From assembly GCF_000496835.1 (NCBI RefSeq), contig NZ_KI543237.1, forward strand, positions 1 through 64,000: a stretch of 64,000 nucleotides of DNA. The letters run 5' to 3'. The position numbers were made by a program, and so were the translations under genes. Each line of letters starts with the position of its first letter. Position 1 is the stretch's first letter. Source of the DNA: Thalassobacillus devorans MSP14 (GTDB lineage: Bacteria > Bacillota > Bacilli > Bacillales > Halobacillaceae). Below are positions 1 through 64,000 of the stretch, in pieces. The notes under the pieces were generated by a model, which was not told the DNA's origin, did no database searches, and worked only from the letters and a program-made list of their open reading frames with translations.

Positions 1-120
1 TGCACTAAATAGTGCATTGTTTTATTTCCTCATATAATGAAGAAATTGAATTGACGTACTGGTTGGTTCGTTCAGTTTTCAAAGATCAAATTAAAACTCA
101 GGCCTGTCTTTTATCGACAG
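1..120 (-). other. rRNA operon leader with boxA (16S gene beyond left edge)
   Basis: Downstream of P2 on the minus strand is a short hairpin with CTGTC/GACAG arms (104-120). It is followed by TGATCTTTGAAAACT (74-88), which resembles the boxA antitermination element found ahead of 16S rRNA in Bacillus. No 16S sequence is in the window, so the rRNA gene should begin left of base 1. The boxA call is from memory of the family; the leader assignment is inference. Confidence 0.7.
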
Positions 121-127
121 TAATAGA

Positions 128-157
128 ATTTTAGCACATTATCGAAGAAAATGTCAA
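128..157 (-). promoter_or_regulatory. rRNA operon promoter P2
   Basis: Second promoter on the minus strand: -35 TTGACA (152-157), 18-nt spacer, -10 TAAAAT (128-133), about 97 bases downstream of P1. Tandem strong promoters of this spacing are typical of rrn operons in Bacilli. Confidence 0.75.
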
Positions 158-225
158 TAGTATAATAGATATTTTCTTCAAATGTCTTGTTTGGAAAAAC
201 TTTCGCTCAAGAAGCGACAGAAACT

Positions 226-254
226 ATATTACAGATTTTCTTTTTAATTGTCAA
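226..254 (-). promoter_or_regulatory. rRNA operon promoter P1
   Basis: On the minus strand there is a consensus -35 TTGACA (249-254), a 17-nt spacer and a -10 TAATAT (226-231). It is the upstream member of a tandem pair that faces the left window edge and a boxA-like leader, the usual plan of Bacillus rrn operons. Seen in sequence; the rRNA assignment is inferred from the leader. Confidence 0.8.
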
Positions 255-286
255 CACTATAAATGATTTTTTTAAGTTGATCTTAC

Positions 287-330
287 AAAAACAAATGGAG
301 TTGTCCTCAAACTTAACTGGACAACTCCAT
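287..330 (-). terminator. Rho-independent terminator of the rhodanese gene
   Basis: 12-bp perfect stem (ATGGAGTTGTCC, 295-306, with its complement at 319-330) and a 12-nt loop. On the minus strand it is followed by a T-rich tail. It separates the rhodanese gene from the rrn promoters. Confidence 0.85.
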
Positions 331-337
331 GCATTTG

Positions 338-673
338 TTATGCAGCCGTAACATAATAGATATTTTTCTTTCTTTTTTTCCGAAAAATGTTTGCCGCTAT
401 TCTTGCTCCCCGTACATCATCACTTATGACAAGTACGTCCTTTTGACAATCAAGATGTTCCTTTAATGCCCGCGGCAAGTAACTAAGCGGGATGTTTTCT
501 GCACCCGGATAAGGCGAACGGTGCGCAGAAATATAATCCCGGATATCTATAACACAGAAACGCTCATCAATGACAATTGGTTGCTCAATTCTTTTAAGTT
601 TCCATCTTGGGACAGCATACCGAGTGACAACCACAATTGCCAGACTTACAAATAACGCAATCAATAATTCCAC
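338..673 (-). CDS. Membrane-anchored rhodanese-like protein lacking the catalytic Cys
   Basis: 111 aa. An N-terminal hydrophobic segment (about residues 2-18) suggests a membrane anchor and is followed by one rhodanese-like domain (FCVIDIRDYISAHRSPYPGA). The active-site loop where rhodaneses carry Cys reads VISDDVRGARIA, with Asp in place of Cys, so sulfur transfer is unlikely and a binding or regulatory role is more plausible. GTG start chosen: GAAGGGG lies 9 nt upstream. It lies 19 bases after the active rhodanese gene ytwF on the same strand, so co-transcription is likely. Family assignment is good; function unknown. Confidence 0.75.
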   Translation of the reverse strand: MELLIALFVSLAIVVVTRYAVPRWKLKRIEQPIVIDERFCVIDIRDYISAHRSPYPGAENIPLSYLPRALKEHLDCQKDVLVISDDVRGARIAANIFRKKRKKNIYYVTAA

Positions 674-692
674 TTTCCATTACCCCTTCTAT

Positions 693-1001
693 CTATTTAG
701 GTTGGGTTTCCCCTTCCCAGTTCATCATACCGCCTTCTAAGTTGCGCACCTTGAAGCCCTGTTGATCCAAGTACTGGGCAGCATTCATACTGCGTCCACC
801 AGAACGGCAAACCATAATATATTCCTGATTTTTATCTAAATTATTTGCAGCTTCTGGAATATCTCCTAAACGAATGTGTTTTGCCTGCGGGATCATTCCT
901 TGTGCTACCTCATCATCTTCTCGAACATCGATGATTTGTACATCTTTATTTTCTTTTATCATATCTTGCACTTCTTCAGGTTTATATTCATGAATAGCCA
1001 T
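693..1001 (-). CDS. ytwF: Rhodanese-like sulfurtransferase YtwF
   Basis: 102 aa single-domain rhodanese, probably cytoplasmic. It has the complete active loop VCRSGGRS with the catalytic Cys near residue 65, and the family N-terminal IIDVRE motif. The domain carries sulfur as a cysteine persulfide; the acceptor is unknown. The longer reading with an upstream ATG is rejected because TTAAGGAGG sits 8 nt before the ATG at 1001. Position next to leuS matches Bacillus subtilis ytwF. The inactive paralogue follows 19 bases downstream. Confidence 0.85.
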   Translation of the reverse strand: MAIHEYKPEEVQDMIKENKDVQIIDVREDDEVAQGMIPQAKHIRLGDIPEAANNLDKNQEYIMVCRSGGRSMNAAQYLDQQGFKVRNLEGGMMNWEGETQPK

Positions 1002-1129
1002 CTTGCATTCCTCCTTAAGAACTTTTACCTTCACTAATTTTAAGCAATTTTTTCATAATGTCAAGGGATAGGTACCGGGGTATGAAAAGCTTATTCACTT
1101 ATACTATATCTCATTTACCTTTATATTAA

Positions 1130-1174
1130 ACAAAATATAGCTGAGCGGGCCATTATCAGGCTGCTCAGCTATAT
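1130..1174 (-). terminator. leuS terminator
   Basis: Stem ATATAGCTGAGC (1135-1146) with its perfect complement at 1163-1174, followed on the minus strand by ATTTTG-type T-rich sequence. It lies 3 bases after the leuS stop. Confidence 0.8.
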
Positions 1175-1176
1175 AA

Positions 1177-3591
1177 TCAATTAGCCACGATATTGACAAG
1201 TTTCCCTGGAATAGCGATTACTTTTCTGACTGTCTTTCCTTCCAGCCATTCTTGGACCTTTTCATGCTCAATCGCTTGTTTTTCCAGATCCTCTTTGGAG
1301 GCATCTTTTGAAACTGTCATCTTGGCACGTACTTTGCCCATTACCTGAATAACAATTTCTACTTCATTTTCGACCAATTTAGACTCATCATAAGTCGGCC
1401 ATTCCTGATAAGCGATGGTACCTTCATGGCCCAACTTTTCCCATAACTCTTCTGCGAGATGGGGTGCTACAGGGGAAAGAATTTTCACAAAACCTTCTAT
1501 ATATTCTTTTGGCAATATTTCCGCTTTGTAACCTTCATTCACAAACACCATCATCTGGGATATACCTGTGTTAAAACGTAGTCCTTCAAAGTTTTCGGTC
1601 ACTTTTTTAACTGTTTCATGATAGACCTTTTCCAGTGTCTTATCTGTACTGTCTGTTACCTTTTCGGATAATTTCTCACCTTCTGTCACGACAAGACGGT
1701 AGATACGATCAAGGAATCGGCGTGCGCCATCCAATCCATTAGTCGACCAGGCTACAGAGGCATCAAGTGGTCCCATGAACATTTCATATAAACGAAGTGT
1801 ATCCGCTCCATGGGAATCTACGATATCATCCGGGTTAACAACATTCCCTTTAGACTTACTCATTTTTTCGTTATTTTCCCCAAGTATCATTCCTTGGTTA
1901 AATAGTTTCTGAAATGGTTCTTTGGTAGGGACGACACCGACATCATATAAAACCTTATGCCAGAAACGGGCATATAGTAGATGTAATACAGCGTGTTCCG
2001 CTCCTCCGATGTAGATATCAACCGGCAGCCATTTCTTTAGTTTATCGTAGTCTGCCAGTTTTTCATCATTTTGAGGATCAATATAGCGTAGATAATACCA
2101 ACAGCTGCCTGCCCATTGTGGCATGGTATTCGTTTCCCTGCGCCCTTTCATTCCTGTGTCTGGATCTGTTACATGAACCCAGTCATCAATGTTAGCTAAT
2201 GGGGACTCTCCTGTACCAGACGGCTTGATTTCTGTCGTTTTCGGCAATACCAATGGAAGCTCTTGCTCGGGCACAGCTGACATGGAACCATCTTCCCAAT
2301 GAATCATCGGAATTGGTTCACCCCAATATCGCTGACGGCTGAATAACCAGTCACGCAGGCGATAGGTCGTCTTCTTCTCCCCTTTACCATTTTCAACAAG
2401 CCACTCGATCGCTTTTTGTATGGCTTCTTCTTTATCAAGCCCATTCAACATTCCAGAGTTGATGTGTTTGCCATCTCCGGTATAAGCTTCTTTCTCAAGA
2501 TCGCCGCCTTCAACAACTGCTACGATCGGTAAGTCATATTTCTGTGCAAATTCATAATCACGTTCATCATGAGCCGGCACTGCCATGATCGCGCCACTTC
2601 CATAACTCATCAGCACATAGTCTGCCACCCATATAGGTACTTTGTTGCCATTGATTGGGTTGACTGCGTAGGACCCTGTAAACACACCAGTTTTATCTTT
2701 GGCAAGATCGGTACGTTCGAGGTCACTTTTTGCTTTTGCAGTTTGCAAATATTGATCTACGTCGGGTTTTTGAGCATCTGTAACAATTTTTTCTACAAGC
2801 GGATGCTCAGGCGCAAGCACTGCATACGTAGCACCATACAGCGTATCCGGACGTGTGGTGAATACATCGAAGCTTTCGTCGTAGCCGTCAATATCAAAAG
2901 TCACTTCAGCTCCTTCTGACTTTCCAATCCAGTTGCGTTGCATATCTTTAATGCTTTCAGGCCAATCGAGCTCTTCTAAATCCTCGAGAAGACGATCCGC
3001 GTATTCCGTAATCTTGAGCATCCACTGCTTCATTGGTCTTCTTTCCACAGGATGGCCGCCACGTTCACTTTTTCCATCGATTACTTCCTCATTGGCTAAC
3101 ACTGTACCAAGGGCGGGACACCAGTTGACGGGCACCTCATCCACATAAGCCAATCCTTTTTCATATAGCTTAAGGAAAATCCACTGGGTCCATTTATAAT
3201 AATCCGGATCCGTAGTATTGACTTCACGATCCCAATCATAAGAAAAACCTAGTGCTTTAATTTGACGGCGAAAATTATCGATATTCTGTTTCGTAAATTC
3301 AGCTGGATCATTTCCGGTATCAAGGGCATATTGTTCAGCAGGAAGTCCGAATGCATCCCAACCGATCGGATGGAGCACTTCATATCCTTGCATCCTTTTC
3401 ATACGGGAAACAATGTCTGTCGCCGTATACCCTTCCGGATGGCCGACATGCAGTCCTGCTCCCGAAGGATATGGAAACATGTCAAGTGCGTAGAATTTCT
3501 TTTTATCGGAGGCAGCATCAGTCTGGAAAGTTTTTTCACTATACCAGTAGTCCTGCCATTTCTGTTCAATTTTCTTATGGTTAAAAGCCAT
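1177..3591 (-). CDS. leuS: Leucyl-tRNA synthetase
   Basis: 804 aa, the usual bacterial length. Class Ia synthetase that attaches leucine to tRNA-Leu using ATP in the cytoplasm. Visible: the HIGH-type signature HVGH (residues 48-51), the CP1 editing-domain stretch [11 protein letters not shown] (about 245-255), the KMSKS loop KMSKSKGN (about 575), and a C-terminal anticodon-binding domain. The start follows a GGAGG-type site. Expression is very likely controlled by the T-box leader directly upstream, which senses uncharged tRNA-Leu. Confidence 0.98.
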
Positions 3592-3611
3592 AGCTTTTCC
3601 TCCATTCTTTT

Positions 3612-3885
3612 TTAAATATAAAAAAGCCTCTCATCCCATAACTGGGACGAGAAGCTTGTATTCCCGCGGTACCACCCAAATTGACGTATGACACGTCCTC
3701 TTCAGCATCGATAACAGTGATGAGCCGGCAAAAGCTACTTGCATTCACTTTTGCAACATCCAAGGTGAGTTCATCAGTTACAAGGTCAGCTTACACCTGC
3801 CGCTGACTCTCTGAATTTCTTGCAGGCTGATTACTATTCCTCTTCCAAGTCGTTTATCAATATATCTATCCGTATCTTAATGAAA
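3612..3885 (-). ncRNA. T-box leader (tRNA-Leu sensing) of leuS
   Basis: On the minus strand there is the near-invariant T-box sequence (complement of 3661-3677, containing GGTGGTACCGCG). It is preceded by a stem-I region with an AGAG-type distal element, and a candidate specifier CTC (Leu) at 3767-3769 followed by A. Downstream is a terminator hairpin with a T-run (3613-3655). Uncharged tRNA-Leu would stabilise the antiterminator and let leuS be read. T-box and terminator are seen directly; the exact specifier is inferred. Confidence 0.93.
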
Positions 3886-3902
3886 CGTGCGGGCTTTGTC
3901 AA
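3874..3902 (-). promoter_or_regulatory. leuS T-box promoter
   Basis: Minus strand: -35 TTGACA (3897-3902), 17-nt spacer, -10 TAAGAT (3874-3879). It starts 16 bases after the stop of the upstream ABC operon. No terminator is visible between them, so read-through into the T-box leader is possible. Confidence 0.85.
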
Positions 3903-3918
3903 GCAATGGCATAACCAG

Positions 3919-4872
3919 TCACGTGGCGATATCCCTTTTTGTAAAAGATAAATGGCTGATCAGTAAAAATACAAATAAATAAAGCATTAATACCGTTACA
4001 GAAAAGAGCGGGCTGATTCCTTCTATCATGGGCTTAGGCTGTAAATATTGGCTTAAGTCCGTATGAGTGAACAGATAAAACTTGACGAACGTGTATTCCT
4101 GAAATAAGAATACCAGCTGCTGTCCAGTAAACATAAGGAAAATCGATAAACCGATCGCCAAAGCGTTGGAACGCGACAAGGTCCCAATCATGAAAGCGAA
4201 TGAAGTCATAATGATCATATTTACAAATGCAAGCCCATATAAACGAAGGGATTCAATCCAAACCGATTGTTCCACAATGTGATCCTCAACCATTGTGAGT
4301 AATACACCGTCCCCTTTTTCAAGAAAAACCAACCCTCCAATGATGGCCCCCAGATAGGTGATGATTGCTAACGTAAGAGAAAATAATAATGTAGTGATGT
4401 ATTTTGCCCACAATATTTTTCCTCTTCTTACAGGGCGGATCGTCAATAATTTTATCGTTCCCCACGCGAACTCTGAAGCGACAATACCAGAAGCGATAAT
4501 GACTGTGAATAAAACCGCAAATGTAATATTGCTCTTGGAATCTAATAGATATTGAATAAAGCTTGTATGCTGAGGAGGGGGAATATCATTCTCCAGACGG
4601 TGCCGGGCAATAGCCGCCTGATCTTGATAATAATTTTTTTCATGCATATTTTCCGATTGAGCTTCCTGCTGCTCATATACACTCATTTGCTGGCTGACTT
4701 GTTCCTCCCATGGCATGGTCTGGCTTTGTTGATTACTACTCCAGCTGCTTACAAAAGCAAACAAAAATACAGCTCCAATTAAAATGGCAATAAGAATAAA
4801 AGTACTGTTCCTTTTAAAGATTTTCATCCACTCATTCCGAATAAGACGTATCATTTCAGACAATTTGCTCAC
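3919..4872 (-). CDS. ABC-2 type transporter permease
   Basis: 317 aa integral membrane protein with about six hydrophobic segments (near residues 25-43, 115-135, 163-183, 215-235, 240-258, 290-308). A large extracytoplasmic loop, rich in Gln/Glu, lies between the first two. This is the usual shape of ABC-2 permeases fed by a separate ATPase. The start overlaps the end of the ATPase gene by 17 bases, so the pair is translationally coupled. Last gene of the GntR-controlled operon. Substrate cannot be read from sequence; cell-envelope stress or peptide export is typical for such systems. Confidence 0.85.
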   Translation of the reverse strand: MSKLSEMIRLIRNEWMKIFKRNSTFILIAILIGAVFLFAFVSSWSSNQQSQTMPWEEQVSQQMSVYEQQEAQSENMHEKNYYQDQAAIARHRLENDIPPPQHTSFIQYLLDSKSNITFAVLFTVIIASGIVASEFAWGTIKLLTIRPVRRGKILWAKYITTLLFSLTLAIITYLGAIIGGLVFLEKGDGVLLTMVEDHIVEQSVWIESLRLYGLAFVNMIIMTSFAFMIGTLSRSNALAIGLSIFLMFTGQQLVFLFQEYTFVKFYLFTHTDLSQYLQPKPMIEGISPLFSVTVLMLYLFVFLLISHLSFTKRDIAT

Positions 4873-5779
4873 CTCCGGTCATTTCTAAAAATTCTTCTTC
4901 CAGAGTTTTTTTATGAGGAATGATTTCGTATACATCGATCCCGCTTTCTATGAATATACGATTGACCTTCGCAGATTGTTCTTTTTCCAGTTTAATCATT
5001 AAGCGGTCATTCACAACTTCTACTTCGATATCCCCAAAATTATCTCTTACTATTTGCCACGCTTTCTCTTTATCGGATACTTTGAAAAGAAATGTTTTTC
5101 GTTTGTCCTGATCACTCCCCTGTACAGACCGAATGCTGATTAACTTGCCTTGCTGGATGATCGCGATACGGTCGCACATCAATTCGATTTCTGAAAGCAA
5201 GTGACTGGATACGAAAACAGACACACCATCTTCAGTCGCTATTTTTCTTAAATACATTCGGAATTCCCTTATTCCCGCAGGGTCAAGACCATTTGTCGGT
5301 TCATCAAGTATTAAAAATTTAGGTTTATGAAGAATAGCTTGAGCAAGCCCTAACCGTTGCCTCATCCCAAGAGAATAAGCTTGAACTTTGTCATGAATTC
5401 TTGACTCTAAACCGACTTGCTTCACTACTTCTTTAATACGCTCTTTAGAAATATTGCCTTGCAAACGGGCGAAGTGGACCAGGTTTTGATAACCAGACAT
5501 GAATTTGTACATTTCAGGGTTTTCTACAATTGCCCCCACCTGGGCGATGCTTTTTCTATAATTATCTTTGAGTTTATATCCATCAATCATCACTTCACCG
5601 GAGGTTACCTTCATTAAACCCACCATCATCCGGATCGTTGTTGTTTTTCCTGCGCCGTTGGGTCCTAAAAAACCAGTTACCTGTCCAGGGTATAGATCTA
5701 AACTCAGATCATCGATAATCGTTTTCCCGCCGATTTTCTTTGTTATATTTTTCAGTTGGACTACTGGTTGCTCATTCAT
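4856..5779 (-). CDS. ABC transporter ATP-binding protein (ABC-2/bacitracin-type)
   Basis: 307 aa nucleotide-binding subunit. Walker A GPNGAGKTT (about residues 39-47), signature YSLGMRQR (about 135), Walker B LILDEPTNGLDP (about 155), H-loop SSHLLSE, and a C-terminal extension typical of ATPases paired with ABC-2 exporters. The start at 5779 is preferred to the ATG six codons upstream because the purine-rich GGGGGAGCG lies just before it. It overlaps both neighbours, which implies one operon and probably one complex with the downstream permease. Confidence 0.88.
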   Translation of the reverse strand: MNEQPVVQLKNITKKIGGKTIIDDLSLDLYPGQVTGFLGPNGAGKTTTIRMMVGLMKVTSGEVMIDGYKLKDNYRKSIAQVGAIVENPEMYKFMSGYQNLVHFARLQGNISKERIKEVVKQVGLESRIHDKVQAYSLGMRQRLGLAQAILHKPKFLILDEPTNGLDPAGIREFRMYLRKIATEDGVSVFVSSHLLSEIELMCDRIAIIQQGKLISIRSVQGSDQDKRKTFLFKVSDKEKAWQIVRDNFGDIEVEVVNDRLMIKLEKEQSAKVNRIFIESGIDVYEIIPHKKTLEEEFLEMTGGEQIV

Positions 5780-6479
5780 AACCGCTCCCCCCTTCATACA
5801 ATTTCTTCATCCAATCTACGACGTTCATTTGATATTTTATTCGGATATTCTCAGTTGATTGCTGCCCCAGTATCTTTCCCTCTCTCAAAACAATTACTTC
5901 ATCAAGTAAAGCTTCGATTTCATTAATTTCATGAGTGGTGATAATCAGTGTCTGACTTTGTAAATCAATGTATTGGATAACACCCTGGACGAGCGAAGTA
6001 CGTACCATCGGGTCAAGACCTGAAAAGGGTTCATCCAGCAAAATATATGGTGCATTCCTTGCAAGTGTAACTGCCATCTTCACCCTCCCTCTATTCCCTT
6101 TGGACAGATGTTTGATTTTCTCGGCACCCTCTATATCCATAAAATCCAGGATATCGCCTGCTTTCTTGGTTTGGAAATCCGAAAACTGGCTTTCGTAGAA
6201 TTCCACAAGCTGGTTTACAGTGAAAAAAGGATAGAATTGATCGATATCCGACATATAGGCTACCTTTGTACTTATTTTGCGATCTGCCCGTTTTTCATCA
6301 ACAAGCACTTCTCCATAAGTAGGCTGCAACAATCCGGCCATCAGTTTAAGCATTGTTGATTTGCCACTGCCATTCTCCCCAATGACTCCAATAATTTTCC
6401 CTTTTGAAAAGTGTATATCTATATCATCCAATGCTTTGTTCGACAAATACTTTTTTGATACATGCTGCAACTCAATCAT
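5772..6479 (-). CDS. ABC transporter ATP-binding protein, YtrB-like
   Basis: 235 aa ATPase. Walker A GENGSGKST (about residues 33-41), Walker B ILLDEPFSGLDP and H-loop TTHEINE. The signature is the divergent LSKGNRGR instead of LSGGQ, as in YtrB-type ATPases encoded beside YtrA regulators. The ATG at 6479 is chosen because GGGAAAGGGAGG precedes it; the upstream reading overlaps the regulator gene too far. It overlaps the regulator gene by 8 bases and the next ATPase by 8. Likely partner is the 256-aa permease at the operon start. Confidence 0.85.
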   Translation of the reverse strand: MIELQHVSKKYLSNKALDDIDIHFSKGKIIGVIGENGSGKSTMLKLMAGLLQPTYGEVLVDEKRADRKISTKVAYMSDIDQFYPFFTVNQLVEFYESQFSDFQTKKAGDILDFMDIEGAEKIKHLSKGNRGRVKMAVTLARNAPYILLDEPFSGLDPMVRTSLVQGVIQYIDLQSQTLIITTHEINEIEALLDEVIVLREGKILGQQSTENIRIKYQMNVVDWMKKLYEGGSGYE

Positions 6480-6852
6480 CGTTTTCCTCCCTTTCCCCCT
6501 GGTACTGCGAAAGCCCTTCGACCATTTCATCTACCGTGAACCCCAGCTTGCCCATATCTTGAACAAAGGCTTCGATATACTGCTGTTTCATTTCCATACG
6601 GAGTTTTTGAAGGCGTTCTAGATTTTCTGTAACGAAAGTACCTTGCCCCCTCTTTGTTTCTACGATCCCTAAGTATTCCATCTCTCGATAAACACGCTGC
6701 ATTGTATTCGCATTCACTCCGGTCTCGACTGCAAACTCTCTTACCGAGGGTAATTTATCTCCTGCTAGACGATCACCGCGGATAATTTCACTGGAAATTT
6801 TATCGATCAACTGCTGATAAATAGGTTTATCCGGTTTGAACTCCATCACCAT
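6472..6852 (-). CDS. GntR-family regulator, YtrA subfamily
   Basis: 126 aa. N-terminal winged helix-turn-helix of the GntR type (PIYQQLIDKISSEIIRG, LPSVREFAVETGVNANTMQRVYREME, then the wing GIVETKRGQGTFV). Only a short C-terminal helical tail follows, which defines the YtrA subfamily. Such proteins repress ABC operons and bind palindromes. The probable operator is the 18-bp inverted repeat at 7637-7680. Start supported by GAGGTG 6 nt upstream, inside the end of the permease gene. Second gene of the operon instead of first as in B. subtilis ytrA. Confidence 0.9.
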   Translation of the reverse strand: MVMEFKPDKPIYQQLIDKISSEIIRGDRLAGDKLPSVREFAVETGVNANTMQRVYREMEYLGIVETKRGQGTFVTENLERLQKLRMEMKQQYIEAFVQDMGKLGFTVDEMVEGLSQYQGEREENDD

Positions 6853-6855
6853 AAC

Positions 6856-7626
6856 TTACACCTCAACCTTTCGATCCATTAAAACAATGCTGAGGGTGTA
6901 TAATACAGCAATAGCCAGCCCCCAGGCCAATAGCTCGCCGAGCACGACTGGGATACCTCCGGGCATATCTCCATGCACCGTTACACCAAATACACTTAAC
7001 AAGTCACCAGATACACTTTCCATTTTAATTTTCATTTTTCCCCATCCGACTAATTGTTCATAAAAAGCTGTTGACCTAATCATAGAAGTGATCCCAGTGA
7101 TAGCAACAAACAAAATAATAGAAATGACGATACTTAAACCACCAAGGTACGTTCTTAATATTTGATGGATGACCCATAAGAACAACAATAATACTGCCAG
7201 TAATAATGATTGACCAATAATGAACATATTAGCAACGACAACAGCCAGGATTAATTCACCGTAAGTCAAAACTACCCATTGCTTGGCAGTAAGTACGGTT
7301 ATAAAACCGAAAATCGTCATCGAAACTACCATGAATAGTAAGGACTGGAGAAATTTCACTCCGATAAGCACGGCTGCTGATTGTGGACTATGAAGAAATA
7401 ATTGCAGCTGATTCACTTCCCGGTTCAGACTGTACATGAGCAATGCCGATAAAATGAACATGTGGAGTACAAGTACTACCCCAGTTATCATAAACATGTG
7501 AGCCTCCTGTATGGAACCAGACACACCTACTGCGAATACCAAACCTACAATCAATATTACGAAGTAATAAACTTTCATCAATACCCATTCTTTTCTCCAT
7601 AATCCAATAAAAGCTTTTCCTCTCAC
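6856..7626 (-). CDS. Membrane protein, probable ABC permease of YtrA-type operon
   Basis: 256 aa with six predicted membrane helices (about residues 14-34, 44-66, 95-115, 130-152, 158-178, 228-248), similar in shape to YtrC/YtrD-type permeases. GTG start with AAAGGATG upstream. First gene of the operon, three bases ahead of the regulator gene and only about ten bases downstream of the palindromic operator, so the mRNA leader is very short. Substrate unknown. Confidence 0.75.
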   Translation of the reverse strand: MRGKAFIGLWRKEWVLMKVYYFVILIVGLVFAVGVSGSIQEAHMFMITGVVLVLHMFILSALLMYSLNREVNQLQLFLHSPQSAAVLIGVKFLQSLLFMVVSMTIFGFITVLTAKQWVVLTYGELILAVVVANMFIIGQSLLLAVLLLFLWVIHQILRTYLGGLSIVISIILFVAITGITSMIRSTAFYEQLVGWGKMKIKMESVSGDLLSVFGVTVHGDMPGGIPVVLGELLAWGLAIAVLYTLSIVLMDRKVEV

Positions 7627-7636
7627 AGAATCATCC

Positions 7637-7680
7637 TTTTTGTGTTAGTGTACTAGGAATATAGTACACTAACACAAAAA
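7637..7680. promoter_or_regulatory. 18-bp perfect inverted repeat, probable YtrA-type operator/promoter
   Basis: Arms TTTTTGTGTTAGTGTACT (7637-7654) and its exact complement (7663-7680) around an 8-nt centre. A -10-like TATATT on the minus strand lies inside it. YtrA-subfamily regulators bind palindromes containing GTGTA/TACAC-type half sites, and the regulator is encoded just downstream, so autoregulation is the likely role. A folding or terminator role is less likely because it directly precedes a start codon. Confidence 0.8.
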
Positions 7681-7764
7681 GAGAAGCAATAATATTTAAA
7701 TAAAAACTCTTCTTATGGAGGAAAGGTAGGGTACGCAAGGAAAAGGGAACTTAAACTGAAAAGC

Positions 7765-7804
7765 AGGCATAAAAAAACGGCCGGAGCGGCCGTTTTTTAT
7801 GCCT
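7765..7804. terminator. Terminator of ytzC
   Basis: Hairpin CGGCC/GGCCG extended by A6-T6 and AGGCAT/ATGCCT arms, with T-runs available on both strands. It lies 4 bases past the ytzC stop and 85 bases upstream of the palindromic operator. Confidence 0.85.
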
Positions 7805-7807
7805 GAC

Positions 7808-8086
7808 TTACCTATGTTCCAGGTCATTTTCATCAAGGATCATATCATTCAAGCATTGACTGACCTGGAGATGAAGACGATGTAATTGATCCTTTTGCTG
7901 ATGGTTGGCACTATGCATCAATTTATCGATTTCCATCTCTGTCTGTTCCAAGCTTTGCTGTGCTTCCGTATAACTGGCAGTCATCGGATAGCCATTCTGG
8001 TTGGCAAGAGACAATTCGTATTTCGCTTGCTCTAACCGCTGTTGAGCCTCCTGGATCATCGTTTCGATCGACGCTCTTGTCGCCAT
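7808..8086 (-). CDS. ytzC: YtzC family protein (DUF2524)
   Basis: 92 aa, almost wholly helical and Gln/Glu-rich (residues 5-75 likely a helical hairpin), no membrane segment. Recognised as the YtzC/DUF2524 family of Bacillaceae; function unknown. ATG at 8086 chosen over two in-frame upstream codons because GAGGTG lies 6 nt before it. Divergent from mnmM. Confidence 0.7.
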   Translation of the reverse strand: MATRASIETMIQEAQQRLEQAKYELSLANQNGYPMTASYTEAQQSLEQTEMEIDKLMHSANHQQKDQLHRLHLQVSQCLNDMILDENDLEHR

Positions 8087-8205
8087 AGCAATCACCTCAT
8101 CCTTTAGCTTGGTTAAAAGTCGTTTTTTTCATACGTGAATTTTGGTTAAGGAATCGATCAATGCTAAAATTGATTATCATACATTTTCGGGAAAGAGGAA
8201 TGAAA

Positions 8206-8778
8206 ATGACTTTAAAGAAAGTACTTGCTTTTGCTCATGACTTAATGAAGACTGCCATCAGGGAAGGCGATACAGCCGTGGATGCAACTTGTGGAAACGG
8301 CCATGATACTCAATTTTTAAGTAAGCTTGTCGGGAAAACAGGATATGTTTATGGTTTCGATATCCAGGAAGCTGCTATCAAAACTACCCGAGCCAAACTG
8401 ACAGGCAAGCAACAGGAACAGGTTACACTTATTCAGGACAGCCATGATAAAATTGGAAGCTATATAAAAAATGAACACATCAACTCGGTAAGTGCAGCAA
8501 TTTTCAACCTTGGCTATTTGCCCGGGAGCGATAAGTCTATTGTCACTACCCCGGATTCAACGTTGTCTGCAGTAGAGCAACTGCTTGAGCTTTTACAGCC
8601 GGAAGGTGTGATCGTCTTAGTGGTTTACCACGGTCATCCTGGAGGCAAGGCAGAAAAAGACCGGCTCTTAGCGTATGTGAAAAGCTTAGACCAGCACTTA
8701 TTCCATGTACTCCAATATGGGTTTATCAATCAAAAAAATGACCCACCGTTTGTATTGGCAGTAGAAAGACGAAAATAA
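8206..8778 (+). CDS. mnmM: tRNA wobble-uridine methyltransferase MnmM (YtqB)
   Basis: 190 aa class I SAM-dependent methyltransferase. Motif I VDATCGNGHDT (about residues 23-33), acidic ribose-binding FDIQEA (about 50), and NLGYLPG (about 100) at the catalytic position. This is the YtqB family, shown in B. subtilis to finish mnm5s2U at tRNA position 34. Translation probably begins at the ATG at 8206, seven bases after AAGAGG; the earlier ATG at 8200 is too close to that site. Stand-alone gene with a shared terminator behind it. Confidence 0.85.
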   Translation: MTLKKVLAFAHDLMKTAIREGDTAVDATCGNGHDTQFLSKLVGKTGYVYGFDIQEAAIKTTRAKLTGKQQEQVTLIQDSHDKIGSYIKNEHINSVSAAIFNLGYLPGSDKSIVTTPDSTLSAVEQLLELLQPEGVIVLVVYHGHPGGKAEKDRLLAYVKSLDQHLFHVLQYGFINQKNDPPFVLAVERRK

Positions 8779-8814
8779 AACCCGGAAGACGCTTACAGCG
8801 ATTTTCCGGGTTTT
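8777..8814. terminator. Bidirectional terminator mnmM / ytpB
   Basis: AAAACCCGGAA (8777-8787) pairs with the complement ending at 8814; A- and T-runs flank both arms. It serves the convergent mnmM and ytpB genes. Confidence 0.9.
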
Positions 8815-9875
8815 ACCATATGATAGACCTTTGTATTATAATGAAAAAACTTCGCTTTCCGCCCACTGACTTTCAGTAAATCGCGAACAAACGTCTTTGC
8901 ATTTTGCAGTCTGCTCACCTTTCTATCAGCCAGATACATTCCGACCAACCCTTCCTGAATCATTCCATGAAAGGCGGAATCAGGAAGCAGTTTTGTCCTT
9001 GCTTTAGTTTCTTTCACAAAATATACAAAACGCTGTCTCATTTCCTCTTCGGTTTCGTAATAGGAACAGAAATTGAGGTCACCTTCTATTTCATCCTCAT
9101 GCTGGTCAATATAATAATCCAACAAGATATGCAGCCCTTGTAAAAATGGGAAGTAACTGTCGGCTACTTTCCTCGCAAGATTTTCATTCATCTTTCCGCC
9201 TAACGCGTAGGAAACCAGACAGAAAACCCCAAGAGTAGATCCTGTACATGCTGAAAATTCAAACCACTTAAGGTTATTACCAGTTTCGTATTGCGAGAAC
9301 CATGTCTGCAACCTTGGAATCCTTTCTTCCTCCACCACGTGCTTATGTACTTGTAAATCATTATACAAGTTCCCTAGCTTGATAACATGCGGATGTGCTA
9401 TTTGGTAATCATTTGCCTTAGATAGCACTTGCTGACATTCATGTACAAGCGCTTCAAGATATCCGCCATCATTTTGATCTTCACGGAATTTATAATAATT
9501 TTTCAATGAATTACCCGGAGTCAACGCGTCGGTCATTGCTTGATGAAGCATGCGAAAATCTTTCGGATCCATGGAAGTGCTCCGGTCACAGAGATTGTCC
9601 AGATAATCACTGATGGTTTGATAGGCTACAATGAATCTGACTGCTTGTTTATACTGATCTGCAGCTAGCAAACTATAGATCGATCCGCCTTCACAATGAA
9701 AAGTCTTGTTCTCAATACTTGCTAATGCCTGTTTGCGTAATTCCTGGTTCGGGATGGCTATCGCTTTTTTAATCCAGCCATCCAGCTCCTTATGGACTTG
9801 TGGAAAAACGTTACGATATACCTTCGCCATCATCGACCAGGCATTTGCAGGTGTACGTACAGCCAATGATTTCAC
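8793..9875 (-). CDS. ytpB: Tetraprenyl-beta-curcumene synthase YtpB
   Basis: 360 aa, the DUF2600 family. Helical terpene cyclase that turns long-chain prenyl diphosphate (tetraprenyl) into tetraprenyl-beta-curcumene, precursor of C35 terpenes (sporulenes). The Asp-rich motif DYLDNLCDR (about residues 88-96) is the likely metal/diphosphate site, and a second acidic stretch DYYIDQHEDEIEGD lies near 250. The GTG start overlaps the ytpA stop as GTGA. The site AAGGAG is only 2 nt before GTG, so a TTG three codons later is an alternative. Operon with ytpA, as in B. subtilis. Confidence 0.88.
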   Translation of the reverse strand: MKSLAVRTPANAWSMMAKVYRNVFPQVHKELDGWIKKAIAIPNQELRKQALASIENKTFHCEGGSIYSLLAADQYKQAVRFIVAYQTISDYLDNLCDRSTSMDPKDFRMLHQAMTDALTPGNSLKNYYKFREDQNDGGYLEALVHECQQVLSKANDYQIAHPHVIKLGNLYNDLQVHKHVVEEERIPRLQTWFSQYETGNNLKWFEFSACTGSTLGVFCLVSYALGGKMNENLARKVADSYFPFLQGLHILLDYYIDQHEDEIEGDLNFCSYYETEEEMRQRFVYFVKETKARTKLLPDSAFHGMIQEGLVGMYLADRKVSRLQNAKTFVRDLLKVSGRKAKFFHYNTKVYHMVKPGKSL

Positions 9876-10672
9876 CTCTCCTTACGCCCGGTCTCTTCTG
9901 CCTTTTGTTTCATAAATACTACAATGTGGCGGAGAACCGAGCCCCGCTCTGGCTCATTCAAAATTTCATGATATAAGTTTGCCCATTCTTTATAACTTTT
10001 TTCACTGATATCTAATTGATTGAACCAACGTTTTGTTTCTTTGATATCTACCATCATGTCCTCTCCGGCCTGCACGACTAGTGTCGGCACATCCGGATAC
10101 TTATGGAGCTGTTTGAAGGCAAGGCTGATAGCCCTCACAAATTCCCAGTACCAACGGACTGAAACTTTTCCCAATATCAGAGAGTCTTCTTCATCTGCTT
10201 CGATGACACGCTTGTTACGAGTCACCTTTTCAGTAACGATAGGAGCTTCAACTTTGTATTTAGGATAAACCGCATCAAGCACACGGGAAAACAGCTTGAC
10301 CGACCTGCTGGGTTCGTTCAAAATTCCAAGACCCGGGGAGGATAAGATGACTCCTTCGATTTCCGGATGTTTCTCTTGCATGGTTCGAATCGCTACCAGC
10401 CCACCCATACTGTGGCCTAACAAAAATATCGGCAGCCGAAATTTCACTGCCTCTTCCAGCCAATGACTTACTGTTTCGATGTATTGATCAAAACGGTCGA
10501 TATGTCCACGTCGTCTTGTCGATTTTCCCTGACCAGGCAAGTCTCCATATACGACATGAAGACCTTGCCGCTGAAAAAGGGAGGCTATTTCATCGTACCT
10601 TCCTGCATGCTCAAATGCTCCATGTACGATCACTACCACTCCTACAGCGTCATCTGCGTACATTTTTTTCAT
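9872..10672 (-). CDS. ytpA: Alpha/beta hydrolase, lysophospholipase YtpA
   Basis: 266 aa monoglyceride-lipase-type alpha/beta hydrolase. Oxyanion region VIVHGAFEHAGRY, GDLPGQGKS, nucleophile elbow GHSMGG (Ser about residue 89), Asp near GEDMMVD and His in LYHEILNE. In B. subtilis YtpA is linked to making the lysophospholipid antibiotic bacilysocin. AAGGGGAG precedes the ATG. First gene of the ytpA-ytpB operon, divergent from ytoA. Confidence 0.88.
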   Translation of the reverse strand: MKKMYADDAVGVVVIVHGAFEHAGRYDEIASLFQRQGLHVVYGDLPGQGKSTRRRGHIDRFDQYIETVSHWLEEAVKFRLPIFLLGHSMGGLVAIRTMQEKHPEIEGVILSSPGLGILNEPSRSVKLFSRVLDAVYPKYKVEAPIVTEKVTRNKRVIEADEEDSLILGKVSVRWYWEFVRAISLAFKQLHKYPDVPTLVVQAGEDMMVDIKETKRWFNQLDISEKSYKEWANLYHEILNEPERGSVLRHIVVFMKQKAEETGRKER

Positions 10673-10741
10673 CGGTTACTCCCCTTTATCGGCCATCGAA
10701 TTTGCTATACTGTTAATAACTATATTATAAGGGGGATACCC

Positions 10742-11257
10742 ATGTTTTGCGAATATAAAGGAAAGCACCCGAAAATTGCATCCTCCGCCTACATTGCAGA
10801 AGATGCAGTTGTTACAGGTGATGTCACTATCGGAGAAAATGTCAGTGTCTGGTTCAAAACTGTCATACGCGGCGATGTTGCTCCCACCTATATAGGTGAT
10901 AACGTCAATATCCAGGATCTAAGCATGCTGCATCAGAGTCCAGATAACCCGCTTATATTAGAAGAGGGTGTAACCGTCGGACACCAGGTTACACTTCACT
11001 CTTCTCTGATAAGAAGACATGCTTTGATAGGGATGGGATCCCTGGTTTTAGACGGGGCTGAAATTGGAGAAGAGGCCTTTTTAGGTGCTGGAAGTCTTGT
11101 TCCTCCCGGCAAAAAAATTCCGCCTCGCTCACTTGCGCTGGGCCGCCCAGCCAAAGTAGTCCGAGAACTTACCGAAGCGGATTTTGCAGAAATGAACAGA
11201 ATCCGTAGAGAATACGTTGAAAAAGGCCAGTATTATAAAAAACTGCGCGAACATTAA
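10742..11257 (+). CDS. ytoA: Gamma-class carbonic anhydrase family protein YtoA
   Basis: 171 aa left-handed beta-helix protein with hexapeptide repeats (AEDAVVTGDVTIGENVSVWFK onwards). Metal-binding His candidates are in MLHQS, TVGHQVTLHSS, as in gamma carbonic anhydrases. Reversible CO2 hydration is the expected activity, untested here. The ATG at 10742, after AAGGGGG, replaces the far longer open frame upstream, which runs antisense through ytpA. Confidence 0.87.
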   Translation: MFCEYKGKHPKIASSAYIAEDAVVTGDVTIGENVSVWFKTVIRGDVAPTYIGDNVNIQDLSMLHQSPDNPLILEEGVTVGHQVTLHSSLIRRHALIGMGSLVLDGAEIGEEAFLGAGSLVPPGKKIPPRSLALGRPAKVVRELTEADFAEMNRIRREYVEKGQYYKKLREH

Positions 11258-11272
11258 AAATTACAAAAATGT

Positions 11273-11308
11273 AAAAACTCCCTCTGCCAGCTGACAGAGG
11301 GAGTTTTT
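11273..11308 (+). terminator. ytoA terminator
   Basis: AAAACTCCCTCTG stem with its complement and T5 tail, 16 bases past the ytoA stop. The A-run on the other side means it may also work for asnB from the right. Confidence 0.9.
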
Positions 11309-11370
11309 ACGTATGTTGTCCTATTTATCTCGAAACTTTGGAAACAAAATCAGTCACGACGAAAATTTTC

Positions 11371-13275
11371 TCAAATAACCGCCAACTTGCTTTCCGGCTT
11401 ATCTTCGTTGATCAAATCTTCAATAGGATAACGACGTTCCACAAAAATTTGGTGCCACAACATGAACATTAATACGGTCCATATCTTTCGACTGTAGTCT
11501 CCTTTATCCTGGCAATGAGCTTCAAGTAAATCGAGTATATATCCTTTATGGATATATTGATCCGTCTCACTTTCATGAATCAACATTTTCGCCCAATCAT
11601 ATAACTCATTTTTCAACCAGTGTCGAATCGGTACTGGGAAGCCAAGCTTCTTACGATCCAAAACGTGATCTGGTACGATTCCGCGAGAAGACTCGCGTAA
11701 TATACTTTTTGTGGTGCCATTAGCAATTTTCATATCGACAGGAATAGCTCTTGCCACATCGAACACTTCCTTATCCAGGAAAGGTACCCGTAATTCTAAT
11801 GAATTTGCCATGGTCATTTTATCAGCCTTCAGTAAAATGTCGCCGCGCATCCACGTATGAATGTCGACATACTGCATTTGATTAACGAGATCATATTCGT
11901 CAGCAGTTTGATATAATGACTCGGTCACCTGCTGATAATGGAAGTTACGGTAGTTGCGAAGCAGATTCTGCTTCTCTGCTTCTTCAAACATTTTTGCATT
12001 TCCGATATATCGCTTCTTCAAAGGTGTGGTACCCCGTTCGAGAAAGCTCTTACCTTTAACTCCTTCAGGCAGTTTTTCAGCAACCCGCCCTAATAAATGT
12101 TTAGCCGGTTCAGGAATCGATTGAAATATTTTCAACGATTCGGGTTCCCGATAAATATTATACCCTCCGAAAAGTTCATCCGCGCCTTCACCAGAAAGAA
12201 CGACGGTGACATGCTTCCGTGCTTCCCTTGCCACAAAATACAAGGGTACACAGGCCGGATCAGCTAACGGGTCGTCCATGTGGTACATAATTTTAGGCAG
12301 TTTTTCGATATACTCCTGAGGTGTTATCGTATACGAAATATTCTCTACTCCCAGCTTGTCTGCTGTTTCTTTGGCTACATCGACTTCTGAATATCCCTCT
12401 CGCTCAAATCCAACCGAGAATGTCTGGATGGCAGGGTTGTATTCTTTTGCCATTGCTACAATCAAGCTGGAATCAATGCCACCGGATAAAAATGATCCTA
12501 CAGGGACATCACTTCGCATATGCTTGGATACAGAATCATACATAGCCTCTTGAATTTGATTAATCCAGCTGTTTTTATCCATTAATTTAGGGTGGAAGGT
12601 TGCATGCCAGTATCTTTCAAACATAACTTCCCCACCTGGCTTTTGAATAAAATAATGACCAGGAGTTACCTTCTTAATATCTTCTGTCATCGTCCATGGT
12701 TCCGGTACGAATTGAAAACTTAAATAATGGTGCAATGCTTCTACGTCCACCTGCTCGCTGTCCCTTACCAGTGTCAGACTTTTCTTTTCAGAAGCAAAAT
12801 AGGTTCCATTTTCATCCGAAGTATAAAATAACGGTTTTATCCCAAACGGATCACGGGCACCATATAATGTCTGTTCTTGTTTGTCCCAAATAAGGATGGA
12901 GAACATACCTCGCAAATCACGGAAGGCATGCTCGCGCTTGTGATGGAACAAAGCAGTAATCACTTCTGTATCCGATTCGGTTATAAAATCAAATCCCTGG
13001 TTCTCTAATTCCTCTCTGAGCTCCACATAATTATAGATTTCTCCATTAAACACTATCCAATAACGCTCATTCTCATAGCTTAATGGCTGCTGCCCACTTT
13101 CTATATCGATGATACTGAGGCGGCGAAATCCTAAGGAAATATATTCATCGTGGTAGTACCCCTCATCGTCCGGTCCGCGATGGGTAATATAATCGTTTTG
13201 TCTCTGAAAAGTTGCTAGTTCTTCCTCACTCATATAACGAGGCTGACTTCGAATCAACCCTATGAAACCACACAT
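11371..13275 (-). CDS. asnB: Asparagine synthase (glutamine-hydrolysing)
   Basis: 634 aa. Makes asparagine from aspartate, glutamine and ATP. The N-terminal glutaminase domain (residues 1-210) starts Met-Cys-Gly, so Cys2 is the nucleophile after Met removal. The synthetase domain (about 240-620) has the pyrophosphate loop SFLSGGIDSSL and the GEGADELFGGY motif. AAGGTGG precedes the ATG. Position beside metK, as in B. subtilis, supports asnB rather than asnO or asnH. No T-box or other leader is visible before it. Confidence 0.93.
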   Translation of the reverse strand: MCGFIGLIRSQPRYMSEEELATFQRQNDYITHRGPDDEGYYHDEYISLGFRRLSIIDIESGQQPLSYENERYWIVFNGEIYNYVELREELENQGFDFITESDTEVITALFHHKREHAFRDLRGMFSILIWDKQEQTLYGARDPFGIKPLFYTSDENGTYFASEKKSLTLVRDSEQVDVEALHHYLSFQFVPEPWTMTEDIKKVTPGHYFIQKPGGEVMFERYWHATFHPKLMDKNSWINQIQEAMYDSVSKHMRSDVPVGSFLSGGIDSSLIVAMAKEYNPAIQTFSVGFEREGYSEVDVAKETADKLGVENISYTITPQEYIEKLPKIMYHMDDPLADPACVPLYFVAREARKHVTVVLSGEGADELFGGYNIYREPESLKIFQSIPEPAKHLLGRVAEKLPEGVKGKSFLERGTTPLKKRYIGNAKMFEEAEKQNLLRNYRNFHYQQVTESLYQTADEYDLVNQMQYVDIHTWMRGDILLKADKMTMANSLELRVPFLDKEVFDVARAIPVDMKIANGTTKSILRESSRGIVPDHVLDRKKLGFPVPIRHWLKNELYDWAKMLIHESETDQYIHKGYILDLLEAHCQDKGDYSRKIWTVLMFMLWHQIFVERRYPIEDLINEDKPESKLAVI

Positions 13276-13386
13276 AATCGGCCACCTTCTTCATAATTTC
13301 TTTGTATCTTCTGTCAGATTATAACACAGAAAAACTCATTAACGATATTCAGTATTTTCCCACCTATTCATGGGGTAAACATAATC

Positions 13387-13419
13387 AAAAAACGGATCAA
13401 ACCATCGGAGGCAGATCCG
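13387..13419 (-). terminator. metK terminator
   Basis: CGGATC (13393-13398) pairs with GATCCG (13414-13419) and is followed on the minus strand by T6. It begins 10 bases after the metK stop. Confidence 0.8.
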
Positions 13420-13429
13420 CTTTCCTATT

Positions 13430-14629
13430 TTAATCATCCAATAATTTTTTGAGTTCTTCTGCTTTATCCGTGTTTTCCCAAGGGAATATAACATCTGTAC
13501 GGCCAAAGTGTCCATAAGCAGCGGTATCACGATAAATCGGACGACGCAGGTCAAGCATTTTAATGATGCCTGCCGGACGCAGATCAAATAATTCACGTAT
13601 TTCAGCGACCAAAAGCTCCTCGCTGACTTTACCTGTTCCAAATGTATTAATAGCGATAGAAACCGGCTGCGCAACTCCAATGGCATAAGCAAGCTGTACT
13701 TCGCATGCCTCCGCCAAACCTGCTGCTACAATGTTTTTGGCAACATAACGGGCAGCATAAGCAGCAGAACGGTCCACTTTGGTTGCGTCCTTTCCACTAA
13801 AAGCTCCCCCGCCATGACGGGCATAACCACCATACGTGTCCACAATAATTTTACGGCCTGTCAAGCCGGCATCTCCTTGCGGACCACCAATCACGAAACG
13901 CCCTGTCGGGTTGAGGAAGTACTTCGTCTGTTCATCAATCAACTCGCGAGGTACCACTGGCTCAATGACATGTTTTTTCAAGTCTGCCTGAATCTGTTCC
14001 AATGTGATATCTTCTGCATGCTGGGTAGAAATGACTATTGTATCTACACGCAAAGGTCGATCATTTTCATCATATTCTATCGTCACTTGTGTTTTCCCAT
14101 CCGGACGAAGATAGTCCAATGTACCATCTTTCCGAACATCGCTTAACCGCTTGGAAATTTTATGAGCAAGTGAAATCGGGAGCGGCATCAGTTCTTCCGT
14201 CTCATTATTCGCGTAACCGAACATCAGCCCCTGGTCCCCTGCACCTATCGCTTCTATTTCGCTGTCACTCATTTTCCCTTCACGGCTTTCCAACGCGACA
14301 TCAACCCCGCCAGCAATATCCGGGGACTGCTCATCGATGGCAGTAAGTACAGCGCAAGTTTCAGCATCAAAACCGAACTTAGCTCTTGTATAGCCGATTT
14401 CTTTAATGGTTCGACGTACAATGCTTGGAATATCCACATAAGTACTGGTTGTGATTTCACCTGAAACCAGGACAAGTCCCGTAGTCACAGTTGTTTCACA
14501 AGCCACACGGGCGTTTGGATCATTTTTTAAAATTTCATCTAAAATGGCATCTGAAATCTGATCACAAATTTTATCAGGATGTCCTTCTGTGACAGATTCC
14601 GAAGTAAATAACCGGCGATTCGCAGGCAT
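13430..14629 (-). CDS. metK: S-adenosylmethionine synthetase
   Basis: 399 aa, matching the family. Forms SAM from methionine and ATP in the cytoplasm. Visible: [13 protein letters not shown] at the N terminus, [12 protein letters not shown] (about residue 115), and the P-loop-like GGGAFSGKD (about 260). The ATG at 14629 has AAGGAGGAG 9 nt upstream; the longer frame reading into the leader is rejected. Controlled by the S-box riboswitch upstream. Confidence 0.97.
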
Positions 14630-14769
14630 GCTAACAAACTCCTCCTTTATAATGTACACAAAAATCAGACGGAACTTCTCTCCCAGTACGAATGGGAAAC
14701 TAACCAACTCTTCATTCATATTTTATTACTCCCCATCTGCGGGAAGTTCGATTTATGGTCTTATAAAAA

Positions 14770-14936
14770 AGAAAAACCCTTCCTATTGATGAGGAAAGGG
14801 GGTTGCTTCCTTTCGCTCTTATCGTTCAAGGATCATTCCTTGCTACAGGCTAGCACCTTTTCACATTCGTGATGGTTGCTGAGGTTTCATCGGGCCTGTC
14901 CCCTCCGCCGACTCTGGATAAGAGAGTATCCGTTCG
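14770..14936 (-). ncRNA. SAM-I (S-box) riboswitch of metK
   Basis: On the minus strand the S-box landmarks appear in order: P1 strand CTCTTATC, AGAGTCGGCGGAGGGA, GGCCCGATGAAACC, CAGCAACC, and AAGGTGCTA. A terminator follows (14775-14806) whose stem CCCTTTCCT/AGGAAGGG precedes TTTTTC. SAM binding should favour termination and turn metK off. Confidence 0.96.
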
Positions 14937-14942
14937 CACTAT

Positions 14943-14971
14943 ATCGTAACTAAAACCACCGCTGTTGTCAA
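14943..14971 (-). promoter_or_regulatory. metK promoter
   Basis: Minus strand: -35 TTGACA (14966-14971), 17-nt spacer, -10 TACGAT (14943-14948), just upstream of the S-box. The -35 abuts the stop codon of the DCC-family gene. Confidence 0.85.
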
Positions 14972-15361
14972 TTAACTACTTCGATTATGCAGGTTGCAAC
15001 TTCCATTCGGACACTTCCCTTTAAAGAATTTATATCGGTTCTTAGCTATCCAGCTGTATAAAGGTTTTCCCACTAAAGACATTCCGGGAAGACTGCCTAA
15101 CAATCCGATAGGAGCTGTAGGCGGGGAGTAACGGAGCATGGTTACTACGGCATGATAACCTTTCTGCTTTGTTCCACCTCTTTTTATAATATGGATTTCC
15201 TGTTTGATTGCCGTTTCTTCCTCTCGTGACAAATTAGTTTCCTTTTTGTAATCTTGTAAGGATTTCCACTGAAAATTGTGACACCAGTCCAGTCGCTGAA
15301 ATATACTTTTTGACTGTTGGCAAAGATAACATTGGGCATCATATAGCACTATATGTTTCAA
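14972..15361 (-). CDS. DCC-family thiol-disulfide oxidoreductase-like protein (DUF393)
   Basis: 129 aa. The N-terminal YDAQCYLCQQS carries the DxxCxxC motif (Asp8, Cys11, Cys14) that defines the DCC/DUF393 family, related in B. subtilis to YuxK. A redox role is presumed from the CxxC pair, with no known substrate. The start ATG has no strong Shine-Dalgarno beyond a CAGGGGGAATATGG stretch, which is acceptable. Upstream lies repeat copy A. Confidence 0.8.
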   Translation of the reverse strand: MKHIVLYDAQCYLCQQSKSIFQRLDWCHNFQWKSLQDYKKETNLSREEETAIKQEIHIIKRGGTKQKGYHAVVTMLRYSPPTAPIGLLGSLPGMSLVGKPLYSWIAKNRYKFFKGKCPNGSCNLHNRSS

Positions 15362-15402
15362 TCCATATTCCCCCTGGTTTTTTCTTACTCATTAATTGCA
15401 GC

Positions 15403-15613
15403 TAAAGCTCCCAATTGCTGAAGACTCAGTTTCTAGAGAAATTGTTTCCGTTACGGATATGAGCGTTTGGAGGTCCGGGAAATCACTCGCTTTCCATGGG
15501 GGTACGGTGAGCTTCCTCGGGCTAAAGCCCTGTCGGATCTCACCATGTACTCTACTCCCATAGGAGTCTCGCAATTTCCCGGACCTACTTGCGTATTTAA
15601 GAATAACGGAAAC
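15403..15613 (+). repeat. Structured palindromic repeat R1, copy A
   Basis: Nested inverted repeat: outer arms GTTTCCGTTA (15444-15453) and TAACGGAAAC (15604-15613), inner arms GGTCCGGGAAAT (15472-15483) and ATTTCCCGGACC (15574-15585), then GGTGAG/CTCACC and a tip GGGCTAAAGCCC. A 28-nt flank at its left is shared exactly with copy B. Short open frames in it are by-products. Divergent gap between the DCC gene and pckA; the rest of this ~680-bp gap (15614-15878) shows nothing recognisable. Confidence 0.85.
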
Positions 15614-15878
15614 TTTCGCAGGCAGAGTCATTCAACCATAGTAACAGCTACAAAGAGGCCTAGTTTCCTGTATCATTGGGTCTTGGAATGTGGAAGATAT
15701 CTTCTTACAACGTACGGTTCGTTCATCAAAAAACGGATAGGGTGGCAGGGATAAGAAATCAACAATAACGTTTAACACAAGTCTATTTTATAAAAAGGGG
15801 TATCTTTAACCAAAAGTGATCAAAGGTTCCTTACACCCTACTTTCCCCTCTACAATATGTATGAACAATGTTACATTA

Positions 15879-15918
15879 TATAAGAATAATTAAATATATA
15901 TAAGAATAATTAAATATG
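15879..15918. repeat. Tandem 20-bp duplication upstream of pckA
   Basis: TATAAGAATAATTAAATATA at 15879-15898 is repeated with one change at 15899-15918. Entirely AT-rich and ending about 30 bases before the presumed -35, so it could act as an upstream element. Confidence 0.8.
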
Positions 15919-15964
15919 AAAAAAATATGACAGTAACAAAAATAGTGTGGATTAATAGAATGAA

Positions 15965-15975
15965 TGTGTTATACT
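15965..15975 (+). promoter_or_regulatory. CcpN-type operator overlapping the pckA -10
   Basis: TGTGTTATACT fits every position of the CcpN consensus TRTGHYATAYW as I recall it, and its right half is the -10 TATACT. A weaker 9/11 match lies at 15926-15936. CcpN represses pckA and gapB in B. subtilis, so the same control is likely here. Confidence 0.7.
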
Positions 15976-16043
15976 AATAATCAAATTAAACCACACTTGG
16001 TTTTCCAATGGGTTGAAACTTAATGCAAAGGCGGGTTTACGCG

Positions 16044-17633
16044 ATGACAATTATAAATCAAATGTCCCAACTCTCTGATTTGTTATCACAGGAGAATGTT
16101 TTGAAAAACCTTTCTGTAGCACAATTGGTTGAAAAAACTTTACACCGAAATGAAGGCGTTCTCACATCTACAGGTGCTGTTCGCGCTACAACTGGTACTT
16201 ATACCGGACGCTCGCCTAAGGATAAATTCATCGTTAAGGATGATGTTTCCAATAATACAGTGGATTGGGGCCCGGTAAACTGCGCAATCGATGAAGATGT
16301 ATTTACTCGTTTATACCATAAAGTACTCGATTACTTAAGTGCCAAGGACGAAGTTTTTGTTTTTAACGGCTATGCAGGAGCCGATGATAATTATAGACTG
16401 CCGATTCAGGTCATCAATGAAATGGCATGGCACAATTTATTTGCAAGGCAAATGTTCATTCGCTCGACGGAAGAAGAATTAACGGAACATGAAGCGGAAT
16501 TCACCGTTATTTCTGCTCCGAATTTTAAAGCGGATCCTGTAATCGATGGTACTAACTCCGAAGCTTTCATTCTAATTTCATTGAAACACCGTATCGTGCT
16601 GATCGGTGGTACGGAATACGCAGGAGAAATCAAAAAATCTATTTTTTCCGTTATGAACTACATGCTGCCTAAGAAAAACGTGTTATCTATGCACTGTTCT
16701 GCCAACGTAGGGCAAGAAGGCGATGTCGCTCTGTTCTTCGGTCTTTCTGGTACAGGTAAAACTACTTTATCAGCTGATCCATACCGCCGTTTGATCGGGG
16801 ATGATGAACATGCCTGGTCTCCAAAAGGCGTATTCAATATTGAAGGTGGCTGTTACGCGAAAACCATTAATTTATCGAAAGAGAAAGAACCACAGATATA
16901 TGATGCAATCCGATTCGGCTCTGTATTGGAAAATGTAATTCTGGATGAGGAATCGCGTAACCCTGATTATGATGATACATCTTTAACGGAAAATACACGT
17001 GCAGCTTATCCGATCGATAATATCGATAACATTGTTCTTCCAAGCGTTGCGGGGCATCCAAATACAATTATCTTTTTAACAGCAGATGCTTTTGGCGTTT
17101 TACCGCCTATCAGTAAATTATCCAAAGAACAGGCTATGTATCATTTCCTTAGCGGATACACCAGTAAGCTTGCCGGAACGGAACGAGGAGTCACCTCACC
17201 GCAGGCAACATTCTCTGCTTGCTTCGGATCTCCATTCCTTCCGCTAGCCCCTGCAACTTATGCAGAAATGCTTGGTGAAAAGATAGATCAATATAACACA
17301 AATGTCTTTCTTGTCAATACAGGCTGGACTGGGGGCGCTTTCGGTGAAGGAAACCGCATGAAACTTTCCTATACACGTGCGATGATCCATGCGGCCTTAG
17401 AAGGGGAATTGAATTCGGTTGAAACTCATGTCGATGACATCTTCGGGTTGGAAGCCCCAGTGCAAGTACCTGGTGTACCGGATGAAGTATTAATTCCAAA
17501 GCAGACCTGGAATGATCCAGAAGCTTATGACCAAAAAGCAAAAGAATTAGCGATGAAATTCCATGAAAACTTTGAAAAATTCACGCATGCAAGTGATGCC
17601 ATCGCTAAAGCAGGCCCGGCTTACCGGGGCTAA
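16044..17633 (+). CDS. pckA: Phosphoenolpyruvate carboxykinase (ATP)
   Basis: 529 aa. Gluconeogenic conversion of oxaloacetate plus ATP to phosphoenolpyruvate, CO2 and ADP. Visible: [26 protein letters not shown] near the N terminus, kinase-1a P-loop [11 protein letters not shown] (about residue 240), metal-binding LIGDDEH, and NTGWTGG near 430. ATG at 16044 preferred (AAAGGCGGG about 9 nt upstream) to the ATG at 16023, giving a length close to the 527 aa of B. subtilis. Divergent neighbour metK is conserved. Confidence 0.96.
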
Positions 17634-17664
17634 TATGACAATTGTTTCCTCATCTCCTCATATA

Positions 17665-17710
17665 TAAAAAGAAGCGGATACGTGACAAACGTGTCCGCTT
17701 CTTTTATTTT
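17665..17710. terminator. Bidirectional terminator pckA / ytmA
   Basis: GAAGCGGATACG (17671-17682) pairs with CGTGTCCGCTTC (17690-17701); T-runs on both strands. Confidence 0.88.
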
Positions 17711-18480
17711 TGCTGCAGCCACTCACACATCCGTTTAACTGTTTCACGATTGATTTTCGGCGGAAAATAGTGGTCGGTATCCGTGAATATCCAGCTTTCG
17801 TACCGTTTATTATTGACCTTCATAGCTTCCTGCAGGCGATAGGCGTGCTGGATGTCCACATTTTCATCTTTTGCACCATGAATAATCAACAAATCAGCTT
17901 CCATTCTCCTTAATTCATGAAGAGGCGTCCTGGCAAGATAGCGGTCAGGATATTTTTTTGGCGTTCCACCAGTCACTCTTTTCATCATCCGCCGAAGGTC
18001 TTCCCTTTCCCAATAAGTAAGAGTAACATCACTTACTCCTCCCCAGACTACCACTTTTTTCACTTGTGGCATTGTAATAGCTGTCCATAAAGCCATCACT
18101 CCTCCACGTGAAAAACCAAAAACGAAAATATCCTCCCCCACATTGGAATGATTCTCCAGCACTTTTATTCCTGAATATGCGTCATGTCTATCGTTTAGCG
18201 CGAAATCCTCACTTCCTTCTCCTCCCAGATTACCGCGATAAAAAGGAGCAAAAACAACAAAACCATGAGCTGCAAACTGAATGATCCTTCCTATGCGGAC
18301 TTTTCCAACATTTTTTATTCCACCGCGCAAATAAAGAAAACCGGGATAAGTACCCTCATCTTTCGGTTCAACCAAAAACCCCTTCACTTTTAGGCCTTCA
18401 CTTCTATAGGTAACCATATAGACTTCAAACCCTGGATGAGGAGAAGGGAATTTCAGCCGATCCACCATTTCGCCATTCAT
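17704..18480 (-). CDS. ytmA: Alpha/beta hydrolase YtmA (prolyl oligopeptidase-like)
   Basis: 258 aa. Nucleophile elbow GFSRGG (Ser about residue 118), acid in HGAKDEN and His in TDTDHYF give a complete triad of the S9/dienelactone-hydrolase type. Substrate unknown. The ATG at 18480 follows AGGAGGTG; the 7-codon upstream extension is dropped. Sits between pckA and ytlA, as in B. subtilis. Confidence 0.85.
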   Translation of the reverse strand: MNGEMVDRLKFPSPHPGFEVYMVTYRSEGLKVKGFLVEPKDEGTYPGFLYLRGGIKNVGKVRIGRIIQFAAHGFVVFAPFYRGNLGGEGSEDFALNDRHDAYSGIKVLENHSNVGEDIFVFGFSRGGVMALWTAITMPQVKKVVVWGGVSDVTLTYWEREDLRRMMKRVTGGTPKKYPDRYLARTPLHELRRMEADLLIIHGAKDENVDIQHAYRLQEAMKVNNKRYESWIFTDTDHYFPPKINRETVKRMCEWLQQK

Positions 18481-18601
18481 GAAAACACCTCCTGATTCCA
18501 CAGTTGTGATTATTTTTTATATGGGCGTTCACACATTTTTTCAAAAACACATAAACTACATTAGTTATTCTAACCAACATCATACAGGAGGAGCTTTCCA
18601 A

Positions 18602-19594
18602 ATGAAAAAAATCCAATTAGCGGGTATCGTCTTGATGGCAATTTTGCTGGCTGTTACCGCAGCATGTGGGCAGCAGCAAACTACCAGCTTGAAAGTCGCT
18701 GAGGTCACTCGTTCGATTTTCTACGCCCCGCAATATGTCGCGTTGGAAAAAGGATTCTTTGAAGAAGAAGGATTGGAAGTTGAGCTTAATACTACATGGG
18801 GCGGGGACAAAACGATGACTGCTCTTTTATCTGATGGCACTGATATCGCATTGGTCGGTTCCGAAACCTCCATTTACGTACACGCTCGGGGAGCGAATGA
18901 TCCAGCTATCAACTTCGCTCAATTGACGCAGACAGATGGGACATTTCTTGTCGCCCGGGAAAAGGTTGAAAATTTTAAGTGGGAAGACTTGAATGACAGT
19001 ACCTTTCTCGGTCAGCGTAAAGGCGGTATGCCACAAATGGTAGGAGAATTTGTCTTGAAACAACACGACATCGATCCACATGAAGATCTGGAATTGATTC
19101 AAAATGTCGATTTTGCTAATATACCCAATGCTTTTGCCTCTGGAACAGGGGATTATGTACAATTATTCGAACCCACAGCCAGCATCTTTGAAAAAGAAGG
19201 CGTAGGCCATATCGTCGCTTCATTTGGGGAAGAGTCCGGTCATGTGCCATATACCGTCTTCATGGCAAAAGAAAGCTACATCAACGAAAACGAAGAAGCA
19301 ATCCGAAAATTCACCAGAGCCATCTATAAGGCACAGCAATGGGTCCAGGAACATTCTGCCATGGAAACAGCAAAAGTCATCCAGCCCTACTTTGAAGACT
19401 CTGAACTGGATTTGATTGCCACAGTTGTAGACCGTTACAAAAGCCAAGGCTCGTTCGCTACAAATCCATTGTTAGATGAAAAAGAATGGAATAACTTGAA
19501 AGCGATCATGAAAGAAGCAGGAGAACTTCCGGAAGATGTAAATCATGAAACCCTGGTCAATACCAGTATTGCTGAGGACATTATCAACGAATAG
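18602..19594 (+). CDS. ytlA: ABC transporter substrate-binding lipoprotein YtlA (NMT1/SsuA-like)
   Basis: 330 aa. Signal peptide with lipobox VTAAC, Cys22 being the lipid-modified residue, so the protein is tethered outside the membrane. The fold family is NMT1/THI5-like (RSIFYAPQYVALEKGFF), which binds sulfonates, nitrate or pyrimidine precursors. AGGAGGAG precedes the ATG. First gene of ytlA-ytlC-ytlD. No TPP riboswitch or other leader is visible, so a thiamine-precursor role has no support here. Confidence 0.85.
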   Translation: MKKIQLAGIVLMAILLAVTAACGQQQTTSLKVAEVTRSIFYAPQYVALEKGFFEEEGLEVELNTTWGGDKTMTALLSDGTDIALVGSETSIYVHARGANDPAINFAQLTQTDGTFLVAREKVENFKWEDLNDSTFLGQRKGGMPQMVGEFVLKQHDIDPHEDLELIQNVDFANIPNAFASGTGDYVQLFEPTASIFEKEGVGHIVASFGEESGHVPYTVFMAKESYINENEEAIRKFTRAIYKAQQWVQEHSAMETAKVIQPYFEDSELDLIATVVDRYKSQGSFATNPLLDEKEWNNLKAIMKEAGELPEDVNHETLVNTSIAEDIINE

Positions 19595-19605
19595 GAGGGT
19601 CCCCC

Positions 19606-20382
19606 ATGTCACTGTTGACCGTCAACCAGGTTTCTCATCATTATTATTCGAAAAAAGATTATACCAAAGCCTTAGAAAATATCAGTTTCACCTTGGAGAA
19701 AGGGGAATTCATTTCGATACTGGGGCCAAGCGGGTGTGGAAAAACAACCTTGCTATCCATCGTTGCCGGACTGATTACGCCAACCCGAGGAGAAATCAAA
19801 CTTGATGGGGATTCAGATCAAAAGGCGGGCAACAAACCACCTATGGGTTATATGCTTCAGCAGGATTATTTATTTCCCTGGAAAACGATAAAAGAAAATG
19901 TACTTCTCGGACCTAAAATCAATAAAAATCAAGCGTCTTCCCTGGAGCAGCGAGCGAGAAAAATACTGGAAGAAGTAGGCTTGCCGAATATCGGGGATTC
20001 CTATCCCGATGAACTTTCCGGCGGCATGAGACAACGTGCCGCTCTTGCACGGACATTAATCACAGAACCAAAGCTGCTTTTATTGGATGAACCATTTTCA
20101 GCATTGGATTTTCAGACAAAACTCCGTCTGGAGGATTTCGTCTCTCAGCTACTGAAACAATACAATAAGGCAGCATTACTTGTAACTCATGATATCAGTG
20201 AAGCGATTGTCATGAGTGACCGCATTATATTATTAAAACCGCGGCCTGGAGAAATTCAGGAGATATTCAGGATGCCCGGAGAGCTAAGAGAGCTCCCTCC
20301 TTTCCAAGCACGGCAACACCCCTCATTCCAGGAAATCTTCGATCAGGTGTGGAAGGAGATGAGCGCGCTTGAAACAAAGTGA
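19606..20382 (+). CDS. ytlC: ABC transporter ATP-binding protein YtlC
   Basis: 258 aa import ATPase of the nitrate/sulfonate/taurine type. Walker [10 protein letters not shown] (about residues 40-48), Q-loop [10 protein letters not shown], signature LSGGMRQR (about 137), Walker [14 protein letters not shown]-loop [15 protein letters not shown] precedes the ATG, 11 bases after ytlA; overlaps ytlD by 14 bases. Confidence 0.9.
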
Positions 20383-21175
20383 AGCTACAAACAAAGAACT
20401 CCATCAGGCTTATGTGAAAAAATTAAAAACAGAAAAACGTTTGATCCGTTTTTGGCAAGCTTCCATATTCGTATTTTTTTTCAGTCTATGGGAAGCTGCC
20501 AGCCAATTTAGATGGATTGATCCGCTGCTCTTCAGCTCTCCAAGTAAAATCTACAACTTATTCATCACCAAGGTAAGCGATGGTTCCCTTTGGATTCATT
20601 TAAACGTAACCTTGTTCGAAACTATTGCAGGGTTCATCATCGGAACCATTGCAGGCATCCTGCTAGCAGCAATTCTATGGTGGTCGAATCGTTTTTCCAA
20701 AATCATTGACCCTTACCTTGTCATCCTCAACGCAATGCCAAAAGTAGCTCTTGGACCAATCATTATAGTTGCCCTTGGCCCGGGATATATTTCTATCATT
20801 GCTATGGGTGCAATTATATCGATCATCATCACCACTTTGGTGGTCTATAATGCCTTTCAGGAAATCGACAGCAACTATATTAAAGTATTGCAAAGCTTAG
20901 GGGCTTCGAAAAGTGTCTGTTTCAAGGAAGCGATCTTTCCTGCATCCTTTCCTACGATGATATCATCCCTGAAAGTGAATGTGGGGCTATCCTGGGTCGG
21001 AGTGATCGTCGGTGAATTCCTTGTATCAAAACAAGGCTTAGGCTATTTGATCATTTACGGCTTCCAAGTATTCGATTTCACGTTAGTTCTGTTCGCTCTC
21101 ATGATCATCGCTTTCTTCGCTGCCATCATGTATCAACTCGTTGAAAAGCTGGAAAAAAAGCTGATTCGTCAATAA
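20369..21175 (+). CDS. ytlD: ABC transporter permease YtlD
   Basis: 268 aa permease with about six membrane helices and the binding-protein-dependent EAA-like loop ([22 protein letters not shown], about residues 170-190). TTG start inside the end of ytlC, after AAGGAGATG, so translation is probably coupled. Completes the SBP-ATPase-permease set; the ligand is unproven. Confidence 0.88.
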
Positions 21176-21188
21176 ATAGTTTACATGC

Positions 21189-21228
21189 AAAGGAGCATCC
21201 ACAAAGTACATGTGGATACTCCTTTTTT
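21189..21228 (+). terminator. ytlACD terminator
   Basis: AAAGGAGCATCCACA pairs imperfectly with TGTGGATACTCCTTT, ending in T6. Confidence 0.9.
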
Positions 21229-21256
21229 CTATCCAGATCACAAATATACTCTGTGT

Positions 21257-22504
21257 TTATTTAAACATAGATAGGTCCACAGACTCAGCCATTTTCCGGT
21301 AACCAGCATCATTGGGGTGGAGATGATCTCCCGCATCATACTTTGGCAGATAGCGCTCTGGATCCTCTGGGTCTCGTAACGCTTTATCAAAATCTATCAC
21401 TCCATCGAACTCCCCGCTGGTTCTGATCCAGTCATTTACCTCCTGACGGGTTTGTTCCCCTGTTGACGTATACATTCCTGAGCCTTTAAATGGAGTCAAA
21501 GTTCCTCCATAAATTTTTAGACCCTGGTCGTGGGCAGCCTGGATGATTTCCCGCATTCTCCCGATTATTTTTTCTGAGTTATATTCTGGATGATGTCTGA
21601 TGTCATTCAAACCCTGATGAAGGATCACTCCTTTGACACCTGTTTGACTGAATACATCCCGCTCCAGTCTAGCCAACGCATTTTCTCCTTTTTCAGGTGG
21701 ACTATTTAGCAGTTGATTTGCTGATATTCCTGCGTTCAAAACGGACATTTTATTACCCATACTTTCCTGATTCATCCGGTTTGCTAAATAATCCGGCCAA
21801 CGATGGTTTGCGTTTATTTTTGAGTAATTGCCATTTGCAATAGAGCTTCCCAGGACCACAACCGCACCTTTTACCGAAGCATCGGTTAATACATCTACTC
21901 CATCCAGCCAAAACCACGCTTCTTCTTTGTTTTTAAAATGCGAGCCATCAGAATCGGAAACCCGATTCCCATTCGCTATAAAGGTGGTTTGGATAGAGCG
22001 CGGGTGCCATGTGGCAGGACCGCTTTTTTTATCAACATAAATACTAACCGCTACATTTTTACCTCTTTTAACTTTAAGAGGAGCAGCATCACTAAATACT
22101 TTTTCCCCAGGCGGAATTGTCACCTTTTGATTGCCATCAAATGTAACTTTAGTATCCGTTCCGGCAACATTTCCAGCTTCTTTATTTGAAATGGCAGCAT
22201 GCACCTCTTCAATTGTCAGGGGAGTTGAACCAAATGTATTAGATAAACGTAGTCGCATCTTCTCACCATCAATTTGAGGGTGTATGATCATACGGATCGT
22301 TTGATTCTCAAATCCATGTCGAGATATCCCTTCTGCAAAAGGGGACTGCATACTGGCGGTCCAGGCACCAACCCATTGTCCTGTATCTGTAGTGTTTTTC
22401 TTTGGATGCTCATTTTCGCCAGGCTGGCCTATGTTAACAGACAGAAAGTACGCCAGCATGATAAAAACAAGTACTCCAGATAAAATATATAAGTAACGTT
22501 TCAT
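21257..22504 (-). CDS. Secreted SGNH/GDSL-type esterase with altered nucleophile block
   Basis: 415 aa. One N-terminal membrane or signal segment (residues 5-24), a beta-rich N-terminal domain (about 45-210), then an SGNH hydrolase domain. Block I reads VVLGSSIANG, where the usual Asp of GDS is Ser but the nucleophile Ser is kept; block III GLNDIRHH and block V DHLHPND (His) are intact. Likely an extracytoplasmic deacylase or lipase. Monocistronic; the terminator just upstream belongs to cydC. Confidence 0.8.
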   Translation of the reverse strand: MKRYLYILSGVLVFIMLAYFLSVNIGQPGENEHPKKNTTDTGQWVGAWTASMQSPFAEGISRHGFENQTIRMIIHPQIDGEKMRLRLSNTFGSTPLTIEEVHAAISNKEAGNVAGTDTKVTFDGNQKVTIPPGEKVFSDAAPLKVKRGKNVAVSIYVDKKSGPATWHPRSIQTTFIANGNRVSDSDGSHFKNKEEAWFWLDGVDVLTDASVKGAVVVLGSSIANGNYSKINANHRWPDYLANRMNQESMGNKMSVLNAGISANQLLNSPPEKGENALARLERDVFSQTGVKGVILHQGLNDIRHHPEYNSEKIIGRMREIIQAAHDQGLKIYGGTLTPFKGSGMYTSTGEQTRQEVNDWIRTSGEFDGVIDFDKALRDPEDPERYLPKYDAGDHLHPNDAGYRKMAESVDLSMFK

Positions 22505-22544
22505 ATGAACCTCTTGCCTTTCCTGATGTTAGTTAGTTTATTAC

Positions 22545-22587
22545 TGCAAAAAAGTAGTTCAAGTCATTGGGATAGACTTGGACTACT
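22545..22587 (-). terminator. cydDC terminator
   Basis: AGTAGTTCAAGTC (22553-22565) pairs with GACTTGGACTACT (22575-22587); on the minus strand a T6 tract follows. Confidence 0.85.
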
Positions 22588-22594
22588 CTTGGTG

Positions 22595-24310
22595 TTACAT
22601 CAATACATTTTTCTCGATTTGCTTCATTTCATAGAAATAGCCTTGCTTTTCCATCAGTTCCTTAAATGAACCTGCTTCTACGACCTCTCCCTGTTCCATC
22701 ACAATGATCTTATCCATGTTCTCCAGACCTGTCAAACGATGACTGATTAAAACAAGGGTATCTTTTTTGGCCAGGCTGAAGATATGCTCATAGATTGTTT
22801 TCTCTGTAAGCACATCTACAGAGGAGACAGGTTCATCTAACAACCACAAGCGCTCCCCTTTTAGCATAGCTCTTGCTACTGCCAGTCGCTGTCTCTCTCC
22901 GCCTGAAAGGTTTTCCGCTTTTTCAAAGACAGCATCATCCAATGAAAAATGATCAAGCTCCACACGCTCTAATGCGGCTTCCATGTCTTTATCGGTCAAA
23001 GCACCATCCGCAATCAGTAAATTTTCCCGAATTGTGCCGTAAAAGAAATGATTTTCCTGAAGTACGACATTTATTTTTGCCCATAAGTTTTCCTGTTCGA
23101 CCTCACTGAGATTTACTCCATCCGCCAGGATCTTCCCCTTGTCTGGTCGAATCACGCCAAGGAGCAACTGCATAAGCGTGGACTTTCCAGAACCACTGGG
23201 TCCAACGATTGCCGTTTTTGAGCCAGCCGGAAGATCAACAGAAACTTCTTTGAGAGCTGGACGGTCTTCCCCAGGGAACGTAAATGTCGCCTCTTGAAAA
23301 GCAAGTGATAATGCTTGACCAGCTGGCAGCTTCTTTTCGATGATTGTATTGGGCTCAGATTCTTCATCCACTACTGAATAAAGACGTTTAGCCGCTCTGC
23401 GATTATCCTCCAAGTGTCCAGGTAAAACAGCCATGGGGAGGGCATTTTCAAACATCGTCAAAGATATCATGACAAGCATAGCAAGAAAGACACCATCAAG
23501 CTGTTCTGCAGTTACAAAATAAGCACCAACTGCCAGTACAAACCAGGAAACAGTAAAAGATACCATCGAATTGATGGAGTGATTGAACATTGCTGTTTTT
23601 CCTTCTCGCTCTTGTTCTGCAATATATCGATTGGACGTATCGTGAAGCCGCTGCTTTTTCCCTTGAAGCTTCTGATAGATTTTCAAATCCAGGAAGCCAT
23701 AGAGAAATTCAGTCACATCGGTAGATAATTCAGCTCTGGATTCTCTTATTCGGCTATCCAATTTCTTCTGTCTGCGTGCAAACCAGGCTGGTATTACCAG
23801 CCCTGTCAGTATCAAACCGGCGAATAAAATGAATGCAATCCACCAGGAGTAGAAAGCAACAAAAAAGATAGTACTTAAAAACACTAATAAGAGAATAATC
23901 GGGGGATAAAACACACGTAAAAAGAAGTTCTGTAAGCTTTCCACATCCCCCACAATCCGCGCAAGCAAATCCCCACTACGATACTTTTGGAAAATACGCG
24001 GAGCCAGCGGCTCAAGCTTTTCAAAAAAAGATACACGGATATTGCTAAGCATCGTGAAGGTTGCCCGATGAGAAAAATATCGCTCGCCATAACAGCTTAG
24101 GGCACGGGCAAATCCCATCAGTTTCAAACCAGCTATCAAAAAAGCCAGCGTATACAGCGGAGGTGCGAATGCCGCTTTTGATACCAAATAGCCACTTGAA
24201 CCAAACAAAGCAATGGCGGTAATCCCGGCCAGGAAACCAAACAGCACGGACAGAAAAACATCTTTCTTTTCGGTCATAATTTCTTTGATGACTAATTTCA
24301 AGTGGTTCAT
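22595..24310 (-). CDS. cydC: Thiol reductant ABC exporter subunit CydC
   Basis: 571 aa half-transporter: six-helix domain (about residues 1-310), then an ATPase with Walker A GPSGSGKST (about 369), signature LSGGERQR (about 477), Walker B LWLLDEPVSSVD, and H-loop SHR. The N-terminal GSSGYLVSKAA and CYGERYFSHRATF stretches are typical of CydC. With CydD it exports cysteine/glutathione-type thiols needed for assembling cytochrome bd. Overlaps cydD by 4 bases (ATGA). Confidence 0.9.
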   Translation of the reverse strand: MNHLKLVIKEIMTEKKDVFLSVLFGFLAGITAIALFGSSGYLVSKAAFAPPLYTLAFLIAGLKLMGFARALSCYGERYFSHRATFTMLSNIRVSFFEKLEPLAPRIFQKYRSGDLLARIVGDVESLQNFFLRVFYPPIILLLVFLSTIFFVAFYSWWIAFILFAGLILTGLVIPAWFARRQKKLDSRIRESRAELSTDVTEFLYGFLDLKIYQKLQGKKQRLHDTSNRYIAEQEREGKTAMFNHSINSMVSFTVSWFVLAVGAYFVTAEQLDGVFLAMLVMISLTMFENALPMAVLPGHLEDNRRAAKRLYSVVDEESEPNTIIEKKLPAGQALSLAFQEATFTFPGEDRPALKEVSVDLPAGSKTAIVGPSGSGKSTLMQLLLGVIRPDKGKILADGVNLSEVEQENLWAKINVVLQENHFFYGTIRENLLIADGALTDKDMEAALERVELDHFSLDDAVFEKAENLSGGERQRLAVARAMLKGERLWLLDEPVSSVDVLTEKTIYEHIFSLAKKDTLVLISHRLTGLENMDKIIVMEQGEVVEAGSFKELMEKQGYFYEMKQIEKNVLM

Positions 24311-26040
24311 TGTGCTATGCCTCCCCGATGTGAAGCTACCATATTACGGTATTCTTGATTACCTGCCAATAATTCTTCATGCGATCCTTGTGCTATAAGC
24401 TTTCCATTCTCAAGAAATAATATCTGATCCGCATTCCTAATAGTATGAAGCCGATGAGCTACTGTAATAACGGTTGAGTTTTTCGCCAGGGCTTCGATCG
24501 ACGCCTGTAAAATTCGCTCGGTATGAAGATCGAGTCCCGTAGTCGGTTCATCAAAAAGAATGACAGATGGCTTTTTTAAAAACGCCCTCGCTAATGCGAC
24601 GCGTTGTTTTTCACCCCCAGAGAGCCCGCGGCCCCCTTCACCGATCGCTGTGTCCAATCCGGCCTCTAACGACTCTACCAACTCTTGAATCCCTGCTTTT
24701 TCAGCTGCACGTTCAATCTCATATCTCGTAGCAGCTTCGTTAGTGCCGATGGCGATATTATCGGAGAGTGTTCCGGCGAACAAGTAAGGATGCTGGGAGA
24801 TATAACTCAACTGTTCGAACCATCCTGCTTCTTCATAGGAAAATAACGAGCGTCCATCCACTTCTATTATCCCTTCTGTTGGCCCAATCAATCCTGCAAT
24901 CAGATGCAATAAAGTCGTTTTTCCTGCACCACTCCTGCCCACGATCGCTATTTGTTGATTGGAAGACAGTACTGCACTGATTCCTTTCAAGGCAAAACCT
25001 TCTTCCTTATAACGGAAACCTGCCTCTTTCAGCTCGATTACAGGTGGTTTATCTGTATAACGGAATGGTGTGTCCCCCCACTCGACTACCTGTTCTGTTT
25101 CTGTAAGTTCCTCGGATACTTTTTTAGCAGCGCCCATACTTCCGCGACCTGTGTGAAAAGCACTGCCTAAGTCGCGCAGAGAATTATAAAATTCGGGAGC
25201 CAGAACCAGTACAAAAAAAGCCGTAAAGAAACTGATACTTTCAAATACTATCAAACGAATCCCTACTTCAAGAGCGATAATTCCAATACTCAACATGGAG
25301 ATGAACTCTAATGATAACGATGAAATAAAAGCGATTTTCAAAACTTCCATTGTCGCATCCCTAAAATTAAGACTGCTTTCCCGGATAGCTTCGTGCTGTT
25401 GTTTGGCACGTCCGAAAAACTTAAGTGTCGTAAGTCCTTGCAGAATATCGAGAAAACGCCCCGAAAACGCCGCCATTTCATCCATTTGTTCTTCTGATTT
25501 CTTTTTTGTTTTCAATCCGATGATAATCATAAAAGCAGGAATGAATGGAGCTGTGATAAGCATGATGATACCCGTGTAAATATGATGGTAAAATGCAGTG
25601 CCGATGATCATCAGTGGGACAACTGATGTCTGGATTACCTGGGGAACGTACTGACTAAAATAACTGTCAATTTCATCGACTGCATCCAGTATCACACTTA
25701 CCTTTTGCCCTGATTGTCCCTGGAAGGATGCTTGTATGGGATTACGGGAATACTTATTCAATAGGGATTGACGAAAGTCTCTTTTTACTTTTGAAGCCAT
25801 TTGAACACCAGTACGCCCACTCCAGTAAGTGAGCCCAGCACGAGCAATCATCACCGCTAATAATACAAGTAATACAGGAAGAACTTCTAAAAAAGAGTAC
25901 TTTTGTAAAAATATACGGTCGACAGCAGCTACAAAAAGGTATGCCTGGCCAATGACCATCACACCCGTTAACAGAGCAATGATAAAAAGAAGAATTCGAT
26001 CATGAGCGTGTGCTTTAGCCAGCTTTTTTAAATCATTCAT
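24307..26040 (-). CDS. cydD: Thiol reductant ABC exporter subunit CydD
   Basis: 577 aa half-transporter: membrane domain (about residues 15-310), ATPase with Walker A GRSGAGKTT (about 372), signature LSGGEKQR (about 480) and Walker B VILFDEPTTGLD. The GQSGQKVSVILDAVDEID region is usual for CydD. First gene of cydDC; no cydA or cydB lies beside it, unlike the B. subtilis cydABCD operon. A Rex-type operator sits 50 bases upstream. Confidence 0.9.
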   Translation of the reverse strand: MNDLKKLAKAHAHDRILLFIIALLTGVMVIGQAYLFVAAVDRIFLQKYSFLEVLPVLLVLLAVMIARAGLTYWSGRTGVQMASKVKRDFRQSLLNKYSRNPIQASFQGQSGQKVSVILDAVDEIDSYFSQYVPQVIQTSVVPLMIIGTAFYHHIYTGIIMLITAPFIPAFMIIIGLKTKKKSEEQMDEMAAFSGRFLDILQGLTTLKFFGRAKQQHEAIRESSLNFRDATMEVLKIAFISSLSLEFISMLSIGIIALEVGIRLIVFESISFFTAFFVLVLAPEFYNSLRDLGSAFHTGRGSMGAAKKVSEELTETEQVVEWGDTPFRYTDKPPVIELKEAGFRYKEEGFALKGISAVLSSNQQIAIVGRSGAGKTTLLHLIAGLIGPTEGIIEVDGRSLFSYEEAGWFEQLSYISQHPYLFAGTLSDNIAIGTNEAATRYEIERAAEKAGIQELVESLEAGLDTAIGEGGRGLSGGEKQRVALARAFLKKPSVILFDEPTTGLDLHTERILQASIEALAKNSTVITVAHRLHTIRNADQILFLENGKLIAQGSHEELLAGNQEYRNMVASHRGGIAQ

Positions 26041-26089
26041 AAGTGCACAGTCTCTCCTATATCATCTAAAATAATAAAACAACCCCTAT

Positions 26090-26107
26090 TCGTGAAACAA
26101 TTCACAT
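26090..26107 (-). promoter_or_regulatory. Rex-type operator of cydDC
   Basis: TCGTGA-AACAAT-TCACAT matches the Rex consensus TTGTGA-N6-TCACAA at 10 of 12 fixed positions. It lies just downstream of the promoter below, where a bound repressor would block transcription. Rex is the NADH/NAD+-sensing repressor of cyd genes in Bacilli. Confidence 0.75.
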
Positions 26108-26111
26108 AGTT

Positions 26112-26141
26112 ATTATATTATATAAGCCTTATTCTACCCAA
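26112..26141 (-). promoter_or_regulatory. cydDC promoter
   Basis: Minus strand: -35 TTGGGT (26136-26141), 18-nt spacer, -10 TATAAT (26112-26117); a second TATAAT overlaps at 26117-26122. It sits immediately ahead of the Rex site. Confidence 0.65.
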
Positions 26142-26162
26142 ATCTAACGGTTTTTCGCCGTG

Positions 26163-26192
26163 AAAAAAGAACGCATTTATTTCATGCGTCCT
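26163..26192 (-). terminator. ytkD terminator
   Basis: GAACGCAT (26169-26176) pairs with ATGCGTCC (26184-26191) with one G-T pair, followed on the minus strand by T6. Confidence 0.85.
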
Positions 26193-26196
26193 TTGA

Positions 26197-26670
26197 TTAT
26201 AACATCTGTAATTTAATTATTTGTTCTAAGCTGTTGGGCAATACGCCATCCTTCATCATAAAACTGAAACGCTTATCTTTGCTTATATTGTCCGGTATAG
26301 AATCAAGCAGGACCGGTCCCGCTGTTTCAAAATAATGATGTTGTTGATAAATTCCTTCAATAAGTGCAAAATAAATATTCTTGATTATCGTACCGCCTTT
26401 TCCTGCAACATGATACTGGCCAAGGTAATTCAATTTTTTAATTTTGGCACCAGTTTCTTCTTTCACTTCCCGATGTGCAGCATCTTCTGCGGTCTCCCCT
26501 TCTTCAACTTTTCCACCCGGAAACTCAATGCCGCGATCTTTATGTTTGGTAAGCAACCACTGCGACCCGTATCTGCATATTACCCAAACATGTTTTGGTT
26601 GTTTAGAAAAAGGGTGATCATCAAAAGATAATTTCACTTCATTGTTATAATAGTCGTAAAATGTTTTCAT
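26197..26670 (-). CDS. ytkD: NUDIX hydrolase YtkD
   Basis: 157 aa with a complete Nudix box GGKVEEGETAEDAAHREVKEETGA (G-x5-E-x7-REVxEE-x-G, about residues 52-74). YtkD of B. subtilis is a MutT-like nucleoside triphosphatase and RNA deprotection pyrophosphohydrolase. The ATG at 26670 aligns with the family N terminus (FYDYYNNEVKLSFDD); a TTG four codons upstream nearer to AAAGG is an alternative. Lies 22 bases after the secreted hypothetical gene. Confidence 0.88.
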   Translation of the reverse strand: MKTFYDYYNNEVKLSFDDHPFSKQPKHVWVICRYGSQWLLTKHKDRGIEFPGGKVEEGETAEDAAHREVKEETGAKIKKLNYLGQYHVAGKGGTIIKNIYFALIEGIYQQHHYFETAGPVLLDSIPDNISKDKRFSFMMKDGVLPNSLEQIIKLQML

Positions 26671-26704
26671 CGCCGTTTTCAACTGCCTTTGACTGCTTCG
26701 TTAA

Positions 26705-27274
26705 TTACTTATGATCAATTTCTTTTATAAGCCATTTACCATCAAATTCAAACGTTATGGCAATCGTATACTCACCGTAAATTTCGTTTGTATTGGTTTG
26801 GATAACCTGTTTATGAGTTTCATCTATATTGATGGTATCATAAGCTTCTCCATTTACAAACCAAGGCGGCGTCTCAGTCGGAAGAATATAAAGACCGGAC
26901 TGCTTTTCCTGATAGAAATAGTCGACATATTTTTCTGCAGCTTGTTGTTTAGCAAAAGGTTTAAAATCCTTAAGCAACGCCTGTTTGCTGTCGTATTTTT
27001 CCACTTTATAATTTCTATCTACTTCCTGCACCAGCTGATTCATAAACTGATCTGTCCGCTTTTCAATCAAAGCTTTGTCCAGGGGCATCTTTTCCTTCCC
27101 GAATTCCGTTGAGGTCTGCTTATCCTCAACTGCTGAAGTTGCAGATTTCTGATGCATTTGCACGATGTTGGGCTGCTCTGCATTTAAGGACGGAGTCGTC
27201 TGCATGAATAACACGAACGGGACTGTGACAAATATGGACTTTCCCCATTTCACGGCTGCTGAATTTTTGGTCAT
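26705..27274 (-). CDS. Secreted hypothetical protein
   Basis: 189 aa, not recognised. N-terminal signal-like segment (about residues 13-32, ending SLNA), then a Gln/Lys/Glu-rich linker and an alpha+beta domain (about 75-189) ending in GEYTIAITFEFDGKWLIKEID. This resembles an NTF2-like or DUF3993-type extracytoplasmic domain, which I cannot confirm. No Cys at a lipobox. AAGGGGTG about 11 nt before the ATG. May be co-transcribed with ytkD. Confidence 0.65.
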   Translation of the reverse strand: MTKNSAAVKWGKSIFVTVPFVLFMQTTPSLNAEQPNIVQMHQKSATSAVEDKQTSTEFGKEKMPLDKALIEKRTDQFMNQLVQEVDRNYKVEKYDSKQALLKDFKPFAKQQAAEKYVDYFYQEKQSGLYILPTETPPWFVNGEAYDTINIDETHKQVIQTNTNEIYGEYTIAITFEFDGKWLIKEIDHK

Positions 27275-27355
27275 TGCTGTATTACACCCCTTGAAGTTTA
27301 TGGATTATAGTTTCATTATTCCTGTTAAAAATCATCCATAAACCCCTTTTGGAGA

Positions 27356-27416
27356 ATGTCATTAAGAACTTGGCTTATCGTAAAGTACATATGGCGAAAG
27401 CCTATCTATTTTCTTA
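27356..27416. repeat. Short hairpin repeat R3, copy a
   Basis: AATGTCATTAAGAAC followed by TTGGCTTATC, AAGTACATATGGCGAAAGCC and TATTTTCTTA. Shared with copy b at 45414-45478. GGC-GAAA-GCC forms a GNRA-tetraloop hairpin. Located between two leftward genes. Confidence 0.75.
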
Positions 27417-27469
27417 AGCTTTCATCCTTTAACAAAATTAAATTACTCTTAAGGGAAAAACCGTAAACA

Positions 27470-27811
27470 TTATAAATGTCTACGGCCCTCTGTTGAATCA
27501 CGATCTTCCAGGATACCCATACTGCCGATATGTTCTCTCGTTTTTTCATCCCCTAATTCATAAATGCGGCTGAATACTGTCCTAACTCCATTATCGAACT
27601 CTCTATTGGGCTCATCATCATGGTAATGGCGAAATGGTATATGAGAGCGCCAAAATGCTCTTTCATCAGCATTATGCACTTCATCAAAAAACCCACGAAG
27701 TTCAATCACTTCTTCTTCTGTTGCGTAAATAGTAAAAATATCATTATTTCCATCATGATTCACGGAAATTTCCTGCGAGCCTACGTTGACATAATATTTA
27801 TTTTTTTCCAT
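27470..27811 (-). CDS. Hypothetical protein, Bacillaceae-type
   Basis: 113 aa, hydrophilic and acidic, no membrane segment; function not recognised. Features: ISVNHDGNNDIFTIYATEEEVIELRGFFDEV, a His/Asp-rich FRHYHDDEPN and an Arg-rich C terminus (RRHL). ATG at 27811 chosen for AGGAGGGTTGGT just upstream, dropping 32 upstream codons. Lies downstream of the FhuF-like gene and may share its transcript. Confidence 0.6.
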   Translation of the reverse strand: MEKNKYYVNVGSQEISVNHDGNNDIFTIYATEEEVIELRGFFDEVHNADERAFWRSHIPFRHYHDDEPNREFDNGVRTVFSRIYELGDEKTREHIGSMGILEDRDSTEGRRHL

Positions 27812-27900
27812 ACCAACCCTCCTCATTTGCTTCATAGTTTTTGCCAGTAAGAGGAGAATTATTATATTGTATTTATTTTCAGCATATGAACAATGCATTT

Positions 27901-28650
27901 TCAACAACGATGGGGACAGACTTTACAGTACCCGCTCTCTTCATTCAACTTATAACTTAAACAGCAACACTTCCGTTCACGTGCTCCGCTTGGCAGCTTA
28001 GGCTGATAATGAAAATAATGAAAAGGATTCTTTTCTTCACCAAAAACAGCCCCATCGAGTTCATGGACAATGAAATGAAAGTCATCATAAATCTGTGCCA
28101 GCTGTTCTCCTGTAAAGTGTTCTTTGGCAAATCGTTCATAAAACCAGAACAGATAAATAGCAAAGTTTTCCCATAAAACATTCATGGATAATCTGGTCAA
28201 TTGATTGATATGAAGAAATAAGGGCCTTACGTGTTCCTTGAATAATTGTGTAAGGTTTTCACGCAGCCACTTTTTACGCTCGAACGGTTCCGGAAGGGTA
28301 ACTTCTATTGATACAAAATTAAGTTTTGGAAGCCACTTTTTATCTTCATCAACCCGGACAAGCCTGAAGTTCTGAGGACGAAAATCCGGGCATTTATTAA
28401 AAGCCGACATCATCGCAAGTATCCCAGTAACAATATAGTAACTGTAGCGTTTAGAGAAAATAGATGCTGTCGTTAAAAAAAACTGTGATTCCATAAAAAT
28501 GTGGATTTCATCAAGTTTTTCTTGTAATCCTTGTCTCGTGAGAAGGTCAGAGCCATCAATGATTTCGTGTGGTTGTTCCTCTATTGGTTCTGAAAGATAA
28601 CGAAAGTGATTCCGCATGAAAGCTTCTTCCTGCTCTGTCATATGAGTCAT
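27901..28650 (-). CDS. FhuF-like siderophore-iron reductase
   Basis: 249 aa. The C terminus KCCCLSYKLNEESGYCKVCP (Cys-Cys-x11-Cys-x2-Cys) matches the [2Fe-2S] signature of FhuF-type ferric-siderophore reductases, which release iron in the cytoplasm. The N-terminal 210 residues fit the IucA/IucC-C-terminal/FhuF superfamily. GAGGTG precedes the ATG. A sigma-A promoter with a Fur box directly upstream supports an iron-starvation role. No siderophore transporter is encoded nearby. Confidence 0.82.
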   Translation of the reverse strand: MTHMTEQEEAFMRNHFRYLSEPIEEQPHEIIDGSDLLTRQGLQEKLDEIHIFMESQFFLTTASIFSKRYSYYIVTGILAMMSAFNKCPDFRPQNFRLVRVDEDKKWLPKLNFVSIEVTLPEPFERKKWLRENLTQLFKEHVRPLFLHINQLTRLSMNVLWENFAIYLFWFYERFAKEHFTGEQLAQIYDDFHFIVHELDGAVFGEEKNPFHYFHYQPKLPSGARERKCCCLSYKLNEESGYCKVCPHRC

Positions 28651-28717
28651 ATTTTCACCTCAATATAATTCCGTCCATAATAGTATAAGATCAAATTTTG
28701 CTTATATTCCAACTATA

Positions 28718-28746
28718 AGTTTATGGACCTTTCTTCATGGTGTCAA
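28718..28746 (-). promoter_or_regulatory. Promoter of the FhuF-like gene
   Basis: Minus strand: -35 TTGACA (28741-28746), 17-nt spacer, -10 TAAACT (28718-28723). Confidence 0.8.
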
Positions 28747-28752
28747 TGAATT

Positions 28753-28767
28753 TGATAATCATTTTCA
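28753..28767 (-). promoter_or_regulatory. Fur box
   Basis: TGATAATCATTTTCA matches the 7-1-7 Fur consensus TGATAATnATTATCA at all but one position. It ends 6 bases upstream of the -35. Upstream of the FhuF-like reductase, as expected for iron-regulated genes. Confidence 0.75.
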
Positions 28768-28869
28768 ATTAAAATCAGAGCTCTGTATCTTAAGATTAAT
28801 CTCCTGTCCTTCACGTTACGTATGGTATAGCTAAGACACTTACTCGATTTTTCATGCTCTATAATAGAG

Positions 28870-28922
28870 AAAGGGACTGTCCCATAAGTCTGTAATAGAC
28901 TAATTGGGGCAGCCCCTTTTTC
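28870..28922. terminator. Compound hairpin terminator after the SGNH lipase gene
   Basis: Outer AAAGGGACTGTCCC pairs with GGGGCAGCCCCTTT around an inner AGTCT/AGACT hairpin. The T5 run is on the plus strand and CCCTTTCTC on the minus strand, so it is asymmetric but should stop the leftward SGNH gene. Confidence 0.75.
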
Positions 28923-28929
28923 ATTAACC

Positions 28930-29640
28930 TTAGAAGTCATATTCTTTTATTATTTTTTGTGTGATCAATTTATACCCCTTTTCAGTTGGGTGCAAAGCAT
29001 CGCTAAAGTACTTATCAGACTTCTTATCAAAAAGTCCATTCGTTTCAATGAATTTTGTTTTGGAATAATCGCTTACGATGTTCTTACTGGTTTCATTCCA
29101 ATTTCCGACTACTTTTTCAATTTCCTTGGAAGATGGAAAGGGATTATATAACCCAAGATACAATACCGGTGCATCCGGATTTTTTTCTCGTATGATACTA
29201 AAAATCCTTTTCAGATTCTTTTCATAGTCTGCTTTTCCATGCTCTATTCGTTCATCATAGAGTTTGGCAAGATCTCCACCATTACTTTTAATCAAATCGT
29301 TGGTCCCGATAAAGATAATAATATAATCTGCTTCCTGAACATTTTCCTGGATCTCGGGTTTTTTTAGCTGCTGCAGCAGCCCATCTGTCTGTTGCCCTGG
29401 GATTCCATAATTATGAACAGTCACAGGATCTTCATGGTTTTTGCTTAAGAGCTTTTGCAGATCACCGACATAGCCAGTCCCTGTTTTATCGCCAACTCCA
29501 TATGTCAGGGAATCTCCTAAAGCAACCAGCTCTTCGTTTTCGCTCGTCTTCGCTTTTTGCTTTTGTTGTTGTGCTACGAAATAAGAGATGGCTGAAATGA
29601 TAACTAAAAGAACGAGTATAGAAATAAGTATTTTTTTCAT
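28930..29640 (-). CDS. SGNH/GDSL lipase, YpmR-like
   Basis: 236 aa. N-terminal membrane anchor or signal (residues 5-24), then an SGNH hydrolase with all blocks intact: I ALGDSLTYG (Ser nucleophile about residue 44), II GIPGQQT, III IGTNDL, V DALHPTEKGY. Resembles B. subtilis YpmR. Probably an extracytoplasmic esterase or lipase. ATG after AGGAGG-like GGGAGGTTTAT. Confidence 0.85.
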   Translation of the reverse strand: MKKILISILVLLVIISAISYFVAQQQKQKAKTSENEELVALGDSLTYGVGDKTGTGYVGDLQKLLSKNHEDPVTVHNYGIPGQQTDGLLQQLKKPEIQENVQEADYIIIFIGTNDLIKSNGGDLAKLYDERIEHGKADYEKNLKRIFSIIREKNPDAPVLYLGLYNPFPSSKEIEKVVGNWNETSKNIVSDYSKTKFIETNGLFDKKSDKYFSDALHPTEKGYKLITQKIIKEYDF

Positions 29641-29850
29641 ATAAACCTCCCAAGACTAAATGGGTACCCTGGAGGGGCCGGAATGAAACCAGGACACATT
29701 TATTCAGTCTTATCCTTTTGATGTTATTTCCCTATCTTCATACCCGCCTATTAAAATTTTAATTCCTGATGCCATCTTCCTCTTATTCCATAAGCTTCCT
29801 CTGCTATAAAAATAAATCTCTGTTAAATCTGATTGTTGATTTTACAGAAA

Positions 29851-30062
29851 AGCTCCCAATTGCTGAAGACTCAGTTTCGAGATGGTTGGGTCCGTTACCA
29901 TGAGCGGAATGGGGAATGGTTCGGGAAACAACTCGCTTTCCTGCGGGGGACCTGGCAAGCTTCCTCGGGCTAAAGCCCTGTGGGATCTCGCCTAGCCCCT
30001 TCTCCCGCGGGAGTCTCGCCGTTTCCCTTCCCATCCAGCCAGTTTTGTATTAAACGGACCCT
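29851..30062 (+). repeat. Structured palindromic repeat R1, copy B
   Basis: Same left flank as copy A (AGCTCCCAATTGCTGAAGAC onwards). Outer arms GGGTCCGTT (29888-29896) and AACGGACCC (30053-30061), inner GGGAAAC/GTTTCCC, and tip GGGCTAAAGCCC. The outer arms differ from copy A yet still pair, i.e. compensatory change. Bases 29641-29850 and 30063-30195 hold nothing else I recognise. Confidence 0.85.
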
Positions 30063-30195
30063 TCAAAAAGAGAAAGAATGTAGCTGAAACTTTCAACTTG
30101 AGGCATTTTACAAAGGATGTAAAGCACTAAAGTCTTCAATCATAGGGTAGTTTTCTTAGGCTGATTTCGAGAACTTTGGATAGGCTACACTTGGT

Positions 30196-31381
30196 TGGAC
30201 AGTTTCGTTAAGGTCAGTTACACTTTACTAAATATTTCAGTCAAGGAGACTAAACATGACCCCAAGGAACCGTCGTAACTTCACGGATGAATTTAAGAAG
30301 CAAGTTGTGCAGTTAAATGAAAATGGGAAACCTAGAAAAGAAATTTTAAAGGAATATGAATTATCATCCTCTGCCTTTGATCGTTGGGTTAGTCAGTACA
30401 GAAATGCGGGTTCCTTCAAGGAAGAAGACAACCGAACACCTGAACAAAATGAAAATATCAGGCTGCAAAAAGAAAACCAGCGTCTTTCGATGGAAGTTGA
30501 TATTTTAAAGCAAGCGGCGCTGATCATGGGACGAAAGTAGATGTGATCCGGAACAACCGTCACAAATACTCGGTATCAGCAATGTGTGCCGTCCTGCAAC
30601 TTCCTAAAAGTACGTACTACTATGAATCACAAGAAGCCGACACCTCTGAAGAAGAGGAACTAACCAGCCTGATTGTCGATATTTTTCATAAAAGCCGGCA
30701 AAATTATGGCACGCGAAAAATAAAGCACGAACTCCATAAAAAGGGGTATCAGGTCTCCCGTCGAAGGATCGGTCGGATCATGAGAGAGCAGGGGCTCGTC
30801 TCCAAATATACGGTGGCTCAGTTTAAGCCAATGAAAAGCACGTGCAATGAATCGGAAGAGGGAAATACGTTGAATCGTCAATTCGCTCAGGATAAGGCTC
30901 GTAAGGTTGTCGTTAGTGATTTAACCTATGTGCGCGTGCGTTCCAAATGGCATTATATCTGTGCGATTCTGGATCTGTATAATCGTGAGATTATCGGCTA
31001 CAGCTCAGGCCCTCAAAAAGATGCAGCCCTGGTCCAGAAAGCTTTCGCTTCTGTTGGTGGAAACCTTGAGGATTTAGAACTTTTTCATACCGATCGCGGG
31101 AGTGAATTTAAAAACCAAGCTATTGAAGAGTTATTAGAAACCTTTAACATTGATCGCTCTTTGAGTATGAAAGGCTGCCCCTATGATAATGCGGTGGCTG
31201 AAGCTACGTATAAGGTGATTAAGACAGAATTTGTTTATGGAGAAACATTTGAAAGCCAGGAACAACTGGACCTGGCCTTATTTGATTATGTTCACTGGTA
31301 TAATCATATCCGAATTCATGGTACCCTGGGCTACCTTAGCCCGATTGAGTTCAAGAAGAGACACCTTAATAAAATTGTCTA
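30196..31381 (+). mobile_element. IS3-family insertion sequence (IS150-like), about 1.19 kb
   Basis: Left end TGGACAGTTTCGTTAAGG (30196-30213) and right end, read on the minus strand, TAGACAATTTTATTAAGG (31364-31381): 14 of 18 positions match as terminal inverted repeats. Contains orfA and orfB in -1 relation. No convincing target-site duplication (GGT left, GTT right), suggesting an old insertion or flank decay. Both genes look intact. Confidence 0.9.
30256..30540 (+). CDS. IS3-family transposase OrfA
   Basis: 94 aa. N-terminal HTH_Tnp_1 domain (RRNFTDEFKKQVVQL ... ILKEYELSSSAFDRWVSQY, residues 5-52) and a C-terminal leucine-zipper-like helix (NENIRLQKENQRLSMEVDIL). The codons ATT TTA AAG at 30502-30510 contain the slippery heptamer T TTA AAG (30504-30510). 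A -1 slip there enters an open frame that joins orfB, giving the full transposase. AAGGAG upstream of the ATG. Confidence 0.92.
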   Translation: MTPRNRRNFTDEFKKQVVQLNENGKPRKEILKEYELSSSAFDRWVSQYRNAGSFKEEDNRTPEQNENIRLQKENQRLSMEVDILKQAALIMGRK

Positions 31382-31382
31382 G
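30543..31382 (+). CDS. IS3-family transposase OrfB (DDE integrase core)
   Basis: 279 aa counted from GTG; more probably made as an OrfAB fusion by -1 frameshifting. HTH_21 region (SLIVDIFHKSRQNYGTRKIK), then the rve catalytic core with D in VVSDLTYVR, D in LFHTDRGSEF and E in NAVAEATYKVIKTE, a complete DDE triad. Its stop codon coincides with the right end of the element. Nothing suggests inactivation. Confidence 0.93.
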   Translation: MIRNNRHKYSVSAMCAVLQLPKSTYYYESQEADTSEEEELTSLIVDIFHKSRQNYGTRKIKHELHKKGYQVSRRRIGRIMREQGLVSKYTVAQFKPMKSTCNESEEGNTLNRQFAQDKARKVVVSDLTYVRVRSKWHYICAILDLYNREIIGYSSGPQKDAALVQKAFASVGGNLEDLELFHTDRGSEFKNQAIEELLETFNIDRSLSMKGCPYDNAVAEATYKVIKTEFVYGETFESQEQLDLALFDYVHWYNHIRIHGTLGYLSPIEFKKRHLNKIV

Positions 31383-31410
31383 TTTCGTGTTGACAATCCA
31401 CTTCCCATGA

Positions 31411-31576
31411 CAAGGGGCGTAGGGAAACGGTGAGACTCCTGTGGGAGCTGAGTGATAGATGAGGCCCCGCAAGGCGAAGCCTGAGGAGACTCAGCACACG
31501 CCCACGGAAAGCGAATCGTTTCCTGAAGCCCCTCAACTCCAACAATATCTCGAAATCAAGTCTTCCACAATTCGGC
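31411..31576 (-). repeat. Structured palindromic repeat R1, copy E
   Basis: Opposite orientation to copy B across the IS. Contains CGGTGAGACTCCTGTGGGAG, GAGGCCCCGC, GGAGACTCAG and CGGAAAGCGAATCGTTTCC, then the shared outer flank TCTCGAAATCAAGTCTTCCA. Outer stem AGGGGC/GCCCCT. More diverged than A, B and D. Fills most of the gap between the IS and the menC terminator. Confidence 0.75.
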
Positions 31577-31632
31577 CATATTGTTAAATAAGGCTCTTAT
31601 GGAATTATCCACAACAATATGAAACAGAGCCA

Positions 31633-31675
31633 AAAAATAAGCCCTTGGACCCTATAAGGATCCAAAGGCTTTACT
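31633..31675 (-). terminator. men operon terminator
   Basis: AGCCCTTGGACCC pairs with GGATCCAAAGGCT (with mismatches); on the minus strand a TATTTTTT tail follows. Confidence 0.85.
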
Positions 31676-31694
31676 TTTTTAAAAAACTTACATG

Positions 31695-32798
31695 CTAGTT
31701 TACTTGGAAAGCAGCTTCAACCCTGGTTACGTACTGTAGATACTCCCCGTCGATTTCAAAGCCGATTCCGGGTTCAGCAGGCACCTCTACTTTGCCTTTC
31801 TTCACTTTCACCTCAGGAACAATCAAGTCTTTTTCCCAGAAACGCGAAGAAGCAGAAATATCACCGGGAATTGAAAATCCTTCCAGAGAAGCGAGCGCAA
31901 TGTTATGGGCTCGTGATATCCCGGATTCAACCATCCCCCCGCACCATACAGGAATATCAGAAGTCCTGCATAAATCATGAATCGCCATTGCTTCAGTCAT
32001 TCCGCCTACCCGGCTAATCTTAATATTTATGACCCGGCTGCTTTTCATTCGGATCGCTTGTTCTGCATCAGCGAGTGATCTGATACTCTCGTCCAGACAT
32101 AAAGGTGTTTTTAATACATTTTGGAGCTGTTGATGCAGGAAAAAGTCTCCGGCACGAAATGGTTGTTCGATCATCATCAATTCATGGGAGTCCAGTTCTT
32201 CCAAATAAGGAAGATCTTTCTCTTCATACATGCCATTCATATCAATCATGATAGGTAGTTCCTGGGAATATTCACTTACTTTTTGAATGGCCTGTGCTTC
32301 TTTATATTTTTCTACTTTAAGCTTATAACGCCTGTAGCCTTCCTTTTGATAATCCTCAATAACTTTGCCGATGTCATCGGATAAACTTAGAACCACTCCT
32401 GTATCTACCTGTCTACGGGTCCCCCCGATTAAATCACTCAGACTTTTCATCTTTTGTTTTGCACATAGATCCCACAGGGCAGCTTCCAAACCAGCCTTTG
32501 CCATTTCATTCCCCTGATAGCCGGCCAACATTACGGCAATATTGGACGGATGAGCAACCTTGTGCCATTCCACAGTCGGAATAAAAACCTTGTTCAACAA
32601 TTCCCAAGCCGTATGGATAGTTTCCGCTGTATAAAAAGGCGTAGAAAAAGCCGTCACTTCTCCAAATCCTCTTCTGCCCTCTATATCAACTGCTTCTACG
32701 ATTATAAGTTCCCGATTTAAAACCTGGCCAGCATGTGTATCAAAAGGTTTTTTCAACGGCATTTCTATGCGCCGGAGATGAATGGCTGCTATATTCAC
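31695..32798 (-). CDS. menC: o-Succinylbenzoate synthase
   Basis: 367 aa enolase-superfamily enzyme that dehydrates SHCHC to o-succinylbenzoate. Catalytic lysines in YKLKVEK (about residue 163) and NIKISRVGG (about 263); metal ligands in MIDMNG, MIEQPF and LDESIRS. This MenC subgroup is related to N-succinylamino-acid racemases, but the men context fixes the role. GTG start 5 bases after menE, with GGAAGGA 12 nt upstream. Last gene of the operon. Confidence 0.92.
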   Translation of the reverse strand: MNIAAIHLRRIEMPLKKPFDTHAGQVLNRELIIVEAVDIEGRRGFGEVTAFSTPFYTAETIHTAWELLNKVFIPTVEWHKVAHPSNIAVMLAGYQGNEMAKAGLEAALWDLCAKQKMKSLSDLIGGTRRQVDTGVVLSLSDDIGKVIEDYQKEGYRRYKLKVEKYKEAQAIQKVSEYSQELPIMIDMNGMYEEKDLPYLEELDSHELMMIEQPFRAGDFFLHQQLQNVLKTPLCLDESIRSLADAEQAIRMKSSRVINIKISRVGGMTEAMAIHDLCRTSDIPVWCGGMVESGISRAHNIALASLEGFSIPGDISASSRFWEKDLIVPEVKVKKGKVEVPAEPGIGFEIDGEYLQYVTRVEAAFQVN

Positions 32799-32803
32799 TA
32801 CTT

Positions 32804-34279
32804 TTACACATCCTTCCGAAAAGCTGACAGTTCCCGTCTTAGCAGCTTATTAGAAGCATTTCGTGGAAGTTTTTCAACGAAGTGGACTTCTTTTGGACAT
32901 TTATATCCTGCCAGGAGATCTCTGCAATAACAGAGGACATCCCTTTCGTTAAGTAATATCTCTTGTTCAGTTACCACAAAAGCTGCCGGCACCTGACCCC
33001 AGCGAGAATCTTCGATACCGGTCACCCCTGCTTCGACTATACCTTCCATGCCTGATAGAACACTTTCTATTTCTGCCGGGTAAATATTTTCCCCACCGGA
33101 AATGATCAAATCTTTTCGTCGATCCACCACATAGAGAAACCCTTCCTCATCCTGATAGCCAAGGTCACCGGTAGCAAGCCATCCATCAGAAAGCGCTTCT
33201 GCTGTAGCCTCCTCCCGCTTATAGTAGCCTTTTGTTACCATTGGACCTTTCACTTTGATTTCTCCGATTTCCCCACGTGGAGCATCGATTTCCAGCCAGG
33301 CGGTACTCAATGATTTTCCTGCAGAACCAAGCTTTCTTAGAGCGTCTTTGGGGCTTAACGTTACAATTTGTGATGCTGTTTCTGTCATTCCATAGGTTTG
33401 GAATACAGGAATCGCTCTATCCTTTGCTCTTTCAAGCAATGGTTTTGGAGCCGGGCCGCCACCAAGCAGCATACAGCGAAAGTGTTCCGGCAGCCGTTCA
33501 TCTCTTAAGTCTTCTATCAAACGCTGCAGCATGACAGAAACCACCGATACGATCGTTACTCCGGATTTTTTAATGGCATGATTTACTATATGTTCGTCAA
33601 ACCTTTCCATCAAAAAAACAGGCATACCATAAACAACATTTTTAATCAGTGCAGAAAATCCCCCTACATGGAACATCGGGAGGCAGATCAGCCATTTATC
33701 AGTTTGGGAAAGACCCAGATTAAGAGCAGAGCTGATAGCACTTGTCCAGTGATTCCCGTAGGTTAGCTGAACCCCCTTAGGGCTACCTGTGGTACCTGAT
33801 GTATAGATGATAGTAAAAACTTCATCTAAGATTATTTCTTTACGGATGGCATCAGGGCTGCTTTTATGGGAGTTGATCAGATGATACTGGACAATGGGAC
33901 AGTATGCTAGTCCGGCTTTTTGAATCGCCGCTTCTCCTTTTACATAAAAGTTATCCTCCGTAATCAAACAACTGACTTCAGCATCCTTGATCTGGAAAGC
34001 AAGCTCTTCGTCAGTAAGGCGAGTATTCAATAACACTGCCACAGCGCCTAAATAGCTGAGCCCGTGGAGGGCTATTACCATCTCCAGCCGGTTTGATGAT
34101 AGAACAGCCACATGGTCACCTATTTTGATACCCTGTTCCTCAAAACAAGCCGCATATTGCTTACTTTGCTCATGCAGCTCTAAAAATGACAAGGACGAAC
34201 CACCATCTGTTTCAATCGCTTGTTCATTTGGTCTTAATTCTGCTTGCTTCTGCAGCCAATGAGGCAGAGTCCTTTCCAT
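32804..34279 (-). CDS. menE: o-Succinylbenzoate-CoA ligase
   Basis: 491 aa acyl-adenylate-forming ligase that makes OSB-CoA from o-succinylbenzoate, CoA and ATP. P-loop IYTSGTTGSPKG (about residues 158-169), YGMTETASQ (about 305), WLATGDLGYQDEEGFLYVVDRRKD (A8 hinge, about 385) and the C-terminal Lys in PRNASNKLLRREL. AAGGAGG 8 nt before the ATG. A hairpin in the 117-base gap after menB may tune its expression. Confidence 0.93.
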   Translation of the reverse strand: MERTLPHWLQKQAELRPNEQAIETDGGSSLSFLELHEQSKQYAACFEEQGIKIGDHVAVLSSNRLEMVIALHGLSYLGAVAVLLNTRLTDEELAFQIKDAEVSCLITEDNFYVKGEAAIQKAGLAYCPIVQYHLINSHKSSPDAIRKEIILDEVFTIIYTSGTTGSPKGVQLTYGNHWTSAISSALNLGLSQTDKWLICLPMFHVGGFSALIKNVVYGMPVFLMERFDEHIVNHAIKKSGVTIVSVVSVMLQRLIEDLRDERLPEHFRCMLLGGGPAPKPLLERAKDRAIPVFQTYGMTETASQIVTLSPKDALRKLGSAGKSLSTAWLEIDAPRGEIGEIKVKGPMVTKGYYKREEATAEALSDGWLATGDLGYQDEEGFLYVVDRRKDLIISGGENIYPAEIESVLSGMEGIVEAGVTGIEDSRWGQVPAAFVVTEQEILLNERDVLCYCRDLLAGYKCPKEVHFVEKLPRNASNKLLRRELSAFRKDV

Positions 34280-34320
34280 ATCTTAAACCTCCTTGGAATT
34301 GATCGTATCTGAAAAGAGAA

Positions 34321-34364
34321 GAAAGCATCAGCTTGCGCGCTTATATGCACGTACTGATGCTTTC
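34321..34364 (-). terminator. Intra-operon hairpin between menB and menE
   Basis: GAAAGCATCAG (34321-34331) pairs perfectly with CTGATGCTTTC (34354-34364) across a 22-nt loop; downstream on the minus strand is TTCTCTTTTC. It could be a leaky terminator or mRNA processing signal that lowers menE-menC relative to upstream genes. Confidence 0.6.
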
Positions 34365-34396
34365 CTCCTCTAAAAATTATACCGTATTTTTTTCCA

Positions 34397-35215
34397 TCAA
34401 GGGAAACGGGGAAATTGTTTGAAGTCCGGCTTTCTCTTTTCTTTGAAAGCATCCCGTCCTTCTTTAGCCTCTTCCGTGGTGTAATAAAGCAATGTAGCAT
34501 CTCCACCCATTTGCTGAAGTCCAGCCAATCCATCTGTATCTGCGTTGAAGGATGCTTTAAGGAAACGAAGGGCAGTCGGTGATTTTTCAAGCATTTCCTG
34601 ACACCATTGAACGGTTTCAGTTTCCAATTCAGCCAAAGGTACGACCGTATTGACCAAGCCCATGTCCTTTGCTTCCTGAGCATCATATTGACGACATAGA
34701 TACCAAATTTCCCGAGCTTTCTTATGACCAACAATCCGTGCTAAGAGTCCGGCACCATATCCAGCATCAAAGCTGCCTACTTTAGGACCTGTCTGACCAA
34801 AAATGGCATTGTCAGCCGCAATGGTCAAATCACAAACTACATGCAGAACATGACCGCCACCGATTGCATAGCCAGAGACCATTGCAACGACCGGTTTTGG
34901 AATGACACGAATTAAGCGCTGCAAATCCAGTACATTCAGGCGTGGAATTTCATCTTCCCCTACATATCCGCCATGACCGCGTACCGATTGGTCCCCTCCG
35001 GAACAAAACGCTTTGTCGCCAGCTCCTGCAAGTACTATGACCCCGATTTTAGAATCATCTCTCGCATAAGTAAAAGCATCCAGTAATTCGTTTACTGTCT
35101 GCGGACGGAAGGCATTGCGAACTTCCGGACGATTGATGGTGATTTTTGCAATACCATCATATGTTTCATAAAGAATATCTTCATAATTTCTTTCGTTTAC
35201 CCATTCAATTGCCAT
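34397..35215 (-). CDS. menB: 1,4-Dihydroxy-2-naphthoyl-CoA synthase
   Basis: 272 aa crotonase-fold enzyme that closes the naphthoate ring from OSB-Co[12 protein letters not shown] (oxyanion hole and family signature, about residues 70-80), [19 protein letters not shown] (about 119), and [13 protein letters not shown] with the Asp/Gly of MenB (about 148). GGAGGAG precedes the ATG. Confidence 0.96.
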
Positions 35216-35247
35216 GGAAACTCCTCCTTTAAAACGCTTTCCGCTTT

Positions 35248-36054
35248 TTATTCTAGCACGAATTCGCTGACAATTTCAGCAAAAAACTTTGGCTGTTCGA
35301 CATGAACCGCATGCCCAGCGTGCTCAACTACGTTCAGCGTGCTATCAAACAGCTTTTCTTTCATACGTTCATTGATAGAGATAAACTTATTGTCCCACTC
35401 TCCGACAATCAGTTGTACGGGCAATTTCATCTGCTCCAGCTTTTCCCACCATGACGGCTGGATACCAGTCCCCATACCACGGAGTGATAGTGCTAAACCT
35501 TCGGCAGACTGGTTCATTCTTTCTTCCCGAATTTGACTTTGCACTTCCTCCGGGAGTTCACGCTGAGATGCAAACAAAGGAAGGTCTTCCCAAAAATGGA
35601 CAAAGGGCTTTATTCCTTCGTCTTCCAACTTTTTGGCCAGTTTTTCATCCTTCCTAACCCTTGCAAGCTGATCATCATTCGATTCTAACCCTGGAGAGGC
35701 GCTTTCTAATATAAGTTTTGATACATACTCAGGATACAACAACGCAAAGGAAAGAGCTGTCCTTCCCCCCATAGAATACCCTGTCAGAATTATAGGAGAA
35801 GAGTTCAACTCGTCTACTAAGCTTTTCAAATCATGACAGACACGCTCCATCGATAATTTGCGTTCCGTGTTATAAATGGTTTTTCCATGCCCCGGCAAGT
35901 CAATCGTTATGATTTGCAGCCCATTCTTTGTTAGTACGTTAACTACATTATCCCATGTCCGGGTACTTCCGGTAAAACCGTGCAACATTATCATAGGGAC
36001 GCCTTCTCCATTAATTTCAACCCAGTATTCCGTGTCATCAATTATATGGTACAT
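35248..36054 (-). CDS. menH: SHCHC synthase (MenH)
   Basis: 268 aa alpha/beta hydrolase that eliminates pyruvate from [18 protein letters not shown] near the N terminus, nucleophile GYSMGGR (Ser about residue 97), VGEWDNKF for Asp and [12 protein letters not shown] for His. Starts 4 bases after menD; ribosome binding site weak (AAGGGTTGAG), consistent with translational coupling. Confidence 0.92.
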
Positions 36055-36058
36055 ACGC

Positions 36059-37804
36059 TCAACCCTTTAACTGTTTGCCAATCGCTTCTTTGACGCTTTC
36101 CCATTTCGCCTTATGATAAGGAACATTTTCTTCCCGAACCGTTCGTACCTCTATCACTGATAAACCAGGAGAAGCGTAACTATTGGCCAGCGCATTTGTA
36201 TAGTCATTCCACGATTTTGCCAGGTGATAAGCGCCGCCATACGCTTCTACAAATGGCTGAAATTCAATGCCCATAGGGGTGCCGAACAACTCCTCATAAT
36301 GGTCAGGGTGGCTGGCTTGGGGCAAATAGGAAAAAATACCGCCCCCATCATTATTTATCAAAACAATGGTGATGTTAAGGTTCTTTTGTTTTGCAATCAA
36401 CAGCCCATTCATATCATGGAAAAACGATAAATCTCCAATCAACAATGTCACTGGTTTACCACGTGCGCCTGTTCCCAGCGCAGCAGAAACAACACCATCG
36501 ATTCCGTTTGCGCCCCGATTTGCCATGATATCGATCTCTTTTGGTGTAGTCATAAAGAAAGTATCCACATCACGGATAGGCATGCTGTTTCCAACATATA
36601 AAATAGACTGATCAGGTATTACTTCTGCAAGCTGGACTACTGCATGCCCTTCATTCATCCCTTCTTCAGGGGATTCCGCAAGCAGCAGGTCTTTCGCAAC
36701 CCGATTCATATCTTTCCATGTTTCAAGCCACCTATTCTCTACAATAGGCTCATCCAGGTGTTCAGCTAACTGCTCGGCAAAAATGACAGGGTCTGCATAG
36801 ATGGCAGCAGTTTCGATGCCTGCTGGTTCACGGTAGCCTGCTTCCTGCTCCACTATTAAATGCAGCGGGGAGTTTAAAGTAGTCAGCCACTGCAAATAAG
36901 GCTTGGAAACCGGCATTGCTCCGAAACGGATAATAAACTCCGGCTGTAAAGCACCCTTTATTTCATCGTGCTTTAAAATAGCATCATACGTCTCAATGAT
37001 ATTATTTTTTTCATACTTGTTTGCTCTAAGCTGTGAGAGTGGGTCCGCTAATACGGGTGCCCCGAGACGCTTGGCCAAATAGGCGATCGCGTCACCAAAC
37101 CCGGCGTCCATCTGGGGTCCGCAAACAATAACCCCTTTCGTAAACCTTTTAAGATCTTTAATCAGACTATCCAGGTAATTGCGATCAATTCCCCGCTTGC
37201 CAATGGCCGGGGTAAGTACTTTACTGTCCGTATCAGCTTCCCATAAACCTGGTAAAGAAAAATCAGGTATTAGCGGTTCCCGTAACGGGAGGTTAATATG
37301 CACAGGTCCATCGTTGCCAAGAACAGCTTCCTGAACAGCCCGGCCAGCAGTAGTCCTGGCATAACGGAGCATTTTCCTGCTCCCTTCTGGCAAAGCCAGA
37401 TCATGAAACCACTTCACATAATCCCCGTACAAGCTCAATTGCTCTATCGCCTGGGGAGCACCTACGTCACGAAGCTCATGAGGCCGGTCTGCAGTAAGTA
37501 CAATTAAAGGAACCCTGCTGTAAAAAGCTTCTATTACAGCAGGGTAATAGTTCGCAGCAGCGGTACCTGATGTACATACGAGCGCTACTGGCCCTCTTTG
37601 TTCTTTGGCCATGCCAAGGGCAAAGAAGGCAGCCGAGCGCTCATCCAGGTTCACCCAGTGATTGATTTTATCGTATTCCGCACAGGTCATGGCAATTGGA
37701 GTAGAACGGGAGCCAGGCGAGATGACAACATCCTGCACCCCTGCTTCCACTAGTCCTTGCACAAACTTGGCCATGTACCTTGTCAGTGTTTCGGTGTGTT
37801 CCAT
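36059..37804 (-). CDS. menD: SEPHCHC synthase (MenD)
   Basis: 581 aa thiamine-diphosphate enzyme joining isochorismate and 2-oxoglutarate. VISPGSRSTPIAM at the N terminus, catalytic Glu region, and the C-terminal TPP/Mg motif GDLSFFHDMNGLL...NNDGGGIF (about residues 440-475). Two tandem ATGs: the second (37804) is 6 nt from AGGAGG, the first only 3, so the second is chosen. Its A overlaps the menF stop. Confidence 0.95.
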   Translation of the reverse strand: MEHTETLTRYMAKFVQGLVEAGVQDVVISPGSRSTPIAMTCAEYDKINHWVNLDERSAAFFALGMAKEQRGPVALVCTSGTAAANYYPAVIEAFYSRVPLIVLTADRPHELRDVGAPQAIEQLSLYGDYVKWFHDLALPEGSRKMLRYARTTAGRAVQEAVLGNDGPVHINLPLREPLIPDFSLPGLWEADTDSKVLTPAIGKRGIDRNYLDSLIKDLKRFTKGVIVCGPQMDAGFGDAIAYLAKRLGAPVLADPLSQLRANKYEKNNIIETYDAILKHDEIKGALQPEFIIRFGAMPVSKPYLQWLTTLNSPLHLIVEQEAGYREPAGIETAAIYADPVIFAEQLAEHLDEPIVENRWLETWKDMNRVAKDLLLAESPEEGMNEGHAVVQLAEVIPDQSILYVGNSMPIRDVDTFFMTTPKEIDIMANRGANGIDGVVSAALGTGARGKPVTLLIGDLSFFHDMNGLLIAKQKNLNITIVLINNDGGGIFSYLPQASHPDHYEELFGTPMGIEFQPFVEAYGGAYHLAKSWNDYTNALANSYASPGLSVIEVRTVREENVPYHKAKWESVKEAIGKQLKG

Positions 37805-39195
37805 CATGCTCCTCCTAGTACGGCTAACATCGGTGTAAACTTAATTGCTGTTTCTTCATATTCCATTTCAGGATCAGAATCTTTTACAATTCCACAGCCT
37901 GAAAATAGGGAGGCCCTGTTTTTTTCAATCAATGCTGATCTTATAGCCACGGCGAATTCCCCATTTTGATTAGAATCGAACCATCCTACCGGTCCGGCAT
38001 ACCAGCCACGATCAAGGGGTTCAAACTCACGGATATATTCAATCGCTTCCTCTTGGGGTAATCCTCCCAATGCCGGGGTCGGGTGAAGTCGGGAAACGAC
38101 ATCCAATAAGGTATGCCCCTGTTTTAATCTTGCCCTTACTGGTGTATAAAGATGCTGAAGATTCTTTAATGGATAAAGTACAGGTGAAGCTGGAATATCG
38201 ACATTTTCACTGCAGGACTCGATTGCATCACGTATCATCCGGACAACGAACTGATGCTCCTCCAAATTCTTTTCGTCCGTCAGCAGCTCCTGACCCAGCT
38301 GTTCATCTTGCTCAGGAGTCTCCCCGCGAGGGATTGTCCCGGCAAGACAGGTAGACAATAAGTTTTGATTTTCGACTTTAACCAGCCGTTCAGGAGTAGC
38401 ACCGACAAATTGGACACCATCACTTTCAAAAGCGAATATATAACTGTTCGTCTGGGTATCTTCCAAATGCTGAAGTACTTGAGCTACGTCTACATTTTCA
38501 TCAAACTTCAATCTCATCTCCCGTGCAAGCACTACTTTATCCACCACTCCGGCTTCAATATCCTCAGTTGCTTTCTTGACCATCTGCTTCCATGCTTCCG
38601 GTTCAATTTCTGTTTGTTCCAAAATTTCCGGGGCAATAAAAGAGTGATTCTTATCCTGCAACAGTACCGTTTTCGCTTCTTGCCATTGAAACTTCAACTG
38701 TTCTTTATGGTCATCCGGGTAAATGATGGCATTAATGGTAAGATAATGATCACTTCCCACTTTTGTCAGTAAATAAGCTGGAATTTCCAGCTGGCTGCTT
38801 TCAAAAGCAGTCCATAAGTCGGTGCTTTCTTTGAAAGGATCAAAGCTGAAACCTCCCATTGCTACCGGGCCGGTCCCCTTTTGCTCATAGCGATCGAACC
38901 TGTAGGCATGCTCCATCAACTGCTTCCATTGGGATTGGATATCCTGAAAACGATCGTTTTTTGGCGAAGCTAAACGTACAGCCGCGCCGATCCCTGCCAT
39001 TACAAAATCTTCATCCGCACTTTTCCAGAAATGCCGGGTATCACCCATCACGGCCGCTCCCGCATAAAACAAAATCGGGTCAATTGGTTCTATATAATCA
39101 ACGAAACTTACCAACTGCTGTCGATTGGTCTGTTTCGCTTTATTCAATGCCTGATCTATGACTTCATCCAGTGTAGCTGCTTCTGTATGAATCAT
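37804..39195 (-). CDS. menF: Isochorismate synthase
   Basis: 463 aa chorismate-binding enzyme that turns chorismate into isochorismate, the entry step to menaquinone. C-terminal domain with KVVLAREMRL, CLAGTIPRGE (about residue 295), HPTPALGGLP (about 368) and WYAGPVGWFD. GGGGGG 6 nt before the ATG. First gene of the six-gene leftward operon; I could not place its promoter with confidence. Confidence 0.95.
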   Translation of the reverse strand: MIHTEAATLDEVIDQALNKAKQTNRQQLVSFVDYIEPIDPILFYAGAAVMGDTRHFWKSADEDFVMAGIGAAVRLASPKNDRFQDIQSQWKQLMEHAYRFDRYEQKGTGPVAMGGFSFDPFKESTDLWTAFESSQLEIPAYLLTKVGSDHYLTINAIIYPDDHKEQLKFQWQEAKTVLLQDKNHSFIAPEILEQTEIEPEAWKQMVKKATEDIEAGVVDKVVLAREMRLKFDENVDVAQVLQHLEDTQTNSYIFAFESDGVQFVGATPERLVKVENQNLLSTCLAGTIPRGETPEQDEQLGQELLTDEKNLEEHQFVVRMIRDAIESCSENVDIPASPVLYPLKNLQHLYTPVRARLKQGHTLLDVVSRLHPTPALGGLPQEEAIEYIREFEPLDRGWYAGPVGWFDSNQNGEFAVAIRSALIEKNRASLFSGCGIVKDSDPEMEYEETAIKFTPMLAVLGGA

Positions 39196-39382
39196 AAGTG
39201 TCCCCCCTGAATACCAGGAATGATAGTCTTAGAGAATACAAAGACTAACCGATATATAAATCACCCTGCTTAAAAACGGGCGTATTACTTCCATCCTGTT
39301 TTTCACTTCCTTTTCTATTTTATTCTCTTTTTGATTAGGACTCAAGGAATCCCTACTTATATCCAATAGTTTCTTACATAGA

Positions 39383-39411
39383 TTGACACTTTTCCCCTGA
39401 TTCCATAAACT
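39383..39411 (+). promoter_or_regulatory. menA promoter
   Basis: -35 TTGACA (39383-39388), 17-nt spacer, -10 TAAACT (39406-39411), about 48 bases before the menA ATG. The remaining 39196-39382 shows no other feature. Confidence 0.8.
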
Positions 39412-39458
39412 TAAGGTTGATTGTAATAATTTGATAGATATAAAGGGAGAGAACAACT

Positions 39459-40400
39459 ATGAATCCGGTGCAAGATCAAAATATAAAAGCTTCCTTGAAT
39501 GAAAAGGGAGGTTTTCAAATCTGGTGGCGTCTGCTTCGACCCCATACGTTGACAGCTGCTTTCGTGCCAGTTTTCATTGGAACGATGCTGGGAGTACTGG
39601 ATGACGGCTTCCACGCAGGTCTATTTCTTGCGATGCTGACAGCTTCTATCCTCATTCAGATCGCAACAAATATGTTCAACGAGTATTATGATTATGCAAG
39701 AGGACTGGATAATGAAAACTCCGTCGGTATCGGCGGGACCATCGTCAGGGATGGCATCCCACCTAAAACGGTCCTGTCATTGGCACTTACATTATTTGGC
39801 GTTGCTATCCTGCTTGGCATTTATATTTCAGCAACAACCAGCTGGTGGGTCGCTGTAATCGGGGCTATTTCCATGTTATTCGGTTATTTATATACAGGGG
39901 GGCCTTATCCAATTGCTTATACTCCATTTGGTGAATTGGCAGCAGGGTTCTTCATGGGTACTATTATTATTGGCATCAGTTATTTCATCCAGACACTAAC
40001 GATCCACGGAGGAGTTATTTGGATTTCCATTCCAGTCGCCATTTTTGTTGGTGCCATCTTACTTGCCAATAATATCCGGGATTTAGAGGGAGATAAAGAA
40101 AATGGACGGAAGACGATTGCCATCCTGTTAGGCAAACAGGGAGCTATCCGTTTTCTAGGGACATTATTCGTCACAGCCTATTCATTAACATTGATTTATA
40201 TTATCATTGGCCTTCTGCCAATCTGGAGCATCCTTGTATTCTTGAGTATAAAGAAAGCAGTACCAGCAGTAAAAGGATTCATCGGTAAATCACAGCCAAT
40301 AGAAATGATGCCGGCCATGAAGGCCACGGCTCAAACCAATACAATCTATGGTTTCTTATTGGGAGTCTCTTTGTTATTACAAATATATGTACCTATTTAA
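39459..40400 (+). CDS. menA: 1,4-Dihydroxy-2-naphthoate polyprenyltransferase
   Basis: 313 aa UbiA-family membrane enzyme with about eight or nine helices, attaching the polyprenyl tail to DHNA. First Asp-rich motif NMFNEYYDYARGLD (about residues 75-88) and second NNIRDLEGDKENGRKT (about 203-218). RBS AAGGGAGAG. Divergent from menF, so all membrane and soluble steps except the final methylation (MenG) are encoded here. Confidence 0.94.
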   Translation: MNPVQDQNIKASLNEKGGFQIWWRLLRPHTLTAAFVPVFIGTMLGVLDDGFHAGLFLAMLTASILIQIATNMFNEYYDYARGLDNENSVGIGGTIVRDGIPPKTVLSLALTLFGVAILLGIYISATTSWWVAVIGAISMLFGYLYTGGPYPIAYTPFGELAAGFFMGTIIIGISYFIQTLTIHGGVIWISIPVAIFVGAILLANNIRDLEGDKENGRKTIAILLGKQGAIRFLGTLFVTAYSLTLIYIIIGLLPIWSILVFLSIKKAVPAVKGFIGKSQPIEMMPAMKATAQTNTIYGFLLGVSLLLQIYVPI

Positions 40401-40404
40401 CATC

Positions 40405-40434
40405 AAGCGGCAAAGGTTTTTGCCGCTTCTTTTT
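40405..40434 (+). terminator. menA terminator
   Basis: AAGCGGCAAA (40405-40414) pairs with TTTGCCGCTT (40419-40428); T5 tail. Confidence 0.88.
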
Positions 40435-40493
40435 ACACCCTGTAATGTTTCATTGAAGGCTTTACGGGAAATACTTACAAAGGAATGAGTGCA

Positions 40494-40880
40494 ATGGAAT
40501 TACAATTCGACAATACCATGATGGAAGCATTAGGAATGGAAGTAAAAGAGCTGAAGAAAGACAAGGTGGTCATGACGATGCCAGTCCAGGCAGCTACACA
40601 CCAGCCATTAGGATTTCTTCATGGAGGTGCCAGTGTAGCTCTCGCTGAATCAGCAGCAAGTATTGGCGCGTTCCATAATATCAACCCGGAAACCCACCGG
40701 GTATTTGGAGTCGAAATCAACGCCAATCATATAAAAAGTAAACGTGACGGCATCGTGACAGCCATTGCTATTCCTCTCCATATCGGAAGGAACACGATGG
40801 TTTGGGAAATTAAAATCACCGATGAATCCGAAAAGCTGATTTCCATCTCCCGCTGTACGATTGGTGTTGTGCCTCTGTAA
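40494..40880 (+). CDS. menI: Hotdog-fold thioesterase, probable DHNA-CoA hydrolase MenI
   Basis: 128 aa PaaI/YuxO-type hotdog thioesterase: HQPLGFLHGGASVALAESAAS (about residues 39-59) with the catalytic Glu and conserved HGG. Next to menA, the missing step (DHNA-CoA to DHNA) is the obvious job, as proposed for YuxO in B. subtilis; other acyl-CoA substrates are possible. ATG at 40494 chosen because the ATG at 40485 touches the AAAGGA site. Confidence 0.8.
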   Translation: MELQFDNTMMEALGMEVKELKKDKVVMTMPVQAATHQPLGFLHGGASVALAESAASIGAFHNINPETHRVFGVEINANHIKSKRDGIVTAIAIPLHIGRNTMVWEIKITDESEKLISISRCTIGVVPL

Positions 40881-40919
40881 CCAATCAAATCCGCAGATTA
40901 CTCGAAAGGAGACTAAGGT

Positions 40920-41297
40920 ATGCTTAGTGATAAACAAGTCCAGGAATTCAAAGAAAAATTATTGGGAATGAAAAAAGAAGCAGAAAAAGATTTAGAGAAA
41001 TACAGTGACTCCATGGCTGACCAAGGCTCCTCCAGCGAGACACATCAGGAAATATCCGACATACCTGATCACCCCGGAAATCATGGAACAGAACAATTCG
41101 AACGTTCGAAAGATCAGACCTTTTATGAAAAAGCCCGAGAACGTATGATGGAAATTGAAGATGCCCTCCAACGAATCGAAGAAGGAAAGTACGGCATCAG
41201 TGAAAAGTCAGGTGAGCCAATCCCAGTTGAACGATTGGAAATCGAACCTACCGCTCGTTATACAGTAGAAGAAAGCAAGGAAATTGAAGGACGGTAA
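40920..41297 (+). CDS. yteA: YteA-family DksA/TraR-like protein without zinc finger cysteines
   Basis: 125 aa. Long N-terminal helix, acidic middle (DIPDHPGNHGTEQFERSKD, near the family's NHPGD/ATE pattern), then the TraR/DksA finger region RIEEGKYGISEKSGEPIPVERLEIEPTA. All four zinc Cys positions are non-Cys (Ser, Ser, none, none), so no metal is expected. YteA-type proteins are sporulation-linked in Bacillus. AAGGAG upstream. Confidence 0.8.
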   Translation: MLSDKQVQEFKEKLLGMKKEAEKDLEKYSDSMADQGSSSETHQEISDIPDHPGNHGTEQFERSKDQTFYEKARERMMEIEDALQRIEEGKYGISEKSGEPIPVERLEIEPTARYTVEESKEIEGR

Positions 41298-41314
41298 TTC
41301 ACCGTCCTTTTTTT
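41289..41314 (+). terminator. yteA terminator
   Basis: GGACGG/CCGTCC hairpin overlapping the yteA stop, then T7. Confidence 0.85.
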
Positions 41315-41534
41315 AAGGAGAGAGTACTATCCAAAAACTGTTGTTTAGCAGGATTGCTCTTCCCAGTTGACCGACCGTGGTACAACTCCTTGCTAAACCA
41401 GCCTCTGGAGTTTAATGGCAACCTTTCTGGCATTTACCTTCTTTCAGATGAATTAAGATCAAACATTTCTTCTCTGAATGTAAAGAAACCTTGCCTGTAT
41501 GAATCAGGCAAGGATTCTACGCTTGGAATTTATG

Positions 41535-41682
41535 TTAGATTGAAGCTTTTTTGCACAATCCATGGCTTCATTTTTATAAATAAGGGAACAAAAAGCACTG
41601 CAATGACAATGCCTTTTAATGCATTGAATGACAGAATACCTGCTATGACGGTTATACAAAAGACCAATGAAATTATATTTAA
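41535..41682 (-). pseudogene. Possible membrane-protein C-terminal remnant or small ORF
   Basis: On the minus strand, the frame continuing past the stop of the WYL gene reads LNIISLVFCITVIAGILSF then NALKGIVIAVLFVPLFIKM and KPWIVQKSFNLT before TAA at 41535-41537. It looks like one or two real membrane helices with a basic tail, not random sequence. It has no good start codon or ribosome site, so I take it as the 3' end of a lost transporter gene or a tiny protein on a TTG start. Bases 41315-41534 show only a hairpin (CCTTGCCTG/CAGGCAAGG). Confidence 0.35.
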
Positions 41683-41898
41683 TTAGGCACCTTTCTTTTT
41701 CCGAATAGGAGCTGCAGATAAGATATTAGCTTTTTTAAATCTCCTTACCTGTCTTCTTGTATAACAAAAAGCAAGTATTTCTTCCTCATTGACACTAAGG
41801 ACTTTTACAAACCGATGGGTAAAATCGTTTTCTTTGCTGAAGTATATCAACTCTATTATTTTCCCATTTTCCCTCGCTCGACTTAGGATGTTATCCAT
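41683..41898 (-). CDS. Solo WYL-domain-like small protein
   Basis: 71 aa. The stretch KIIELIYFSKENDFTHRFVKVLSV followed by EEEILAFCYTRRQVRRFKKANIL follows the WYL-domain plan (beta strands, then aromatic-x-x-CYxRRxxRxF). There is no HTH partner domain. WYL domains bind ssDNA or nucleotide ligands in DNA-damage and defence regulators. ATG at 41898 is taken; a TTG four codons earlier is closer to GGGGGGTGG. A LexA-type box overlaps its promoter. Confidence 0.65.
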   Translation of the reverse strand: MDNILSRARENGKIIELIYFSKENDFTHRFVKVLSVNEEEILAFCYTRRQVRRFKKANILSAAPIRKKKGA

Positions 41899-41930
41899 GC
41901 TGATCAATTCGCCACCCCCCTGAAACAAAA

Positions 41931-41951
41931 CGAACATTCGTTCTTATTATA
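41931..41951 (-). promoter_or_regulatory. LexA (SOS) box at the -10 of the WYL gene
   Basis: CGAACATTCGTTCT (41931-41944) fits the Bacillus LexA consensus CGAAC-N4-GTTCG except for the last base. The minus-strand -10 TATAAT (41946-41951) ends one base away, so a bound repressor would cover the transcription start. No good -35 is visible. Confidence 0.7.
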
Positions 41952-41984
41952 CCCTCAGTATATGCCAGCGTACACATGAAAATT

Positions 41985-42010
41985 CATCCATCAGAAGAAC
42001 TTGGCTTGTC
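41985..42010. repeat. Partial copy of hairpin repeat R3
   Basis: CATCAGAAGAACTTGGCTTG matches the left third of R3 copies a and b; the GGCGAAAGCC part is missing. Again between two leftward genes. Confidence 0.4.
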
Positions 42011-42041
42011 GACTTTAACAACGTTAAACTTACTTAAAGTG

Positions 42042-42073
42042 AAAAAAAGAGACACCATTATCTGGTGTCCCTT
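42042..42073 (-). terminator. M42 peptidase terminator
   Basis: GACACCA/TGGTGTC stem with T7 on the minus strand, 11 bases past the stop. Confidence 0.88.
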
Positions 42074-42083
42074 CCTCTAATAA

Positions 42084-43142
42084 TTAGTCTTCAAGTGGGT
42101 TGAGGCTTTCTTTTCCTGTCATATTCGAAATCATCTCGACAAGCAAATCAATTTCCTGATCGATATCTCTGATACTTGCTGTTTCAACCGGAGAGTGCAT
42201 ATAGCGGAGTGGTAATGAAACCAGACTTACCGGCACTCCTTTTCCTGTTAAACGCATCCGGTCAGCATCCGTACCTGTCGCCCTTGGAGTCAACTCGTAT
42301 TGTACAGCCATATTAAGGGATTTGGATGTCTTTTCTAACAGCTGATTGATTTTGCGGTTGATTGGGGCTCCTTTGGCAAGTACCGGTCCTCCATCCAGGC
42401 GTACATCTCCATATTTGTTGGTATTGACACCTGGATAATCGGTAGCAAATGTCACATCACAGGCAATCGCCATCGTGGGTTCGACACCGGCAGCTGCAAA
42501 ATATGCTCCTCCCATGTTCGTTTCTTCATTGACAGTTGAAGCTGCATAGACGCCTACTTTCACTTTCTTTTTCGAAAGTCTGCGCAATACTTCTCCTACG
42601 ATGAAGGCTCCTGTTCGATTATCAAGACCTCTTCCAGCTATGTAGCGGTCCATCATCAGCTCAGGTTCACGTTTATAAATAGCCAAGTCGCCGATTTGGA
42701 CAAGTTCTTCCATCTCTTCCTTTGATTTCGCCCCACAATCGATAAATAGATCCTCCAGCCCGAAATCATCTTTGAGACCACCATGATGCTGTGCATTGAC
42801 CCCAATAACCCCTGTCACAGTCTTTTGATATCCGAGTATTGTTACTTTCATGCCTATGGCAGCTTTCGGGTTAATGCCTCCCATTTTGTCAAAATGGAGA
42901 TACCCTCTTTCATCAATACGGTTGATGACCAGGGCAATTTCATCGCTATGGCCTGCTAATAGAATTTTAAAGTCCGCCTTCGGATTCAATACAGCGATTG
43001 CGTTCCCCGCATTATCGGTGACCATTTTATCCGCATAAGGTTTCATTTCCTTGATCCATTTCTTTTGAATTTCCATTTCCATACTGGACGGGGATGGTGT
43101 ATTTAATAAATCGAATAGAAAATCAAGACGTTCTTGCTTCAT
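42084..43142 (-). CDS. ytoP: M42-family aminopeptidase, YtoP-like
   Basis: 352 aa dinuclear metallopeptidase of the M42 (glutamyl/deblocking aminopeptidase) family, in older annotations called endoglucanase. Metal and catalytic residues visible: His in LAGHSDEIAL (about 66), Asp in RGLDNRTG (about 176), Glu pair in VNEETNMGGA (about 208), Asp in CDVTFATDYPG and His in RYMHSPVE (about 317). AAGGAGG precedes the ATG. A 16-bp perfect palindrome lies 25 bases upstream. Symbol by similarity of context. Confidence 0.85.
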   Translation of the reverse strand: MKQERLDFLFDLLNTPSPSSMEMEIQKKWIKEMKPYADKMVTDNAGNAIAVLNPKADFKILLAGHSDEIALVINRIDERGYLHFDKMGGINPKAAIGMKVTILGYQKTVTGVIGVNAQHHGGLKDDFGLEDLFIDCGAKSKEEMEELVQIGDLAIYKREPELMMDRYIAGRGLDNRTGAFIVGEVLRRLSKKKVKVGVYAASTVNEETNMGGAYFAAAGVEPTMAIACDVTFATDYPGVNTNKYGDVRLDGGPVLAKGAPINRKINQLLEKTSKSLNMAVQYELTPRATGTDADRMRLTGKGVPVSLVSLPLRYMHSPVETASIRDIDQEIDLLVEMISNMTGKESLNPLED

Positions 43143-43166
43143 TTAACTTCCTCCTTCAAACATCAC

Positions 43167-43182
43167 TGGTATCATGATACCA
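43167..43182. promoter_or_regulatory. Perfect 16-bp palindrome upstream of the M42 peptidase
   Basis: TGGTATCATGATACCA is fully self-complementary with no loop, 25 bases before the start codon, which suits a dimeric regulator site better than a terminator. The regulator is not identifiable. Confidence 0.55.
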
Positions 43183-43328
43183 AAAAAACAGCTAGGTGAA
43201 TAAGGATTACCTCACCTCCTGAACCTTTTTGATTACAGTTTCATCTTTTATTTCAAAACGGTGCATGAAACGTCAAAAATCGGGGAATGGATTGTTGATA
43301 TGTTCAATATTAAGAGGAGGAGCTTTAC

Positions 43329-43901
43329 ATGACATTGGAAGAGTGGTTTCAAAAAGGTGTGACAGCGCAGGAGTATGTAGATTCGATGGAGAAATATCAA
43401 AAGGATCTCATTTATATATATGAAAATTTTCAGATACCTACAGAAGATCAGGGGTTTTTCGAACAGGTGCAGAAACAAAACCTCAGAGTAATCGTATTGA
43501 CAGAGGATTGGTGTGGCGATGCCATGCTCAACATACCCATCCTGTTAAAATTTGCTGAAGCAGGTCATATGAATGTACATTTATTATCCCGTGATGAAAA
43601 TCCAGAATTGATGGATCAATATTTGACCAATGGAGTTTCAAGATCAATTCCAATTTTCATCTTCTTCGATCCGGAAGGAAATGAAGTAGCTAACTGGGGG
43701 CCACGAGCAGAGTCAATTGAAACATTCATTCAGGAAGCAAAAAAAACATTACCGAAACATGATCCTGAAGATTTCAAGCTGAAACAGCAACAGATGTTTC
43801 AATTCATTACTAAATCGTATCGTGACAACCAGGATTTTTGGAAGGATGTATATGAAAGTCTGAAACAATCCCTAAATCAATTGGAATCAAGCCTGCCATA
43901 A
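43329..43901 (+). CDS. Thioredoxin-family protein (Thioredoxin_9 type)
   Basis: 190 aa. Thioredoxin-like fold centred on VIVLTEDWCGDAMLNIPILL (about residues 55-75) and cis-Pro SRSIPIFIF (about 113). The active site is WCGDA with one Cys instead of CxxC, so a monothiol or non-redox role is likely. Helical C terminus (about 140-190). AGGAGGAG before the ATG. Function unknown. Confidence 0.8.
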   Translation: MTLEEWFQKGVTAQEYVDSMEKYQKDLIYIYENFQIPTEDQGFFEQVQKQNLRVIVLTEDWCGDAMLNIPILLKFAEAGHMNVHLLSRDENPELMDQYLTNGVSRSIPIFIFFDPEGNEVANWGPRAESIETFIQEAKKTLPKHDPEDFKLKQQQMFQFITKSYRDNQDFWKDVYESLKQSLNQLESSLP

Positions 43902-43918
43902 GACGGCAGGCTTTTTTT
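43891..43918 (+). terminator. Terminator of the thioredoxin-family gene
   Basis: GCCTGCC/GGCAGGC hairpin starting inside the last codons, T7 tail. Confidence 0.9.
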
Positions 43919-43977
43919 ATCTAGTATTATCCACTATAAAATTGACCATACTGCTGTTAAAAAGGAGGTGTCCCAAA

Positions 43978-44970
43978 TTGTATCACTTCGTACAAGTATA
44001 CTTTCGACTCCCCATCTTTGTACGCCTTTTTCTTACAGTTATACTATTCATGACATTTTTTGGGATAGTCATTCATTTTCTCGAGCCTGGACACTTCCCG
44101 TCTGTATTTGATGGTATTTGGTGGGCTTTTGTTACAGGATCTACGGTTGGATATGGAGATTATGTCCCGTTAAGCACCATAGGAAGAATCGTTGCAATCC
44201 TACTCATTTTGGCAGGCGGAGGGCTTGTCACTTTCTATATGGCAACTGTTTCTGCCAGTACTATTAAATATGAGCGTGATTTGTCCAACGGAAAAGTAGC
44301 TTTTAAAGGAAATAACCATATCATCTTCGTCGGCTGGAATGAACGGACCAGACAGTTGATTGAAATCATGCAAAGCCAAAAAGATCCCGAAAAAGTGGTA
44401 GTCATAGATAAAAGCATGAAAACACTTCCGTATAGCAAATACCCTGTTCATTTCATCAAAGGGGATTTTTATGAAGATGACATATTATTAAAAGCGAATA
44501 TCAAACAAGCACGTAAGGCCTTGATAACAGCTGACCCATCTAAAAGAGAAGAAGAATCAGACCAGTCAGTTATATTAGGAATCGTTGCAATGAAAGGCTG
44601 TAACCCTGATTTAAATATCATTGCGGAAATTCTGACCGAAAAACAAGTCATCAACGCGGAACGGGCAGGAGCAAACGATGTGATTCGTTCCAATGATTTC
44701 ATGAGCTCGTTATTTTACCATGAACTATACCGAAATGACCCGGTTCAGCCTTTTAAATTATTGTTGAAAATACTGACAGAGGAACAATTTTATGAGCTTA
44801 CTCCTCCCGCCGATTTGATTGAACAGCCTTTTTCCAAAGGGGTCGCTTATTATGCAGAGAAGACGTCTATATTAATTGGATTGATCAGGCAGGATGCTTT
44901 ACTGATCAATGTGAATCCCGATGAAACGATTTCAAATGACGACCGGTTGGTATTACTTTCACCGAAGTAA
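43978..44970 (+). CDS. yugO: Potassium channel with RCK domain, YugO-like
   Basis: 330 aa. Two membrane helices (about residues 13-35 and 70-92) flank a pore loop with the K+ selectivity filter TVGYGD (about 57-62). The cytoplasmic RCK/TrkA-N domain begins at about 105 (HIIFVGWNERTRQLIE). YugO is the K+ channel for electrical signalling in B. subtilis biofilms. TTG start chosen because AGGAGGTG lies 7 nt upstream; an in-frame TTG 12 codons earlier precedes that site. Convergent with yugN, overlapping by 12 bases. Confidence 0.88.
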   Translation: MYHFVQVYFRLPIFVRLFLTVILFMTFFGIVIHFLEPGHFPSVFDGIWWAFVTGSTVGYGDYVPLSTIGRIVAILLILAGGGLVTFYMATVSASTIKYERDLSNGKVAFKGNNHIIFVGWNERTRQLIEIMQSQKDPEKVVVIDKSMKTLPYSKYPVHFIKGDFYEDDILLKANIKQARKALITADPSKREEESDQSVILGIVAMKGCNPDLNIIAEILTEKQVINAERAGANDVIRSNDFMSSLFYHELYRNDPVQPFKLLLKILTEEQFYELTPPADLIEQPFSKGVAYYAEKTSILIGLIRQDALLINVNPDETISNDDRLVLLSPK

Positions 44971-45363
44971 ATGAGCTTCCAGTTCTCGCACGAGCTCTCT
45001 TCCGATCTCCACCATTTCATCCGGGATAGAAGCATCGGCATCTACCGGCTCGGAAAATTGATCGATAGATGCCTTACCTACACCAAGGTGAACATGGTCG
45101 TCCATTCCCCGTTGATATTTATGGGAAAGTAAGAACGGTTCCCCGACCTCCACGGTGACATGATAATCATCTAAATTCCCTTGCTTGGCTGCAATTGGGA
45201 CACGAAGAAACTGGTAGCTCCCATCATCCGCTATCTTGTAATCAAAATACCCATGGTCATAATCCCAATTTCCACCAACTTGGTAACCGAGGGGTTTTAA
45301 TGTCTGCTCCAATTCACTTAAAGTAAAAACTTCGCCTGTCAGTTTTGAAGTAACGGGGATCAC
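44959..45363 (-). CDS. yugN: YugN-family protein
   Basis: 134 aa, soluble, alpha+beta, acidic; YugN-like family of Bacilli with no known activity (GGNWDYDHGYFDYKI and GDLDDYHVTVEVGEPFLL-type stretches). GTG at 45363 chosen, 8 nt from AAGGAG, discarding three upstream codons. The neighbours yugO and pgi are as in B. subtilis. Confidence 0.8.
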   Translation of the reverse strand: MIPVTSKLTGEVFTLSELEQTLKPLGYQVGGNWDYDHGYFDYKIADDGSYQFLRVPIAAKQGNLDDYHVTVEVGEPFLLSHKYQRGMDDHVHLGVGKASIDQFSEPVDADASIPDEMVEIGRELVRELEAHLLR

Positions 45364-45413
45364 TAACACCACTCCTTTTTATATTAACTTCCCCCGTATA
45401 GCTCAATCTTATG

Positions 45414-45478
45414 AATGTCATTAGAAAAACCTGGCTCATCACCAAGTACTTATGGCGAAAGCCTTAATATTTTCTTAT
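45414..45478. repeat. Short hairpin repeat R3, copy b
   Basis: AATGTCATTAGAAAAACC then TGGCTCATCACCAAGTACTT, ATGGCGAAAGCC and TATTTTCTTA, closely matching copy a. On the minus strand CTTGG-TGATGA-GCCAGG-TTTTTC looks like a terminator. Between yugN and pgi. Confidence 0.75.
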
Positions 45479-45500
45479 ACTTTTCAAAGATAAAAAACTA

Positions 45501-45532
45501 AAAGCCTCTTCCCTCGAAAGGGAGAGGCTTTT
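45501..45532 (-). terminator. pgi terminator
   Basis: AAAGCCTCTTCCCT pairs with AGGGAGAGGCTTT with one mismatch; T-run on the minus strand. Confidence 0.88.
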
Positions 45533-45541
45533 CGTCTGGCT

Positions 45542-46888
45542 TTACAAACGTTTTTCAAGCTCTTCTTTTTCTTTCTCGAAACCTGGTTTACCTAAAAGTG
45601 CGAACATGTTTTTCTTATAAGCTTCGACGCCAGGCTGATCAAAAGGATTCACTCCCAACAAGTAGCCACTGATCGCGCATGCTTTTTCAAAAAAGTAGAC
45701 AAGGTATCCGAAAGTATAAGCGTTCAATTCCGGTACATGGACTGTCAGATTAGGTACCTGTCCATCTGTATGGGCAAGGAGAGTACCTTCATAAGCCTTT
45801 TCGTTAACTTGATCCACAGTTTTTCCAGCAAGATAATTCAATCCATCCATGTTTTGCTCATCTTCTTCGATTGTGATATCCGATTTAGGCTTTTCCACTT
45901 TCAAGACAGTTTCGAACAAGTCGCGCCTTCCATCCTGGACGTATTGTCCAAGAGAATGAAGGTCTGTCGAGAAGTTTGCAGAAGCGGGGAAAATCCCTTT
46001 CTGGTCTTTCCCTTCACTTTCACCGAACAACTGCTTCCACCATTCGGAGAAATATTGCAATGCTGGTTCATAATTAATTAGCATTTCGATGGACTTTCCC
46101 TTGTTGTAAAAGATGTTACGCACAGCTGCATACTGGTAAGCAGGATTTTCACTTAATTCAGAAGAACTTAATTCATCCATCCCTGCTTTAGCTCCATCCA
46201 TCATGCTGTCAATGTCAATCCCGCTGGCAGCTATCGGAAGCAGTCCCACTGCAGTTAACACAGAGAAACGGCCACCGACATCATCCGGGACTACAAAGCT
46301 TTCATAGCCTTCTTCATCAGCTAATGTTTTCAATGCACCTTTTTGTTTATCAGTCGTAGCATAAATCCGCTTTCTGGCTTCCTCTTTTCCATACTTTTCT
46401 TCCAGGAACTTACGGAATAAACGGAATGCAATCGCAGGTTCTGTAGTGGTTCCACTCTTAGAAATCACATTGACTGAAACATCTTTGTTCTCCAACACAT
46501 CAAACAACTCATTCATATAGGGAGCACTGATGCTGTTCCCAACAAAAAACACTTGCGGCGTCTGACGCTTTTCTGCACTCAACTCGTTATAGAAACTATG
46601 GTTCAGCATTTCCAGCGCTGCACGGGCTCCAAGATATGAGCCACCGATTCCGATGACGACAAGCACATCACTATCGGATTGTATTTTTTCTGCAGATTTC
46701 TTAATTCGGCTGAATTCTTCTTTATCATAATTCTCTGGCAGATCGAGCCACCCCAAAAAGTCGTTGCCTGCACCCGTCTTTTCATGCAATGCATGGTGAG
46801 CAAGCTTCACTGCTTCTTCCATGTAGTCTAACTCATGTGTACCAAAAAAAGGTAAAGCTTTTTCATAATCAAAGCGAATATGTGTCAC
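45542..46888 (-). CDS. pgi: Glucose-6-phosphate isomerase
   Basis: 448 aa, usual length for Bacilli. Interconverts glucose-6-phosphate and fructose-6-phosphate. [13 protein letters not shown] (about residue 70), [10 protein letters not shown] (about 140), [10 protein letters not shown] with the catalytic Glu (about 287), and GVEAYKKNM with the C-terminal Lys (about 423). GTG at 46888 has GGAGGG 6 nt upstream; the frame before it is not used. Confidence 0.96.
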
Positions 46889-47004
46889 TTTTATCCCTCC
46901 AGTTCGTCTAAATAAAACCAATCCATTTTCACTTTAGCGGAACAGCGGATGCAATTCAAGCACGCCCCTTGATGTAAACGGATACAAGCTGAAAATAATT
47001 TAAG

Positions 47005-47033
47005 AAGCCGCCTGGTGAGTTACCAGACGGCTT
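47005..47033 (-). terminator. Hairpin after the alcohol dehydrogenase gene
   Basis: AAGCCGCCTGGT pairs with ACCAGACGGCTT with one mismatch; only a weak T-rich tail on the minus strand. Confidence 0.65.
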
Positions 47034-47042
47034 TATTGATGA

Positions 47043-48209
47043 CTACTTTGACATTTTTAAAATAGCAGCTACATCTTTGTTTTCTAACTTATTGAAGTTA
47101 CCGAAAGGTCCCCGCTTCATGGCCCGGTCGATAATCAAGTCAAATTTTGAATCGTCAATATCATAGTCAGCCAATGTTTCTGGTGCCCCAATGGATGACC
47201 AGAATTCCCTTAGTTTTTCTATGCCTTCCATTCCTGTTTCACGATCTGATTTTCCTTCCGGATTTACGTCCAACACCTTCACCGCCAGCCTCTTGAAACG
47301 AGCCGGATCGATGTCCAGGTTATGCTTCATCCAATTAGGGAACAAAATCGCCAACCCTCCGGCATGGGGAATATCATAGACCGCAGAAACGGCGTGTTCA
47401 ATATTGTGTGTAGCCCAGTCACCACGGTATCCCATTTGCAGCATACCATTCAAAGCGACTGTCCCCGCATAAAGAATCGTTTCTCTATGTTCATAAGATT
47501 CCAGGTCATTCAATAACTTTGGAGCAGCGTCAATTACAGCTCTCAGAACCCCTTCACACATTTCATCCTGGACAGGTGACAACGTCGGGTTATGGAAATA
47601 TTGCTCGAGAATGTGAGTCATCATATCAACTATTCCATAAATTGTCTGATCCCGGGGTACGGAAATAGTGTGTACGGGATCAAGAATGGAAAATGCAGGA
47701 TAGGTGTAAGGAGGGTATCCCCACCCATACTTCTCATTTGTTTCCCAATTGGTAATAACCGCTCCACCGTTCATTTCAGAACCAGTGGCAGCCAATGTAA
47801 GGACAGTACCGAACTGTAAAGCTCCATCGGGGAAAGCTTTTTTAGTAACAAGATCCCAGGCGTCACCATCATATTTTGCACCTGCTGCAATGGTTTTAGT
47901 ACAATCGATTACGCTGCCTCCACCTACAGCAATCAGATAATCGATATTTTCTTTTTTGCAAATGTCTACACCTTTTCGTACCGTGGAAATTCGAGGATTA
48001 GGTTCCACTCCAGCTAACTCAAATACTTCCGCTCCGAACTGAGTCAATTTTTCCATTACATTATCATAAATACCATTTTTCTTGATGCTGCCTCCTCCGT
48101 AAACAAGGAGCACCTTTTTAGTATTTTCAGGAAGTTCCTTTGGAAGTTGTTCCAGTTGATCTCTGCCAAAAATTAATTTAGTCGGGTTATGAAATGTAAA
48201 AGCATCCAT
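47043..48209 (-). CDS. yugJ: Iron-containing alcohol (butanol) dehydrogenase, YugJ/YugK-like
   Basis: 388 aa group III Fe-dependent alcohol dehydrogenase. NAD(P)-binding [10 protein letters not shown] (about residues 96-105), [17 protein letters not shown] (about 139), metal ligands in MTHILEQYF and [21 protein letters not shown] (about 264-284). Reduces aldehydes such as butanal. B. subtilis has two neighbouring copies (yugJ, yugK) beside pgi; here only one, so the symbol is a choice. AAAGGAG before the ATG. Confidence 0.88.
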
Positions 48210-48267
48210 AATTTAATCAAACTCCTTTCGCTACAATTATGGCTAAAGAACAAATATTTCTCAAAAT

Positions 48268-48284
48268 ATATGCATCATGCATAT
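48268..48284. promoter_or_regulatory. 17-bp perfect palindrome between adh and yuzA
   Basis: ATATGCAT-C-ATGCATAT, exactly symmetrical about one base, in the short divergent gap. Candidate operator for one or both genes; no matching regulator known to me. Confidence 0.5.
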
Positions 48285-48343
48285 TATGCAAATTTCGAGC
48301 AAACCTAACCGTGAACATATTTTTTAATATTGGAGGTAAAAAA

Positions 48344-48583
48344 ATGGATACACTTAAAAGAATAGCATTAATTTTAACGATTATCGGAGCGATAAACTGG
48401 GGATTGATCGGATTGTTCCAATTTGATTTGGTAGCTGCGATTTTCGGTGGCGGGGAGCAAAGCGGAGCCTTTGCCCGAATTATCTATACCCTGGTTGGAA
48501 TCAGCGGGATTATCGCTTTGTCCTACCTTTTCCGTCCTGAATTAGAGACGGCTGATCGTACAGAACCAAATACAACCAGATAA
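48344..48583 (+). CDS. yuzA: YuzA, DUF378 membrane protein
   Basis: 79 aa with two membrane helices (about residues 5-27 and 43-63) and the DUF378 motif GAINWGLIGLFQFDLVA. Function unknown. ATG at 48344 after TTGGAGGTAAAAA; the frame upstream of it is not used. Position between yugJ and yugI matches B. subtilis yuzA. Confidence 0.88.
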   Translation: MDTLKRIALILTIIGAINWGLIGLFQFDLVAAIFGGGEQSGAFARIIYTLVGISGIIALSYLFRPELETADRTEPNTTR

Positions 48584-48590
48584 AAAACAA

Positions 48591-48625
48591 GGCAGCCACG
48601 CTCCATGCGTGACTGCCATTTTTTA
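48591..48625 (+). terminator. yuzA terminator
   Basis: GGCAGCCACG pairs with CGTGACTGCC with one mismatch; T6 tail. Convergent with yugI. Confidence 0.85.
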
Positions 48626-48638
48626 ATTCAGGATTGAA

Positions 48639-49037
48639 TTAATTGTTTTTATATGTCTTGGAACGATCTTCAGATTGCTCAATCCACTCCTGAAGCTTAT
48701 CTTTCAATGTGTTGAAACCTGCCTGGCCATTATCCTGAGACTGTGCTTGAGCCGGCTGGGAATTACGTGGGCGACGCGGCTGTTTTTTAGGTGCCTCTTG
48801 AGTAGCACGGATAGAAAGAGAGTACTTGTTCTTCTCTTCATCAATATTCAAGATCTTGACTTTTACTTCATCGCCTTCAGATAAATGCTCATTGATGTCT
48901 TTTACATAACCGTGAGTCACTTCAGAAATATGAACCAAGCCTTGGACTTGATCGTCAAGGGCAACGAATGCACCATATGGTTGAATTCCAGTAACTTTAC
49001 CTTCTAATACTTGACCTGTTTCGAACTTCTCTGACAT
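48639..49037 (-). CDS. yugI: S1-domain RNA-binding protein YugI (general stress protein 13)
   Basis: 132 aa. One S1 RNA-binding domain (residues 5-75: GQVLEGKVTGIQPYGAFVALDDQVQGLVHISEV), then a Pro/Arg/Gln-rich linker (KKQPRRPRNSQPAQAQ) and a short helix. GSP13-type proteins associate with ribosomes under stress. ATG at 49037 after AGGAGTTGTATAGC. Confidence 0.9.
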   Translation of the reverse strand: MSEKFETGQVLEGKVTGIQPYGAFVALDDQVQGLVHISEVTHGYVKDINEHLSEGDEVKVKILNIDEEKNKYSLSIRATQEAPKKQPRRPRNSQPAQAQSQDNGQAGFNTLKDKLQEWIEQSEDRSKTYKNN

Positions 49038-49227
49038 GCTATACAACTCCTGATTTATATATTATTATACTTTTTACGCAATTATTGATTCTACCATATT
49101 AATGAGCTTCTGGCAAAGGATAGTCCAAAATTGCACCAAAAGTGCTAAGAAACAGGAAATATGACAGTATTCATAAAGGTTTTGTTGAAAATCCATGAAA
49201 CTATGAAAAAAATTTAAAAAAATAGGT

Positions 49228-49321
49228 TTGAACTCGTTTAATTTCGGCAATACTTAATACCGTAAGACTTTCTCGTATTCCCCCTGTATAAGCAAAGCGA
49301 AGCAGCTTTGCTTTTTTTTTT
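49228..49321 (+). ncRNA. Candidate C-rich small RNA with its own promoter and terminator
   Basis: In the 295-base gap between two leftward genes the plus strand has -35 TTGAAC (49228-49233), a 17-nt spacer and -10 TACTTA (49251-49256). A strong terminator follows (AGCAAAGC 49291-49298, GCTTTGCT 49305-49312, T10). The implied ~60-nt RNA has an unpaired TTCCCCCT just ahead of the terminator. Neither neighbour can use this terminator. There is no open frame of note. Confidence 0.5.
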
Positions 49322-49332
49322 GCTCAAATATT

Positions 49333-49809
49333 TTATACAGACTTTCCGTTCAATTTTAATATTTCCGGGAATAGAATGTCTTCTTCTCTAACGAAATGTG
49401 CAGTTACAGCATCCAAAGCAAAGCGGAGCGTAAGAAGTATACTGTTCCCTTTTTCTACTCCTGTTGAGTTTTCCTGATAGCGCTCTACCATAAATAAGAA
49501 TTGTTTTATAAATTGTTTCATTTGCTGATGTTCTAATTCAAAGGTGAAATACAGATACCCCTTCTCCTCTATTTCCTTGGTCAAAAGTGGAAATAGTTCC
49601 CGTTCTTCCAGGGTCAGATGAGCTGATAACTGTTCATAAAAATGTTTAACCGGCACCACTAACCTATTCAATTCTTCATTAGAAAGTCGCACAGTCTGCT
49701 CAAGATCACTAAGCCAGCCATCAATTATTCCTATTTCACTGCGTAACGATTGATGATCTCTCAGAAACTGCTCCACCTGCATTCGTATATGACAGTCACC
49801 ACGCAACAT
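49333..49809 (-). CDS. Hemerythrin-like cation-binding protein
   Basis: 158 aa four-helix bundle with His/Glu ligands in order: DHQSLRSE (about residue 16), HFYEQLSAHLTLEERELFP (about 56-74), ELEHQQMKQF (about 91) and TAHFVREEDILFPE (about 136-149). Such domains bind a di-iron centre and sense or carry O2, NO or iron. ATG at 49809 after GGAGGTG. Divergent from patB. Confidence 0.85.
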   Translation of the reverse strand: MLRGDCHIRMQVEQFLRDHQSLRSEIGIIDGWLSDLEQTVRLSNEELNRLVVPVKHFYEQLSAHLTLEERELFPLLTKEIEEKGYLYFTFELEHQQMKQFIKQFLFMVERYQENSTGVEKGNSILLTLRFALDAVTAHFVREEDILFPEILKLNGKSV

Positions 49810-49976
49810 TTCTATCACCTCCAGTTATTCCTTAACAATATAGCGTAAATACATGCATTTAAACATGACGTTTGTCACTAACACTTTAAACATTTCACTA
49901 AAAACAGCATATTTCTCATTTCTTTCACTTTTGGGTTATGATAAATGTAGAAAGAAATCAACTGGAGGGATGATAG

Positions 49977-51149
49977 ATGAGTCGTTTCAACGAAGTAAAA
50001 GAGCGAACTGGCACACGCTCCGTAAAATGGGATATGACAGAAAAGTTATTCAAATCAAATGAAGTTTTACCTATGTGGGTAGCAGATATGGATTTCCAGG
50101 CCCCACAGGCTGTCATAGATGCGTTGACTGAACGGGCAGCGCATGGTATTTTCGGCTATACGATAACAGATGAATTGGTAGAAGGAACCATATATGACTG
50201 GCTGAAAAAACAATACGACTGGACGATTGATACAAAATGGATCAGTTATAGCCCAGGTGTAGTTCCCAGTCTACATATGATTGTACAGGCATTAACCAAA
50301 AAAGGGGATAATTTACTTATCCAAACACCCGTTTACCCGCCGTTTTACAAAGTAATAGAGCAGCATGATCGTAACCTTATCCAAAACCCACTGATATATC
50401 AGGATCATCGCTACGAAATCGATTATGAAGACTTTGAAAACAAAATAGTTGAAAACGATGTTAAAGCGTTCATTCTTTGTAATCCTCATAACCCGGTAGG
50501 CAGAGTTTGGACAGAGGAAGAATTAAAAAACATGGCAGATATTTGCCTGAAACATGATGTCCTCATTTTTTCTGATGAAATTCACGCTGACCTGGTACTA
50601 TCCGGACATAAACATGTGCCAATCGCTTCCATATCAGAAGAAATCAATGACAAAACGATTACTTGTCTTTCACCAACAAAAACTTTTAACTTAGCTGGTC
50701 TGCAGGCCTCTTATGTCGTTACCGCAAATGAAAAGATGAAAAAGTCCATGGATGATACGTTTCTTGCCCAGGGAATGAATATGTTGAACACTATGGGGAT
50801 TACTGCATTAGAAGCAGCTTACAAACATGGTGAGGAATGGCTGGAAGAACTGCTAAAAGTCATCGAAGACAATAAAAACTATGCGGTTAAATATTTAAAC
50901 GAAACCGGTCAAATTAAAGTAATAGAGCCGGAAGGGACATATCTCTTATGGCTGGATTGCACCAAAATGGGGATGGAACATGAAGAATTGAAAAGCTTCA
51001 TGCAGGAAACTGCAAAAGTAGGCTTAAATGATGGAGCTTCTTTCGGTAAAGAAGGCGAAGGATTTATGCGTATGAATATAGCGTGCCCAAAAGCTACGCT
51101 AAAAGAGGGTGTCGACCGTATAGTAAAGGCTTTGGAGAACCGTCGGTGA
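49977..51149 (+). CDS. patB: PLP-dependent cystathionine beta-lyase PatB (MalY/PatB family)
   Basis: 390 aa fold-type I enzyme cleaving cystathionine and other cysteine S-conjugates. LPMWVADMDFQAP at the N terminus, NPHNPVGRVWT (about 166), SDEIHADLVL with the PLP Asp (about 198), and the Schiff-base Lys in SPTKTFNLAGLQ (about 234). GGAGGG 7 nt before the ATG. Near kapB, as in B. subtilis. Confidence 0.92.
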   Translation: MSRFNEVKERTGTRSVKWDMTEKLFKSNEVLPMWVADMDFQAPQAVIDALTERAAHGIFGYTITDELVEGTIYDWLKKQYDWTIDTKWISYSPGVVPSLHMIVQALTKKGDNLLIQTPVYPPFYKVIEQHDRNLIQNPLIYQDHRYEIDYEDFENKIVENDVKAFILCNPHNPVGRVWTEEELKNMADICLKHDVLIFSDEIHADLVLSGHKHVPIASISEEINDKTITCLSPTKTFNLAGLQASYVVTANEKMKKSMDDTFLAQGMNMLNTMGITALEAAYKHGEEWLEELLKVIEDNKNYAVKYLNETGQIKVIEPEGTYLLWLDCTKMGMEHEELKSFMQETAKVGLNDGASFGKEGEGFMRMNIACPKATLKEGVDRIVKALENRR

Positions 51150-51150
51150 A

Positions 51151-51190
51151 AAGAAGACGGGCCCCTGCTCAGGAGCCCGTCTTCTTTCTT
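51151..51190. terminator. Bidirectional terminator patB / SOD
   Basis: AAGAAGACGGGC pairs with GCCCGTCTTCTT; inner CCTG/CAGG extends the stem. Confidence 0.9.
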
Positions 51191-51767
51191 ATTTTTCTTT
51201 TTTATCTTGTTGTTCCATTGGATCTGTCGGCATTTTCCCATCATCGTTCAACTGAATTTTCCCGCAGGCTACACGGGCACCAGCATCTCCTGCAGGCTGT
51301 GAGAATCCATCATCCATTGCTTCATGGATGACTAAAGAAGTACCTTCCCCTTTCATCAGGGATTTTTTACCATCTAAAAGAGTCGCTTCCGGAAGCATGG
51401 CTTTGGCTTCGACTATCTTCCCTGATTCATCTGCTTCTAAATTAGGCATGTCTCCCAAATGAGAACCTTCCATATTCATCAAACCATGCATCTTTCCTGT
51501 GGGATTAAAGTGGTTGCCGGCACTAGTGAAGTCAGGTCCTTCACATACCGGGAATTCATGTACATGAAACCCATGAGCACCTGGTTCCAAGCCCTCTACA
51601 TTCACCAGTACTTCTACTCCACCGGAAGTTTCCGTCAATTTAGCAGTGCCGATCATATCGCCATCTGCGTTATACATCCCGACTGTTGCATTAGACCTGC
51701 TATCATTTTGGCACCCTGCCATAACGAACAGCAGTAATCCTATCAAAAAACACTTTCTAAAATCCAT
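51189..51767 (-). CDS. sodC: Cu,Zn superoxide dismutase lipoprotein (SodC/YojM family)
   Basis: 192 aa. Lipoprotein signal with lipobox VMAGC (Cys19). Copper ligands HGFHVHEF, NHFNP and LVIHEAMDD; zinc ligands NHFNPTGKMHG and SHLGDMPN; active-site Arg and disulfide Cys in GARVACG, pairing with PVCEGPDF. As I recall, B. subtilis YojM lacks two copper ligands; this protein has the whole set, so it should dismutate superoxide outside the membrane. AAAGGA before the ATG. Confidence 0.9.
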   Translation of the reverse strand: MDFRKCFLIGLLLFVMAGCQNDSRSNATVGMYNADGDMIGTAKLTETSGGVEVLVNVEGLEPGAHGFHVHEFPVCEGPDFTSAGNHFNPTGKMHGLMNMEGSHLGDMPNLEADESGKIVEAKAMLPEATLLDGKKSLMKGEGTSLVIHEAMDDGFSQPAGDAGARVACGKIQLNDDGKMPTDPMEQQDKKEK

Positions 51768-51884
51768 GAGAAACGTCCTTTCCCTTGTTTCCCATAGCTT
51801 AACCAATTACCCTGTACTTTACACAGTAAAATAAGCCTATTACCTCCGAATTTCTCCTGCTTATAGAACACATAAAGGAACTCA

Positions 51885-51913
51885 TAAAAAAAACAGGGGA
51901 TTATTTCCCCTGT
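51885..51913 (-). terminator. Terminator overlapping the stop of the small membrane protein
   Basis: ACAGGGGA/TCCCCTGT hairpin with T8 on the minus strand; the stop codon lies in the loop. Confidence 0.88.
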
Positions 51914-52116
51914 GGTTTATACGATAGTGAATCATCTTTCTTTGCTTGTTGGGAGCCATATTGTTCTTCTGTTCGTTCTTCTTGTTTTTTTGATACTCTC
52001 ATGATCAAAAACATAACAAGTACTGCAAGCGCAATGAATACACCCAACGATATTACCGCCGGAATATATTCCGTTTTATCTTCCGGAAAATATAAAAACT
52101 CCATCATAAATGGCAT
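51901..52116 (-). CDS. Small single-pass membrane protein, hypothetical
   Basis: 71 aa: about 18 residues outside, one helix (ISLGVFIALAVLVMFLIM), then a basic/polar cytoplasmic tail (KKQEERTEEQYGSQQAKKDD). No family recognised. Start uncertain: AAGGA lies 4 nt before the ATG at 52116, and other ATGs occur three and four codons later. Divergent from kapB. Confidence 0.6.
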   Translation of the reverse strand: MPFMMEFLYFPEDKTEYIPAVISLGVFIALAVLVMFLIMRVSKKQEERTEEQYGSQQAKKDDSLSYKPQGK

Positions 52117-52218
52117 CACTTCCTTATCAAGTTACATGGTAAGTATATCAAATTTTTCAATCGTCTTAAATATAAATACTTTTAATATTTGTTACAATAA
52201 GGCAAAGGAGGTATTGTC

Positions 52219-52602
52219 ATGTCCGAACTTAATATTGGCGATGCTGTTATCGCCCATTATAAATCCGGCAGTTATATCGGTAAAATAATAGAAGATCGTA
52301 ACCAATTTTACTTAGTAGAAGTGCTGGCAGTAGAAAAGCACCCGATGCAAGGCGATCTCCATAATCCTGGAAAAACTGAAGATGTTTTTTTTCATGAACG
52401 CAAAGCATTGAGTCACCATGAAAAAGCCAATATTTCTAAATCTGCTGTCAAATCATTTAATGGGGAAATACCTGAATACGAACAATCATTGCGAAATGCC
52501 ATTGATAAGCTTAAGGACCGCTTGAAACGTAAAGAATCAGATTTCAATCAAAAAGCATTCGACCAGCTCGTTGCACTGGAAAAATCCTATTTCAATAATT
52601 AA
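52219..52602 (+). CDS. kapB: Sporulation phosphorelay protein KapB
   Basis: 127 aa. N-terminal SH3-like barrel (IGDAVIAHYKSGSYIGKIIEDRNQFYLVEVLAV) and a helical C terminus; the HPMQGDLHNP stretch is typical of KapB. In B. subtilis KapB is needed for the KinB route into the Spo0A phosphorelay. Despite the family name there is no signal or lipobox. kinB is not in the adjacent sequence. AAAGGAGG upstream. Confidence 0.9.
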   Translation: MSELNIGDAVIAHYKSGSYIGKIIEDRNQFYLVEVLAVEKHPMQGDLHNPGKTEDVFFHERKALSHHEKANISKSAVKSFNGEIPEYEQSLRNAIDKLKDRLKRKESDFNQKAFDQLVALEKSYFNN

Positions 52603-52655
52603 TCGAGCTGGAATGGATTGTGTGACCTTTTCCCACTGTAACTGGATTAGCTAGT

Positions 52656-52693
52656 AAAAGAAGCTGCCTATCTGTCATGGCAGCTTCTTTTAA
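52656..52693. terminator. Bidirectional terminator kapB / khtU
   Basis: AAAAGAAGCTGCC (52656-52668) pairs with GGCAGCTTCTTTT (52679-52691). Confidence 0.9.
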
Positions 52694-53871
52694 TTTCCGG
52701 GTACTTTTAAATTCTTTTTCTTCTTTTGGGGCTTTCCATAAATCCGATTGGTGATACCAGGTGCAAATTCGAATAAAGTCATGCCAAGAAAAGCGGCAAT
52801 GACAATGTAAATCCCACTGAATATTTTTATACTTCCACTCGCAATTGTTGCAATCACTACAGAGAATTCTCCTCTTGCACATAATGATAGCCCAGCTCTT
52901 AAAGAGGACCTTTTCGAAAGACCAAACATCCTGCCTCCAAGTATACCTACAACGACTTTAGCGGTTACTGACCAAAGAACTAGTACCACTAATAACAATG
53001 GGAATGGGATACCATCACCGAATTCAATAGAAGTACCAAAGTAGACGAAGAAAGTGGGCAGCAGTAACTCTCTTACTGGCACAAGGGTTTGTTGAACGCG
53101 TTCAATATTACCGATCTCTGCCAGCATCATTCCGGCTAAAAACGCACCCAGCACTTCTGAAAGTCCAAGATATAAAGCGAGCCCTCCATAGGAAAGTGCT
53201 ATCCCGACCAGCAAAGAAATTTTAAAGTCTTCATCATCAATTTTTTCAAGAAAATCCCCAAAACGTTTGAAAAGCGTCTTCCCAAGAAGAATCGCTCCTA
53301 CTGTCAACCCGATGATTTTTCCGACCAGAACAAGCGAATCGATTACTGTAAAACTATCTCCTGAACTTATCCCTATCAATACCGCTATTGCAATTGGAGC
53401 GATTAAATCCTCGAAAATCAACAAAGCCAAAATGAATTCCGTCTCGGTATTCGCCATTCGTCCCTTATCGTCCAATAACTTTGCTGTTATGGAGGAACTG
53501 GTGGCATATGTAACCGCTCCAATCAGAAATGCGTTGAATAAGTCTATTCCGAATCCCATAGATAATACCATGGCGACTCCCATACTAAGAAAAACATCTA
53601 AAAAGCCTGCAGGCCATATTTTTTTAGCAATACCTCCAAGACGTTTGACACTGAACTCCAACCCTAATAAAAAGAATAATAATACGATTCCAATTTCACT
53701 GGCAAAATGCAATAATTCATTATCACTGACCACATCCGCCAGTACAATCCCCAAAAGAATATATAAAATGACATTAGGAAATTTGATCTTCAAGCTTAAG
53801 TAACCCAAATAAAAAATAAAGAGAAGGATCAATCCAGCTCCTAACAATGAAGGGAAGTCATGACCCATCAT
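52690..53871 (-). CDS. khtU: K+/H+ antiporter membrane subunit KhtU
   Basis: 393 aa CPA2-family antiporter with about 12 helices; LLFFLLGLEFSVKRL, FLIGAVTYATSSSITAKLLDDKG and LIFEDLIAPIAIAVL (acidic transport residue) are typical. In B. subtilis KhtTU exports K+ and responds to c-di-AMP and methylglyoxal. One base downstream of khtT, so co-translated. Confidence 0.88.
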   Translation of the reverse strand: MMGHDFPSLLGAGLILLFIFYLGYLSLKIKFPNVILYILLGIVLADVVSDNELLHFASEIGIVLLFFLLGLEFSVKRLGGIAKKIWPAGFLDVFLSMGVAMVLSMGFGIDLFNAFLIGAVTYATSSSITAKLLDDKGRMANTETEFILALLIFEDLIAPIAIAVLIGISSGDSFTVIDSLVLVGKIIGLTVGAILLGKTLFKRFGDFLEKIDDEDFKISLLVGIALSYGGLALYLGLSEVLGAFLAGMMLAEIGNIERVQQTLVPVRELLLPTFFVYFGTSIEFGDGIPFPLLLVVLVLWSVTAKVVVGILGGRMFGLSKRSSLRAGLSLCARGEFSVVIATIASGSIKIFSGIYIVIAAFLGMTLFEFAPGITNRIYGKPQKKKKNLKVPGN

Positions 53872-53872
53872 A

Positions 53873-54361
53873 TTATTCCTCGCCTCTACATAATGCAGTC
53901 AAACTTTCTATTTGATCCTGTTTCCCTATAATCATCAATACATTTCCGGGTTCCAAGGTAGTATCAGCTTCTGGAATCGCTATTGTTTCATCACCCTGAA
54001 CAATTCCAATAATAGTCGCCCCAGTCTTATTTCTTATTTCTGATTCTTCAATAGTTTTACCGGCAATCGAGGCATTGCTTTTCAATTCTACCCAGTCAAT
54101 GACAATTTGATTTTGAAAAACCTTCAGTTTGTCGGCATCAACAGGCTGATAGGTCGCACCAAGCAGTTGAGCCCCCAATTCTCTGGTTTCATCCGGTGTT
54201 AAATCCATAGCAAAATCTGCTTCCTCATTATCTTTATCATCAAAAAAATACAACTCCCGCTTTCCTGTATGGTGGACAATCAAAACGAGCATGCTGTCTT
54301 CTCCGGTTTTCAGAGAGATTTTCTGTCCGATACCTGGAAGTTTTGTTACTGAGATATTCAT
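53873..54361 (-). CDS. khtT: Antiporter regulatory subunit KhtT (RCK_C)
   Basis: 162 aa. N-terminal domain with the RELYFFDDKDNEEADFAMDLTPDE region, and a C-terminal RCK_C/TrkA-C domain (about residues 85-160: IAGKTIEESEIRNKTGATIIGIVQGDETIAIPEADTTLEPGNVLMIIG) where c-di-AMP binds in KhtT. Gates KhtU. The small upstream gene khtS of B. subtilis is missing here. Confidence 0.88.
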   Translation of the reverse strand: MNISVTKLPGIGQKISLKTGEDSMLVLIVHHTGKRELYFFDDKDNEEADFAMDLTPDETRELGAQLLGATYQPVDADKLKVFQNQIVIDWVELKSNASIAGKTIEESEIRNKTGATIIGIVQGDETIAIPEADTTLEPGNVLMIIGKQDQIESLTALCRGEE

Positions 54362-54550
54362 CCTTGACCATTCCTCCTTGTCAATCGCTATACGTTCAGT
54401 GATTTATATATTAAACAGTGTCTCCATATTAACACTTTTTTGTATTATATAATAAAAACACTGAGTATGTTATTATCCTTTCTAAAAATGGACGTTTCTA
54501 AATGGTTCAGTTAATCGTTGTTTATATTTCATAAATGTCTATTCCATAAA

Positions 54551-54910
54551 AGAGCCGAAAAGTCGAAGACTTGATTTCGAGATAAAAGGGATTCTTTACC
54601 ATAAAAGAGTCAGGGCTGGTTGGGAAACTACTCGCTTTCCAGCTTCATCGCCTAGACACTCGCGACATAAGCAGTCCATCAACGGGAAGAAAGAACCCTT
54701 CCCTTTTGCTGTTCTGCTTATGCGTGTCGTGTCTCCCAAGGCGATTATGCATTCATTTCTTTCCTGCGGGGACCTGGCGAGCTTCCTCGGGCTATCGCCC
54801 TGTGGGATCTCGCCTCGATCCTTCTCCCGCGGGAGTCTCGCAGTTTCCCCACCAACCCATCCGAAGGATGGAGAAACGAACCCTTCTTTTAGCTGAAGAT
54901 GCTTTCATTT
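54551..54910 (+). repeat. Structured palindromic repeat R1, copy C (interrupted)
   Basis: Left flank AGTCGAAGACTTGATTTCGA resembles copies A and B. Core pieces ACTCGCTTTCC (54630-54640) and TTTCCTGCGGGGACCTGGCG (54760-54779) are adjacent in copies A and B but split here by a 119-base insert. Tip is GGGCTATCGCCC instead of GGGCTAAAGCCC. Outer arms AAGGGATTC/GAACCCTT. The gap 54362-54550 holds nothing recognisable. Confidence 0.8.
54641..54764. mobile_element. MITE-like palindromic insertion inside R1 copy C
   Basis: TTTCC at 54636-54640 is repeated at 54760-54764, and the sequence between them is absent from copies A and B. The insert folds back on itself: TCGCCT, GACA and ATAAGCAG (54648-54674) pair with CTGCTTAT, TGTC and AGGCGA (54713-54744), with a GGGAAG/CTTCCC hairpin at the tip. 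No coding capacity, so a transposase elsewhere would have to move it. Confidence 0.5.
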
Positions 54911-55020
54911 TAACTGAATAATATCGAATTCTGATGCACGTTAGAAGCACGCTTTAATCAGAAGCTCTCCTAGTGTTTGAAGGTCTGCCTACTGATGTTT
55001 CAGTTTTCCTAATCAACGCA

Positions 55021-55205
55021 AGGAGGTCCGGGAAATTGCGAGACTCCAATGGGAAAATAGTACATGGTGAGATCCCGCAGGGCTTTAGCCCGAGGAAGCT
55101 CACCTTACGCCCATGGAAAGCGAGTGATTACCCGGACCTCCAAACGCTCCCTACCTTAACGGAAACAGTTTCTCTCGAAACTAAGTCTTCAACAATAACG
55201 AGCTT
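55021..55205 (-). repeat. Structured palindromic repeat R1, copy D
   Basis: Inverted relative to copy C. GGAGGTCCGGG (55023-55033) pairs with CCCGGACCTCC (55131-55141); GGTGAG/CTCACC and GGGCTTTAGCCC tip; flank TCTCGAAACTAAGTCTTCAA is the complement of the A/B left flank. Bases 54911-55020 between C and D have no other feature. Confidence 0.85.
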
Positions 55206-55242
55206 AACTGAACGATTAAAACAATATTTAACAGAGACAAAA

Positions 55243-55266
55243 GAAAAAAGCCCGTGTCAACGGACT
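55243..55266 (-). terminator. Terminator of the small coiled-coil gene
   Basis: AGTCCG pairs with CGGGCT (one mismatch), followed on the minus strand by T6. Overlaps the stop codon region. Confidence 0.65.
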
Positions 55267-55481
55267 TTCCGGCGACAAAGGCTTAAATTTGCCTGCGTGG
55301 CAAAAATCAATGCTTCTATTTGTTCCAGTTTTCGATGCTGCTCTGTTACCCAATCCTCTTGTTCCATCCCTCCAGACAGTCCATTCATTTTTCCTACATC
55401 CATTTCTTTTAACAGGGCTTGCTTTTCTGCTTCCAATCCGCTCAGCCATCCTTGGATAGCGACAGTAGAATTGCCTTGCAT
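55257..55481 (-). CDS. Small helical protein of unknown function
   Basis: 74 aa, two predicted amphipathic helices (about residues 5-30 and 42-70) rich in Gln/Glu/Leu, soluble. No family recognised. Real rather than spurious because AAGGAGGGGG lies 5 nt before the ATG and a terminator follows. Ends 52 bases from repeat copy D. Confidence 0.6.
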   Translation of the reverse strand: MQGNSTVAIQGWLSGLEAEKQALLKEMDVGKMNGLSGGMEQEDWVTEQHRKLEQIEALIFATQANLSLCRRKVR

Positions 55482-55698
55482 CACAACCCCCTCCTTATAT
55501 TTCTATTTTACCTTTTTTGAATCGCTTTCAGTATCGTTAATGAAAGATTTTTTTGAAAGTTGTGTGAATGAATACTGGTTCATAAAATGCGACAAAATGT
55601 TGTCATGACACGTGTTGTAAGCGATACATTTGTTTTTGAAAAGGTACTATGATAACTTGGATTTGTACGAACACAATTTGATCGATGGAGGTTATGAA

Positions 55699-56409
55699 AT
55701 GAGTGTACATATTGGCGCAAAGCAAGGAGATATTGCAGAGACAATTCTGCTTCCAGGCGACCCTTTACGCGCAAAATATATAGCTGAAAATTTTTTAGAA
55801 GATGCGGTCTGTTATAATGAAGTCCGTGGCATGTATGGGTATACAGGTACCTATAAAGGAGAAAGAATCTCCGTTCAGGGAACAGGGATGGGTGTACCTT
55901 CCATTTCCATTTACATTAATGAATTAATGGAAAGTTATGGTGTAAAAAAACTGATCCGTGTCGGTACATGCGGAGCATTGCAAAAAGACGTCAAAGTCCG
56001 TGATGTCATCCTGGCATCGACCTCTTCTACTGATTCCCAAATGAATCGCATGGTGTTCGGCGGCATTGACTATGCTCCAACCGCTGACTTCACGCTACTG
56101 AAAAATGCTTATGACACCGGGGAAGAAAAAGGGTTAAAACTTCGGGTAGGAAATGTTTTTACAAGTGACAGTTTTTATCGTGATAATGCTATGGATCTTT
56201 TCAACCAATTAGCCGACTACAATGTCCTTGGGGTAGAAATGGAAACGACGGCCCTCTACTCGCTGGCAGCTAAATATAATCGCCAGGCACTGTCTGTATT
56301 GACTGTCAGTGACCACATTTTGACTGGTGAAGAAACTTCAGCTGAAGAAAGACAGACTACCTTCAATGACATGATCGAAGTAGCATTAGATGCTGCTATA
56401 AAATCATAA
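55699..56409 (+). CDS. deoD: Purine-nucleoside phosphorylase (DeoD-type)
   Basis: 236 aa hexameric trimer-of-dimers type. Phosphorolysis of purine (deoxy)nucleosides to base and (deoxy)ribose-1-phosphate. [15 protein letters not shown] (phosphate loop, residues 16-30), [24 protein letters not shown] (ribose site, about 180) and SDHILTGEE with the catalytic Asp (about 204). ATG at 55699 with GGAGG upstream. Confidence 0.96.
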
Positions 56410-56412
56410 ATA

Positions 56413-56446
56413 AAAAGATTGGTTCCATAATCGGAACCAATCTTTT
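56413..56446. terminator. Bidirectional terminator deoD / pepA
   Basis: AAAAGATTGGTTCC pairs perfectly with GGAACCAATCTTTT, T6 tail. Confidence 0.92.
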
Positions 56447-57931
56447 TTATTCGCTTATAATATAATTTGCTAAGGTTCTCGCCATGATGCCTGTAGGTCC
56501 TTTTGGCCCTAAATCATGTCCGGATTCGGCTACGGAAGTTCCAGCAATATCAATATGCACCCAGGGCGTCTCCTCAGCAAATTCAGCTACGAATGCCCCT
56601 CCCATGATCGGGTGCGCTTTTCTTGTTGGCGAATTATTCAGATCTGCTATACTGCTCGACCTTACTTGTGCTTGATAATCTTCATTATATGGCAATAGCC
56701 ACATCGGCTCACCCGCTTTATCTGCAGCGCGTGTCACCTGATCATAAAAATCCTGGTTATTGGTCATTGCTCCTGTCATCCATTCCCCGAGCGCTGTTAC
56801 CATTCCGCCTGTCAATGTAGCGACATCAATCAACTTACCCGCACGATGATGTTTAGCATAAGTGATACCATCTGCTAAAGCGAGCCTTCCTTCTGCATCC
56901 GTATTCAGTACTTCTATTGTTTTTCCGCTTAATGACGTGATGACATCATCGGGCTTGAATGCACTTCCTGAAATCATATTATCCGTTGAGGGAATGACTG
57001 CCACGACATTCTTCTGAGGTTTCAGCCTTCCTATCGTATCCATTGCTCCTAAAACCGCTGCTGCACCGCCCATATCCCCTTTTATACCGGGCATACCTGT
57101 CATAGACTTAATCGAATAACCGCCTGTATCATAGGTTATCCCTTTCCCTACCAGTCCAACTACATCCTTCCATTCATTAAGTCCGTGGTATTTCAACACA
57201 ATCATTTTAGGCGGCTCTTTTGAACCCTGATTGACGGCGAGCAATGCCCCCATACCTAACCGCTGCATATCTTCTTTTTCAAGAATTTCCGTTTCGAATC
57301 CATGTTCGTCCGCGAGAGTCAGGGCAAATTCAGCCATATCACTGGAAGTCAATAAATTGGCAGGTAAATGTACCAAATATCGAGCAGTGTTAGCACCTTT
57401 GCCGAAGGCTTCACCTACTTTAAGGGAATACAACAACCGATCTTCTTCCTGTTCCGTTATTAATGTCAAATCATCAATTACTTTTTCAGATCGGTAGTTA
57501 CTCGTTTTGTAATGAGAAAATCGGTAGGTTGCCATTTCCATTGCCTCAGCTAAAACTTCAGCTGTTTCCCCTTCCTGGAACTGTCCGATAGCGAAGCTGT
57601 CAAAAGCTATTGCCGCCTGTGTAAGACCATCCTTCTGCAGTTGCTGGAATAATTTTCCGAAGGCTTTCTTCAATGTGAGGTTTGTCAATTCTTTCTTTTT
57701 ACCAAGCCCAAGAAAATAAATACGTTTTGCCGGTACCTTACCATAAGTAAGAATTTTGGACACGGCTTTATAGTGATTGGAAATATCATTGCTTTTCACA
57801 TATGTATCCAGTTTCTCATCAAATTTGTCATTGAGCATCTGATAGATTTGCTGCTGGTTTTTATTTTCATGAAACAACCCTACTACCAATGCCTCGTCTT
57901 CCTCCCACAAAGTTTTACGGATAGAAAACAT
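56447..57931 (-). CDS. pepA: Leucyl aminopeptidase (M17), PepA/YuiE
   Basis: 494 aa di-zinc aminopeptidase. C-terminal catalytic domain: VGKGITYDTGGYSIK (about residue 243-257, first metal Lys/Asp), MGGAAAVLG, and the M17 signature NTDAEGRLALADG (about 334-346). N-terminal domain about 1-160. Removes N-terminal residues from peptides in the cytoplasm. GGAGGTG before the ATG. Corresponds to B. subtilis yuiE next to yuiD. Confidence 0.94.
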   Translation of the reverse strand: MFSIRKTLWEEDEALVVGLFHENKNQQQIYQMLNDKFDEKLDTYVKSNDISNHYKAVSKILTYGKVPAKRIYFLGLGKKKELTNLTLKKAFGKLFQQLQKDGLTQAAIAFDSFAIGQFQEGETAEVLAEAMEMATYRFSHYKTSNYRSEKVIDDLTLITEQEEDRLLYSLKVGEAFGKGANTARYLVHLPANLLTSSDMAEFALTLADEHGFETEILEKEDMQRLGMGALLAVNQGSKEPPKMIVLKYHGLNEWKDVVGLVGKGITYDTGGYSIKSMTGMPGIKGDMGGAAAVLGAMDTIGRLKPQKNVVAVIPSTDNMISGSAFKPDDVITSLSGKTIEVLNTDAEGRLALADGITYAKHHRAGKLIDVATLTGGMVTALGEWMTGAMTNNQDFYDQVTRAADKAGEPMWLLPYNEDYQAQVRSSSIADLNNSPTRKAHPIMGGAFVAEFAEETPWVHIDIAGTSVAESGHDLGPKGPTGIMARTLANYIISE

Positions 57932-57984
57932 GGTACGTCACCTCCAAATATAATTATACACGAATTCTTTTTTCTCCCTGATCA

Positions 57985-58362
57985 CTACTTCAGATATAAA
58001 TAAAAATGTGGTAAACAAGGAAGCGAAGACCATTCAACACGGGCATCTTCTGTTGGAAGTTGTGATATAATAGTCAAGCAATCATTTATAAAAGAAATCA
58101 CCTCATGGATTGTTATTCCCCAATGAATACCATCATATCGTGACAGATATTGACGGGCTGACAAGAGCATAGACCGTGAACCTTTCAAATTGCCATAACT
58201 ATAGTGATATAATGCTACACAAAAGTGCAGCATTCCTTTAATAAAAAGATTCCTTCGATCTGTCAGCCAAATTTCTTCCAAGAGATCATGGCATGTATAA
58301 TAATCTCCTTCATTGAAGGATATGAAAAACTCATAATAAGCCATTGGATATGAATTGCACAT
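57985..58362 (-). CDS. DUF309 family protein
   Basis: 125 aa helical protein. HDLLEEIWLTDRRNLFIKGMLHFCVALYHYSYGNLKGSRSML (about residues 25-67) is the DUF309 core, with the conserved His-Asp and Glu-x-x-Trp. Function unknown. ATG after GGAGGCTGGAC. Divergent from yuiD. Confidence 0.82.
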   Translation of the reverse strand: MCNSYPMAYYEFFISFNEGDYYTCHDLLEEIWLTDRRNLFIKGMLHFCVALYHYSYGNLKGSRSMLLSARQYLSRYDGIHWGITIHEVISFINDCLTIISQLPTEDARVEWSSLPCLPHFYLYLK

Positions 58363-58462
58363 GTCCAGCCTCCGTTGGTTGTAAAATTCATGTTACATCT
58401 ATCATATCAAAGGGAACATTTAAATTTATAGTCTTACAAGCTGGAAAGGATGACTGGAAAAT

Positions 58463-58939
58463 ATGGAGTTGCTTTATAACTTCCCATTGTGGGCTGCTAT
58501 TTTAGCGATTTTGTTCGCACAAGGGGTCAAAGTTCCCATACGCATGATTGCAACGAGACACTTTAATCCCGGGCTCGCTTTCAGTACAGGCGGTATGCCT
58601 AGCAGCCACTCTGCAGCAGTGACAGCATTAGCCACAGCTGTAGGGCTGCAAGAAGGTTTTGATTCCTCTATGTTTGGAATAGCAACTGTTTTCAGTATTA
58701 TAGTCATGTTCGACTCGACCGGTGTTCGAAGACAGACCGGTGAACAGGCTATCGTATTGAATTTATTGATGAGTGATTTTCAACGATTTGTGGATGAAGC
58801 GAAAATATGGAATAAAAAGCAGGAATTCGAAAAACGGGAAGAACTGAGGGAACTGCTTGGCCACCAGCCAATTGAGGTATTTTTCGGCGGCCTTACCGGA
58901 ATCTTGTTGAGTATTATTTTATACTACACTATTTTCTAA
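58463..58939 (+). CDS. yuiD: Divergent PAP2-family membrane protein YuiD
   Basis: 158 aa with about four helices; GGMPSSHSAAVTALAT (about residues 42-57) is the PAP2-like SSHS motif and MFDSTGVRRQTGEQA (about 87) the second block. Predicted lipid or undecaprenyl phosphatase-like activity, untested. GGAAAGGATG about 12 nt before ATG. B. subtilis neighbour order preserved. Confidence 0.88.
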   Translation: MELLYNFPLWAAILAILFAQGVKVPIRMIATRHFNPGLAFSTGGMPSSHSAAVTALATAVGLQEGFDSSMFGIATVFSIIVMFDSTGVRRQTGEQAIVLNLLMSDFQRFVDEAKIWNKKQEFEKREELRELLGHQPIEVFFGGLTGILLSIILYYTIF

Positions 58940-58948
58940 GAATAAAAA

Positions 58949-59060
58949 CGCAAGCGCCTTGCTCACCCCCGACAAGCTTAAGCCAAGCCTCGTCGTGACA
59001 TTTTTGGTCACAGAGAGGATTGACTTAAGACCTCGAGGGGGTAGGTGCTGGAGCTGGATG
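58949..59060. repeat. Long imperfect palindromic repeat R2
   Basis: Arms CGCAAGCGCCTTGCTC, ACCCCCGA and GCTTAAG pair in order with CTTAAG, TCGAGGGGGT and AGGTGCTGGAGC. Near the tip GTGAC-ATTTTTG-GTCAC is a perfect hairpin. It resembles a dispersed repeat I have seen in Bacillus genomes (GCGCCTTG ... GGCGCTGGAGCTGG ends). Sits between yuiD and yuiC, in transcript-end position for yuiD. Confidence 0.8.
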
Positions 59061-59121
59061 AAGCCCACTGCAAAATGTTATCCCAATCATTAAATTTTAT
59101 CATATCCTAGACATTAAAATT

Positions 59122-59155
59122 GCCCGTCTGTATCGGTTCTTACAGACGGGCTTTT
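59122..59155. terminator. Terminator between yuiD and yuiC
   Basis: GCCCGTCTGTA pairs perfectly with TACAGACGGGC; T4 on plus, AATTTT on minus. Probably ends yuiC from the right. Confidence 0.85.
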
Positions 59156-59157
59156 AC

Positions 59158-59844
59158 TTAATTTTTCAGGATATCTTCCCGAAATACTTGTAATGCTTTA
59201 TCATTATTCCACTTGTGGAATTGTTCTTCTGTTAATGTTCCGTCGCCTTCTTCAATCACATAAACATCAACTGTCTGTTTTCCCCATTGACTATATACAT
59301 CATCAACGGTGTTGTAATAGAGATCAATTTTATTTCCTTTGATTGCAGAGCCTTTATCGGCCACAACACCATAACCATATCCAGGTATGAACAATACCGT
59401 GCCAATAGGAAATACATCTAAATCAGCGGCAATCGTAGAGTATAAATCTCTTTTTACCTTAATGCCAGAATAAGTGATTCCATAACCTGGATGGTCAGGA
59501 CTTTTGCCTGTGGACTCTACACCCGCGGTATAACCAGTTGCTATCACAGTAGTGCTGGGGTATTTATCCAGGTCTACTGTATCTTTCAGGGTTTTTGGCA
59601 CTCCAGTAGATGCATTGCTTATATACTGTTGATCGGGAAGTTTGTGTTTCAAAGATTTTTCATTTAATACAGTTTTTCTATAATCCAGCTTATTAGTTTC
59701 TAATGAGACCAGTTGATGTTCTCCCGTAAACCATAATTTCAAATCACCAGCTGAGACATTGGATATGGTCGTAGCTGTGGTATACAACGCCCCCACAAAT
59801 AATAAATTGTATACACCTCTGTATATCCATTTTTTCCATTTCAT
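59158..59844 (-). CDS. yuiC: 3D-domain protein YuiC
   Basis: 228 aa. One N-terminal membrane/signal segment (about residues 8-30), then a C-terminal 3D domain (about 110-205) with catalytic Asp residues in [18 protein letters not shown]. This is the stationary-phase survival/MltA-like fold that can cleave peptidoglycan as a lytic transglycosylase. ATG at 59844 after GAGAGGTG; 11 upstream codons dropped. Confidence 0.88.
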
Positions 59845-59960
59845 TACTAACACCTCTCTCGGTGTCATCATGTCCAATCCTTCCAGAATTTATTCATATA
59901 ACCAAACACCAGTTAAAAAGCTGCCACTGAACTATTGTTATATTTTTACAAATGGTTAGA

Positions 59961-59996
59961 TAAAAAAACCTTCCTGCTGTAATAAGCAGGAAGGTT
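59961..59996 (-). terminator. yuiB terminator
   Basis: AACCTTCCTGC pairs with GCAGGAAGGTT; T7 on the minus strand. Confidence 0.9.
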
Positions 59997-60006
59997 GAAA
60001 TGAGCA

Positions 60007-60324
60007 TCAAAACATCTGATAACCACTTTTTCTAAGCATGCGTATAACAATTCCAGCTGCAATGGTACCAGCGAATCCTCCGGTCAAAATCAATATATCA
60101 AATAATTTCAACTCGGTAATCATACCAAGCACTTTCGGGAATGCCCAGGATGGTTCTGTGAAGTATTTTCCCATAGTAAAATCATCGACAATCAAAAAGA
60201 TGATTACCGGATAAACGGCAGCCATAAACCATGTCGACCTTAACAACATATTCAAAATGAAAGCTATTGAAAAAAACAATACAAAATATAAGAGTATTCC
60301 TATTACTAATTGAACAAAATCCAA
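60007..60324 (-). CDS. yuiB: YuiB-like membrane protein
   Basis: 105 aa with three helices (about residues 5-25, 32-48, 75-95). YuiB family, unknown function. TTG start after GGGGGAG. Same order as B. subtilis, between yuiC and the NADH dehydrogenase; the tiny yuiA is not evident. Confidence 0.75.
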   Translation of the reverse strand: MDFVQLVIGILLYFVLFFSIAFILNMLLRSTWFMAAVYPVIIFLIVDDFTMGKYFTEPSWAFPKVLGMITELKLFDILILTGGFAGTIAAGIVIRMLRKSGYQMF

Positions 60325-60424
60325 AACGCTCCCCCTCTATGTAAGTACATAAGGTTATCTAAACGATTAACCAGGCTAAAATTTTATATGCTGATTTCCA
60401 ATCTACATTTTATTATGAGTTCAA

Positions 60425-60456
60425 GAAAAAAGCAAAGGCGGAGAACCGCCTTTGCC
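60425..60456 (-). terminator. ndh terminator
   Basis: GCAAAGGCGG pairs perfectly with CCGCCTTTGC; T6 on the minus strand. Confidence 0.9.
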
Positions 60457-60460
60457 ATGA

Positions 60461-61681
60461 TTAATGGAAGATATTGAACTTACCTTTCTTTAGTAAAAGT
60501 CCGATTCCGCCAAGTTTTAAGAGGTAGCGGTTATCGATGACTTTTTTCATTACCGAGGCAGACCAGCCGAACAACTTTTTGTCATTGAATACTACGCCGA
60601 TTGCATCGTCATGACCCAGTGACGCTACAGTTCCTTGAATATTAGGCTCGAATGGTTCTAACTCTTTTTCGCCCCTAGCCAAGACTTTGATGTTATGAGC
60701 AACTGTATCCGCCTGTTGAATTGCCATTTGAGCAGTAGGCGGGTATGGACGGTCTGTTTCTTCGTTGATAATCAAGGCACAATCTCCGACTACAAATACA
60801 TCATCATAATCAGGAGTACGCATGTCTTCACGTACTTTGACACGCCCGCGCATCGCTTCGAACCCTGATTCTTCTACAATGGAGTTACCTCGTACACCAG
60901 CAGCCCATACCACAGTATTAGAAGGGATCTCTACGCGTTGTTCATCTTTCTCATACACGAGGCCTTCCGGTGTCACTTCTTTGATCATGGCACCAATCTT
61001 GAATTCAACACCACGGGATTCTAATGAGTTCATTGCGTACTCTACCAGAGCAGGGTCAAAACCAGGTAGTGCTGTAGGAGCAGCCTCAACATTAATGATT
61101 CTCACTTTTTCACGAGGAATATCATATTCTTTACATAATTCAGGCACACGGTTTGCCAGCTCACCTACAAATTCAATACCGGTAAATCCAGCGCCACCTA
61201 CTACTATATTGAGAAGCTCTTCACCTGGATTGTTTAAATTGTTATATTTTGCAAAGTTATATTCGATATGTTGACGGATAAGTCGGGAACTATTGATATT
61301 TTTAATACCAAAGGCATGCTCTTTTAAGCCAGGAATACCAAATGTCTCTGCTTCAAAACCTAGTCCAATGACAAGGTAATCATAGTCTAGTGTTGTGTTC
61401 TCCAAGGTTACCTTTTTTTCATCCGGCTGGATAGAGATGACCGTATCCTGGATGAAATTAACCTTACTGGTATCAATGACGTCTTTTATCTGGATACGTG
61501 TGCGATCATGATGCAACGTACCTGCCGCATTTTCATGTAGCCAGGTAGTTTGATAATGATAGCTGTGTTTATTTACTAAAGAAATATTCGCCTCATTAAC
61601 ACCCATGCTTTTTTGTAATTTGACAGCAGTCATGATACCGCCATAACCTGCACCTAAGATGACAATATTAGGTTTCTTCAT
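60461..61681 (-). CDS. yumB: Type-2 NADH:quinone oxidoreductase (NDH-2, YumB-like)
   Basis: 406 aa non-proton-pumping NADH dehydrogenase that passes electrons to menaquinone. FAD site [13 protein letters not shown] (residues 6-18), NADH site [16 protein letters not shown] (about 160), VFVVGDCAL (about 298), quinone-side AQMAIQQA. The C-terminal amphipathic stretch likely binds the membrane. ATG at 61681 after GGAAGTGATA. A Rex-type site lies about 60 bases upstream. Confidence 0.93.
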
Positions 61682-61739
61682 GATTATCACTTCCAATTAG
61701 TATTTTTCTGCATGCTCTCCTACTCTGTTACGTAGATGT

Positions 61740-61757
61740 ATGTGACTGATTTCACAC
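61740..61757 (-). promoter_or_regulatory. Rex-type operator upstream of NDH-2
   Basis: ATGTGA-CTGATT-TCACAC matches TTGTGA-N6-TCACAA at 10 of 12 fixed positions. Rex controls ndh in B. subtilis, so a redox loop between NADH level and NDH-2 is plausible. Confidence 0.65.
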
Positions 61758-61792
61758 ACGCTTCCATAAAAAAAGAACACAAATTCTATGAT

Positions 61793-61807
61793 ATTTTGTC
61801 ACAAAAT
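61793..61807. promoter_or_regulatory. 15-bp perfect palindrome upstream of NDH-2
   Basis: ATTTTGT-C-ACAAAAT, 36 bases beyond the Rex site, containing one more TTGTGA half site on the minus strand. Could be a secondary operator in the 315-base divergent gap; nothing else stands out there. Confidence 0.45.
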
Positions 61808-61996
61808 CGTAATAACTTTTTTCTAGTCACCATCATAGACCCTTTTAAAATAATTTTCAACCCTTTCTCAATTTATCCGAATCTTAAGAATTCTGATTCA
61901 TAATCGACATAATCGTCAGGGTAAATCACATAAGGTGTAATTTTATGATAAAATGGAAAAGGTTGCAACAATTTAGTTGGAATAGGGGGAAAAGTT

Positions 61997-62986
61997 ATGA
62001 GCAATCAAGTACATGACATTACGGTCATCGGGGGAGGGCCAGTCGGCTTGTTTACTGCTTTTTATGGCGGTATGAGGCAGGCAAGTGTCAATATCATTGA
62101 AAGTCTTCCAGAACTTGGAGGACAACTGACGGCTTTATATCCAGAGAAATACATCTATGATGTAGCAGGCTTTCCTAAAGTCAGAGCCCAGGAATTGGTT
62201 GATAATCTGAAGGAACAGGCAATGGCATTCAATCCAACTGTTTCTCTTGATCAATCGGTAGAGAAAATTGAACGTCTCGAAGATGACACGTTCAAACTGA
62301 CCACAACAAAAGGAGAGCATTATTCCAGAACAATTGTTATTACAGCTGGTAATGGCGCGTTCAGCCCTCGTAAACTGGAGCTTCCGAATTGTTCCGATTA
62401 CGAAGGAGTCAACCTTCATTACCACGTTCCCGATATGAATAAATTTGCAGGTAAGAAAGTAATGGTTTGCGGGGGTGGAGATTCTGCTGTCGACTGGGCG
62501 TTAATGTTAGAGTCGATTGCAGAGGAAGTAACGCTTGTACACCGACGTGATAAATTCCGCGCCCATGAACATAGCGTCGAAAAACTGATGGAGTCTAAAG
62601 TCAATGTGAAAACACCATTTTCTCCACAAGAAGTGATCGGTGATGATTGCATCAGGCAGGTTGTATTGAAAGAGACGAAAGGCGACCGTGTCGAAACAAC
62701 AGATATTGATGACCTTATCATCAATTATGGTTTCATTTCTTCTTTAGGTCCAATCAAAGAATGGGATCTTGAAATAGAAAAAAACAGTATCGTCGTCAAT
62801 TCTAAAATGGAAACGAACATTCCTGGCATTTATGCAGCCGGCGATATTTGCACTTATCCCGGTAAAGTCAAATTGATTGCTTCAGGTTTCGGTGAAGGCC
62901 CAACAGCTATAAATAATGCCAAAGCGTATTTGGATCCAGACGCCCGGGTGCAGCCGAAGCACTCTACGAGCATGTTTGGCCAATAG
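61997..62986 (+). CDS. yumC: Ferredoxin-NADP+ reductase, thioredoxin-reductase type (YumC)
   Basis: 329 aa homodimeric flavoprotein moving electrons between NADPH and ferredoxin/flavodoxin. FAD site [16 protein letters not shown] (residues 9-24), NADPH site [13 protein letters not shown] (about 157-169), C-terminal [14 protein letters not shown]. The CxxC of thioredoxin reductases is absent, which separates this class. AGGGGGAAAAG before the ATG. Confidence 0.94.
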
Positions 62987-63001
62987 AACATAAACATATA
63001 G

Positions 63002-63034
63002 AAAGCCGCGACCTTAACAGGCGCGGCTTTTATC
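63002..63034 (+). terminator. yumC terminator
   Basis: AAAGCCGCG pairs with CGCGGCTTT; short T tail. Confidence 0.85.
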
Positions 63035-63066
63035 TTTAAATGGTATAGTCTCAAGGCAAAACCAGA

Positions 63067-63429
63067 TCAGCAGCTTTCATCTGGTGTACCTGCGTTGGTC
63101 GCTGTCTTAAACGAAGAACCGCAACCACAGGATACAATGGCGTTCGGATTATCAATCGTAAATCCTCCGCCCATCATGTTTTGTTTAAAGTCAATGGTAG
63201 TGCCTTCAATAATCGGCACATCCTGACGATGGATGACGACAGGAATGCCATTATTATCTTCTATGACATCAAGCTCTTCATTGATATCCTCTTCAAATCC
63301 CATTGCATAGGATAATCCACTGCAGCCTCCACCTTTGACACCGAAACGCAGACGAACGTTATCAGATTCTTCTTCCTTCATCATTTCCTGGATCTGCGAA
63401 CTGGCAGCATCCGTAATATTGAGAATCAT
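63067..63429 (-). CDS. yutM: A-type Fe-S carrier protein YutM (HesB/IscA/ErpA family)
   Basis: 120 aa. Fe-S ligating cysteines in GVKGGGCSGLSYAMGF (about residue 36) and VSCGCGSSF (about 101 and 103), the full A-type carrier set. Delivers iron-sulfur clusters to target enzymes. AAGGGGAG before the ATG. Neighbours yumC and dapF as in B. subtilis. Confidence 0.92.
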   Translation of the reverse strand: MILNITDAASSQIQEMMKEEESDNVRLRFGVKGGGCSGLSYAMGFEEDINEELDVIEDNNGIPVVIHRQDVPIIEGTTIDFKQNMMGGGFTIDNPNAIVSCGCGSSFKTATNAGTPDESC

Positions 63430-63499
63430 CCGTGTCTCCCCTTTCTTATCGATATAATAAGTATACTAAATATCATCCGTATCATTCAAACATGCCGGA

Positions 63500-64000
63500 T
63501 TAGTAATAAAAAGTTCCTGTAGCTATTATGTCGGCAGGTCCTGTCATCCATACCCTGTCATTTTCATCCCAGCGAATAACAAGGTCCCCCCCGCTCAAAT
63601 GTACAAGGATTTCAGAATTCTTATCAGAATAACCGTTCAATACAGAAGCAACTCCAGCAGCACATGCGCCGGTGCCACAAGCCTGAGTAACCCCGGACCC
63701 CCGCTCCCACACACGAAAATGTAACTCTTCTTTTGAGACGACTTCCACAAACTCTACATTGACCCCTTCTGGAAAACGTTGATCTTCAGTAATGATGGGA
63801 CCCAGTTCATATAATGGAGCCGTCTGAATGTCTTCCACAAAGAAAACTGCATGGGGGTTTCCCATCGAAACTGCTGTCAATTCAAGGGGATGATGGCTGA
63901 CTTGAAATGATTCAGCCACTACCCCCTCCTTTTCCTCACCAGCCATAGGGATTTGCGAACGGGACAACGCAGGTTTCCCCATATCTATCGTGATAGTGGA
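63500..64000 (-). CDS. dapF: Diaminopimelate epimerase, 3' part (continues past right edge)
   Basis: Partial: 166 residues of the C-terminal half; the frame is open to base 64000 (STITIDMGKPALS), so the start lies outside. Interconverts LL- and meso-diaminopimelate for lysine and peptidoglycan. Second catalytic Cys in GVTQACGTGACA; SMGNPHAVFFVED is the family signature. The first catalytic Cys lies beyond the window. Confidence 0.95.
   Translation of the reverse strand, partial: STITIDMGKPALSRSQIPMAGEEKEGVVAESFQVSHHPLELTAVSMGNPHAVFFVEDIQTAPLYELGPIITEDQRFPEGVNVEFVEVVSKEELHFRVWERGSGVTQACGTGACAAGVASVLNGYSDKNSEILVHLSGGDLVIRWDENDRVWMTGPADIIATGTFYY

Follow-up and report, generated by a model that had tools for sequence, protein, structure and literature searches.

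The hairpin repeats described here are clearly part of an old transposon family of Bacillales that is MITE-like, carries GGCTCTGTTAAA at its ends and duplicates 8 bp of its target. The unexpected result is that their hairpin cores have become decoupled from the sites in which they lie. The repeats came from a window of 64,000 nucleotides (positions 1 to 64,000 of contig NZ_KI543237.1) of Thalassobacillus devorans MSP14 and were followed through its draft genome (3.94 Mb, 9 contigs), a sister species of the same genus and more distant relatives. Within the genome, cores are decoupled from the outer ends that surround them. In the sister species, most of the tested sites are occupied, and copies elsewhere match the core at a site better than its ortholog does. 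Our leading explanation, held with roughly even confidence, is that the cores of this old family are replaced in place by ectopic recombination between copies.

Five repeats in the window, A to E, had been put forward in a preliminary description as copies of one unit. They sit at the coordinates given there, the quoted arms are present, and the arms vary from copy to copy with pairing retained. As units, however, five copies was wrong, and the repeats are instead halves of composite elements. Moreover, A, C and E match 57, 77 and 61 places, respectively, in the genome, and the five are thus merely the window's share. Hairpin A (15403 to 15613, forward strand) is the left nested hairpin of a composite at about 15371 to 15781 (forward strand), the outer ends of which are decayed. 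Only the left 18-bp core motif is present (15420 to 15437, forward strand, found by motif search), and A passes into the right outer end at about 15751 to 15781, as judged by eye; thus, its right hairpin has been lost. Folded as DNA, A is more stable than dinucleotide shuffles (z = -5.2, with 0 of 200 shuffles equally good).

The other four repeats form two composites. Hairpins B (29851 to 30062, forward strand, from sequence and DNA fold) and E (31401 to 31576, reverse strand, inverted relative to B, from repeat match, motif and DNA fold) belong to one composite at 29816 to 31631 (forward strand), with a motif pair at 29865 and 31548 and outer ends placed by eye. Its halves are separated by an IS3-type insertion at 30177 to 31400 (forward strand), with ends placed by eye and with transposase open reading frames (ORFs) at 30256 to 30540 and 30543 to 31382 that match HTH_Tnp_1 and rve/HTH_21. 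By eye, CTT flanks the insertion on both sides (30174 to 30176 and 31401 to 31403), and the middle of the composite can be seen without interruption at C2:209154. Folded alone as DNA, B (z = -1.2, 23 of 200 shuffles equally good) and E (z = -1.7, 8 of 200) are unexceptional. Hairpins C (54551 to 54910, forward strand, with the 77 genome matches) and D (54997 to 55205, reverse strand, inverted relative to C, from sequence and its match to A) are the two halves of a composite at 54504 to 55238 (reverse strand, including outer ends placed by eye), with a motif pair at 54565 and 55173. As a single stretch of DNA (54551 to 55205), C and D fold with a z of -11.3, and 0 of 20 dinucleotide shuffles are equally good. 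The C-D composite has no recognizable target duplication. C also contains an additional hairpin module (54644 to 54758, forward strand; about 115 nt) that is missing from some copies, which match C only at 15 to 93 and 209 to 351.

The same architecture recurs across the genome. Two inverted nested hairpins, some halves of which carry the further module of about 115 nt, are bounded by an 18-bp inverted motif, GAAGACTCAGTTTCGAGA, and lie within decayed outer ends of about 50 bp. Loci were fetched around the matches to A, C and E. In 72 of the 82 that lie outside the window, one end carries the motif in the forward orientation and the opposite end carries it inverted; together with the two pairs inside, 74 paired composites were found in the genome. 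The interrupted B-E pair measures 1,701 bp, and the remaining 73 measure 327 to 759 bp. Beyond the motif, reading by eye gave an indistinct consensus for the outer ends, GGCTCTGTTAAATCTCAGTGTTGATTTTACAG for one side and GGCTCTGTTAAACGTTGTTGATTTTTCATAAGAGG for the other. Ends within 3 mismatches of GGCTCTGTTAAA make up 28 of the 146 outer ends, compared to 3 of 288 control windows.

The nature of the family is best seen in relatives. The earlier suggestion that Bacillaceae commonly carry such sequences was correct, and matches were found across related genomes. Of 61 genomes scanned with a stricter outer-end pattern, 10 gave a total of 29 loci, with target duplications of 8 of 8 bases at 9 loci and 7 of 8 at 6. 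In three genomes of other families (G058, G045 and G040), 30 of 56 places were fetched, and the 24 that were distinct had 8-of-8 duplications at 11 and 7-of-8 at 4; where several partner ends fitted, the best-matching one was chosen for scoring duplications. Eleven of these 15 duplication-bearing elements are 183 to 188 bp long. The form of about 185 bp in other Bacillales families is a single hairpin with the same outer ends and perfect 8-bp target duplications, and we conclude from these that the repeats are a MITE-like transposon family. The same hairpin lies inside three of four folded elements with duplicated-target outer ends (L300, L292 and L293). As expected of MITEs, terminal inverted repeats are present, with GGCTCTGTTAAA at either end in relatives and decayed in T. 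devorans; target sites are duplicated in relatives; and among the ORFs listed for G058, G045 and G040, none of at least 120 amino acids lies wholly within a paired element. We infer that the ancestral form was the single hairpin and that it was doubled in the Thalassobacillus composites. Other arrangements also occur. In Alkalihalophilus pseudofirmus OF4, two hairpins of like orientation are spaced by about 216 bp, and another locus (L232) has three at 217-bp spacing. In one genome (G027), three elements of about 1.0 to 1.4 kb (L295, L303 and L309) share the outer ends and contain several nested hairpins, and L295 has an 8-of-8 target duplication. Mini elements that carry these outer ends and measure 92 and 161 bp (L393/L396 in G058 and one near 229300 on contig C19 of the sister species) appear to be internal deletions.

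No assigned mover was known to the preliminary description, and none was found here, yet transposon nature is clear from the outer ends with their 8-bp duplications. Among the genomes searched, no transposase with the ends of the repeat family was found, and no transposase was recognized by eye in any of the six frames of the 1.4-kb L295. Several candidates were considered. IS6 was set aside, as the sole match in T. devorans was the IS3-type element of the window, at 23.9 bits against a cutoff of 27, and the other four genomes of the genus contain no IS6 transposase. Elements of the ISL3 family, possible but doubtful movers, make 8-bp target duplications, and the ends of an ISL3 in a relative (L283) begin GGCTCT and GGTTCT. 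Those ends share just their first bases with the repeat ends and differ in the remainder, and an ISL3 gene was found in 12 of 37 genomes searched and in none of the five of the genus. IS1182 was considered as a parent from a Peribacillus plasmid (L342), where the same hairpin directly precedes a transposase annotated as IS1182. We note that, by eye, a leader similar to the one upstream of that transposase is present on two other plasmids (L341 and L343), the three being plasmids of Bacillus badius and Peribacillus. Phage records contained no match to the repeats.

A RAYT/REP origin was set aside, as no repeat match lies near the sole Y1 gene of T. devorans and another genome (G004) has many composite matches and no Y1 gene. 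That sole gene (C2:544425 to 544754, L122) encodes a Y1 transposase-like protein of 195 amino acids, which exceeds the usual IS200 length, and long Y1 proteins, often single, occur in many relatives. The repeats resemble REP and REPIN sequences, which are moved by RAYTs, in being intergenic palindromes, but they are much larger, with hairpins of over 100 nt, and are flanked by 8-bp duplications. REPINs are reported to show compensatory changes on the two sides of the hairpin, and a 1988 review proposing gene conversion of REPs appears by title among the references of the same paper (PMC3116915). With bacterial MITEs such as bcr1, RUP, BOX and the Correia elements, which we compared through their published descriptions (PMC3733652 and PMC3049150), the repeats share inverted repeats at the termini, duplicated target sites, a high copy number and strong base pairing. 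The repeats here differ in that their cores are decoupled from ends and sites and in that they are double nested hairpins of 0.3 to 0.76 kb. In the portions of the open-access literature consulted, we recognized no description of this repeat family or of its core replacement.

How the cores relate to their outer ends was compared pairwise within the genome. The comparisons kept 71 or 67 of the 74 composites, excluding those with N, short flanks or lengths outside the limits. Among the 2,485 pairs of 71 composites, the 81 with core identities of at least 0.9 have outer-end identities of 0.678/0.753, and the 822 with cores below 0.6 have outer ends of 0.636/0.679; identity in the far flank is 0.565. 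Even in the 34 pairs with cores of at least 0.95, the outer ends average 0.68/0.76 and do not exceed 0.87. In the pair C1:888453 and C4:171954, a core of 495 bp is 0.998 identical, and the outer ends are 0.73/0.73. Recent jumping of whole elements would have left the ends as alike as the cores. Exchange can also involve one half of a composite, as 103 of 2,211 pairs match above 0.9 in the left half and below 0.7 in the right, and 5 pairs show the reverse. Finally, decoupling was seen in another genus (G013), where end identities are 0.78/0.87 for cores of 0.995 and 0.64/0.76 for cores of 0.949. That genome is in three contigs and has no N near its 28 composites, 27 of which are distinct, as L444 and L445 are one locus and produce the row of 1.0 identity.

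The sister species indicates what has happened at individual sites. The 74 composites were compared with 1.08 Mb of its 4.3-Mb genome, in which both flanks were mapped for 18 composites and one flank for 12, and which includes a syntenic stretch of 176 kb aligned at 88%. Of the 18 sites with both flanks, 15 are occupied in the sister species, one of them by a mini form that has undergone deletion and shows the duplication AAATGAAA, and at 3 no element was recognized. The empty site corresponding to C2:784733 reads AAACCTTT/AAAACTTT, a match of 7 of 8 by eye. At the 15 occupied sites, the ortholog is the best T. devorans match at just one; at 14, a paralog is closer to the T. devorans core than the ortholog is, and at 9 the ortholog scores less than half of the best match. 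The core scored as inverted at 5 of the 15, in some cases on weak scores of 47 to 98 bits. Two sites outside the 18 (294886 and 311066) likewise have an ortholog that is not the best match. At C2:254897, the outer ends seem to be inverted together with the core, which fits inversion of the whole element.

Whether the outer ends stay in place while the core changes is a separate matter, and here the evidence is mixed. A fixed 50-nt comparison at 8 sites was negative, with orthologous outer ends at 0.671 and nonorthologous ends at 0.674 (best of two ends), and 2 of 16 orthologous ends exceeded the 95th percentile. A flank-anchored extension, run after that negative result, came to 30 nt or less from the motif, or entered the core, at 26 of 30 ends, although the control is weak, as about half of unanchored paralog pairs also reach into the core. 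At 16 of 30 ends, the inward alignment stopped in the interval from 10 nt outside the motif to 27 nt inside it. At C2:294886, 224309, 189601 and 209154, private variants of the outer ends are common to both species, and at these single sites the outer ends have been retained. That outer ends were retained while the core was replaced, with junctions near the 18-bp motif, is for sites generally likely, not proven.

The mechanism that we favor is ectopic recombination, or gene conversion, by which one copy would donate its core to another. Long hairpins formed at replication might be cut by an SbcCD-type nuclease, which is the weakest step of the proposal, and the break might then be repaired from another copy via the shared end motif. 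SbcD is encoded in the genome, and E. coli SbcCD is reported to remove such structures (PMC3733652). Cutting and repair would also yield the inversions, half-swaps and internal deletions that were observed. Counting against ectopic recombination, the homology available outside the core is short. A recombinase or transposase acting at the 18-bp motif might instead transfer the core whole, placing it between the ends of older copies. The clustering of breaks near the motif at those 16 of 30 ends would suit such a cassette, as would the sharp loss of identity between near-identical cores beyond the motif, at a distance of about 15 nt on the left side and about 25 nt on the right. Short homology at the motif, however, accounts equally well for sharp junctions, no enzyme was found, and the half-swaps and partial matches within cores would require additional recombination; we consider cassette exchange unlikely.

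Other explanations do without exchange. The same spots might have been hit by independent insertions, or elements might have inserted twice, one within the other, with different lineages losing different copies. Nested and large forms do exist (1.4 kb in L295), and the 8-bp duplications are AT-rich, such that some insertion spots could be favored. The sharing of 15 of 18 sites is nonetheless far above the expectation for about 75 insertions placed at random per 4 Mb, private outer-end variants are shared at the four sites named above, and near-identical cores lie in unlike outer ends within a single genome. We regard independent or nested insertion as quite improbable. Still more improbable is misassembly, in which near-identical cores were merged or misplaced in draft genomes. 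The assemblies compared are indeed in 9 and 40 contigs, and the T. devorans stretches contain 7 runs of N, but N lies within 100 bp of just 3 of the 74 composites. Moreover, merging does not create cores that differ in length and type between syntenic flanks, and decoupling was seen again in the three-contig genome.

Why the stems covary could also be explained by RNA. The preliminary description had proposed either selection for structure or gene conversion rather than mere decay, and it had suggested covariation and positional bias as checks. The stems do covary. Among 85 hairpins, changes on both sides occur at 29 of 39 pairs, and in a tree-based null of 400 simulations, 4 pairs were significant (E < 0.05), with 3 of them in the structure and the fourth, 29-79, adjoining pair 30-78; the null assumes a tree, an assumption that recombination violates. 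The structure came from averaged pairing probabilities, adopted after a first run on an RNAalifold structure in which 1 of 4 significant pairs was in the structure, and three false hairpins (L166, L257 and L266), near-duplicates and, among the sequences added, those outside 105 to 125 nt were dropped from the alignment. Summed from the covariation table, both-sided changes fill 497 cells and one-sided standard changes fill 43. A positional bias is also present, with 17 of 66 composites lying between convergent ORFs compared to 33 of 323 adjacent ORF pairs, a comparison based on crude ORF calls and a baseline that takes in operon neighbors.

A structured RNA or RNA-level regulatory element maintained by selection on its stems would account for the covariation, for the letters within the hairpin that are invariant at some pairs in 85 of 85 sequences, and for the excess between convergent ORFs. 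At 17 variable well-paired positions, however, G-T/T-G mismatches number 23, A-C/C-A mismatches number 42, and C-T/T-C mismatches number 72, and the slight excess of A-C over G-T (P = 0.025) would lean, if anything, to the other strand. In tandem gene contexts, 21 composites have the same orientation and 21 the opposite. With G-T not above A-C and orientation unbiased, nothing favors a selected RNA. The Rfam scan over the repeats reached no family at its cutoff, and the cores differ at orthologous sites. The same scans placed a T-box leader (3640 to 3856) and a SAM riboswitch (14816 to 14924), both on the reverse strand of the window, and a ylbH leader outside the composite at another locus (L091, 1320 to 1486), all above the Rfam cutoffs. 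We conclude that the pairing pattern suits palindromes maintained at the DNA level and not an RNA selected on one strand, and we consider a selected RNA very improbable. Thus, gene conversion and the rejection of mere decay survive from the earlier proposal, and selection on RNA does not. The conversion had been placed between arms; the exchange seen here is among copies at different sites, and arm-to-arm copying is merely consistent with the data.

If cores are indeed replaced by ectopic recombination, palindromic MITEs would evolve long after jumping stops, through core replacement in place, and hairpin repeats could remain uniform and palindromic without a selected RNA. Perhaps the family persists through overwriting instead of jumping, with a dedicated process at the 18-bp ends that copies the core into older copies throughout the chromosome, the frames of which stay fixed. 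We think this doubtful, but, if true, the family would spread in a homing-like way with no further insertion required. Culturable Bacillales carry many of these repeats, which makes it possible to measure directly how often cores are exchanged and whether exchange depends on RecA or SbcCD. Ultimately, if core replacement is correct, covariation of stems in bacterial repeats would be unsafe as proof of functional RNA.
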